A stretch of DNA of 33,091 nucleotides from a virus. The notes under the pieces were generated by a model. It was not told the origin of the DNA, searched no databases, and saw nothing but the letters and a program-made list of their open reading frames with translations. The stretch is from IMG/VR virus record IMGVR_UViG_3300035670_000820, positions 1-33,091 of that record, one strand, 5' to 3'. Both the position numbers and the translations under genes were made by a program. Every line of letters starts with the position of its first letter. The first letter of the stretch is position 1. Of the stretch, positions 1 to 33,091 are shown piece by piece.

Positions 1-127
1 GATTCAATCACTCTCCAATTCTTTCCAAGCTCCGGATTGAATGGAGGAATGTTGGTGAATGCTGCCAATCCTTCTCCCTTTATTATGCGAATCAGTTCCA
101 CCATTGTAGTCTGATCCTTGCCCGAAT
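1..127. repeat. 127-bp terminal direct repeat, left copy
   Basis: Bases 1-127 are identical to 32965-33091. The repeat lies inside a coding sequence and the reading frame continues across it, which shows that the two ends join in the real molecule. A length of 127 is a common maximum k-mer in short-read assembly, so this looks like a circular-contig overlap rather than a biological terminal repeat. The unique genome would then be 32,964 bp. Confidence 0.95.
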
Positions 128-2342
128 CCCAGTTCTCTATCTTCTGAAGCCTGTAGACTATCCCATCAATGTTGATAAGTTTCTTAAAGTCCAAGAGATT
201 GATCATGTCCGGAGTGATCTTGATGTAGCAAGTCAGTTGCTTCCCGAATTTACTAACGATCTCCTTCATGAATGTCTCATGATAGAAATACAGATTAGAT
301 GTGGTGTAGCTGGCTCCATCATAGTAGATGTAATCAGGCACGCCGAAATTAAAATCGAATGTTGGTGATGTCAAGCTGTCAAGATGCCCCACATACGGAT
401 AGCTACTCTCAGCATGTAGCACTCCACTCTCATCGATATGATTCCAGTTTGCCGTTGTCATTGGTCCGAGCTGCACTACAAAGGGCTTGCCTTTCTGCAC
501 GTTGATAGATGACGTTCCATCTTCGTTGAGTTTTGCTTGGAATGATCTCGGGACAACGATACCTGTGTAAGTCACATCATCTACAGGAATATTGACAAGG
601 AGCTTCTGTGCGAATGGCAAAGTAAACTCAGTTGTGTCCTTGCTGAACTGATTCTGTGACTCAAGCAAGAAAGATCCGTACTGCTCTCCTCTGTCATCCT
701 GGTAGCTTGTATTGAAATAGTCAGTATCATCAGCGAACTTAAACTGATATGCACTGCTGGCAAAGTTAATTGTCGGAGTCACCTTGAGTGATCTGCTGTA
801 GTCCAGTTTATCAGTCCAGTTTAATGCTGTCGATGCATCCTCATAGAAGTCATTCAGAGGCTCAATCTCAAGGATAGTCGGATCATCTACCGATGGCTTC
901 ACGTATAGATTAAACGCTGTGACGAATCCCTTCATGAATGTTGCTGCATCCATATCCGGAAGGAAATCACTCAGATTGATGGTTGATCCTGGAGCAAATG
1001 CCTGAGCATTCTTGAGAATATTCATGGTAGCATTCACGTTGGCAATCTTAAACACTGTACTGAATGATGATGGGATCGTACTCACTACCACATCACTATC
1101 CTCAATCACTACAGCATAATTCATCTGTATCACGTCATTGATAGTGACATCAATCTGACGAGTATAGTTGAATGAGATGGTCCCTGTCACATCACCTGTT
1201 GCGTTGTCAAGATCACCCTGGTAAACGATGTCATTCACGATATTGAATCCATTCTTGTAGACCAATAGTCTGAGCTTGAATCTAAGATGTGCATCCAGGA
1301 TAGTTGCTCCTGCTATGGTAAAGTCAAAAGTGATATCATGATCTCCAGAGTAGTCTATCGTATAAAGTCCTGTCTGTGCTGCTTGGAACTTAAAAGGAGT
1401 TTCTTGAGTGACCTGTGATGATGGATCAGTGACAGTATCTACCCATACAGGCTGCACATTCGCTGTGAATGCATAGTCTGCCTTTCGAGATCCACCTCCT
1501 CCTACAATTGTCTGCCATGGACCATCCAATGAGATGCCGGTATTCATGATGTATCCGCCTGATCTGTTCTCCTCATCAGTATAGGCCGATAGTGCCGTAG
1601 CTTCAGTAGCAGTGATCTCCGGGAATGTTCCTCCCTGGTATGCCATCAGCATGCGCTTGAAGGTTTGCGATTCCAAGAACGTAGATGTCCAAGTGATACC
1701 GCAGTATTCAAATGCTTTCTTTAGGATGTCATAGCAGAACACCTGAGGAGCTATATGCTCAACGTTGAATGTATACGCATCAGCTCTGCTGAATCCGTAA
1801 TCGATGAGGCCATAGTAATACCCAAGGCCATCCCAATTGGCTCCAGTCTTATTGCTTGTCGGGGTGCCATTGACCTGGATAGTTCCTGCCCATGAATCAG
1901 TCTGATTGTCTCGGGTGCAGTCATGAATATATTCGCTCCAATCAAGCTCATTGATCTTGATCTTTGATAGCCTTGATACATAGTCAATCTGATCACTGAA
2001 TAGCACCACGTTGAAGGACCACTCCCCATTCAGATACTCGCAGTCTGTGAGCTGGCAGTATCCGTTGAACTGCAATAGGCCCTGCTCATAATACCTGGCT
2101 GATACCTTTACCGATGGATCAAAGTCAAAGGAGCTGACATCACCAGTGATTGATTGAGTCACCGATAAGCTGAAAGCATTGTACATCAGGAATAGATTCC
2201 CCTTGGTACCAGGTAAGCTGATTGTTTTAGAGTTATTCCCTTTCCTTGCGCTCAGATCCTTGATGTCGCTGATGCTGTACGTCAATGGGAATGGAAGCCT
2301 CTCATTGATGTCTACTTTGAAATCGTTAATGTACAGCTCCAT
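1..2342 (-). CDS. Large tail/baseplate protein (cut by the window end; 800 aa when joined)
   Basis: The reading frame opens with ATG at 2342 (MELYINDFKVDIN) and runs without a stop to base 1. Joined to 32904-32964 through the terminal repeat it makes 801 codons ending in TAA. The sequence is rich in beta-type segments with a low-charge, Asn/Thr/Ser/aromatic composition typical of virion proteins. The N-terminus resembles large tail proteins found next to tape-measure genes in Bacteroidota phages. It follows a 403-residue tail protein with one base between and precedes small appendage genes, so a tail-tip or baseplate role is inferred. No catalytic motif was recognised. Short minus-strand frames at 581-763 and 1751-2029 are shadows of it. 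Confidence 0.85.
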   Translation of the reverse strand, partial: MELYINDFKVDINERLPFPLTYSISDIKDLSARKGNNSKTISLPGTKGNLFLMYNAFSLSVTQSITGDVSSFDFDPSVKVSARYYEQGLLQFNGYCQLTDCEYLNGEWSFNVVLFSDQIDYVSRLSKIKINELDWSEYIHDCTRDNQTDSWAGTIQVNGTPTSNKTGANWDGLGYYYGLIDYGFSRADAYTFNVEHIAPQVFCYDILKKAFEYCGITWTSTFLESQTFKRMLMAYQGGTFPEITATEATALSAYTDEENRSGGYIMNTGISLDGPWQTIVGGGGSRKADYAFTANVQPVWVDTVTDPSSQVTQETPFKFQAAQTGLYTIDYSGDHDITFDFTIAGATILDAHLRFKLRLLVYKNGFNIVNDIVYQGDLDNATGDVTGTISFNYTRQIDVTINDVIQMNYAVVIEDSDVVVSTIPSSFSTVFKIANVNATMNILKNAQAFAPGSTINLSDFLPDMDAATFMKGFVTAFNLYVKPSVDDPTILEIEPLNDFYEDASTALNWTDKLDYSRSLKVTPTINFASSAYQFKFADDTDYFNTSYQDDRGEQYGSFLLESQNQFSKDTTEFTLPFAQKLLVNIPVDDVTYTGIVVPRSFQAKLNEDGTSSINVQKGKPFVVQLGPMTTANWNHIDESGVLHAESSYPYVGHLDSLTSPTFDFNFGVPDYIYYDGASYTTSNLYFYHETFMKEIVSKFGKQLTCYIKITPDMINLLDFKKLINIDGIVYRLQKIENWDSGKDQTTMVELIRIIKGEGLAAFTNIPPFNPELGKNWRVIE

Positions 2343-2343
2343 C

Positions 2344-3555
2344 TTATCCTAATTGAGAAACTCTTGTATAAGTTCTTGTGATCTGTACCTGCTCCTGGAT
2401 AAGTCCTGCTTTCTTGCGCTGCTTGAGTAAGTAGCTTGCATTCGTTACATTGACAGGCTCATATACAAGATAAGCAGCTACAGTAGTATCATCTTGTAGC
2501 TGAAGGTATACTCTTGGTGATTCGTAAAGCTCACGGACCAGCCACTGCTGTACATCCTCATGAATCCAATCTGAATTCAGCAGCATCTTATCAACAGAAT
2601 ACTTACTCATGGTCATCTGTGATCCGGTTCTAATGGCATAACCGAAGCTGTCATCTTGCCATACACCAGGATCCCTTTGATAGTTATTGATTGTCACATC
2701 ACTTGAATCATCCGATACCAATGTGAAAGTAAAAGAATCCCATGCTCCGTACTTATTCAGCCAGTGGAGTCTGTGCCTTGTATACCTTTCGCATCCATGA
2801 TCCATGTACAAAGTATATGTTTCGGATACCTTCAAAGGAGCTGTTAGTCTGGTCAGCTTCACAGTGTACTTGTATGCATTGCTGAAGTTAGCCGTAGTCA
2901 AAGCAGTTTCTTCAATCAGTGTATCAGGTCCTATCTGTAGCATAGGGACAGTCCATAGTCCTGTATTCCATGTGGTAGATGCTACTACGGATCCTGTGAT
3001 ATCATAAAGAACTACATCTGCATCACATGCTGTTCCATCTGCGTTAATAATGCTTAGGAATTTACTCTCTGTAATACCGATCATATCCTTCCTGTTCCTT
3101 GGGAAGTCAGTCAAGAATAGATTCGTTTTTCCTCCAGGACCGATGGAATAATCTTGATAGTCCCAGTCTATAAATTTCAATTGTCTGAAAGCAGCATTCA
3201 GCAGGTATGTTTCTCCTGAGCTTTCAGCAGATCCGAGATCAGCAACAGGAGGAGTGCCATATTTTTCGTAAACAGTGATTGACCATTCATGATATATCAA
3301 TGTATCAAGATCAAGATCGTTTCTTGTAAATTGAGTATTGAGAAGTGCTGCCCTTGTTATTGATTGAGCATTGAATTTACCAGCGTTAGCTGACTCCACA
3401 AATACCTCATGAGTAGAATGAAGTGCAGCATCGATGTAAAGCTCAACGATAAAGCTGAAGTTTGGTTGTGCTGATTCAGTTGATTCAAATATCCACTCGA
3501 CAGGATTGCAGCCTGGATCAAATGCTCTTGGTCCGCGTGTTATCGTTATTGCCAT
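2344..3555 (-). CDS. Tail structural protein (403 aa)
   Basis: A complete frame starting MAITITRGPRAF. It is an all-beta-looking protein without a signal peptide or membrane segment, with many Tyr, Trp, Asn and Thr residues as in tail-tip proteins. The C-terminal third (around YESPRVYLQL and the QVQITRTYTR end) resembles minor tail proteins encoded beside large baseplate proteins in Bacteroidota siphophages. Its start overlaps the end of the upstream neck gene by 10 bases, and its stop is followed after one base by the ATG of the 800-residue tail gene, so the three are probably co-translated. A distal-tail or tail-tip role is inferred from position. Confidence 0.75.
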   Translation of the reverse strand: MAITITRGPRAFDPGCNPVEWIFESTESAQPNFSFIVELYIDAALHSTHEVFVESANAGKFNAQSITRAALLNTQFTRNDLDLDTLIYHEWSITVYEKYGTPPVADLGSAESSGETYLLNAAFRQLKFIDWDYQDYSIGPGGKTNLFLTDFPRNRKDMIGITESKFLSIINADGTACDADVVLYDITGSVVASTTWNTGLWTVPMLQIGPDTLIEETALTTANFSNAYKYTVKLTRLTAPLKVSETYTLYMDHGCERYTRHRLHWLNKYGAWDSFTFTLVSDDSSDVTINNYQRDPGVWQDDSFGYAIRTGSQMTMSKYSVDKMLLNSDWIHEDVQQWLVRELYESPRVYLQLQDDTTVAAYLVYEPVNVTNASYLLKQRKKAGLIQEQVQITRTYTRVSQLG

Positions 3556-4076
3556 GTTCTTGTATTTTTAGTAAAGCTGACCTCAAACATTAAACCTGTA
3601 ACTGTCGCCAGATCATTGGCTATCCTGTTCAGTACATCATCGGTCATCACGTTGTCTGTTATGTTGCGAGGCTTGAGTCCATATTTAAACTTAGTAGCTG
3701 CTGCCGATGCATATGCATGGCTCATGTCGTACCCTTTCCATTCTCTGATAGCTTGTGCGTGATTCTTGGTCACATATGGCAGCTTGAATTGATAAGGTGT
3801 TGGATACTTTTGCTGACCTATTGGATTGACTCCCTGATCCTGGAACTTGTAGTAGTCATCCGCTTGAATCTCGAAGGACATGGCTCCAGTCGGAAAGTAA
3901 ACCACGGAAGCTGCGAGGCCTCCAGTGTTATTAACATTCTCCGTGATGTATTCCTGGAACTGAGCAGTAACCTCATTGGCAAGGCCAAGGATAAACTTGT
4001 CATATGCAGACTCAGGTTGACTCAGATCAGTCTGAGACAAACCAAGCGAATCAAGAAAGTCCAGATCATTAGCCAT
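3546..4076 (-). CDS. Neck / tail-completion protein, HK97 gp10-like (176 aa)
   Basis: Starts MANDLDFLDSLGL. The central part (LAASVVYFPTGAMSFEI, then YYKFQDQGVNPIG) has the pattern of gp10-like head-tail connector or tail-completion proteins: an amphipathic N-terminal helix, a beta hairpin, and a 'D-x-G' turn before a basic segment. The ATG at 4076 overlaps by eight bases the stop (TAA, 4069-4071) of the -1 frame of the upstream gene, which supports translational coupling to the frameshifted product. The next tail gene begins 10 bases before its stop. It would act at the head-tail joint during assembly. Family assignment is from pattern only. Confidence 0.65.
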   Translation of the reverse strand: MANDLDFLDSLGLSQTDLSQPESAYDKFILGLANEVTAQFQEYITENVNNTGGLAASVVYFPTGAMSFEIQADDYYKFQDQGVNPIGQQKYPTPYQFKLPYVTKNHAQAIREWKGYDMSHAYASAAATKFKYGLKPRNITDNVMTDDVLNRIANDLATVTGLMFEVSFTKNTRTWQ

Positions 4077-4850
4077 GTCGTTTTAATATGTAATCTTGTT
4101 CTGACTTGAGCTTGAAGTAATTCATCCAGAACAGAGTTTTCACATACGGCTGGCGGGTAATAGTGTCCACATCTTTGCCAAGTTCTTGCGCCAGCTTGAG
4201 GAGGATTCTTGTCCATGTAAACCATTCGCTGTCTCGAGGAGCTTCTTGTGCATTGTCTGATTCTGACTCATCACTCTCGCTATCTGTATCCCCAATATAG
4301 CGAGCTTCCGCTTCTCTGATTCTCGCAAAAAAAAAGCGAAGAAGTTCAGAAATTCATCTCCAGGGAATGCCCTCTTGAATATCTCCTCCCGTTTCTTATT
4401 CGGATTCAGCACCTTGCCTCTGGCATCTTCCTGGCAGTAGGTCATGCCTTCCTCGATGTAGCAGATAGCTAATGCCTCACATGGATTGGATGATACATCC
4501 TCGATGAGTTTCATGTCTATGATCTGACCTGTCTCAACATGATTGAAGTCCTTCTCGAACCGGTACCGCTTTCCATCTACATCAATGAACTCTGAAGGCT
4601 CCGTGTTTCTGTATTCCGATAGCATCTTCAGTAGCTCAGTGCTTGCTGATAGGATATCATCTACATGGACCTTTCTGACTTTATTAACAGGAAGTCCGGT
4701 GAATATGCTCACGAGCTGCACCTGGAAATCGAGCATCCTGGTGAATGACTTGTCTGCATCCTGGATAACGGGTGCCAAGATTAACCACTTGGTTAACTGA
4801 TCAGGTGTACATTCCTTGATCGTCTTTGGATATGATGCTTCAATGATCAT
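4069..4850 (-). CDS. Tail assembly chaperone candidate with -1 programmed frameshift (260-aa fusion; 236-aa zero-frame form)
   Basis: The zero frame starts at 4850 (MIIEASYPKTIKE) and ends at 4140. At codons 172-175 the message reads GCT TTT TTT TTG, a run of nine T (4327-4335 on the plus strand). A -1 slip there opens a second frame that runs through an acidic linker (GDTDSESDESESDN) and a helical tail ending LKSEQDYILKRHG, stopping at 4069 inside the start of the next gene. That extension looks much more protein-like than the 61-residue zero-frame tail. Two overlapping products from one slippery site is the G/GT arrangement of siphophage tail assembly chaperones, which hold the tape measure before tube assembly. 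The ATG overlaps the terminase stop by four bases. The run of nine T could also hide a sequencing indel. Confidence 0.7.
4327..4335 (-). promoter_or_regulatory. Slippery run of nine T for -1 frameshifting
   Basis: On the transcribed strand this reads GC-T9-GCG, giving T TTT TTT heptamers in the zero frame, where both P- and A-site Phe codons can re-pair after a one-base slip. It is the only place where the coding frame can pass from the 236-residue form to the extension that couples to the next gene. Confidence 0.7.
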
Positions 4851-6049
4851 GCTCTGAGTATTTTGTATTGTCCACGTTTGCTATAGTTCTTTCTGCAATG
4901 CCATGCCAGTGCTAATGAGATGACTCCATCATCATGCAGCCCGACAGGAGCAGAGTATTGTACAGACCTGGTATTCGGATTGTAAATATACGTAAAGTTC
5001 TCAAGCTCATCGATAAACCATGCTTCATTCATGATCTTGATATCACGCTGCTCAAATGCCAGGGCAAGGTCTTCAATGATGATTGGCTTGGTCTTTGATG
5101 TGGTAGTGAATGGATTGACCAGGTTTCGCATCTTGCCAGATAGCATCTCGAAAAAGATATCACCCTGGTTATTCACCTCGATCAGTGTCACCGCTTGGTA
5201 TTGCTTTATGATATCCGCCACCTTATCGATGATCCTGGACCACTCGTCATGCCTCCATCTGTTCAGATAGATTTGCTCTCCTGATTCGTTGAGTATGGTC
5301 AGCACAGTGTAGTCATCAGCCCTTCCGATGTCAAGCCCTGCATAGTTCTTGCCTTTGCGCTCCCATGTGCCAGCGCAATCCTTAATGTTCTTGAATAGGC
5401 CCGAAGCATTGTCGATGAACTCGGCCATGTATTCCTGTCTGAAGATATGATCCGGAAGGGATCGCTTTCTTTCATTCAGCTCCTCGGGTGCTATCATTGG
5501 ATTGTCATAGGATGTGAAGTGAAAGTACCTGTACCTGGGATCATAGTTAGGCTGCATACAGATCCTGTGGAAATGATTCTTTCCTTTGGGTGTTGAGATG
5601 AATATCACCTTCTTTCCTTTGACCATCACTGTTGCACTCAGGACCTCATCCCACAGCTCTGGTCTGGTGAAGGCCATCTCATCGACTACCATGTAGTGGA
5701 ATGTATTCCCTCGGATGTTGTCGGGCCGTTCCCCGGAAAAGAACTCGATTGATGATCCGAAGCCCGTGATCCGCAGATCAGATTTGTTGAACTCGAATAA
5801 ACCCGAATTTTTGACTGCTCTCTCCAGCTCACTGAATACCTTCTTGCTTTGCTTATAGACTGGTGTCACCCATGCTATCTGGCAGCCTGGATCATTGATG
5901 GCCCAATACAGAAGCTGATTGATTCCGAGCAAGGTCTTTCCGAACTGCCTGCCTATATTCAGCGCATAGTATTTCTCGCTGCCTTGATTGATAGCATTGT
6001 GGATCGCGCGCTGCTGATCATGTGGTTTGTATCCTTTGATTGTTGCCAT
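4847..6049 (-). CDS. terL: Terminase large subunit (400 aa)
   Basis: This is the DNA-packaging motor ATPase and nuclease. Visible motifs are a Walker A-like GRQFGKT at residues 33-39, Walker B plus catalytic Glu in MVVDE at 120-124, the coupling motif ISTPKG at 151-156, and a RNase H-like nuclease domain with GLDIG (Asp240), an acidic residue in LIEVNNQGD (about 291) and HDDGVISLALA near 372-382. The length fits compact large terminases. The start MATIKGYKPHDQQ is five bases after the T tract of a hairpin terminator. Downstream the chaperone candidate starts at 4850, overlapping its stop. It acts with the small subunit encoded at 6139 to cut and thread DNA into proheads. Confidence 0.95.
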   Translation of the reverse strand: MATIKGYKPHDQQRAIHNAINQGSEKYYALNIGRQFGKTLLGINQLLYWAINDPGCQIAWVTPVYKQSKKVFSELERAVKNSGLFEFNKSDLRITGFGSSIEFFSGERPDNIRGNTFHYMVVDEMAFTRPELWDEVLSATVMVKGKKVIFISTPKGKNHFHRICMQPNYDPRYRYFHFTSYDNPMIAPEELNERKRSLPDHIFRQEYMAEFIDNASGLFKNIKDCAGTWERKGKNYAGLDIGRADDYTVLTILNESGEQIYLNRWRHDEWSRIIDKVADIIKQYQAVTLIEVNNQGDIFFEMLSGKMRNLVNPFTTTSKTKPIIIEDLALAFEQRDIKIMNEAWFIDELENFTYIYNPNTRSVQYSAPVGLHDDGVISLALAWHCRKNYSKRGQYKILRA

Positions 6050-6053
6050 GTGT

Positions 6054-6077
6054 AAAAAAAGCGCAGTGCGCTGCGCT
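6054..6077 (-). terminator. Intrinsic terminator between small and large terminase genes
   Basis: The minus strand reads AGCGCAG-CGCA-CTGCGCT followed by seven T in total (the first pairs in the stem). This is a seven-pair GC-rich stem with a tetraloop. The T tract ends only four bases before the large-terminase ATG, so the element may also limit how much of that gene is expressed. Confidence 0.8.
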
Positions 6078-6138
6078 CCCGGATACCTATCGCTGTTAAT
6101 CTAACACATCAGATTTTATGAAATAAAACTTTGCTAAG

Positions 6139-6492
6139 TTACTGCTCAAAATCGAATTTGTCAACAATCGAATGAGTATTCTGAGTTTCTTGTTTTGGAT
6201 GACCATAAACTCTTGTAAGTAAAGTTTCCAAAGAATAAAGGGATCCTTTTTCAATTGACTTTCTCATAGCATTCGCAACTGTCTTTTCTAAAATAGTAGC
6301 TTTAGGATTGTCCCACACCTCTTTCAGCTCATCCATTGTCATAGCCATCATTGATTGAATAGTATCATTAATTTCTGATTTCTTGTATCCAATTTCAGTG
6401 AGTTGTGAAACATATTTCCTTGGAGCACCAAGTTTATTTCTTCTTGGATCTGGACCTTTCTCAAAAGGTTTTAAATTTTGTTCGTTTGGCAT
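6139..6492 (-). CDS. terS: Terminase small subunit-like protein (117 aa)
   Basis: Begins MPNEQNLKPFEKGPDPRRN, a basic proline-rich N-terminus followed by a helical region with YKKSEINDTIQ and KATILEKTVANAMRKS. This order (a 'GPDPRRNxxGAPRK' lead, then helices, then SLETLLTRVYG) is the pattern of small terminase-like proteins next to large terminases in Bacteroidota phages. It would recognise packaging DNA as a ring oligomer and hand it to the large subunit, encoded just downstream beyond a terminator. The gene is visibly AT-richer than the large terminase and shares this composition with the methyltransferase gene upstream, 10 bases away. The two may have been acquired as a block. Confidence 0.75.
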   Translation of the reverse strand: MPNEQNLKPFEKGPDPRRNKLGAPRKYVSQLTEIGYKKSEINDTIQSMMAMTMDELKEVWDNPKATILEKTVANAMRKSIEKGSLYSLETLLTRVYGHPKQETQNTHSIVDKFDFEQ

Positions 6493-6502
6493 GATTTCTC
6501 AG

Positions 6503-7654
6503 TTAATTCACAGTTATTCCATTCTTCTTAATAACTAAACTCGGGTCAAGTTTTTTCATTCGGTCAATGATAACTTGGCAATATTTCGGGTCTAATTCTA
6601 TACCATAACATTTGCGTTTAAGCTGGTGTGAAGCTACCATTGTTGAACCTGAACCTAAATAGGCATCCAATACAAGTTTAATTTCTTTCTTAGAATGTCT
6701 GTCAGCGTATTCAAAACACCAATTCATTATCTCAATAGGTTTTTGAGTAGGGTGGTTTTTTTCTTCTCGGTTTGCTTTTGCTCTTGCGTATTCTTTTATC
6801 CTTAATGCATTATTAAAAGAAGTCCATGCCATTTCTCCATCCGCTAAACTAAATCCTCTTTGTCCTTTATCCCAAATAAGCCATCCCATTGTTGGTGGTA
6901 AATCATCTGTAAAATAATTTCCACCCCATATTATTTGATTGTCTGTTATTTGACAAAGGTACTGCAATACTCCGCTTTCAGGTTTTGATTTATCCCAATC
7001 CGGTGCGTCATAAGATTTCCATCCATTTTTATCTGCACCACCTTTACCATCTCCTTTTCCTTTCAACATTCCACCGTAATCAATTCCATATGGAGGGTCT
7101 GTTAATAATAATTCGGGTTTATTTCCATTCAACAATTTTTCTATTAAATCGCTATCAGTACTATCTCCACAAAGCAATCTATGTTCTCCTATTTCAAATA
7201 AATCTCCTAATACGATGTCCGTTTCAATACCACCTTCAGGAACATCAAAATCATCTTCTTCGGCTTCAAGTTGAATTGGAGTTTCAAATTCAGGAATATC
7301 CAAGCCCCATTCATTTAGCTTTTCCGTATCCCATTCAGATTGTAATTGATCCCAGTCCCATTCACCAAACCCAACATTATCTTTAATCAAGAATTCAGTT
7401 TTTTGTTCTTCAGTCCAGTCATCCGCAAGGATAATAGGAAGCTCTTTCAAGCCTACCTCCTTTGATGCCTTTAAACGCATATTACCTCCAAGTACTACAT
7501 ACTTTCCATCTGTATCTGTAAAGCACACCAAAGGTCTTTTTTCAAGCATCTGAGGAAAGTCCTGAATAGACTTTATCAGCTTGTTAAATTTATCATCCTT
7601 GATTGTTCTTGGATTTTTTGGATTTGGTTTTATTTCAGAAATTTTAACTATCAT
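6503..7654 (-). CDS. ParB-like domain fused to DNA (N6-adenine or N4-cytosine) methyltransferase (383 aa)
   Basis: Residues 1-95 form a ParB/Srx-like domain (ISEIKPNPKNPR, then VVLGGNMRLKASKEVG). Residues 145-375 form a DNA amino-methyltransferase: DPPYG at 186-190 is the catalytic motif, HPTQKP at 301-306 and DAYLGSGST at 330-338 the AdoMet-binding motif. Motif IV before motif I is the beta-class order. It would methylate phage DNA, protecting it from host restriction or marking packaging or replication sites. The target cannot be read from sequence. ParB-methyltransferase fusions beside terminase genes are frequent in phages. The gene is AT-richer than most of the genome and GATC is rare in it, suggesting separate origin. 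ATG at 7654 is downstream of an AT microsatellite. Confidence 0.9.
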   Translation of the reverse strand: MIVKISEIKPNPKNPRTIKDDKFNKLIKSIQDFPQMLEKRPLVCFTDTDGKYVVLGGNMRLKASKEVGLKELPIILADDWTEEQKTEFLIKDNVGFGEWDWDQLQSEWDTEKLNEWGLDIPEFETPIQLEAEEDDFDVPEGGIETDIVLGDLFEIGEHRLLCGDSTDSDLIEKLLNGNKPELLLTDPPYGIDYGGMLKGKGDGKGGADKNGWKSYDAPDWDKSKPESGVLQYLCQITDNQIIWGGNYFTDDLPPTMGWLIWDKGQRGFSLADGEMAWTSFNNALRIKEYARAKANREEKNHPTQKPIEIMNWCFEYADRHSKKEIKLVLDAYLGSGSTMVASHQLKRKCYGIELDPKYCQVIIDRMKKLDPSLVIKKNGITVN

Positions 7655-7682
7655 AACTTGTTCTATTTAACATAATATTAAT

Positions 7683-7720
7683 TATATATATATATATTAT
7701 ATTATATTATATTATATTAT
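7683..7720. repeat. AT microsatellite: (TA)7 then five ATTAT units
   Basis: Bases 7683-7696 are TA dinucleotides and 7696-7720 are five perfect ATTAT pentamers, overlapping the stop codon of the 149-residue gene (7717). The tract is purely A/T and separates the sugar-gene region from the AT-rich methyltransferase block. It could serve as promoter spacing or melting DNA, or mark a recombination joint. Copy number at such repeats is prone to change. Confidence 0.9.
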
Positions 7721-8166
7721 TTAAAATCATTGATCTTTGACTGCGCCCAGTCCTTAGCTGCTTTACCACCCCAAAGAAGATAGGATATGTATCCGCAGTC
7801 CTCTGGTGTTCCATTGTCATAGTAGGTCTCTGCACGGGATAGATAGCTGTACATGCGTTTGATGGTCTCGATGGATATCTTCTCTCTGTTGGCGAGTTGC
7901 TGCGCTCTTACCTTGCCTACTTGAGTAGCGCATTTGTTTCCAATCTTCTCATTTAGCTCGATTCCTCTCTTGGCATTGTTGACCACAGCATCAGGATAGT
8001 CATTGTGAGTATCCTGGAACTCATTGCGAGATCTGTCCCATGATGCCTTACATACCGGGTATCGTTGTGTCGATGGATATTCATCCTTCATCTTCTCATC
8101 ACCCATACATCTGGTGACGAACTCATTCTGATTCTCTCCTGGTCTTGGTTTAGGTATTGGCATCAC
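7717..8166 (-). CDS. Conserved phage protein of unknown function (149 aa)
   Basis: The N-terminus (PIPKPRPGENQNEFVTRCMG, then YPSTQRYPVCKASWD) resembles a short motif that recurs in phage and prophage structural or head-maturation proteins. The C-terminal two thirds contain GNKCATQVGKVRAQQLANRE and TIKRMYSYLSRAETYY, a helical domain I have seen only in phage proteins. No catalytic residues are evident. The start MMPIPKPRPG overlaps the stop of the upstream amidotransferase gene by four bases, so it is expressed with the sugar-modifying genes. It does not lie beside the capsid genes, where its relatives usually occur. No function is claimed. Confidence 0.75.
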   Translation of the reverse strand: MMPIPKPRPGENQNEFVTRCMGDEKMKDEYPSTQRYPVCKASWDRSRNEFQDTHNDYPDAVVNNAKRGIELNEKIGNKCATQVGKVRAQQLANREKISIETIKRMYSYLSRAETYYDNGTPEDCGYISYLLWGGKAAKDWAQSKINDFK

Positions 8167-9233
8167 TTACAGTATTTAACGTAAAATGTATAGGGAACTA
8201 CTTTCATCTTGGCAAGGATCCATATGAATGGTCTGTATGCCTTGAAATTGTATCGAGCATAGGATGACCTATCTCCCTTGCGGATGTTAACGAGCTGATT
8301 GAACTTATCCTGTTTATCACCGAGCTTGTTTAGATCGAACTCTGGCTTGTCATTGAATAGATCCCGGGCTTGTTGCTTGGTTAGTTTTCCGGATCTCACT
8401 TGAGCAGAAAGGTACACGATGCGCTTGTCAATGTTGAATTTATTCGGTAGCAAATAACTGCCTACAAATTCCGTATATACGTTCTCGCAATGCTTGCCTC
8501 CGTAGTCCTGCCATTGGATGAGTTTCTTCATCTCTGTTTCCATGGTCTCTCTGTCGAATCCATAGTGGAAAGGTCTCACGTTCTTGATTCCCTTCCAGGC
8601 ATAATATAGCTGATCCTTGAATGTGAATAGCGGATAGTTCTTAAGATCCTTGTGAGCATATGCCTTGTATACTGATTTGATGTACTTGGCATCCATGTAG
8701 GTCCATGGCTTTGGTGTAGATCCTTCAGTACGGAAGTCATGTCCGTTGAGGATGTACTTGATCTTGTACATGTCAGCAGTCTGGTACATGAGCTTGGTCA
8801 TGGCGATGTCATTGGGGATATCAGCATCAGGAAGTCCAGCGAATAAGAATGCCTCATTGAGTGTATCGTACTCCTGCTTGTTGACCATGAAGGTGATAGC
8901 ATCTACGTTGAGTTTCTTGATGAGCTGCTTCATGTTATGCTCAGCCTCTGGAGCATTCCAATGATTGTCGAAGTGAATGACAAGGGGCTTGAGTCCCCAG
9001 TAACGAACCGCAGTGTATAGCAATGTAGATGAGTCAAGTCCTCCGGATATCCCCATGATACAGTCGTACTTGGCATCGGTATCAGCAGATGATCTGATCT
9101 GATTGATTAATGGGAACAGTTTGGCAGGATCTGCTTGTTTCTGCATGGTATCATGCATGTCGCAGTATTCGCACTGCTTGTGTCCTATGGTTGCAAAGTC
9201 CTCAGTGAAGAGGCATCTCGGGCATTCTTTCAT
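8163..9233 (-). CDS. N-acetyl-sugar amidotransferase-like PP-loop enzyme (356 aa)
   Basis: Resembles the WbpG/PseA-type enzymes that, with a glutamine amidotransferase partner, turn an acetamido group of a nucleotide-linked sugar into an acetamidino group for surface glycans. Two CxxC pairs (Cys4/7 and Cys21/24) form a probable zinc knuckle. An ATP pyrophosphatase loop SGGLDSS lies at residues 63-69, and HFDNHWNAP at 87-95 matches the family pattern. The length is near the usual 370. The start MKECPRC overlaps the end of the upstream glycosyltransferase-like gene by four bases, and the stop overlaps the next gene. No HisH/HisF-like partner was found in this genome, so ammonia must come from the host or the substrate differs. 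Confidence 0.8.
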   Translation of the reverse strand: MKECPRCLFTEDFATIGHKQCEYCDMHDTMQKQADPAKLFPLINQIRSSADTDAKYDCIMGISGGLDSSTLLYTAVRYWGLKPLVIHFDNHWNAPEAEHNMKQLIKKLNVDAITFMVNKQEYDTLNEAFLFAGLPDADIPNDIAMTKLMYQTADMYKIKYILNGHDFRTEGSTPKPWTYMDAKYIKSVYKAYAHKDLKNYPLFTFKDQLYYAWKGIKNVRPFHYGFDRETMETEMKKLIQWQDYGGKHCENVYTEFVGSYLLPNKFNIDKRIVYLSAQVRSGKLTKQQARDLFNDKPEFDLNKLGDKQDKFNQLVNIRKGDRSSYARYNFKAYRPFIWILAKMKVVPYTFYVKYCK

Positions 9234-9955
9234 TTGGTTGATATTTTAACAAAGTTATAGAAATCTTTTGAGACAGAATCTGATAGGTGTCTCTGGTTGT
9301 ATTCATTGAGTATTGACTCACAGATGTCATCAATGCCCTCCCATCTGATTGAATGAGGAAGGTCTCCATTGTATATTGACTTTCGGCCCATAAGTCCCAT
9401 CTGTAGATTGGTGTTCGGGCATCCATCATGAGGAGTGAGTCTCAGGTTGATGAAGCATTGAGAGTATACATCATACAGCTCATCCCGGGTGAATGTCTGA
9501 TAGTCTGCCTTGATGATGGGTATGTTTATCCTCTGCTCGATCTGTTCTATGAGTTCTGATCCGTAGAACTCCTTGCAGCCTTCATTGTAATACCAGTAGA
9601 TCTTGTCACCCTTGGGAGTGCAAGGCCAGTCCTCTGCTATGGTAGCATTGAGTGGAAGGTAGAATGATTTGATGGATCTCTTGGCAAGGGAGTTCTGCAC
9701 CTGTATGCTGATAGCTATATGCATGTGCTTGCTCAGTTCTGCTATCCATTCACCTGGTAGATCCTTGGCATCGGATCCGAACCATACGACAAAGCAATCA
9801 CCTTTGTGATCAATCAGTGCCTGGAGATCTTCCTCTCGGTACATGCCAAAGAATCCGCAAGGCTCATTGAGATCAGTGCGCTCTATCAGATTGTACTTGC
9901 GCATGATGTCATCCTCGAGTCCCTCAAGGCTTTGTGATATCCAGCATTGTTTCAT
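9230..9955 (-). CDS. Glycosyltransferase-like protein (241 aa)
   Basis: I place the start at 9955 (MKQCWISQSLEG), not the upstream ATG at 10042, because the shorter form overlaps the preceding gene by only 32 bases. The C-terminal half (NLRLTPHDGCPNTNLQMGLMG, split here as LTPHDGCPN and LQMGLMGRKS, then WEGIDDICESIL) resembles the nucleotide-sugar-binding end of GT-B glycosyltransferases. The N-terminal half (CFVVWFGSDAKD) looks like the first Rossmann domain, shortened. The protein is small for a GT-B enzyme, so it may be partial or divergent. It lies between a GT-A-like gene and the amidotransferase gene with overlaps on both sides, which supports a shared sugar pathway. Confidence 0.6.
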   Translation of the reverse strand: MKQCWISQSLEGLEDDIMRKYNLIERTDLNEPCGFFGMYREEDLQALIDHKGDCFVVWFGSDAKDLPGEWIAELSKHMHIAISIQVQNSLAKRSIKSFYLPLNATIAEDWPCTPKGDKIYWYYNEGCKEFYGSELIEQIEQRINIPIIKADYQTFTRDELYDVYSQCFINLRLTPHDGCPNTNLQMGLMGRKSIYNGDLPHSIRWEGIDDICESILNEYNQRHLSDSVSKDFYNFVKISTK

Positions 9956-10646
9956 GTAGCTCAGTGATTTGTGGGAATGTTTTGTAGATTGTTGATAAGT
10001 CTGTGATACGTTCACTCTTAAGGGGACCAGTCCAATGGTCATTGAACTTGTGCTTGTTATTCCATGCGCTTGTGGATATTGACATGAGCATCAGATCAGG
10101 ATCTTCCAGGATACCTACAGCGGCATCAGCATAGATAGCCTTTAGCCACATGGACCAATCGAGTCCTGATGACAGTCTCTGATCGAATGGCTGCCAATTA
10201 AGTTTGTTCAGAAACCTATCTGATAGCACTCTTCCTATACCTATCGGCTCATATGATCTTGGCCCTGTTCCGTATCCATGCCAGTTGACGAGTCTGATAT
10301 CCTCAGCCACATCGATGAAGTGACATCCGAGCTTTCCGAGTAGATCATATTCATCAAGGAGTAGCTCACATGTCTCGATGTAGTTATCGGAACACCAGTC
10401 AGATGATCCCATGAATATCACACCGCTTGGATTGTGTTTCTTTGCTGCCTTGAATCCGGCATTCCACTTGGCACCCAAAGGATCATTGCTGTGTTCTACC
10501 CACTCAGCTCCCATCGATAGGACAAGATCCTTGGCTTGCTTCTCATGGCCTATACCGATGACATGCGCTCCTTGGTCCTGTAGCCTTTGGATTGTGAGCT
10601 TCACCAGGGGAAGCCTTCCGTATATTGGAATGGGTGCTACTATCAT
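9924..10646 (-). CDS. Glycosyltransferase family 2-like (GT-A fold) protein (240 aa)
   Basis: Begins MIVAPIPIYGRLPLVKLTIQ, the 'nucleotide-binding strand plus R..L...tI..L' opening of GT-A transferases. VIGIGHEKQAKDL and the later GVIFMGSSDWCSDNYI at about residues 75-90 occupy the position of the DxD metal site, here with SDW rather than a clear DxD. It would add a sugar to a glycan, lipid carrier or protein, but the acceptor is unknown. The start overlaps the stop of the upstream 117-residue gene and the end overlaps the next glycosyltransferase-like gene. The altered DxD lowers certainty that it is active as a transferase. Confidence 0.65.
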   Translation of the reverse strand: MIVAPIPIYGRLPLVKLTIQRLQDQGAHVIGIGHEKQAKDLVLSMGAEWVEHSNDPLGAKWNAGFKAAKKHNPSGVIFMGSSDWCSDNYIETCELLLDEYDLLGKLGCHFIDVAEDIRLVNWHGYGTGPRSYEPIGIGRVLSDRFLNKLNWQPFDQRLSSGLDWSMWLKAIYADAAVGILEDPDLMLMSISTSAWNNKHKFNDHWTGPLKSERITDLSTIYKTFPQITELHETMLDITKP

Positions 10647-10996
10647 CTCTTGAGTGCTTCGAGTAGTTCCTGCTTTGTTGGTGCCTGTTCCATCTTGATG
10701 CCTTTCTTCTTGGCTTCACGCTTCAGCTCGTTGTAGCTCATGGAGTCATAGTTGTACTGCTTGACACCGATGAACTGAATCTTTGCCGGTTTAATCTCCT
10801 TGTTTGATTCCTCCTGGATAGACTTTGCCAGATCATTCATTGCATTGCGTAGGCATGTACCGCATCTCACATTGAGAGTCGCCTGCCTTGTAAGACGGAA
10901 CCAGTCTGCCAGCTCCTCCTTAAGGTTCTCATTGAGGGCAAAGGATCTGGTTCTCTGGAACCTCTGCACCTGTGTTTTTAATTCATCAGAAATCAT
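10643..10996 (-). CDS. Hypothetical protein with C-terminal SAP/HeH-like helices (117 aa)
   Basis: The N-terminal part contains ADWFRLTRQATLNVRCGTC, an amphipathic region with a CxxC. The last 32 residues (MSYNELKREAKKKGI, then APTKQELLEALKR) match the helix-extended loop-helix pattern of SAP/HeH/LEM-type DNA-binding motifs. It could be a small DNA-associated protein. Its ATG at 10996 overlaps the end of the upstream small gene by 11 bases, and its stop overlaps the start of the glycosyltransferase-like gene, so it is part of the same transcript. Confidence 0.65.
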   Translation of the reverse strand: MISDELKTQVQRFQRTRSFALNENLKEELADWFRLTRQATLNVRCGTCLRNAMNDLAKSIQEESNKEIKPAKIQFIGVKQYNYDSMSYNELKREAKKKGIKMEQAPTKQELLEALKR

Positions 10997-11186
10997 TGCG
11001 TATTATGTATTTTAGTTTCTGCTCAAGTTGTGTGCCTCTAAGCTTTCTGCGTAGTCCTCTGTCATCATGAAGCTCCTGTAGGACAATAGCTCCAATCATG
11101 GCCATCTTGATATCCTTCTCTGTCATCTCTCGGATGTCTCGCTTCTTGAATAGCTTTCTCCAGAGCTGTTTTATTTTTGTTCCCAT
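10986..11186 (-). CDS. Small basic hypothetical protein (66 aa)
   Basis: MGTKIKQLWRKLFKKRDIR begins a lysine/arginine-rich N-terminus with an amphipathic character, followed by a helical segment (MAMIGAIVLQELHDDRGL). It has no family I recognise. Its start lies inside the end of the membrane-protein gene by 16 bases and its end overlaps the next gene by 11, typical of tightly packed phage genes. A peripheral membrane or nucleic-acid-binding role is possible but unsupported. Confidence 0.6.
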   Translation of the reverse strand: MGTKIKQLWRKLFKKRDIREMTEKDIKMAMIGAIVLQELHDDRGLRRKLRGTQLEQKLKYIIRNDF

Positions 11187-11383
11187 ACCAGTATCAAGTC
11201 TGAAAGTAAGTAACTGATGAAAGCCAGGGGAATCATATGCCAGTCATAGAATCCCATCAGTGCCACGCATCCCCAGAATGACATGCATGATTGACAGTTG
11301 AATGGCTTGATATCTGGCATGCTAAAGGTCTGCATCGCACGGGCTATCCCTATGCTCGACAGAATAAAAAGAATGTAGATCAT
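11171..11383 (-). CDS. Small membrane protein with CxxC segment (70 aa)
   Basis: Three hydrophobic stretches are visible: residues 1-17 (MIYILFILSSIGIARAM), about 33-48 and about 50-66. NCQSCMSFWGC lies at the edge of the second, a cysteine pattern like that of small phage and host membrane proteins of the DUF1360 type. The end carries LVWEQK. Its start lies 62 bases inside the sigma-like gene. It probably sits in the inner membrane, perhaps affecting superinfection or lysis, but this is unproven. Confidence 0.6.
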   Translation of the reverse strand: MIYILFILSSIGIARAMQTFSMPDIKPFNCQSCMSFWGCVALMGFYDWHMIPLAFISYLLSDLILVWEQK

Positions 11384-11837
11384 ATTTGAATTGTTTGATT
11401 GCTGAATGTATTACTCTGAGTGATAGTCCTGTCTCTGACTTGATATCCCGGAAGGTCATGCCACATAGATGCATCTTGACTATCGTATTGAGAAACAGCT
11501 CCTGATCATTCTCAGGAGATTTATCCAGATGCTCTTCCAGGATCTGCTTGTACTCGGATAGGTCCTCTTCATCCTTCTCTCTGAATTCGATGTCGATGTC
11601 ATATGATAGAACTCTGGCATCTGCCTTGAAGAGCTTGTTGAATTCACTCTCTGGCCATTTCCACTGATTCCATGCGAACCTAGCGAAGGTTCGCGGAAGA
11701 TCGGCAGAGGGGATGTTGTGCTTTGAGAGTATAAGATAGGTATGTGAGACCAGGTCCTCGTGTAGTGGATGGCCTCCGGTGATCTTGTGAGCGATCTCAT
11801 AGGCTTGCCTGTGCCAGAACAGAATAAAGCTCATCAA
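11322..11837 (-). CDS. Sigma-70-like / phage transcription regulator (171 aa)
   Basis: The N-terminal part (YEIAHKITGGHPLHEDLVSHTYLIL) resembles sigma region 2 of ECF-like factors. The C-terminal part (MHLCGMTFRDIKSETGLSL followed by VIHSAIKQFKYDL) matches a region 4 helix-turn-helix. The length is close to an ECF sigma factor. It may redirect host RNA polymerase to late phage promoters, which would fit its place at the end of the recombination operon. The start MMSFILFWHRQ overlaps the preceding gene by 41 bases. The -10-binding residues are not conserved enough to be sure, so a plain DNA-binding regulator is the alternative. Confidence 0.6.
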   Translation of the reverse strand: MMSFILFWHRQAYEIAHKITGGHPLHEDLVSHTYLILSKHNIPSADLPRTFARFAWNQWKWPESEFNKLFKADARVLSYDIDIEFREKDEEDLSEYKQILEEHLDKSPENDQELFLNTIVKMHLCGMTFRDIKSETGLSLRVIHSAIKQFKYDLHSFYSVEHRDSPCDADL

Positions 11838-12006
11838 GTAGTTGGTTGGTCACAGGCTTATGATTCATGAATCTCCAGAGTGAATAATACTTGAGACCTG
11901 TATCATTAGCGAAGTTCTTGAGCTTGTAACGAGCTGAGAGACGAGCTTGAAGCTCATCCCTCAACGTGTCACTCAATGATCTATCAGAACGGAAGTCCAT
12001 CGTCAT
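11797..12006 (-). CDS. Small helix-turn-helix protein (69 aa)
   Basis: Residues 18-60 (ELQARLSARYKLKNFANDTG, then YSLWRFMNHKPVTNQLLDEL) follow an XRE-type helix-turn-helix pattern: a helix, 'fAndtGl', a recognition helix with 'lwRFmn', and a closing helix. It would bind DNA as a small regulator. The start at 12006 lies 23 bases inside the SSB-like gene; a second ATG at 12000 is possible. Followed by the sigma-like gene with a 41-base overlap, the pair could form an early-to-late switch. Confidence 0.6.
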   Translation of the reverse strand: MTMDFRSDRSLSDTLRDELQARLSARYKLKNFANDTGLKYYSLWRFMNHKPVTNQLLDELYSVLAQASL

Positions 12007-12247
12007 CAGTTTCGTTCATTAGATTAGTTTGTACAGGCTTTGCTGTAGCTTGCCCCTCATCAGGCTTTACCCATGGCTCCTTGATAGCTGCACTGAAATA
12101 CTTTCCAGCTTTCTGTCCTTCCTTTACCCATAGTGAGATTTCCCATTCCTTACCATCTACATTGATCTTGCCTCTGTAGTCTGGCTGATTTTCGGCAGTC
12201 TTCTTGTCATTCTTGAAGATTGATCCGCTGTTTACTTTTGTTTCCAT
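11984..12247 (-). CDS. ssb: SSB-like single-stranded DNA-binding protein (87 aa)
   Basis: The body (SGSIFKNDKKTAENQPDYRG, then KEWEISLWVKEG and GKYFSAAIKEPW) has the strand pattern of a compact OB-like or DUF736-like phage protein. The C-terminus is an acidic tip ending DDDGLPF, matching the SSB tail (acidic run, then Pro-Phe) that recruits replication and repair proteins. It is short compared with bacterial SSB (about 170). It lies in a recombination operon with an exonuclease and an ERF protein, where coating single strands fits. The ATG at 12247 directly abuts the upstream stop. Confidence 0.65.
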   Translation of the reverse strand: METKVNSGSIFKNDKKTAENQPDYRGKINVDGKEWEISLWVKEGQKAGKYFSAAIKEPWVKPDEGQATAKPVQTNLMNETDDDGLPF

Positions 12248-12439
12248 TTATTTGTCGTGTTGATTATTACTATCCACAGCCATTCTCCTGGCTTCAATTT
12301 CCTCAATGATCTTGTCAAGTTGATGAGCTGCTTCATGGTATTCCTCTATCGTCAAAGATACAGAAGAAAATTGTACGAATGAAATCTCCCAATAATGTTG
12401 GTTATTTTGAGGATCGTATTTGTGTTGTTGCAGGATCAT
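12248..12439 (-). CDS. Small hypothetical protein (63 aa)
   Basis: MILQQHKYDPQNNQHYWEI begins a small acidic/polar protein whose second half is one long helix (IEEYHEAAHQLDKIIEEIEARR). I do not recognise a family. The ATG overlaps the stop of the upstream 59-residue gene (ATGA) and its end abuts the SSB-like gene, so it is co-translated with the recombination genes. Confidence 0.65.
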   Translation of the reverse strand: MILQQHKYDPQNNQHYWEISFVQFSSVSLTIEEYHEAAHQLDKIIEEIEARRMAVDSNNQHDK

Positions 12440-12615
12440 ACTACTTTCTCTGGAAAATGATTTGATTCTACGGCAATATCATCTGTTTTCAAGATGAGCA
12501 TTCTCGCTAATATCAAGGCCCTGTCCAGGATCATCATCTCATCCATGTCCTTGAATCTGTCTGATTGTAGCATAGCAGCTGCCAATCTTGATGCTATTTC
12601 TCTTTCTGTTGTCAT
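12436..12615 (-). CDS. Small helical hypothetical protein (59 aa)
   Basis: Starts MTTEREIASRLAAAMLQSD and ends with ESNHFPEKVV. It is predicted to be almost wholly helical and is of unknown function. The leader (AAAACACAAGTAAA just before ATG) matches the A-rich leader seen at other genes here. Its stop overlaps the start of the next small gene by four bases. It fills the space between the exonuclease and that gene. Confidence 0.7.
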   Translation of the reverse strand: MTTEREIASRLAAAMLQSDRFKDMDEMMILDRALILARMLILKTDDIAVESNHFPEKVV

Positions 12616-12631
12616 TTTACTTGTGTTTTAT

Positions 12632-13264
12632 TTATTTGTTTACTAATTCATTCATCACTTGAGCATAGAACTCTGAAGCATATCTGAGCTTAGTCAGCAT
12701 GTCAAGCTCCAGGTCAAGGTCTCTCTCGTATCTGCATACAGTGATACGCTTTGCAGGATCAATATGATCTACCCGGTGAACTGATAGGTTATCCCATGGA
12801 GTGAGTAGATTAAACTCATCCTTCGGATCTGTTGATACCATGCAATGGATCACCTCAAATACATCACGATCATAGAGATGCATGTAGGCTCTTCCTTGCC
12901 ATTCGTAATCTCTGTCATCAGCATCATCTCTGGTTGCTGGGAAAGTCTCCAGGGACCACGATGTTTTCACATCGATGATCATATCATCCAGGAGGATATC
13001 ACATTCACCTGACATCAGCTCAGTTTCTACCCTACCGATGTGCTTTGAGTAGTCCGTGAATCGAACAGCATTGATTAGATCAATTGAATCATGTTCCTGT
13101 AGTATACCCTTGTTGATATATTTGTTATTCAGCTCCAGATCATATCCATAAAAATGCTGTTTCGCCTGGCTCTTGATGTAGCTCTTTGCAGTCTCAGAAA
13201 GTACCTCATTCTTTGATCTTGCATTGGTCATCAGCTTGCCGATGCTTGAAGGTCTCCATTTCAT
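12632..13264 (-). CDS. YqaJ/RecB-like recombination exonuclease (210 aa)
   Basis: A PD-(D/E)XK nuclease pattern is visible: SGECDILLDD at residues 85-94 gives the metal-binding Asp, IIDVKTS at 96-102 gives the second acidic residue and Lys, and EWQGRAYMHL at 121-130 supplies the Gln-Tyr motif of lambda-type and YqaJ exonucleases. An early Glu (VETELMSGE) precedes it. It would resect double-stranded ends to give single strands for the ERF annealing protein encoded two genes upstream. ATG at 13264 overlaps the stop of the small membrane protein gene. Size is in the range of such phage exonucleases. Confidence 0.75.
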   Translation of the reverse strand: MKWRPSSIGKLMTNARSKNEVLSETAKSYIKSQAKQHFYGYDLELNNKYINKGILQEHDSIDLINAVRFTDYSKHIGRVETELMSGECDILLDDMIIDVKTSWSLETFPATRDDADDRDYEWQGRAYMHLYDRDVFEVIHCMVSTDPKDEFNLLTPWDNLSVHRVDHIDPAKRITVCRYERDLDLELDMLTKLRYASEFYAQVMNELVNK

Positions 13265-13416
13265 TGCTCGATATTTTTAAGGATTAGAAATGCCATCGAC
13301 ATCAAGATGATAACAGCCACAGGCCATGATCCAAGATATGAATGAATAAGATAGAAGATTCCTCCGATTGCTGCCAATATCAGGCAGATCAATAGGTATG
13401 TGAGTAGTTTTTTCAT
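13261..13416 (-). CDS. Two-helix membrane protein A (51 aa)
   Basis: MKKLLTYLLICLILAAIGG opens the first hydrophobic helix. A short loop (YLIHSYLGSW) separates it from a second helix (VAVIILMSMAFLIL) with a short polar end NIEQ. Start and stop overlap the neighbouring genes by four bases each (ATGA). It is exactly as long as a second two-helix protein at 18481-18636 and shares the YLI-x4-GS loop with it. A role in the inner membrane is likely, function unknown. Confidence 0.75.
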   Translation of the reverse strand: MKKLLTYLLICLILAAIGGIFYLIHSYLGSWPVAVIILMSMAFLILKNIEQ

Positions 13417-13952
13417 AGCTCAGACAGTTGCTCAAGTGTTAGTGTATAGTTCTTTTTCAGTTGCTCTGCCGTGTACTTACCATCAGCAATACTCTTCAAT
13501 GCTCCTGCAAATCTTTCAGCATCGAGTCCAGGCTTCTCAATCTGTTTCGGAATAGCTTTTCCAGCTTCTGCTCCATCATCATCTGTTGCTGCCAATGTGA
13601 GCATTGAGATCAATGTGTACCTTCTGTAGTAGCTTATCGCAGATCCGAGCTGCTGTGGATTCTGTAGCTGTGGGAGTCTGATGAAAGACTCGATATGTTC
13701 CCCAGAATCGATATCCACTATCTGAGTTATCACTACATCCTCCTTGATTGGTTGCAGGATCATCAGTCCATGTTCCAAGAGAATACCCTCACATGCATCC
13801 AGGACCGCATTAAGATCAGCGTAGTTCTGTTTAAAATGTGGATTCTTTGCGTTCTTGTGGACCTTACCGATCTCACGCTTTGCCCTCCATAGCTTCATGT
13901 ACAGAGATGCTGGAGATGAAATCTCCTCTTCTTGTGTTTTTCTTGTTGCCAT
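13413..13952 (-). CDS. erf: ERF-family single-strand annealing protein (179 aa)
   Basis: The core matches the ERF superfamily: LLEHGLMILQPI, then RLPQLQNPQQLGSAISYYRR (the signature GSAISYYRRY) and LISMLTLAATDDDGAEAG at about residues 115-150. It anneals complementary single strands during phage recombination and genome circularisation. The C-terminal tail (QLKKNYTLTLEQL) is helical. It lies with exonuclease, SSB-like and nuclease genes in one operon. The ATG at 13952 is preceded by the leader CTAAAACACACATAAAA, which is part of a 24-bp repeat shared with the upstream 124-residue gene. Confidence 0.9.
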   Translation of the reverse strand: MATRKTQEEEISSPASLYMKLWRAKREIGKVHKNAKNPHFKQNYADLNAVLDACEGILLEHGLMILQPIKEDVVITQIVDIDSGEHIESFIRLPQLQNPQQLGSAISYYRRYTLISMLTLAATDDDGAEAGKAIPKQIEKPGLDAERFAGALKSIADGKYTAEQLKKNYTLTLEQLSEL

Positions 13953-13973
13953 TTTTATGTGTGTTTTAGATTT
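13950..13973. repeat. 24-bp direct repeat, copy 1 (leader of the ERF gene)
   Basis: Identical to 14338-14361. It contains the ERF start codon and A-rich leader, and the stop codon (13966-13968) of the upstream cassette gene. The two copies flank that gene, 388 bp apart start to start. Confidence 0.95.
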
Positions 13974-14340
13974 CTATTTCTACCGCCTTGAATAACTTAT
14001 ACCCTCTGATTTTAAGAAATTCAATACATATTTTCTCACCATTAGCATGATCAAAAAGATACTGAATAACTAATGGCTCTGAGATTACTGATTTAATAGG
14101 TTCCGGTTCTTCATTGAATAACTCTACCTGATTGTTATCTTGCATTTTTTTTACCCATGTTTTTGGTTTTTTATGATCTGGATGCAATGGATCACAATTT
14201 GATTTTAAAAAAATTTGAGAATGACGACCAATCAATTTGTCATCACCTCCGTTTTTTCTGAATACTCTTAGGAATTCTCCTGACGAAAAAATATTCGTCA
14301 TCTGATTCAGACTCTGCTCTAAAATTTCTGTTTGCTTCAT
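13966..14340 (-). CDS. AT-rich cassette gene of unknown function (124 aa)
   Basis: I choose ATG at 14340 (MKQTEILEQSLNQM) over 14367, since 14340 follows the same CTAAAACACACATAAAA leader as the ERF gene. The protein is mixed charge with a C-terminal ICIEFLKIRGYKLF strand-helix segment and shows no recognised domain. The gene is AT-richer than its neighbours, has its own promoter (14365-14392), and lies between two 24-bp repeats. Together these suggest a late insertion ('moron') whose leader duplicated. Host-interaction or anti-defence roles are common for such genes but there is no direct evidence here. Confidence 0.7.
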   Translation of the reverse strand: MKQTEILEQSLNQMTNIFSSGEFLRVFRKNGGDDKLIGRHSQIFLKSNCDPLHPDHKKPKTWVKKMQDNNQVELFNEEPEPIKSVISEPLVIQYLFDHANGEKICIEFLKIRGYKLFKAVEIEI

Positions 14341-14361
14341 TTTTATGTGTGTTTTAGATTT
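14338..14361. repeat. 24-bp direct repeat, copy 2 (leader of the cassette gene)
   Basis: Exact copy of 13950-13973. It holds the start codon and leader of the AT-rich cassette gene and lies directly downstream of its promoter. Confidence 0.95.
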
Positions 14362-14364
14362 GTA

Positions 14365-14392
14365 CAAATGTAATTAATTATTTTAATACAAA
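14365..14392 (-). promoter_or_regulatory. Bacteroidota-type promoter for the cassette gene
   Basis: The minus strand has TTTG (14389-14392), 16 bases, then TACATTTG (14365-14372), matching the -33 TTTG and -7 TAnnTTTG consensus at slightly short spacing. The transcript would start near 14359, leaving an A-rich leader of about 20 bases before ATG at 14340. It overlaps the end of the VRR-NUC gene. Confidence 0.7.
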
Positions 14393-14848
14393 GGAATCGT
14401 ACCATAAAATAAATTCATCAAAATTCTTTACTATGATGTAAACCCCTCCAGCTCGCTCAATAGATTCCTGGTATCGTTTCTGATGTTCAGACTGTCTATC
14501 AGCTCCAATCTTAATCTCGATCTTGACTGATCTGCCGTTGATAGTAGCTGATATGTCTGCGGATCCTTTGGTGCCTGTTGTTTTGGTATAAGTTCCTCTG
14601 CCTACTGATCTGGTGACTCCATCAAGGTTAGTGTATTTCTTTGGTCCTCTGAAAGTACCCATGGTATTGATTCGCTCTGCCTGATGTCCTGAGAATGTCA
14701 GGAAGGATGTCACCATCTTTGTGAGTCCGTTAGCAGTCTTATCACTCCATGCTGACTTAGCCAGGCAATGCTCTGGAACAGATGGATGTTTCTGTCTGAG
14801 ATTCTCCAGCTCCATCTGCTGGATTCGTTTCTTATTTTGTGTGTTCAT
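14378..14848 (-). CDS. VRR-NUC-like nuclease (156 aa)
   Basis: The C-terminal half (from KGSADISATINGRSVKIEIK to RAGGVYIIV) fits the VRR-NUC/PD-(D/E)XK fold: Gly-Ser-Ala-Asp (Asp98), Glu111-x-Lys113, and conserved Gln/Tyr in EHQKRYQESIERAGG. These place the metal site. Proteins like this act as structure-specific nucleases or Holliday-junction resolvases in phage recombination. The N-terminal half (HCLAKSAWSDKTANGL) is helical and less clear. ATG at 14848 overlaps the upstream stop by 17 bases. The stop is followed at once by the cassette-gene promoter. Confidence 0.8.
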   Translation of the reverse strand: MNTQNKKRIQQMELENLRQKHPSVPEHCLAKSAWSDKTANGLTKMVTSFLTFSGHQAERINTMGTFRGPKKYTNLDGVTRSVGRGTYTKTTGTKGSADISATINGRSVKIEIKIGADRQSEHQKRYQESIERAGGVYIIVKNFDEFILWYDSFVLK

Positions 14849-15023
14849 AAAGGTAATCGTAATATGCTCTTTGATTATTGTTTAGCGTTGTATCCTCTTC
14901 GATGTTCACATATGTGAATGCTTCTTTTTCCGGAGTGATTACTTGCTTTGTTTCCTCCTTGCTCAGTAGCATGTACAGCAGTAGGCTGTATGCTGCGAAC
15001 ATGATTGCTGATAGTGTTTTCAT
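14832..15023 (-). CDS. Small membrane-anchored protein (63 aa)
   Basis: MKTLSAIMFAAYSLLLYMLL is a single N-terminal hydrophobic segment, followed by a polar, acidic tail (IEEDTTLNNNQRAYYDYLY). It could be a signal anchor or an uncleaved signal; no lipobox Cys is present. The ATG overlaps the stop of the upstream 58-residue gene (ATGA). No function is recognised. It may be an inner membrane protein facing the periplasm. Confidence 0.65.
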   Translation of the reverse strand: MKTLSAIMFAAYSLLLYMLLSKEETKQVITPEKEAFTYVNIEEDTTLNNNQRAYYDYLYEHTK

Positions 15024-15196
15024 TTCGTAAGTTCTTTGAATTTATTTCTTTGAAGTTCATGTAAAAAATTCCAGTGATCTGGCCTCCTTGCTTTCCATTC
15101 GAGTTTCTTTCTGAATGGATTTTTAAAATCATTATTCGATTCAAATAGCTTCACCCTGTTCTTGTTTGCTACTGATAGTCCAAATGCTATTTTCAT
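15020..15196 (-). CDS. Small basic hypothetical protein (58 aa)
   Basis: Starts MKIAFGLSVANKNRVKLFES and ends NKFKELTK. It is rich in Lys, Arg and Asn, and KKLEWKARRPDHWNF gives it a nucleic-acid-binding look, but no family is recognised. Its ATG overlaps the stop of the primase-helicase gene and its own stop overlaps the next ATG, both as ATGA, which supports it as a real gene. Another minus-strand frame across 14875-15144 is a shadow of this pair. Confidence 0.75.
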   Translation of the reverse strand: MKIAFGLSVANKNRVKLFESNNDFKNPFRKKLEWKARRPDHWNFLHELQRNKFKELTK

Positions 15197-17418
15197 TCCT
15201 CAATTTTTTTAATCCATTTGTAAATAATTCTCTTGCTCACCTCCAGGATCTCTGATGCCGTTGTACGATTCAGATTAGGATTCGCCTTATACATTGCTTT
15301 GAACTGCTCAAATTCTGAGAGTGATCCTGTAGTCTTAGCCAATACCCGAAGGTTATTCTTTTCCTTGACATCCATCTTAACGAGCTTACTCATGTTAATG
15401 AAATACTCAGAGAGTCTCTCAGCTCGCTTGATGCTATCCACCTGAATGGTTGCCACCTGGTATTCATCCTCAACGATGCTCCAAATGGTATTCAGGATCA
15501 ATGCGAACCTTGGAATGTAGCTCTTTTGTTTTGGAAGCATACTCTTCATGTACTCATTTTCATCCTCTGAGTTCTGGATGTCCGTGATCTTGTCATGTAT
15601 TCTGATCCATTCTGCCTTAGCCTTGTTATTGAACTTAGCCACGATGCTCTCAATCTCTGCCCTCTCATTAAACTTGAGCAGCTTCTTATTCACCACATCT
15701 CTAAAGTTCATTACAAAGGCCCGGTACCATTCGATGACATCCTCATCCATATGCTCATTGTTGTAGTGATTAACAGATAGCTCAGGATAGCTTATCAGAA
15801 TCCTATCAACGAATCCATTCTCCTTATTGTGGCCCGTAGTGAATTCCTCAAATACCGAAGGCTGGATACCACCAAGAACCGGTATGAATGGCTTATCAAC
15901 AAATGCGCTCTTGGATGTCTTTCTGTTGAGTGAGATGCTGGTGCCTGACCAGGATGACAGCCAGAACTCGAGATCTGATCCTTGCCTGTACTTATTCATG
16001 TCCTTAAACCATCCAGCAAGTTCATCCTTGAATACACCAATAGCATTCGGATTCTGCTCATGTAGATCTACAAGGGCTTCGAGAGTGATGTCACCTACCA
16101 GGAACTGCTTGCTCACAGGCTTATCAATCTCTTCAGCATATTGCTTCTCTTTTTTATCGAGTGCTTCATATTCCTTCCACTTGGCATATTGCTTCACGTA
16201 TTCCTTTTGCTCCTTGACATTGGCCTCACGTAGTGGATAGATCATCTGATTGATGGATGGAGTCTTTCCAATACCAGGCTTTCCGACTATCGCTATCCAT
16301 ACATTGGCGATCTCCTGCCATCCTGGCTTCACCTCAATCTTAATTGAGTTACCGATGATCACAGATGTCAGCCATATGAATGCGGATCCCATGTAGTCCG
16401 TAGATAGTCCCAGAGTATTGGCTGAATGTACGATGTATTTCTGTAGGTCCTCCGGAAAGATATCTAATGGGAACTGAATCCTATCTATGATCTCAGGAAC
16501 CTCTGCCTTGATTTCCACCTTGGGAGCTTTCCTGGATCCGTAGCCTTGTTGGTACAGATCACGAGCTGCTTCTGTGGTATTTCCTCCGTGATACTTGTAG
16601 GCATAGATCATGAATGGGCTGATCAGCTTCTCATTCGGATAGATGGTACCCGTAGTGAACAGATACATGCATCCAGAATCCTTGTATACGTATCCAGAAT
16701 GTGGCGATGTTGCTCCATTCCGCTTGATGATATACCTGGTTGATGTGTTTCTGACTATCGTAAAGTCATCAGATATCAAATCAAGAGCTGTATGCCTATC
16801 GTTATATTCAGCCCATGGAGTGATGTCGGTCTCATTAGAAGCCTTGTAATCGCTTTTCTTTGGTTCATCTATAGTTTGCTCCTCGATGTGATTAAAAGTG
16901 CGTGAAATCGCCCAAATGATATCTCGCTCCTCATTTGTGATGTACTTGATGTCATGGTATTGTTTATCTGTGAGGAAATTTTCATAGATAACTACCATAC
17001 CTCCGGCACCTCTTGACTCAATGATAGCCTCAGATGATCCCTCTGGAGTTGCTATCTTGGTATTGGTACCAACATTCTTGCATTTGTAGAGGATATGGAA
17101 GCCTGCATTCTTTGTTTTAGCTATCACTACCTTGTCAGCAAAGTCCTCGATATTGTCCTCAATGAATGAGATGTATTCTTTCCACCAGGCTTTTTGCTCC
17201 TGGAGTCCAACAAGTACCTTGAGATCTACATCTATCACCTCCAGATCGTTCACACCTGTGACGAGTCCATACAGAGGGGAATCTAATTGCTCTACCTCAT
17301 CGGGTGATCTTGCTTCTGTTTGATATTTTTTCCATGCTCCAATTGGTCTCTTGTTTTCATCTACAGGGATGATGGAGTAACCCAGTGAACTGAGTTTTCT
17401 TAAATAGCTTTTTGTCAT
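15193..17418 (-). CDS. Primase-polymerase / DUF3987-like helicase (741 aa)
   Basis: The N-terminal region (about residues 1-150) resembles bifunctional primase-polymerases: VIDVD at 61-65 gives the catalytic acids, GFHILYK at 107-112 carries the His, and a Ser-Arg-Gly-rich segment follows. A linker precedes a P-loop domain with Walker A GKPGIGKT at 379-386 and a C-terminal region typical of DUF3987 helicase-like proteins (SSWSGTSISLNRKTSKSAF). The last residues (RTTASEILEVSKRIIYKWI) form a helix-turn-helix. I chose ATG 17418 because a TATATTTG -7 box and AACACAGCAAAA leader lie directly upstream; the frame extends to 17481. It primes and unwinds phage DNA, next to the candidate origin. Confidence 0.85.
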   Translation of the reverse strand: MTKSYLRKLSSLGYSIIPVDENKRPIGAWKKYQTEARSPDEVEQLDSPLYGLVTGVNDLEVIDVDLKVLVGLQEQKAWWKEYISFIEDNIEDFADKVVIAKTKNAGFHILYKCKNVGTNTKIATPEGSSEAIIESRGAGGMVVIYENFLTDKQYHDIKYITNEERDIIWAISRTFNHIEEQTIDEPKKSDYKASNETDITPWAEYNDRHTALDLISDDFTIVRNTSTRYIIKRNGATSPHSGYVYKDSGCMYLFTTGTIYPNEKLISPFMIYAYKYHGGNTTEAARDLYQQGYGSRKAPKVEIKAEVPEIIDRIQFPLDIFPEDLQKYIVHSANTLGLSTDYMGSAFIWLTSVIIGNSIKIEVKPGWQEIANVWIAIVGKPGIGKTPSINQMIYPLREANVKEQKEYVKQYAKWKEYEALDKKEKQYAEEIDKPVSKQFLVGDITLEALVDLHEQNPNAIGVFKDELAGWFKDMNKYRQGSDLEFWLSSWSGTSISLNRKTSKSAFVDKPFIPVLGGIQPSVFEEFTTGHNKENGFVDRILISYPELSVNHYNNEHMDEDVIEWYRAFVMNFRDVVNKKLLKFNERAEIESIVAKFNNKAKAEWIRIHDKITDIQNSEDENEYMKSMLPKQKSYIPRFALILNTIWSIVEDEYQVATIQVDSIKRAERLSEYFINMSKLVKMDVKEKNNLRVLAKTTGSLSEFEQFKAMYKANPNLNRTTASEILEVSKRIIYKWIKKIEE

Positions 17419-17436
17419 TTTTGCTGTGTTTGGTTC

Positions 17437-17444
17437 CAAATATA
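17437..17444 (-). promoter_or_regulatory. -7 box of the primase-helicase promoter
   Basis: TATATTTG on the minus strand matches TAnnTTTG exactly and sits 18 bases before the chosen ATG at 17418. No TTTG is found 16-23 bases upstream, so a bound activator may replace the -33 contact; repeated motifs begin just upstream. Confidence 0.5.
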
Positions 17445-17463
17445 CTAAAAACTGTGAACTAAC

Positions 17464-17637
17464 TATGAACTTACTATGCACAAAATAAACGTCAAGTTCA
17501 TACCATTTTCCCAGTGTTTATGCGGGATACAGGCACTATGCACTAAAAGTGCAGAGTAAAATAAAAAAAAATATTTTTTTTCATTCTCATTTTTCAATTT
17601 ATTAAAAGTGCCCTATGAACTCGTTCAGAGTGCATAG
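17464..17637. other. Candidate replication origin / operator array
   Basis: This non-coding stretch (17482-17637 and just beyond) carries repeats in both orientations. TATGAACT is at 17464 and 17614, inverted at 17495. CTATGCAC is at 17474 and 17536, inverted at 17630-17637. AAAAGTGC is at 17545 and 17604. TGCACT-AAA-AGTGCA at 17539-17553 is a perfect inverted repeat. An A/T-only tract (about 17557-17581) could be a melting element. The array lies between a DnaA domain-IV-like gene plus winged-helix-like gene and the primase-helicase. An origin, an operator for those proteins, or both are possible. Confidence 0.55.
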
Positions 17638-17910
17638 CTATTCCACATACAAATCAATCCACTCCTTGATCTTAGCCATGAAATCATATTGCTCCTCAAT
17701 GTATAAGCCATTCACAGTTCTGATGATAGGACAATCGAATTCCTCCTTGAGCAGGGCCATATCCTTTTCAATGATGCTCTGGCTGTATGGATAGCCGGTG
17801 ATATGGCATACCTTATCATGCAATCTGGTGAGCTTGTACGGCCTTACTTGTAGGCAGTAAACTATCACGCTCATTCGTCTTAGTTTCTCTCTCATATGGT
17901 ACTTTGGCAT
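17638..17910 (-). CDS. Winged-helix-like small protein (90 aa)
   Basis: The centre (RLHDKVCHITGYPYSQSIIE, then KDMALLKEEFDCPI) has the pattern of an HTH_11-type winged helix: helix, turn, recognition helix with 'S..iekDma.Lkeef', then a strand pair (IRTVNGLYIE). The end is helical (YDFMAKIKEWIDL). It probably binds DNA. The ATG at 17910 is shared with the last base of the DnaA-like gene stop. Its stop falls at the edge of the repeat array, so it is a natural candidate to bind those repeats. The function as replication regulator is inferred. Confidence 0.65.
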   Translation of the reverse strand: MPKYHMREKLRRMSVIVYCLQVRPYKLTRLHDKVCHITGYPYSQSIIEKDMALLKEEFDCPIIRTVNGLYIEEQYDFMAKIKEWIDLYVE

Positions 17911-18344
17911 CAGATTAGTTGTTTGAATTCGTTGATACTCATCAGTCCATCGAGCTTCTGATATTTCTCAGGATCCATTGATCTAAATTGCAGGACCACA
18001 TGCACCATGTTGTTAGCAATCTTTGCTGTATGCACCATGATCTGATTGTCCTTCAGATTCAATTCAAGCTCCATGTCGTACAGATTAATGGCAGCATAAA
18101 GATCACGGATGGTTTGCATATATACATGGTCCTTTGCTTTCATCCAAACATGATGCGCTCTTATTCCATGGCATACAGATGCATGATCCTTCTCGAAGAT
18201 ATCACCGATTTGCTGAAGGGAGCAATAAGGCCGCAGCTCAGAGTAAAGGTAGTAACGCTTATACACTATCTCTCTGTCCCTCTTTGTGGTGATAAGTCCG
18301 TGATCCTTGGCCAGTTGTTTTATCAAGTCTATTTTTGGATTCAT
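17910..18344 (-). CDS. DnaA domain-IV-like DNA-binding protein (144 aa)
   Basis: Residues 26-63 match the DnaA C-terminal helix-turn-helix: YKRYYLYSELRPYCSLQQIG leading to EKDHASVCHGI, where DHASV (53-57) stands for the DnaA signature DHTTV that contacts the DnaA box. No AAA+ ATPase domain is present, and the rest is an unrecognised helical tail. Such a stand-alone domain could mark the phage origin or compete with host DnaA. It lies directly upstream of the winged-helix-like gene and about 270 bases from the repeat array. ATG overlaps the preceding small gene's stop (ATGA). Confidence 0.8.
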   Translation of the reverse strand: MNPKIDLIKQLAKDHGLITTKRDREIVYKRYYLYSELRPYCSLQQIGDIFEKDHASVCHGIRAHHVWMKAKDHVYMQTIRDLYAAINLYDMELELNLKDNQIMVHTAKIANNMVHVVLQFRSMDPEKYQKLDGLMSINEFKQLI

Positions 18345-18484
18345 ATCCTCTCTACTTTCTTAATTAATTGCGGCCACATGTCGGCCAATCTGATTGCATC
18401 CTCGGGGCTGTTCGCCTTGAGTATTTTGTATCCGAGCTGCCATCCTGATGGCCCCTTGAATTTGTATGTTACTTTCCACATCAT
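18341..18484 (-). CDS. Small hypothetical protein (47 aa)
   Basis: Begins MMWKVTYKFKGPSGWQLGYK and ends QLIKKVERI. The pattern of a short beta hairpin followed by a helix (SPEDAIRLADMW) is common among small phage proteins but no family is recognised. The start overlaps the two-helix membrane gene stop, and the stop overlaps the DnaA-like ATG, both as ATGA-type overlaps. It is therefore likely translated. Either of two adjacent ATG codons may be used. Confidence 0.7.
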   Translation of the reverse strand: MMWKVTYKFKGPSGWQLGYKILKANSPEDAIRLADMWPQLIKKVERI

Positions 18485-18636
18485 TTGCTTTCATATAAAA
18501 AGATTAATGCTGATATCATAATAATTCCTGTTACAGTTAATCCTGTCGATCCGGTGAATGTATATATCAGGTACCAAAAAACGCATCCAAGAAATATCGC
18601 TAATAGAATTACAAATAGTGCTATTAGATCCTTCAT
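18481..18636 (-). CDS. Two-helix membrane protein B (51 aa)
   Basis: MKDLIALFVILLAIFLGCVF is the first helix, YLIYTFTGST a loop, and VTGIIMISALIFLY the second helix, ending ESK. It matches protein A at 13261-13416 in length and in the YLI-x4-GS loop (about 13 of 51 identities without gaps), suggesting a duplicated gene. It sits between two small genes, with ATGA-type overlap downstream. The 63-residue frame at 18491-18682 is a shadow. Confidence 0.75.
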   Translation of the reverse strand: MKDLIALFVILLAIFLGCVFWYLIYTFTGSTGLTVTGIIMISALIFLYESK

Positions 18637-18638
18637 GA

Positions 18639-18782
18639 TTAGTCTTTTTTAGCCTGGCACAATGCCAGATAAAGTTCCACATTAAACGATCCTTCTTTCT
18701 TCCACCAGCTGATCTTTGATCTGACTGGGAATGAGAATGGGATGTACTTATTCTCCTTGTTTGTCTGCTTCTTGTTTTTCAT
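18639..18782 (-). CDS. Small basic hypothetical protein (47 aa)
   Basis: MKNKKQTNKENKYIPFSFPV begins a Lys/Asn-rich N-terminus, then WWKKEGSFNVELYLALCQA. It overlaps the end of the zinc-finger-like gene by 35 bases and stops two bases before the next ATG. No family was recognised. The reading frame stays open across an otherwise unassigned space and its composition matches its neighbours. Confidence 0.65.
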   Translation of the reverse strand: MKNKKQTNKENKYIPFSFPVRSKISWWKKEGSFNVELYLALCQAKKD

Positions 18783-18906
18783 AGCCTTTGCCTTTGCATG
18801 TTTCACATTTTACTTTCTTGTAGCATCCTCCGCAGCACATTGATGCTGGGCGATCACAATCGGGACCGATCTCAACATATCCCTGTCCGGAGCACTCCTC
18901 GCACAT
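18748..18906 (-). CDS. DnaJ-type zinc-finger-like small protein (52 aa)
   Basis: I choose ATG at 18906 because it forms TAATG with the stop of the upstream gene, an arrangement seen elsewhere in this genome; an in-frame ATG lies upstream at 18951. The protein has CEECSGQGY, then MCCGGCYKK and CETCKGKGY, which are CxxCxGxG repeats as in the DnaJ cysteine-rich domain, with an inserted CC-x2-C. It probably binds zinc and could contact protein or DNA. Only the zinc-finger part is present, so it is not a DnaJ chaperone. Confidence 0.75.
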   Translation of the reverse strand: MCEECSGQGYVEIGPDCDRPASMCCGGCYKKVKCETCKGKGYEKQEADKQGE

Positions 18907-19151
18907 TACAAATCGATCACTCCTGATATCTGTTCGCATATTCCTTTGCATGTTCTGTAGTTTGATTTTAATTGAAAGCTGAATCTTTCTACTAGGTCAT
19001 TGTGTTCCTTGGTTCTTTTCTGATCCCAGTGCATGCCATAGACTTGCTTCAGTTGTTTCTCGATGTCGATTTCAGATTGAATCTCATCCATGAGATCCAA
19101 TAGATCAGAGAGTACCTGTACCCTCTCTTTCATTACTGTGATTTTGTTCAT
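18906..19151 (-). CDS. Small coiled-coil protein (81 aa)
   Basis: MNKITVMKERVQVLSDLLDL begins a heptad-rich helical stretch continuing to QLKQVYGMHWDQKRTKEHN. A second helix carries a Cys near the end (YRTCKGICEQISGV). It has no recognised function. The leader AAAACACAGCAGAT precedes the start, as at other A-rich leaders here. The stop forms TAATG with the zinc-finger-like gene. Confidence 0.7.
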   Translation of the reverse strand: MNKITVMKERVQVLSDLLDLMDEIQSEIDIEKQLKQVYGMHWDQKRTKEHNDLVERFSFQLKSNYRTCKGICEQISGVIDL

Positions 19152-19169
19152 ATCTGCTGTGTTTTATTT

Positions 19170-19189
19170 GTGCGTTGACCGAGACGCAC
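19170..19189. other. Hairpin between the first two early genes
   Basis: GTGCGT (19170-19175) and ACGCAC (19184-19189) form a six-pair stem around an eight-base loop. On the plus strand a T run follows at 19195 after six bases. It may be a weak terminator or an mRNA processing or stability element; it is not a convincing terminator on the transcribed strand. Confidence 0.35.
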
Positions 19190-19200
19190 CCCTCGTTTTT

Positions 19201-19509
19201 TTATAGTTTATGTTTTTTCACTAACCAATTCGGCAAATCTATTTGAAAATAAATACTATTCTCTTTTTCGTTAGACGGATCGCTGTCTACAAAATTTGCC
19301 ATTTTATAGGTTTTTTCAATTGTTATCATACTAATAGGTAGCCAAATGTTTTTTATTGATTTATGCGCCCAAGATGAACCGTCTATTTCAATGCAAACAG
19401 CCTTATCAGTTACTTTTACGATAGGCAAATGATTAATAGCATATTTTGGTAAGCATATTGCTGCGTTTCGTCTTAAAATTTGGTCGCTTGTTAAATCTGA
19501 AAATTTCAT
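19201..19509 (-). CDS. AT-rich early gene of unknown function (102 aa)
   Basis: MKFSDLTSDQILRRNAAICL opens a protein with mixed strands, two Trp in SSWAHKSIKNIWLPI, and the end WLVKKHKL. I recognise no domain. Its base composition is distinctly AT-richer than the downstream genes. It has the best promoter in the window directly upstream (19546-19574) and an A-rich leader, so it should be expressed strongly and early. Such genes are often host-takeover or anti-defence proteins, but nothing in the sequence shows this directly. Confidence 0.75.
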   Translation of the reverse strand: MKFSDLTSDQILRRNAAICLPKYAINHLPIVKVTDKAVCIEIDGSSWAHKSIKNIWLPISMITIEKTYKMANFVDSDPSNEKENSIYFQIDLPNWLVKKHKL

Positions 19510-19545
19510 AATGTTTTGTTTTTGTTTTGTGCCTTATTGACCTTA

Positions 19546-19574
19546 CAAATATACACTAATTATTTTTATACAAA
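19546..19574 (-). promoter_or_regulatory. Strong early Bacteroidota-type promoter
   Basis: The minus strand reads TTTG (19571-19574), a 17-base AT-rich spacer, then TATATTTG (19546-19553). This matches the -33/-7 consensus of Bacteroides and Flavobacterium housekeeping promoters at optimal spacing. Transcription would start near 19540 and run into the AT-rich early gene and the whole replication region. It lies just below the terminator of the lysis genes. Confidence 0.85.
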
Positions 19575-19597
19575 CATTTATTAAAACTTTTTTCAAC

Positions 19598-19625
19598 AAA
19601 AAAAAGGGAACCTCGTTTGATTCCC
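19598..19625 (-). terminator. Intrinsic terminator after the endolysin gene
   Basis: The minus strand reads GGGAATC-AAACGA-GGTTCCC followed by eight T. The stem is seven pairs with one GU. It ends late transcription before the early promoter at 19546-19574. Confidence 0.85.
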
Positions 19626-19665
19626 TTCTAAAACACAGCGCAAATGCTTGGCAACATCAGCTTTG

Positions 19666-20124
19666 TTAGTATTTCACGTATTCTGTAGAGGCTCCCTCTT
19701 TAATAGCTTTTAATATTTGTTTTCTGTTTCCTGTAGCCTTGAATGATACATGTACCCAATCAGGCTGTGAATCATTCCCGAACTCCCAGATCATCTGGTC
19801 CCATTCAAGATGCTCACGAATATAGTCAAAAATTTCCTTATTGGTCACCTTTCCATAGCGATCAGCATCAATATCCATGGCTTCAGCACGGCAATGCTGC
19901 GATGATGCACTGCCCTTGACCGCACGATTCAAGGCTGCGGATCGGTACCCAGAGCTTATATGGATGGGAACTCCGAAATGTTCCCGGATAGGCTCGAATA
20001 CTTTCTCACATAGCAGCTTTGCAGATGCCAGGTGAGCAGGATCCTTGATAGTGTTGTCGATTCCTCTGCGCTTGGCAGTATCGGAGTGACAGAATTCAGC
20101 GAGTGAAACGTGATTACTTAGCAT
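19666..20124 (-). CDS. Endolysin, peptidase M15-like (152 aa)
   Basis: Matches the M15_3 D-Ala-D-Ala-type peptidase fold: SSGYRSAALNRAVKGSASSQ with His77 in SSQHCRAEAMDID (His77 and Asp84 bind zinc) and WVHVSF with His125. It would cut peptide cross-links of peptidoglycan at lysis. There is no signal peptide or cell-wall-binding domain, so it needs a holin for release. It lies directly after a holin candidate with an 11-base overlap and is followed by a terminator, as a lysis cassette should be. Length fits single-domain phage endolysins. Confidence 0.9.
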   Translation of the reverse strand: MLSNHVSLAEFCHSDTAKRRGIDNTIKDPAHLASAKLLCEKVFEPIREHFGVPIHISSGYRSAALNRAVKGSASSQHCRAEAMDIDADRYGKVTNKEIFDYIREHLEWDQMIWEFGNDSQPDWVHVSFKATGNRKQILKAIKEGASTEYVKY

Positions 20125-20323
20125 CTTCCTTCGTTAGTTGCGATAGTGTAGCAGTTACACCACCTACAGCTATCAGATATCCTCCAGCAGTTACCAATGC
20201 AGCAGGCAATGCTACAGGAGCAGCAATGATTGCAGTACCAACAGCTCCACATGCGATACCTATCTTCTGTACTTTCTTCCAGAAGTCAGGAGTTTTCGCT
20301 GACCATCTCTCTTTTAATGTCAT
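20114..20323 (-). CDS. Holin-like membrane protein (69 aa)
   Basis: I use the ATG at 20323 (MTLKERWSAKTPDFWKKV), since the frame continuing to 20437 gives a very basic, overlapping N-terminus. Two hydrophobic segments follow: IGIACGAVGTAIIAAPVALP and LVTAGGYLIAVGGVTATL. Short protein, charged N-terminus, two helices and position directly before the endolysin gene are holin features. It would make the inner membrane hole that lets the M15 enzyme reach the wall. No family is confirmed. Confidence 0.65.
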   Translation of the reverse strand: MTLKERWSAKTPDFWKKVQKIGIACGAVGTAIIAAPVALPAALVTAGGYLIAVGGVTATLSQLTKEDAK

Positions 20324-20555
20324 ATTCTTCCGTTTTAATAGCGTAGATTTTCGTAGCCTCTTGGCTTTCCTTTTCTGTTTGCGTTCCTGCATTCGTGTAC
20401 GCAGACCTTTCAAGACATGCATATAGTTTCTCTTCAATTTTAACTATCTTCTCCTTATAGGATGAGACCTCAGTGTATAGAAAAAAGATTGCACACCATA
20501 ACAAAAAAGAACTCCCGTACTTTTTGTAATAATCTGAAAAACTCTTTGGATCCAT
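20286..20555 (-). CDS. Small membrane-anchored coiled-coil protein, lysis-region (89 aa)
   Basis: One N-terminal membrane helix (SSFLLWCAIFFLYTEV) is followed by a polar coiled coil (SSYKEKIVKIEEKLYACLERS). This is the arrangement of an i-spanin (Rz) or a cytosolic-tail anchor, and it lies before the holin and endolysin genes. It overlaps the holin-like gene start by 38 bases. No outer-membrane lipoprotein partner (lipobox Cys) was found nested or nearby, so the spanin call is tentative. Confidence 0.5.
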   Translation of the reverse strand: MDPKSFSDYYKKYGSSFLLWCAIFFLYTEVSSYKEKIVKIEEKLYACLERSAYTNAGTQTEKESQEATKIYAIKTEEYDIKREMVSENS

Positions 20556-20594
20556 ATATATTATGCGGACCTGTTTCAGTAGAAATACGTAGTG

Positions 20595-21140
20595 TTAATA
20601 AATTTTATTTAAAACAAATATTTCAGAGTAGATACTATTGCTTGCGTTGGAGCTACCCCATTGAGCAGTAATCGATAAAGTATTACTGATAGTAGTTGAG
20701 AAGGTACTTGAGTTTTCAACACTGAAATTAGTTCCCTCTAATGCTGCTCCTGCACCTGATCTGTTGAAGATGAATGACCCTCCCGATGCAATAGATGCTA
20801 CACCAGCAGCTCCGATGGCACGTATTACAAATTCAATATCGAGACAGAAATGCTTTGATGTGGTAGTGCCTATTGTCATCAGTCCGGTATCTGCAAGAAT
20901 CACAGATCCTGCTTTGATCTTGATCTGCAAGGTCTGATTGTTGGCTGAGGATATATGACCAGTCATCCTTGCTCTGAAGCTATCACCTACAGCAAAGCCA
21001 TTGGCAGGAATAGTGAGTGATCCTTCGCCACCATCAAGTAGACTCTGTTCAGATGTACCTGTCACCACAGGTGATGATGCAGTCTGCGTATAGATTCCCT
21101 TATTAAAGTCTGCCGTGATATTGATATTTGTTGTTGCCAT
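20595..21140 (-). CDS. Virion surface protein, beta-rich (181 aa)
   Basis: MATTNINITADFNKGIYTQT begins a low-charge, Ser/Thr/Gly/Ala-rich protein with many short strands (GDSFRARMTGHISSANNQTL, SNTLSITAQWGSS). The composition is that of capsid decoration or tail fibre/appendage proteins. Its ATG overlaps the stop of the previous gene by one base (TAATG). It is the last structural gene before the lysis cassette. No catalytic motif is present. Confidence 0.65.
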   Translation of the reverse strand: MATTNINITADFNKGIYTQTASSPVVTGTSEQSLLDGGEGSLTIPANGFAVGDSFRARMTGHISSANNQTLQIKIKAGSVILADTGLMTIGTTTSKHFCLDIEFVIRAIGAAGVASIASGGSFIFNRSGAGAALEGTNFSVENSSTFSTTISNTLSITAQWGSSNASNSIYSEIFVLNKIY

Positions 21141-21730
21141 TAGCTTAGCGTTATATTGATAGTGTTGTTTTCATTTGTTGCCTGGAAGAATGTATCCTCA
21201 AGAACTCCATTCACATATACGTTATACTCAGTGATCGGATCACAGTTGTCTCCTGTCGCTCCAGGAGTGCCATTCTCAAAGTCATAATCATCGTAAGGGA
21301 TAGCGCACCAGTTCTCATCATCAAATACGTTCAATCCTATGAGCATGGTCCATCCTGCTACCATGTCCTGGCCTCTGTTGATGAATGGATCCGTAGCAAT
21401 CTCCGTTGTGACATCTGCGAACTCTGTCCACACGTATTGATTCAACGTAGTTTTAATATCGTTACAGATCAGCAAACAGTCTGAATGTACCTCATTCACC
21501 TGGCGATATTCGGAATGATTGTACTTATCACATATTGTGATGACGATATTTACACGAACATATCCTGCTCCCATGCCTCCAGGCTGCAATGATGCTACCA
21601 TCAGCTTGTACTTAGCAGCATCTCTTGAGATGGCATCTAAAAAATCACCTTGAAAAAACTCATTTATTTGCCTGTGCTGGTTTGCTATTTCCTCCAGCAT
21701 TGACATTATTTGGTTTAGTGTCTTTTCCAT
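21140..21730 (-). CDS. Structural protein, tail-completion-like (196 aa)
   Basis: The N-terminus (MEKTLNQIMSMLEEIANQHR) is helical. YKLMVASLQPGG and VNIVITICDKYNHSEYRQVN follow a pattern seen in neck or tail-terminator proteins of Bacteroidota phages, and the C-terminal part (TEYNVYVNGVLEDTFFQ) is beta-rich. It lies after the adaptor gene, where head-tail joining proteins are usual. The gene start overlaps out of frame with a short possible gene at 21660-21785. Function inferred from position. Confidence 0.6.
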   Translation of the reverse strand: MEKTLNQIMSMLEEIANQHRQINEFFQGDFLDAISRDAAKYKLMVASLQPGGMGAGYVRVNIVITICDKYNHSEYRQVNEVHSDCLLICNDIKTTLNQYVWTEFADVTTEIATDPFINRGQDMVAGWTMLIGLNVFDDENWCAIPYDDYDFENGTPGATGDNCDPITEYNVYVNGVLEDTFFQATNENNTINITLS

Positions 21731-21785
21731 TTAGGTATTTTTTCAGTTTATCGATCTGTTTCTGACTTGCTTTGAATTGCTTCAT
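21660..21785 (-). CDS. Possible small overlapping gene (41 aa)
   Basis: The frame MKQFKASQKQIDKLKKYL... ends NSKPAQANK and begins with an ATG that overlaps the stop of the adaptor gene (ATGA), the same coupling used elsewhere here. Fifty-five bases are not otherwise coding, and the rest overlaps the start of the 196-residue gene in another frame. It is Lys/Asn-rich and helical at first. It could be a real small protein or an unused frame. Confidence 0.4.
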   Translation of the reverse strand: MKQFKASQKQIDKLKKYLNGKDTKPNNVNAGGNSKPAQANK

Positions 21786-22297
21786 ACTATCCATCCAAAA
21801 GGTTTGTATCCTGTGTGATCTTTCTTGACGGATTCATTGCATTCGTTGTCATCGCAACAGATGATGTATTCCGGATACTTTACTCCGTTATCATCTTTCA
21901 AGAATCCAATCAGTCTTTCCTTGTAAAAATACGCATCTTTTCTGAGCATGTCACGTAGATGATTTGTTTCGCTGTCAGTATTGGGAGTCATAGTCTCATC
22001 ATCCTGTCGGCCCACAGCTTTATTAGTCAGCTTCTCATTAAGCATGGCAGCAGCACGATAGTCAACAAATGCTACCAAACAAGGGACCACGTAGTCATTC
22101 ATTAGCGTAAGGTAGTCAGCTGTCCATGTATTTGTCTCAACACGTGTGAGCAGGGCCTTATACAAAGGTGTTCCAAGTGCTGGCTGAAGATGCATATCCT
22201 GTGATCGCTTGATGCAAACAGAAAGGATCTTTGTGTCGGTATTCGCATGAATAAGTCCGAGCTTCTTTAAATTCTCAACGGATAGTAAGTAGTTCAT
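21782..22297 (-). CDS. Head-tail adaptor/connector-like protein (171 aa)
   Basis: MNYLLSVENLKKLGLIHANT begins a helical protein with RSQDMHLQPALGTPLYKALL and VVPCLVAFVDYRAAAMLNEK, a pattern of the DUF6712-like head-tail connector proteins of Bacteroidota phages. The C-terminal tail carries a Cys/Asp/Asn-rich CCDDNECNESVKKD. It directly follows the portal gene, one base apart, which fits a connector that docks on the portal. It would sit below the portal ring in the neck. The cysteine-rich tail may bind metal or be flexible. Confidence 0.7.
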   Translation of the reverse strand: MNYLLSVENLKKLGLIHANTDTKILSVCIKRSQDMHLQPALGTPLYKALLTRVETNTWTADYLTLMNDYVVPCLVAFVDYRAAAMLNEKLTNKAVGRQDDETMTPNTDSETNHLRDMLRKDAYFYKERLIGFLKDDNGVKYPEYIICCDDNECNESVKKDHTGYKPFGWIV

Positions 22298-22298
22298 C

Positions 22299-24254
22299 TT
22301 ATTTCTTTATTACAAGTTGTTGTATCCAGATATGACGGCAGTAAGGTGTAGTAGCTCCTGTCTCAGGATTAGTATACCATCCTCCTCTGTATTTCCATAC
22401 ATCACGATCAACACGTGAGCTGATGCTGTTGATATCATCCCGGGTGTAAAGTCTGTTAATGTCTAACAATCTGGCACAGAAATCTCTTGTTCTTCCATCT
22501 GGCAGTTTTGGAGGGCCTTCAATACCTGGTCTTTTTTGATAGCTATACACTACCATGAATCTATCAACGGGAGCTGGAGCTTCCTCCAGCAATGACTTTC
22601 CCAGGTCATTCACCTCGCCATCTACGTAGATCTCGTATGCTACCAATCGAGCAATGGCCTCAGCCACATCTTTAATTGTACTACCAGTCGCCTGTGCTAT
22701 AGCTGTGGAATCCTCTCCTTCAGCAAGCATTGAAAGAACTGATTTATCCAGGGCTGAGATGTTAGCCTTAATCTCTCCGATTGTAGCGAACATCATCTGC
22801 TCCTTGCCGAAGATCTCATCTGAAGGTGTATCCCATTCAATGACCTCACTCTTGATCACCTTGTATTCATCAGCATTCATTCCGTACTCCGAAAAGATAC
22901 CGATCTCATCAGCATTAAACTGATGCTTGTGATCACAGCTTGACATCAAAGTAGTGGGAAGGCCTACGATTTTACGAGCTTGTGCCTCATCAATTGTTGG
23001 GAATGATGCTAGGACAATATGTAGGGCCGAATCCGATGATAAAGAATCAGATTTTACCCTTTCTACTATATCCATTAATGCTGATATCTGACTTTTACTC
23101 AATGATTGATTTTTATCATCGCTTAGTGCTGTATCTGTAGGGGCTGCAATTGGCTCATTTTGTTGTACGTTAATTGGTTTAACATCGACAAGTTTCAACG
23201 TAGCTATAGCCTCAGATAGCTTTGCCATGTAATTAACCATCCACTCAATCTGCTTTTGACGAGCATTTACATAGGTTGTCTTGTATATTTCAAATAGATC
23301 CGCAGTTTCAGCAGCATTGAATGATCCTGTAGGAGCAATACCAAAGAGTGATGGAGCTACCACGCTATGAGCTACCAGGATATTTTGTTGAACAGATTTT
23401 TCTGTCATCAAGTAACGCTCATGCAGATTGTTGCCATTCAATGGCAATACAGTTGGTGCCTCATCTGCTCCATTACTGAATGTGATGATGATCTCACCAG
23501 CATCCTCAACAGATTGTGTACGGCCCTTGATCTGCTCCTTGATTTTTCTCTCTTCCTCTGCTGTTTCTGGCTCACCTGATGCAAGGTTGATAAGTGTCCC
23601 TGCCTTGAATCCGTTTTGCAGCTCATACATATGGAACTTGCTAATGTCAACATCCGTCTGAATAGCAGTGATTCCTCCGTAATATGGTGCCTTCGGATAG
23701 ATTCCTTTCTCTCCTTTAGCTTGTTTCGCTGGCTCCTTGTAGTAAAGCATAAAGGATCCTGTGCGATTATTCTCATCAAGGGCTGGATAGCTCCTGAAGT
23801 TTGTAGCCTCTGGAGTCTGCTGAAGAGATGACCAGTCATCAGAAACAAAGTAAGTGCGCTCATCTTCTGTCATTCGGATAAGATCCACAGCGATGTATTC
23901 CCAGCGCACTACTTTGGATCCTTCTCTGTTCCATGTACCTATCACAGCCATGGCTCCAAAAAGCTCGAAATCAAATGTCATTCTCTGCACGATCTCATTC
24001 ATGTCAAAGTCAGAGAAGCTATTTTTCAGGAATAAAGTAGCGTCACCGGATACTGTCTCGAGTCCACCTCCAGCAATGTAGTATGTTTTATTCTTGATGA
24101 TACCCTGGTGCCAGGCAGATCCTTGCAGCAGCTCTATCAAAAAGAAAGGATAGTCGTTTTTCTTTCCCCATTTCATGAATCCACGCTGCCGATCTTTCTC
24201 CTCGACAGGCTTCTGGTATTCTTTACTGAATGAAAGTGATGTGATCTTATTCAT
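22299..24254 (-). CDS. Portal protein with C-terminal extension (651 aa)
   Basis: Residues 1-350 are a portal-type core: an N-terminal QRGFMKWGKKNDYPFFLIEL, then FDFELFGAMAVIG, NIL-type helix in KSVQQNILVAHSVVA (286-300) and the long helix FEIYKTTYVNARQ. It forms the dodecameric ring for DNA entry and exit. After a polar linker (360-440) a small winged-helix-like segment follows (495-545, KSVLSMLAEG to LVAYEIYVDG). The last 90 residues (LLDINRLYTRDDINSIS, WKYRGGWYTN and YCRHIW at 638-643) resemble the tail of minor head (SPP1 gp7-like) proteins. The gene starts eight bases inside the upstream gene. It lies far from the large terminase, unlike the usual order. Confidence 0.8.
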   Translation of the reverse strand: MNKITSLSFSKEYQKPVEEKDRQRGFMKWGKKNDYPFFLIELLQGSAWHQGIIKNKTYYIAGGGLETVSGDATLFLKNSFSDFDMNEIVQRMTFDFELFGAMAVIGTWNREGSKVVRWEYIAVDLIRMTEDERTYFVSDDWSSLQQTPEATNFRSYPALDENNRTGSFMLYYKEPAKQAKGEKGIYPKAPYYGGITAIQTDVDISKFHMYELQNGFKAGTLINLASGEPETAEEERKIKEQIKGRTQSVEDAGEIIITFSNGADEAPTVLPLNGNNLHERYLMTEKSVQQNILVAHSVVAPSLFGIAPTGSFNAAETADLFEIYKTTYVNARQKQIEWMVNYMAKLSEAIATLKLVDVKPINVQQNEPIAAPTDTALSDDKNQSLSKSQISALMDIVERVKSDSLSSDSALHIVLASFPTIDEAQARKIVGLPTTLMSSCDHKHQFNADEIGIFSEYGMNADEYKVIKSEVIEWDTPSDEIFGKEQMMFATIGEIKANISALDKSVLSMLAEGEDSTAIAQATGSTIKDVAEAIARLVAYEIYVDGEVNDLGKSLLEEAPAPVDRFMVVYSYQKRPGIEGPPKLPDGRTRDFCARLLDINRLYTRDDINSISSRVDRDVWKYRGGWYTNPETGATTPYCRHIWIQQLVIKK

Positions 24255-24582
24255 ATATGTTGTTTACTATAGTTGTATGGAACTCATTTGATGGGGATGC
24301 AATCTCAAATACATGCGCTCGGCCCTCCTCACATAGTGATGTGGCAAGATCAGGATCAAGATTGCTTGGGCTTGTTTGTTCATAGATTCTGTACGTGTAG
24401 AATCCAGCATATGGAAAGGTCACATCCACACCATCAGTCACCTCGAACTCATCAAAACGCTCTGTTGATGTAGAGATATTTGGCAAAATGCAGTATACCT
24501 TGTCGAAAGATTGCTCTTCCTCAAATTCAAACAGCCAATGCGGATTCGCCAGAGTTTTCAGCTCCGTCACTGTCACTATCAT
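24247..24582 (-). CDS. Small structural protein (111 aa)
   Basis: I choose ATG at 24582 (MIVTVTELKTLANPHWLFEF), since this opening is typical of related phage proteins and shortens the overlap with the previous gene to 56 bases; an earlier ATG at 24615 exists. It continues with strand-rich VDVTFPYAGFYTYRIYEQTS and acidic tail. Members lie near portal or neck genes in Bacteroidota phages, but function is unknown. Its end overlaps the portal ATG by eight bases. Confidence 0.6.
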   Translation of the reverse strand: MIVTVTELKTLANPHWLFEFEEEQSFDKVYCILPNISTSTERFDEFEVTDGVDVTFPYAGFYTYRIYEQTSPSNLDPDLATSLCEEGRAHVFEIASPSNEFHTTIVNNIYE

Positions 24583-24763
24583 TGTGCTTGTCTGATTCCT
24601 TTCCAATCTTAGCATATTTTTTTATCTTAGGTTCTGATGCTTCAAAAATGTGGAGTAGTCCGAGCTTGATGTAAAGCTCCTCATTTCCCTCCTCAATCAC
24701 GTAGTATCTGTTTACCAGATTACTTTTGACTTTCGCTCCGATGAATTTCTTTTGTATTTTCAT
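24527..24763 (-). CDS. Small protein (78 aa), head-region
   Basis: MKIQKKFIGAKVKSNLVNRY begins a basic N-terminal half with strands (YYVIEEGNEELYIKLGLLHI). The tail is acidic and Ser-rich (ESDKHNDSDSDGAENSGESA). It starts 13 bases after a terminator T tract that follows the tail-tube candidate. It overlaps the next gene. No family is recognised. It could be a minor head or neck protein. Confidence 0.55.
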   Translation of the reverse strand: MKIQKKFIGAKVKSNLVNRYYVIEEGNEELYIKLGLLHIFEASEPKIKKYAKIGKESDKHNDSDSDGAENSGESALAV

Positions 24764-24776
24764 GGCTCTAAGTTAC

Positions 24777-24805
24777 AAAAAAAGGGAAAGGGCAAACCCT
24801 CTCCC
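24777..24805 (-). terminator. Intrinsic terminator after the tail-tube candidate
   Basis: GGGAGAGGG-TTTG-CCCTTTCCC with one GU pair, followed by seven T on the minus strand. It gives a nine-pair stem with tetraloop, a strong terminator. It would make the upstream genes (capsid and tube) more abundant than the downstream portal. Confidence 0.9.
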
Positions 24806-24826
24806 TTCTTTATGGTTTCATGTAGA

Positions 24827-25348
24827 TTAAACTACCGGAGATTGTTGAGTCAACAATGTAGCTACAATTGATGCATTCACATCTGGCACCTCGTCATTCT
24901 CAAGTCCAGCCAATACGATAGTATGGCCGTTTCTATCAGACTTGATAACACCAGAAGTATACTCGGATGCATCGTTCACCTGGATACCTTCATTAAGGCC
25001 AAGTGCTACATAGTTACCATCAGCCTTTTCAACGATTGCTACCACCTCATTTTGCGCAAGAAGATGGATCTCTGCACGTAGTTCCTTTGTATCTGATGCC
25101 AGGATCATGTTCAAAGTTTGCTCATACCAAAGAGTTCCATTGTCCTTGTTCACACGGATAGGAGCAGTGTAGCTGGAAAGGTTAGATTTTAGCTTATACT
25201 GGAATACCTCACCTGTAACTGTCAAGGTTGTCACCTCGTTACCTGTCAAAGTAGGACCAGTAGCTATTGCGGAAAGCGGAAAGAAAATAACAGATTTGAT
25301 ACCACCTTTTCCATTGGTACAAGTTCTGTCATTAAATCCGGTTGTCAT
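24827..25348 (-). CDS. Tail tube protein candidate (173 aa)
   Basis: I choose ATG at 25348 (MTTGFNDRTCTNGKGG); the frame extends to a GTG at 25357. The protein is beta-rich with TLTVTGEVFQYKLKSNLSSYT, LNMILASDTKELRAEIHLLA and a closing SGVIKSDRNGHTIVLAGLEN, the form of a gpV-like tail tube protein where DRNG-type turns and a final beta strand occur. It follows the major capsid gene with a terminator between and has one after it, so it is probably strongly expressed. A capsid decoration protein is the main alternative. Confidence 0.6.
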   Translation of the reverse strand: MTTGFNDRTCTNGKGGIKSVIFFPLSAIATGPTLTGNEVTTLTVTGEVFQYKLKSNLSSYTAPIRVNKDNGTLWYEQTLNMILASDTKELRAEIHLLAQNEVVAIVEKADGNYVALGLNEGIQVNDASEYTSGVIKSDRNGHTIVLAGLENDEVPDVNASIVATLLTQQSPVV

Positions 25349-25378
25349 GTTACACACGATTCTTATTTTTTAAGTTTC

Positions 25379-25402
25379 AAAAAAGGGGACCGAAGTCCCC
25401 CG
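25379..25402 (-). terminator. Intrinsic terminator after the major capsid gene
   Basis: GGGGAC-TTCG-GTCCCC followed by six T on the minus strand. The stem is six GC-rich pairs with a stable UUCG tetraloop. It is placed directly after the major capsid stop (25413). Confidence 0.9.
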
Positions 25403-25412
25403 GTTAATTCAA

Positions 25413-26384
25413 TTAGTTAGGTGAACCTGTTCCGTTCCACACACCGATCTGATCCAAGAATGGAACCTGTACCCCTGCACGGAATTTAGAACGTACATAG
25501 ATTACATCGTCATCTTGAGAATACCATAGATCGTAGTTATCGAAGTCTGAAGTCAAGTCAGTTCCGAATACGAAATGTGATGCACGGCCAGTGTAGATAT
25601 TGTCCAAAGTATTCAATCCTGGAACTTTCACTACTCGCATATCTGTACCAGGTACGATGATTTCTTCCATTGTAGCAATTTGTGCTGGAGAATAGTGGAA
25701 GAAATTCAAGTCCACCAAGTTCTTCATCAAATAGTTGAAGTTCTCACGACCAGCGAAGCATACAAAATCAGCAGCTTCAGCAACATTCTCAGGTGTATTT
25801 GAGAAACACTCATAGAATACATCATAAGCATTTGAAGCATCGATGCTCGCAGTAGATGAAGTATTCAAGTTAACACATCCGTTAGCTGTAGTCAAGAACT
25901 GACGATATCCGTTCATCCACTGAAGGTTTCCTGTTCCTGTTGATTTGTTACCTCTCCAGATCAATTTATCAAGCTCAAGAGCATGAAGGCTCAAAAGATA
26001 GTTTGTGATCTGTGCCTCGAATGGAAGAGACTTGTCCTCAGCAGATGCACCTGGGCGCAATGCCAACTGTGTCCAGAATCCATCAAGATCTTTCTGGCAG
26101 AAACGTTTCATGTATCCAAGAGTTTCAACAGCGATAGCACGATCAGTGAAAACAGTGTCTCCAGATGGTGTCATCTCGCAGTCTCCTGCTTGGTATGTTA
26201 ATGTGTCATCAAGAAGTTTGATCTCTTGAGATCCTTTGATTCCTTCTTGAATAGAGATGTAGCGAAGTGTTTTCGCTTCAGTTACTGATCTTGTGATCAA
26301 GTCTTCTCTTTGCTCGTCTACGTATGCTGCCAATCCTGACACATCATAGTCGAATTTTTGCTTAATGAATTTTTTTAAACTCAT
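25413..26384 (-). CDS. Major capsid protein (323 aa)
   Basis: MSLKKFIKQKFDYDVSGLAA begins the protein; the N-arm is followed by the region LRYISIQEGIKGSQEIKLLD, a spine helix with PFEAQITNYLLSLHALELDK, and a C-terminal FGTDLTSDFDNYDLWYSQDDDVIYVRSKFRAG, the P-domain plus A-domain order of HK97-fold capsid proteins. Length fits. It follows protease and scaffold genes and precedes a strong terminator, the usual capsid position. It assembles into the icosahedral shell around the scaffold. No cleavage site is obvious in the N-arm. Confidence 0.85.
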   Translation of the reverse strand: MSLKKFIKQKFDYDVSGLAAYVDEQREDLITRSVTEAKTLRYISIQEGIKGSQEIKLLDDTLTYQAGDCEMTPSGDTVFTDRAIAVETLGYMKRFCQKDLDGFWTQLALRPGASAEDKSLPFEAQITNYLLSLHALELDKLIWRGNKSTGTGNLQWMNGYRQFLTTANGCVNLNTSSTASIDASNAYDVFYECFSNTPENVAEAADFVCFAGRENFNYLMKNLVDLNFFHYSPAQIATMEEIIVPGTDMRVVKVPGLNTLDNIYTGRASHFVFGTDLTSDFDNYDLWYSQDDDVIYVRSKFRAGVQVPFLDQIGVWNGTGSPN

Positions 26385-26396
26385 GGTTGTCTGTTT

Positions 26397-27119
26397 TTAT
26401 TTGATTTGTGATTTTAAAAATTGTTGACGAGATGTTAAGGTACTCGTAACCCTTGCGAATTTTTCGCCTTCTGTAGTGCTATTTGAAGGAGCTGCTTTGA
26501 ATGCATCGAATTCTGATTTCATTGCAGACATTTCAGTGCGAAGTGATTCATTGTCGGACACAATAGTCTGAAGCATTTCTCCAAGTGATTCGACCACTCC
26601 AGAGAATGCTGCCATCTTTGTTGTCACGATTGCCTCAACATCGGCTGCACTCATTGATTCTTGATTAAACTCTTGAGCATTGATAGCTGCGATCACTGCC
26701 GTAGCAATATCATATGCCTCACCCATCTCAATATTCAATTTTTCTGCGATTACCTCAGTAGCTTTTTCAAGAGCTGCTGGCATCTCATCTGTATCGATAG
26801 CTTCAAAGTCACTTGATGCAGCATCTTCAGTAGCTCTCTCATCGATAACCTCTGTGATTACACCGCTTGCATCAACAACAATGCTTAAGCCTTCAAACTC
26901 CCCACCAAGTGCATGTGTACCCTCTGGTGCAGGAATCTGCTCTCCATCAGCCACAATGAATACTTGTGTGCCTGGAGCTAATTCTCCTTCGTAAGCGATA
27001 GCAGTACCATCCATGAGCAAAGCCTCAGAGAAGTTCTGCTCTGTTATTTCAGCAGTACCTGAGAACATTGCTTTCATGTCGGCAATGGCATCCATTACTT
27101 TTTTGAAATTCTCGTTCAT
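26397..27119 (-). CDS. Capsid scaffold-like protein (240 aa)
   Basis: An acidic, helical protein between the protease and major capsid genes. Residues 20-90 (QNFSEALLMDGTAIAYEGEL, IPAPEGTHALGGEFEGLSIV) form a small beta domain. The last third (VSDNESLRTEMSAMKSEFDA) is coiled coil with a basic C-terminus (SRQQFLKSQIK), typical of the capsid-binding end of scaffolds. It would shape the prohead and be degraded by the protease. The start directly follows the protease stop. Confidence 0.75.
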   Translation of the reverse strand: MNENFKKVMDAIADMKAMFSGTAEITEQNFSEALLMDGTAIAYEGELAPGTQVFIVADGEQIPAPEGTHALGGEFEGLSIVVDASGVITEVIDERATEDAASSDFEAIDTDEMPAALEKATEVIAEKLNIEMGEAYDIATAVIAAINAQEFNQESMSAADVEAIVTTKMAAFSGVVESLGEMLQTIVSDNESLRTEMSAMKSEFDAFKAAPSNSTTEGEKFARVTSTLTSRQQFLKSQIK

Positions 27120-27743
27120 CTATCTTTTGTTTTTGTTAATATGCTTTATTGTTCCACGCAGATCCTCAAGGGCCTTGAATATCTGATTCATCATTTCCGT
27201 TTCAGTAGTTCTTCCGGTATCCTGTAGGAAGAAAGAACCCTCCACTGAGAATCCTGACCATTCACCCGATTTCGCCTTATCCCAGACCTCATCATTCATG
27301 ACCTTGTAGCTAACGATCCAGGATCCATCATTCACATCATGGAATCTTTCGGGCTTGGTGAATCCTTTGGCCTCATCTACCTGGTAGCTGTGGATCATGT
27401 ATACACCATCTACCACCTGGTTAGGATTGTGATTCAGATTAACGTTGTTGAAATTCTGCTTTCTTGCATAGTCAACGATGATATTCTTAATAGCATCCTT
27501 GGTGAATACCACGTAGTATTCCTCCTTGGTCTCATCGTCATATCTGTAGATCGGAGTATCTGCTGAAATAGCTACACCCGTGATCACTCGCTCCTCCTCA
27601 TTGAATTGGTAGCGTTTCACCTTGCTGAAAGTCTGATAGCTAATCTCATGCGCAGGCTCTGCCACAAGGGAGTTAAATGATACAGTTGTCTCCTCTTCAT
27701 TCAGATCAATGTAGATCTCATATACAGGCAGTTCTCTTTTCAT
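27120..27743 (-). CDS. Prohead maturation protease, XkdF-like (207 aa)
   Basis: The core fits phage XkdF/S78-type serine proteases: VITGVAISADTPIYR, NLNHN (102-106, His105) and SGEWSGFSVEGSF, with Ser166 in GFSVEG as probable nucleophile. Later residues (DGSWIVSYKVMNDEVWD) are characteristic. It would cleave the scaffold and capsid N-arms during prohead maturation. It lies directly before the scaffold and capsid genes. The ATG at 27743 is 23 bases from the divergent plus-strand gene. Confidence 0.85.
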   Translation of the reverse strand: MKRELPVYEIYIDLNEEETTVSFNSLVAEPAHEISYQTFSKVKRYQFNEEERVITGVAISADTPIYRYDDETKEEYYVVFTKDAIKNIIVDYARKQNFNNVNLNHNPNQVVDGVYMIHSYQVDEAKGFTKPERFHDVNDGSWIVSYKVMNDEVWDKAKSGEWSGFSVEGSFFLQDTGRTTETEMMNQIFKALEDLRGTIKHINKNKR

Positions 27744-27754
27744 ACTTAAATATG

Positions 27755-27762
27755 TAATTTTG
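27755..27762 (+). promoter_or_regulatory. Possible -7 box for the plus-strand gene
   Basis: TAATTTTG matches TAnnTTTG and ends four bases before the ATG at 27767, so the message would be nearly leaderless. No TTTG lies at the right spacing, and the match could be chance. Confidence 0.3.
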
Positions 27763-27766
27763 TTTC

Positions 27767-28408
27767 ATGAGATTCGTATACCCCTACAAAAGACTGCGTG
27801 ATGATCAGTGTATCAGTGAGTCCATCCGATGGGCTTTGAATGTTTACCCCGATGCAGAGATCTATGTTGTCGGAGATCATGTCCCTGGCACCATCAATCT
27901 GGAACCAAGAGCAAAGTCATCCATCCGAGGATGCGATGTCACTCACAAGATACTGACCTTTGCCTCGATCATAGGAGGAGATTTCATCTACATGAATGAT
28001 GATTTCTTTCTTGGTCAGCAGTTCGATCCGAACAGAGTGCTTTCATGTGGACCAATGCTGATCAATGACAGGCATGCACCCACCTACCAGGAAGCAATGC
28101 AGAACACAATGGATGCGCTTAAAGCTATGGAATGTACTACGATTAACTTTGAATGCCATGCTCCAGTCATGATGAACAGCGACAAGCTCATTGAGTTATT
28201 CGATTCCATCACATGGTCCGGGCATAATCATTTTATCAAGAGTATGTATCTTAATTACTACCAGGTACCACATTCACCAGGTGAAAATATCAAGATTGCC
28301 AAGGATAAAAAAAAGGCCAAGGAATTCCTTGACCTCTATGGTTGCTTCAGTATATCCGATCAGTTCATGGCAAACAAGGATACATGGAAGTTCATTACCA
28401 CACGCTAA
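27767..28408 (+). CDS. Stealth-like sugar-phosphate transferase candidate (213 aa), the only plus-strand gene
   Basis: MRFVYPYKRLRDDQCISESI begins a nucleotide-sugar-type fold. GGDFIYMNDDFFLGQQFDP (around 70-88) matches the 'N-D-D-x-F' core of Stealth region CR2, and NFECHAPVMMN (127-137) resembles CR3 with its His-x-Pro. Stealth proteins transfer sugar phosphates during capsule or surface glycan synthesis. The protein is about two thirds of full Stealth length. It converges with the tape-measure gene, overlapping it by 14 bases, and diverges from the protease gene. Codon style matches the phage core. It may modify host glycans or virion proteins. Confidence 0.7.
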   Translation: MRFVYPYKRLRDDQCISESIRWALNVYPDAEIYVVGDHVPGTINLEPRAKSSIRGCDVTHKILTFASIIGGDFIYMNDDFFLGQQFDPNRVLSCGPMLINDRHAPTYQEAMQNTMDALKAMECTTINFECHAPVMMNSDKLIELFDSITWSGHNHFIKSMYLNYYQVPHSPGENIKIAKDKKKAKEFLDLYGCFSISDQFMANKDTWKFITTR

Positions 28409-30881
28409 GTTTATTCTGCATAGCCACCTTGTTCTGAGTGCCTGTAATGTCAGACTCAAGAACGTAGACAGGAGTCCCCTCATTGCTCTGAGCTATCAGG
28501 TCCGCTGTGTTCGTTTGCTGTGTATTAAGATTCGCATTGGTGCCAGCTCCACCAAGTTCTGTCCCTGATGCTCCTGCAATAGATCCACCGCCTCCGGTAC
28601 CCAAGCTCGGAGCTGTGCCGCTCTGATACTTTTGTGCTGCGATAGCTGCTATCTGTGTAGCTCCAATGAGTGCAGCAGATGCAATGGCAGCAATACCGGC
28701 AGGAGATGGAGGAGGACCGAACTGTGCAATACCCTTAACGATGGCAGTTGCTGTGTCAATTGCTACCTGTGCGATACGCAGAGCTTTGTCTCTTTCAAAT
28801 TGTTGTTTCTTGATCTTCTCAGATTCCTGGAATTGCTTCAGCTCAATAGCATATTTTGCCTGTGCATATTTCTCATCGATAGCTTTCTTCTGATCTGCCG
28901 TAAGGTTCTGACCTTCGACATCAGACTTGTATTTTGAATCAAGTACAGCCAGCTCCTTGTCAGCTTGCGTCTGCATGTTCTGAAGCCTTGCGTTCTGTAG
29001 ATCATTGAATGCCTGATTCAGTGCGCTGAATTGATCATAAATGAACTGCGCATTGTCCAGCATCTTCTGAAGCCTGTCAGTATTATGCTTGTTCTGTATC
29101 TTATCGATCTCTTCCTGCATCTGTTTCTCCAGGGCAGTGACATCAAGGCCGTACTGCTTGGCTCCCTCAATCAGTTTAAAATACTTATCCGTTACCGCTT
29201 GCTCCTCTGTTTGTTGAGCAGTCAACAAAGCCGCATTGTATTCATCAAAGAAAGCCTCTTCCATCGCAATCTCTTCCCTTCTAAGGGCTTCTTTCCTGTT
29301 GAATTCCGCTTGATCCTTTTCTTTTTGCTCCTTAGTTCTGCGTTCTTCGTTTGCTCTCTTAATATCATCGTACTTATTGTCGATATTATTTAATGAATCT
29401 TGAAGTGCCAGCCTAAGAGTAGTTGTATCATGACCATTTTTTTCAGCCAGTTTTATTAATTCTCTGAATTTTTCCTGCTCTGCTAATATTTCATTTTGCT
29501 TCAATGTATTTCCGGCACGAATATATTCTGTTTCTACATCTTGAATCTTTTTTAGATCTTCCTTGCGCTGATCTGCTGTTTTCTTTGCTTCTTCTTTTGC
29601 TTTTTCCGCACGTTCTTTTTGTACTTTCTCAGCATTCTCAGCTACCTTCTTGGCATTTTCCTCTACCTTTTTCTTATTCTCGGCAAGATCAAGCTCTCGC
29701 TGGAACTTAATATCCTTGTAATAGTCAGCAGCCTGTCTGCTCAGAGAGGAATATCTTTCACGGGATGCAGTCAATTGCTCGCGTATAGCGGATGCTTCAT
29801 CCTCATTCCCCTGGTCAAGCATTTGCTTGTATCGCTTACGCAGATTCTGGAAAGCATACTGCTCCTTCTGACGATCATCTTGCCGGGCCTTCGCAAGTGT
29901 TTCAAGGTTGGCAATCTGTTGCTTTGTCACCTCAGAATCTTTAGCACCTGATGCCTCAAGCAATTTCACTCTCTGATCAAGATGCTTCTGCAATGCATTG
30001 AATGAATCATCGGCTGCTCTTCTTGAATTCTCCAGGCTCTTGGTGAATTCTTCATTTGATTTCTTAGCCTCTTCAGAATTGTCACTGAATGCAATAAAAG
30101 CTCCAGCAACAGCAGCAAGCGCAGAAATCAATAGGAAAATAGGATTCGCCTTGATCACCGCATTGAGTGCCTTCATGGCCAGCGTTCCAAGATTAGTGGC
30201 AATAGTTGCTGCCTTCTGTGCTGTAGTCATAGCAACAGTGGCTCCTGCATTGGCTCCAGTAGCTACAGTGTTCTCAACAGTGAGTGCAGTCTTAATCTTC
30301 TCAAGTCCATTCCTTAACTGAATCCCCAGGATCGCATCCGAGTTTAGATTCTTAGCAATGGTATTGACAGCATTCACCGCACCCTGTACAGCTTGCAGTT
30401 TTACCATGGTCTGCATGAGCTGCTCACTTTCGACACCTGTCAAGGCCACAGCACTCTGGAATCCTTCAAAGACAGCAGCTCCTGTCTCCACTCCTGCAAG
30501 TGTAGTATCAAGGGCCACAAAGTCTGATGATAGTGCAGTAGTGGCAGCCTTCAAATCACCGATCTCATCCTTGAGCTGTGCGGCAGCTTGCAATGCCTGT
30601 TGTCCCACAGGTGATTCCATGCCAGCTTGAGCAGCGATAGTCTGGTATTGCTTCATGATCTGAGTCATGTCTCGCATCGTTAGACCTCCAGCTTCTATCC
30701 TTGCAGATAGCTCATTCATCCGCTGAGTAAAGTCATCGATTCCATCAAGGCTGCTCGCTGTTTTATCAACAGCATTGAGATCCTTATTCAGACTGTTGAC
30801 TGCCTTGTCAAAAGATTGAACATCCTGTACCGAGTTACCGGTATCAACCCTTAGAGAAAATACAGCTTCTTTGTTTGCCAT
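28395..30881 (-). CDS. Tail tape measure protein (828 aa)
   Basis: A long helical protein beginning MANKEAVFSLRVDTGNSVQD. It has coiled-coil segments, then a hydrophobic core (ANPIFLLISALAAVAGAFIA around 240-270), a very long charged coiled coil (about 390-560, with NAEKVQKERAEKAKEEAKKT) and a C-terminal hydrophobic/Gly-Ala stretch (FGPPPSPAGIAAIASAALIG). This is the tape-measure layout and it sets tail length; at about 1.5 Angstrom per residue it suggests a tail near 120 nm. It follows the 82-residue gene beyond a terminator, and ends against the plus-strand gene. Confidence 0.9.
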   Translation of the reverse strand: MANKEAVFSLRVDTGNSVQDVQSFDKAVNSLNKDLNAVDKTASSLDGIDDFTQRMNELSARIEAGGLTMRDMTQIMKQYQTIAAQAGMESPVGQQALQAAAQLKDEIGDLKAATTALSSDFVALDTTLAGVETGAAVFEGFQSAVALTGVESEQLMQTMVKLQAVQGAVNAVNTIAKNLNSDAILGIQLRNGLEKIKTALTVENTVATGANAGATVAMTTAQKAATIATNLGTLAMKALNAVIKANPIFLLISALAAVAGAFIAFSDNSEEAKKSNEEFTKSLENSRRAADDSFNALQKHLDQRVKLLEASGAKDSEVTKQQIANLETLAKARQDDRQKEQYAFQNLRKRYKQMLDQGNEDEASAIREQLTASRERYSSLSRQAADYYKDIKFQRELDLAENKKKVEENAKKVAENAEKVQKERAEKAKEEAKKTADQRKEDLKKIQDVETEYIRAGNTLKQNEILAEQEKFRELIKLAEKNGHDTTTLRLALQDSLNNIDNKYDDIKRANEERRTKEQKEKDQAEFNRKEALRREEIAMEEAFFDEYNAALLTAQQTEEQAVTDKYFKLIEGAKQYGLDVTALEKQMQEEIDKIQNKHNTDRLQKMLDNAQFIYDQFSALNQAFNDLQNARLQNMQTQADKELAVLDSKYKSDVEGQNLTADQKKAIDEKYAQAKYAIELKQFQESEKIKKQQFERDKALRIAQVAIDTATAIVKGIAQFGPPPSPAGIAAIASAALIGATQIAAIAAQKYQSGTAPSLGTGGGGSIAGASGTELGGAGTNANLNTQQTNTADLIAQSNEGTPVYVLESDITGTQNKVAMQNKLSVW

Positions 30882-30891
30882 GTCGTTGTAT

Positions 30892-30914
30892 AAAAAAGGG
30901 CAGTCATGCTGCCC
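30892..30914 (-). terminator. Intrinsic terminator before the tape measure gene
   Basis: GGGCAG-CATGA-CTGCCC followed by six T on the minus strand. The T tract ends ten bases before the tape-measure ATG (30881). Confidence 0.85.
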
Positions 30915-30930
30915 GTTTAAAGTTAGTTAA

Positions 30931-31179
30931 TTAAGGAAAAGGCGGAGCGGGTTTAGGATTGTACGGAATTAAATCCAAGTCCTTAACCCATGCAAAAGTA
31001 GGATTAGTACAGTATTCCATCTCTTCTACAGATATTACCCAGTTATCATCTGCATCCTGAATAGGATTGAAGTAGCTGTCCGCTGTGTACTGCTGTCCTA
31101 CTAATTCGTCTTTCTGTACCTCTGTTAATAGTCCTACGTATGTAGACCATTCTGCTGATGTTATGTCTGTTAGCTTCAT
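30931..31179 (-). CDS. Small tail-appendage protein or chaperone (82 aa)
   Basis: MKLTDITSAEWSTYVGLLTE begins a helical half; DADDNWVISVEEMEYCTNPT and a Pro-rich tail YNPKPAPPFP follow. Proteins of this form often accompany tail fibre genes as assembly helpers in Bacteroidota phages. ATG overlaps the upstream stop by four bases and a terminator follows. The proline-rich end suggests a flexible tail. Function is inferred from place. Confidence 0.65.
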   Translation of the reverse strand: MKLTDITSAEWSTYVGLLTEVQKDELVGQQYTADSYFNPIQDADDNWVISVEEMEYCTNPTFAWVKDLDLIPYNPKPAPPFP

Positions 31180-31982
31180 ACGTTACGAGATAAAGTAGTT
31201 TGAAATGCTTGTATTGCTGTGTAGAAGTTGGATGCTTCAGTATCAGTTAATCCATCACCTATGGATGACAACGCGATTTCTCTGCTTGAATATGAAGCGG
31301 CATTACCAGCGTTATTTGTTGCTGATAAAAATAATGCAACATCTGCGAATGTATTTGATGATGTAGATAGAACATACCTTGTAGAATTTCTATAGTTTCG
31401 AGTTTCAGTAGATGAAATTCTATTTGCTATAAATAACCCCCTCGAATCAGAACCAGTGCTTACACCTGAATCATTTGTTGAATTAACTCTAAAATAACTG
31501 TTATTGTCTGACCATCTTGGTGCTATCTGTAAATCTTTTGACCCAGTATTTGCTCCAGAACCTATTATAAAACTATCTTGAGATACATTCGTTCTTGAAT
31601 ATGCTGAAATATGAGTTGAATTTTTTGATGATAATGCCACGCTTGGCGTTAATTTAGTATCTGCATACGCATTAATTCCGTTAGGAGTCGCTCCTGTGCT
31701 TGAATGTGTCCATCCTCCTGAAAATACTAATCTATATGCAGCATCCAAATCACGTGCATCCAAAAAATTGTATTTATGCTTAGCCGAAGTACCACCTACC
31801 ATCGGATACAAAGCCTTAATCTTTGAAGTAAGTCCGTAGGTAGTCAAATCACTTTCAAGGGTATTTAAAGCTCCTAAAATAGTCAAATCTGTTTCTCCTG
31901 TAGCTGTTATCCACGCAGTAGTTAGAGTGCCGTAACTTGGTCCACTTGGCTGTACTTGGTATGGATTAATGATAAACCCCAT
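31176..31982 (-). CDS. Receptor-binding / tail fibre candidate (268 aa)
   Basis: MGFIINPYQVQPSGPSYGTL begins a short anchor, then a region with SKIKALYPMVGGTSAKHKYN and a long Ser/Thr/Asn-rich beta domain. The end (SSIGDGLTDTEASNFYTAIQ) resembles the C-terminus of LamG-like appendage proteins in Bacteroidota phages. This would bind the host surface glycan or protein. The gene looks somewhat AT-richer than its neighbours. It starts four bases after the previous stop. Confidence 0.65.
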   Translation of the reverse strand: MGFIINPYQVQPSGPSYGTLTTAWITATGETDLTILGALNTLESDLTTYGLTSKIKALYPMVGGTSAKHKYNFLDARDLDAAYRLVFSGGWTHSSTGATPNGINAYADTKLTPSVALSSKNSTHISAYSRTNVSQDSFIIGSGANTGSKDLQIAPRWSDNNSYFRVNSTNDSGVSTGSDSRGLFIANRISSTETRNYRNSTRYVLSTSSNTFADVALFLSATNNAGNAASYSSREIALSSIGDGLTDTEASNFYTAIQAFQTTLSRNV

Positions 31983-31986
31983 AGTC

Positions 31987-32493
31987 TTATGCTCTTGTTC
32001 CGATTAGAATAACTTTCAATCCTTTAGCTGTGCCATCACCTATTTGGTCGATGTCTATTGTTATCTCGGCATCATCTGCCAAAGCACTATCAGAAATAAC
32101 CGCAGGAGTAGCTGCTGTTGTAGATGTCTTTTCAGTGTTGTCAATAGTCAGCTTCGTGGATAGTACAGAAGTCCCGCCTTCATTGATGTCAACAGTGAAT
32201 ATAGAACCTGAAGCCTGTGCTGTAGAAAGTGATGCACGCACACTTGTCAAAGTCATTGCGTGTGGCATACGGAAAGTAACCTTTGCAGTGCCTGTAGTTA
32301 AAGCAGTAGTCTCATCTGAAGCAGCTACCACGATCTCAGCAGGAAGTCCTGATTGAGCAAGTGATTTTATATTCGCTCCAGTTACACTACGTGAAACATA
32401 TGTGCCACCTCCAGCATCTTGAGATATCTCAATTAAGTCTGTTGTTGCTAACGCTGCTCCTTTGGCCGTTAAGCCTGATATCTTTACTCCCAT
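31987..32493 (-). CDS. Tail fibre/appendage structural protein (168 aa)
   Basis: The N-terminus MGVKISGLTAKGAALATTDL followed by IEISQDAGGGTYVSRSVTGA matches the 'I-s-x-L-t-x-g-x-x-l-x-x-x-D-l-i-e-i' opening of virion attachment domains. The rest is a compact beta domain (SGSIFTVDINEGGTSVLSTK and AEITIDIDQIGDG). It is probably a trimeric appendage. ATG overlaps the preceding small gene stop (TAATG). Confidence 0.65.
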   Translation of the reverse strand: MGVKISGLTAKGAALATTDLIEISQDAGGGTYVSRSVTGANIKSLAQSGLPAEIVVAASDETTALTTGTAKVTFRMPHAMTLTSVRASLSTAQASGSIFTVDINEGGTSVLSTKLTIDNTEKTSTTAATPAVISDSALADDAEITIDIDQIGDGTAKGLKVILIGTRA

Positions 32494-32633
32494 TATTCTT
32501 CCGTTATTCGTTGTTGATTGTCTTCTGTTGATCTATTCACTCCATCCTCAGTGAGTCTGAAGAACAGCGAAGCAGCAGCCTTGATAGTAGACTGAACGCT
32601 GTTCATGAACATTGAGAATCCGTATCCGTACAT
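32493..32633 (-). CDS. Small structural-region protein (46 aa)
   Basis: MYGYGFSMFMNSVQSTIKAA begins a short protein ending NQQRITEE. It is helical with an N-terminal aromatic cluster. The ATG is one base after the upstream stop and the stop forms TAATG with the next gene, so it is likely real. No family recognised. Confidence 0.65.
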   Translation of the reverse strand: MYGYGFSMFMNSVQSTIKAAASLFFRLTEDGVNRSTEDNQQRITEE

Positions 32634-32634
32634 C

Positions 32635-32901
32635 TTACAAAATTAAAGCTACAGATCCTGATGTCAAATCTACCGCTGAGAACTTTCTCGCTCCAGTGCA
32701 GCGGATCATCGCTCCAGCTTTTACCGCTGTTGCTGGTGTAGTTATTAACTCAGCTTTGATATCCACTCCAGCCACCTTAATGCTGTTGAATACTGTATCC
32801 TCTAAAACGAAGATTGCATCATAGCTGATTGTTTTCTCAGTCGTGTCATTCACGATCACTGTTCCCTGGCTTGCCACCAGTAATTCTTCCCAAAGTGCCA
32901 T
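32635..32901 (-). CDS. Small virion protein (88 aa)
   Basis: MALWEELLVASQGTVIVNDT begins a beta-rich protein (IKVAGVDIKAELITTPATAV, LTSGSVALIL) of the kind found as small decoration or fibre-base subunits. Its ATG is two bases after the stop of the 800-residue tail gene and its own stop is one base before the next ATG. No family is recognised. Confidence 0.65.
   Translation of the reverse strand: MALWEELLVASQGTVIVNDTTEKTISYDAIFVLEDTVFNSIKVAGVDIKAELITTPATAVKAGAMIRCTGARKFSAVDLTSGSVALIL
32638..32668 (-). promoter_or_regulatory. Possible internal promoter
   Basis: TTTG (32665-32668), 19 bases, then TAATTTTG (32638-32645) on the minus strand fits the Bacteroidota consensus. It lies within the end of the 88-residue gene, and the transcript would start almost at the next ATG (32633). 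A chance match is quite possible. Confidence 0.3.
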
Positions 32902-32903
32902 AG

Positions 32904-33091
32904 TTATTGTATTACTCTTAGTTGTCCATCCTCAGTTTCCCTGATTCCGAGAAGCATTGCGCCCGATTCAATCACTCTCCAATTCTTTCCAAGCTCCGGA
33001 TTGAATGGAGGAATGTTGGTGAATGCTGCCAATCCTTCTCCCTTTATTATGCGAATCAGTTCCACCATTGTAGTCTGATCCTTGCCCGAAT
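32904..33091 (-). CDS. Carboxyl end of the 800-aa tail protein (continues at base 2342-1)
   Basis: This is the same gene as the one at 1-2342, seen again at the right edge. Bases 32965-33091 repeat 1-127, and 32904-32964 supply the last residues (GAMLLGIRETEDGQLRVIQ) and a TAA stop. The 88-residue gene starts two bases further on. It should be counted once in the circular genome. Confidence 0.9.
   Translation of the reverse strand, partial: SGKDQTTMVELIRIIKGEGLAAFTNIPPFNPELGKNWRVIESGAMLLGIRETEDGQLRVIQ
32965..33091. repeat. 127-bp terminal direct repeat, right copy
   Basis: Exact copy of bases 1-127, marking the overlap by which the linear sequence closes into a circle. Confidence 0.95.

Follow-up and report, generated by a model that had tools for sequence, protein, structure and literature searches.

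A putative iteron-type replication origin that appears to travel with the adjacent primase-helicase gene in uncultured Bacteroidota phages

The window analyzed here is the whole 33,091 nucleotides of IMG/VR virus record IMGVR_UViG_3300035670_000820, which derives from an uncultured Bacteroidota phage encoding a terminase, a portal, an endolysin, and long tail-like genes, with nearly all genes carried on the minus strand. The 33 kb contig carries a 127-bp repeat at both ends and is therefore probably a complete circular genome, while the virus record lists it as linear. A repeat array occupies a 219-bp noncoding stretch (17419-17637) and is preceded, in the order of transcription, by genes for a 144-aa stand-alone relative of DnaA domain IV (17910-18344, minus strand) and for a 90-aa protein that is possibly a winged helix and displayed no family match (17638-17910, minus strand). 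It is followed by the gene for a 741-aa primase-helicase of the Prim-Pol/DUF3987 type with C-terminal HTH-like helices (15193-17418, minus strand), as assigned from Pfam, an AlphaFold model, and the folds of the pRN1 and NrS-1 primases. This gene context was as described in the initial annotation, which had proposed a candidate phage origin at the array. An Rfam search of the 33-kb contig returned no match.

The recurring words on which that proposal was based, several of them inverted, were confirmed and occurred far above shuffle expectation. The words TATGAACT at 17464(+), 17495(-), and 17614(+) and CTATGCAC at 17474(+), 17536(+), and 17630(-) were found nowhere else in the genome, while AAAAGTGC was present at 17545 and 17604 and also at 16894 within the primase gene. 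All were pieces of a single 9-mer, CTATG[AC]ACT, with four exact copies and eight at no more than one mismatch in the 219 noncoding bp, compared to a mean of 0.002 (maximum 1) exact and 0.11 (maximum 2) one-mismatch copies in 500 dinucleotide shuffles. The remaining 32.9 kb contained no exact copy of this 9-mer. A de novo, motif-free repeat score ranked the array first of 598 genome windows with six copies, and shuffles gave a mean of 2.2 and a maximum of 4 (n = 300).

The array opens with three plus-strand iterons spaced 11 bp, namely CTGTGAACT (17452-17460, one mismatch), CTATGAACT (17463-17471, exact), and CTATGCACA (17474-17482, one mismatch), followed by GTATGAACT on the minus strand (17495-17503, one mismatch). 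An exact plus-strand iteron CTATGCACT (17536-17544) forms an inverted pair with CTCTGCACT on the minus strand (17548-17556, one mismatch), and the palindrome TGCACT-AAA-AGTGCA noted earlier (17539-17553) consists of these two inverted copies. The A/T-only tract reported beside it was also present as a 25-bp run (17557-17581) whose position is kept in relatives and which is proposed as the melting site; beyond it, exact copies of CTATGAACT (17613-17621, plus strand) and CTATGCACT (17629-17637, minus strand) form a second inverted pair, such that iterons flank the tract on both sides. In a genome-wide ranking of DNA stability the tract was only the fifth or sixth least stable site. The array also includes a conserved 24-bp element, GCCTGTATCCCGCATAAACACTGG (17511-17534, minus strand), matching the family consensus CTCTGTAACCCTTATAAACACTGA at 18 of 24 positions, and a Bacteroidota-type -7 promoter box (TAnnTTTG), TATATTTG (17437-17444, minus strand), leading into the primase-helicase gene. 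The statement that the repeats do not resemble the DnaA box was too strong: no exact TTATNCACA occurs in the genome, but the iteron CTATGCACA at 17474 matches it at 8/9 positions. Iterons of relatives such as AAATCGGAT, TTTAAACC, and GTACAAAA indicate that this likeness is not general.

Relatives were collected by an IMG/VR scan with the primase-helicase, which yielded 319, of which 80 were kept, and around 100 relatives were compared overall. At least six copies of some local 9-mer were present upstream of the primase in 73 of 76 scored loci, compared to usually two or three copies, and never more than five, in control windows within the primase gene. The layout was largely constant, comprising iterons, the A/T tract, an inverted iteron pair, the 24-bp element, more iterons (after the 24-bp element, often 10-13 bp apart), and the promoter box. 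The 24-bp element matched CTCTGTAACCCTTATAAACACTGA at a mean of 17.5/24 positions in arrays and 13.0 in coding sequence, with uneven clarity among clades, and the TAnnTTTG box was identified in 33 of 41 non-redundant arrays where 4.2 were expected. The iteron word was clade-specific, being CTATGAACT in this phage and GTGTGAAA, GTGGGACAT, GTGTAACA, GTGTGTAA, GTGTAAAG, GTGTAAAC, or GGGCACA in other clades, and the more distant primases from Bacteroidota MAGs were associated with arrays of TTTAAACC, GTGTAACA, and GTACAAAA. In the phage collection, no match spanned 80% of the primase and none was as much as 60% identical to it, so the primase-helicase family appears to lack cultured members in that collection.

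Several further features were observed in these loci. The 24-bp element was inverted in L044, L054, L059, L066, and L074 relative to their close relatives L043, L073, and L080. Homing endonuclease genes (NUMOD4 plus HNH_3) were located between the array and the primase-helicase gene in L024 (2104-2502), L060 (1681-2163), and L061 (468-959), with similar genes in L062, L075, and L078, and this position could help to drive cassette exchange. A conserved leader with terminator-like hairpins was identified between the promoter and the primase start in the L014, L035, L047, and L077 groups; it extends up to approximately 200 bp ahead of that start, is absent from the clade of this phage, and is possibly an attenuator or a small RNA.

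The 144-aa protein is a true relative of DnaA domain IV, matching Pfam Bac_DnaA_C (E 1.2e-6, just under the cut-off of that family) and PDB 1j1v (E 1.4e-5), with DnaA DNA-binding domains as the best three matches in a fold search. It comprises domain IV and a short C-terminal part, and the AAA+ domain is absent. Its gene adjoins the array in most relatives, and both this protein and the winged-helix protein had been put forward as initiators acting on the repeats. The alternative that the DnaA-IV-like (or winged-helix) protein reads the array as divergent DnaA boxes, and thereby starts replication or controls transcription, can draw on this adjacency, on the domain IV relationship, on the single iteron matching the DnaA box at 8/9, and on a partial rank correlation with array similarity across all locus pairs that was higher for the DnaA-like protein (0.39) than for the primase (0.21). 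This correlation was counted as contrary evidence, and it comes from saturated distances dominated by clade structure and is contradicted by direct swaps between loci.

The first of these swaps combined the same small genes with different primases and arrays. Eighteen loci have the same winged-helix gene and a DnaA-like protein that shares 85-100% identity with its L014 counterpart; seven of them carry the DUF3987 primase and GTGTG-type iterons, and the other 11 carry ATCGG-type iterons without the GTGTG word, together with an unrelated primase-helicase (BT4734-like N-terminal, PriCT-1, and DUF5906). DnaA-like proteins 97-99% identical stand beside two unrelated arrays. The 18 loci are related to each other, so the counts do not represent independent events. 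DNA of L005 and L019 was 93% identical across both small genes and 95% identical downstream, whereas the array and primase between them displayed no significant similarity, with only a leader of approximately 110 bp being 82% alike. L139 has two arrays in tandem, first one of the ATCGG type (85% over 184 bp) and then one of the GTGTG type (95% over 332 bp), whereas the DUF3987 primase was the sole primase found in the 9.4-kb stretch; this locus is interpreted from its sequence as a relic of an array and primase exchange.

The second swap was the converse, with L080 and L074/L076 sharing 99% identical primases and unchanged iterons while their DnaA-like proteins were only 38% identical; the DNA was 96-97% identical from the end of the DnaA-like gene through the array and primase. 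Arrays were also present where no DnaA-like gene was found, both in L040-L046, whose records are possibly fragments, and in more distant Bacteroidota MAG loci. The replacement of the stand-alone DnaA domain IV-like gene between collinear genomes (17910-18344 here and 930-1282 in L080) was an observation in its own right, and selection may act on this gene separately.

Taken as comparisons of gene neighborhoods, the two natural swaps amount to a double dissociation in which the array goes with the primase-helicase and not with the DnaA-like gene. Both swaps contradict the DnaA-like protein as the reader of the array, and the 90-aa winged-helix protein was likewise rejected, as its gene occurs in one branch only, is absent from most relatives, and stays in place when the array is swapped. 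A DnaA-IV-like or winged-helix reader is thus very improbable, as near-identical copies of both proteins lie beside two unrelated arrays, the array is unchanged after replacement of the DnaA-like gene, and arrays exist without it. The idea of a new DnaA-type specificity of the repeats falls for the same reasons, the array being dissociated from the DnaA-like gene by the swaps and by the loci without that gene, and the winged-helix gene being mostly absent.

Since the array is exchanged together with the primase-helicase and independently of the two small genes, the simplest reading suggests that the primase-helicase has its cognate site there. This protein unites Prim-Pol and helicase in one polypeptide, and the pRN1 primase was the best structural match of its N-terminal domain. 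The part of the protein that would read the iterons was sought by partial correlations of primase segments with the iteron word and by exclusion mapping of iteron specificity, neither of which gave a convincing segment. Per-column mutual information between primase and iteron word likewise gave no significant column, the best columns (residues 153, 216, 224, and 360) being equaled by 3-31% of label shuffles in a permutation that ignores phylogeny. The C-terminal HTH of the primase fell to as low as 49% identity while the iterons stayed unchanged.

Comparison with known systems placed the array closest in layout to the origins of PICIs, in which two iteron sets surround an AT-rich region and rep plus ori replicate a plasmid (PMC6092414). 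As in the phage, the two sets of short iterons in SaPI/PICI elements lie by a gene for a primase/helicase initiator (PMC6092414; SaPI Rep per PMC7581432) and the iteron words vary between elements. However, the SaPI/PICI origin is 3' of the initiator gene while the phage array is 5' of its primase-helicase gene, and the phage further differs in combining primase and helicase in a single Prim-Pol/DUF3987 protein, in that its array contains or adjoins a promoter and a conserved 24-bp core element, and in being a tailed Bacteroidota phage rather than a satellite island. By analogy, the phage array would function in the manner of a PICI/SaPI-type iteron origin, but its 5' instead of 3' position and its tailed-phage carrier keep it from being classed as a member.

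Other systems share single aspects with the phage. The SCCmec initiator helicase Cch2, linked to an AEP-type primase, uses its C-terminal domain to bind short iterons in noncoding DNA close by, the candidate SCCmec origin (PMC7581432), and its iteron AAGTG is reminiscent of the GTG core seen in many phage arrays, although SCCmec has only three iterons located 3' of the gene, a separate primase polypeptide, and a helicase of the D5/Primase_Cterm type. In PLE satellites the specificity of the RepA_N initiator and the origin are exchanged jointly (PMC8263062), as would be the case in the phage, but with three semi-palindromic iterons of approximately 30 bp and no primase fused to the initiator. 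The related protein ORF904 of pRN1 also fuses Prim-Pol to helicase and differs in using a large stem-loop origin 3' of its gene without iterons (PMC4234260). The DnaA/oriC system resembles the phage locus in placing short asymmetric boxes close to AT-rich DNA, and a DnaA domain IV relative adjoins the phage array; in contrast, the phage protein lacks an AAA+ domain, no exact DnaA box TTATNCACA is present, and the array is independent of the DnaA-like gene. A literature search found no relevant paper on iterons of Bacteroidota phages or on phage proteins of the DnaA-IV kind.

The layout kept in relatives and the linkage to the primase-helicase support the original suggestion of a candidate phage origin, and the 219-bp noncoding stretch is probably the replication origin of the phage, recognized by the adjacent primase-helicase. 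As inferred from the PICI/SaPI, SCCmec, and PLE systems, primase-helicase molecules would bind the iterons, assemble into rings flanking the A/T tract, and melt it; the helicase domain would then widen the bubble, the Prim-Pol domain would make the first primers, and host polymerase would extend them. As the repeats abut the promoter of the primase-helicase gene, iteron binding may also limit expression of this protein. The main rival takes the latter role as the only one, with the array being an operator at which the primase-helicase or another cassette protein regulates its own promoter while replication starts elsewhere. It would account for the TAnnTTTG box that comes after 33 of the 41 arrays and for the leader, conserved in several clades, that places a terminator-like hairpin ahead of the primase, but two iteron sets, an A/T tract, and an internal element extending over 200-400 bp exceed the needs of an operator, and the layout matches proven PICI origins. 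The array also persists in several loci where a homing endonuclease gene puts at least 500 bp before the primase, and a solely regulatory function is considered unlikely.

The GC-skew check suggested previously displayed a monotonic curve with no turn at the array that was confounded by the gene bias, and skew cannot decide on the origin because nearly all genes are on one strand. Elsewhere in the contig, GC skew dipped at 6.5-8 kb and was positive at 8-9.5 kb (6503-9500), a region with genes resembling a DNA methylase (6503-7654) and a PP-loop ATPase (8163-9233), both named by eye, and these genes are possibly recent imports. DNA stability was lowest at 7664-7723, where a noncoding gap carries an AT repeat of the TATATTA type.

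It is similarly very doubtful that the array serves packaging, partition, or site-specific recombination instead of replication. Repeats with inverted pairs are known at such sites too, and the occurrence of the internal element in both orientations could mean recombination between inverted iterons. Against this, the array goes with a replication protein, neither a ParAB pair nor an integrase was recognized beside it among the ORFs and families examined, and over 9 kb separate it from the terminase gene.

It is seldom possible to name the origin of an uncultured phage, and a putative replication origin read by the adjacent primase-helicase has value beyond this phage. The putative rule is that an origin is marked by an A/T tract flanked by iterons and located directly upstream of a Prim-Pol/DUF3987 gene, and it predicts origins in approximately 75 phage contigs and three Bacteroidota MAG contigs. 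The swaps name the partner protein of the array, and the iteron words paired with primases 57-99% identical provide a good set for learning how initiators read DNA. More tentatively, and with somewhat less than even confidence, widespread uncultured Bacteroidota phages may share a fixed origin scaffold of iterons, A/T tract, conserved core element, promoter, and primase-helicase within which around ten different iteron codes arose, the origin and primase-helicase being exchanged as one cassette and possibly thereby escaping rivals or nucleases that target the origin.
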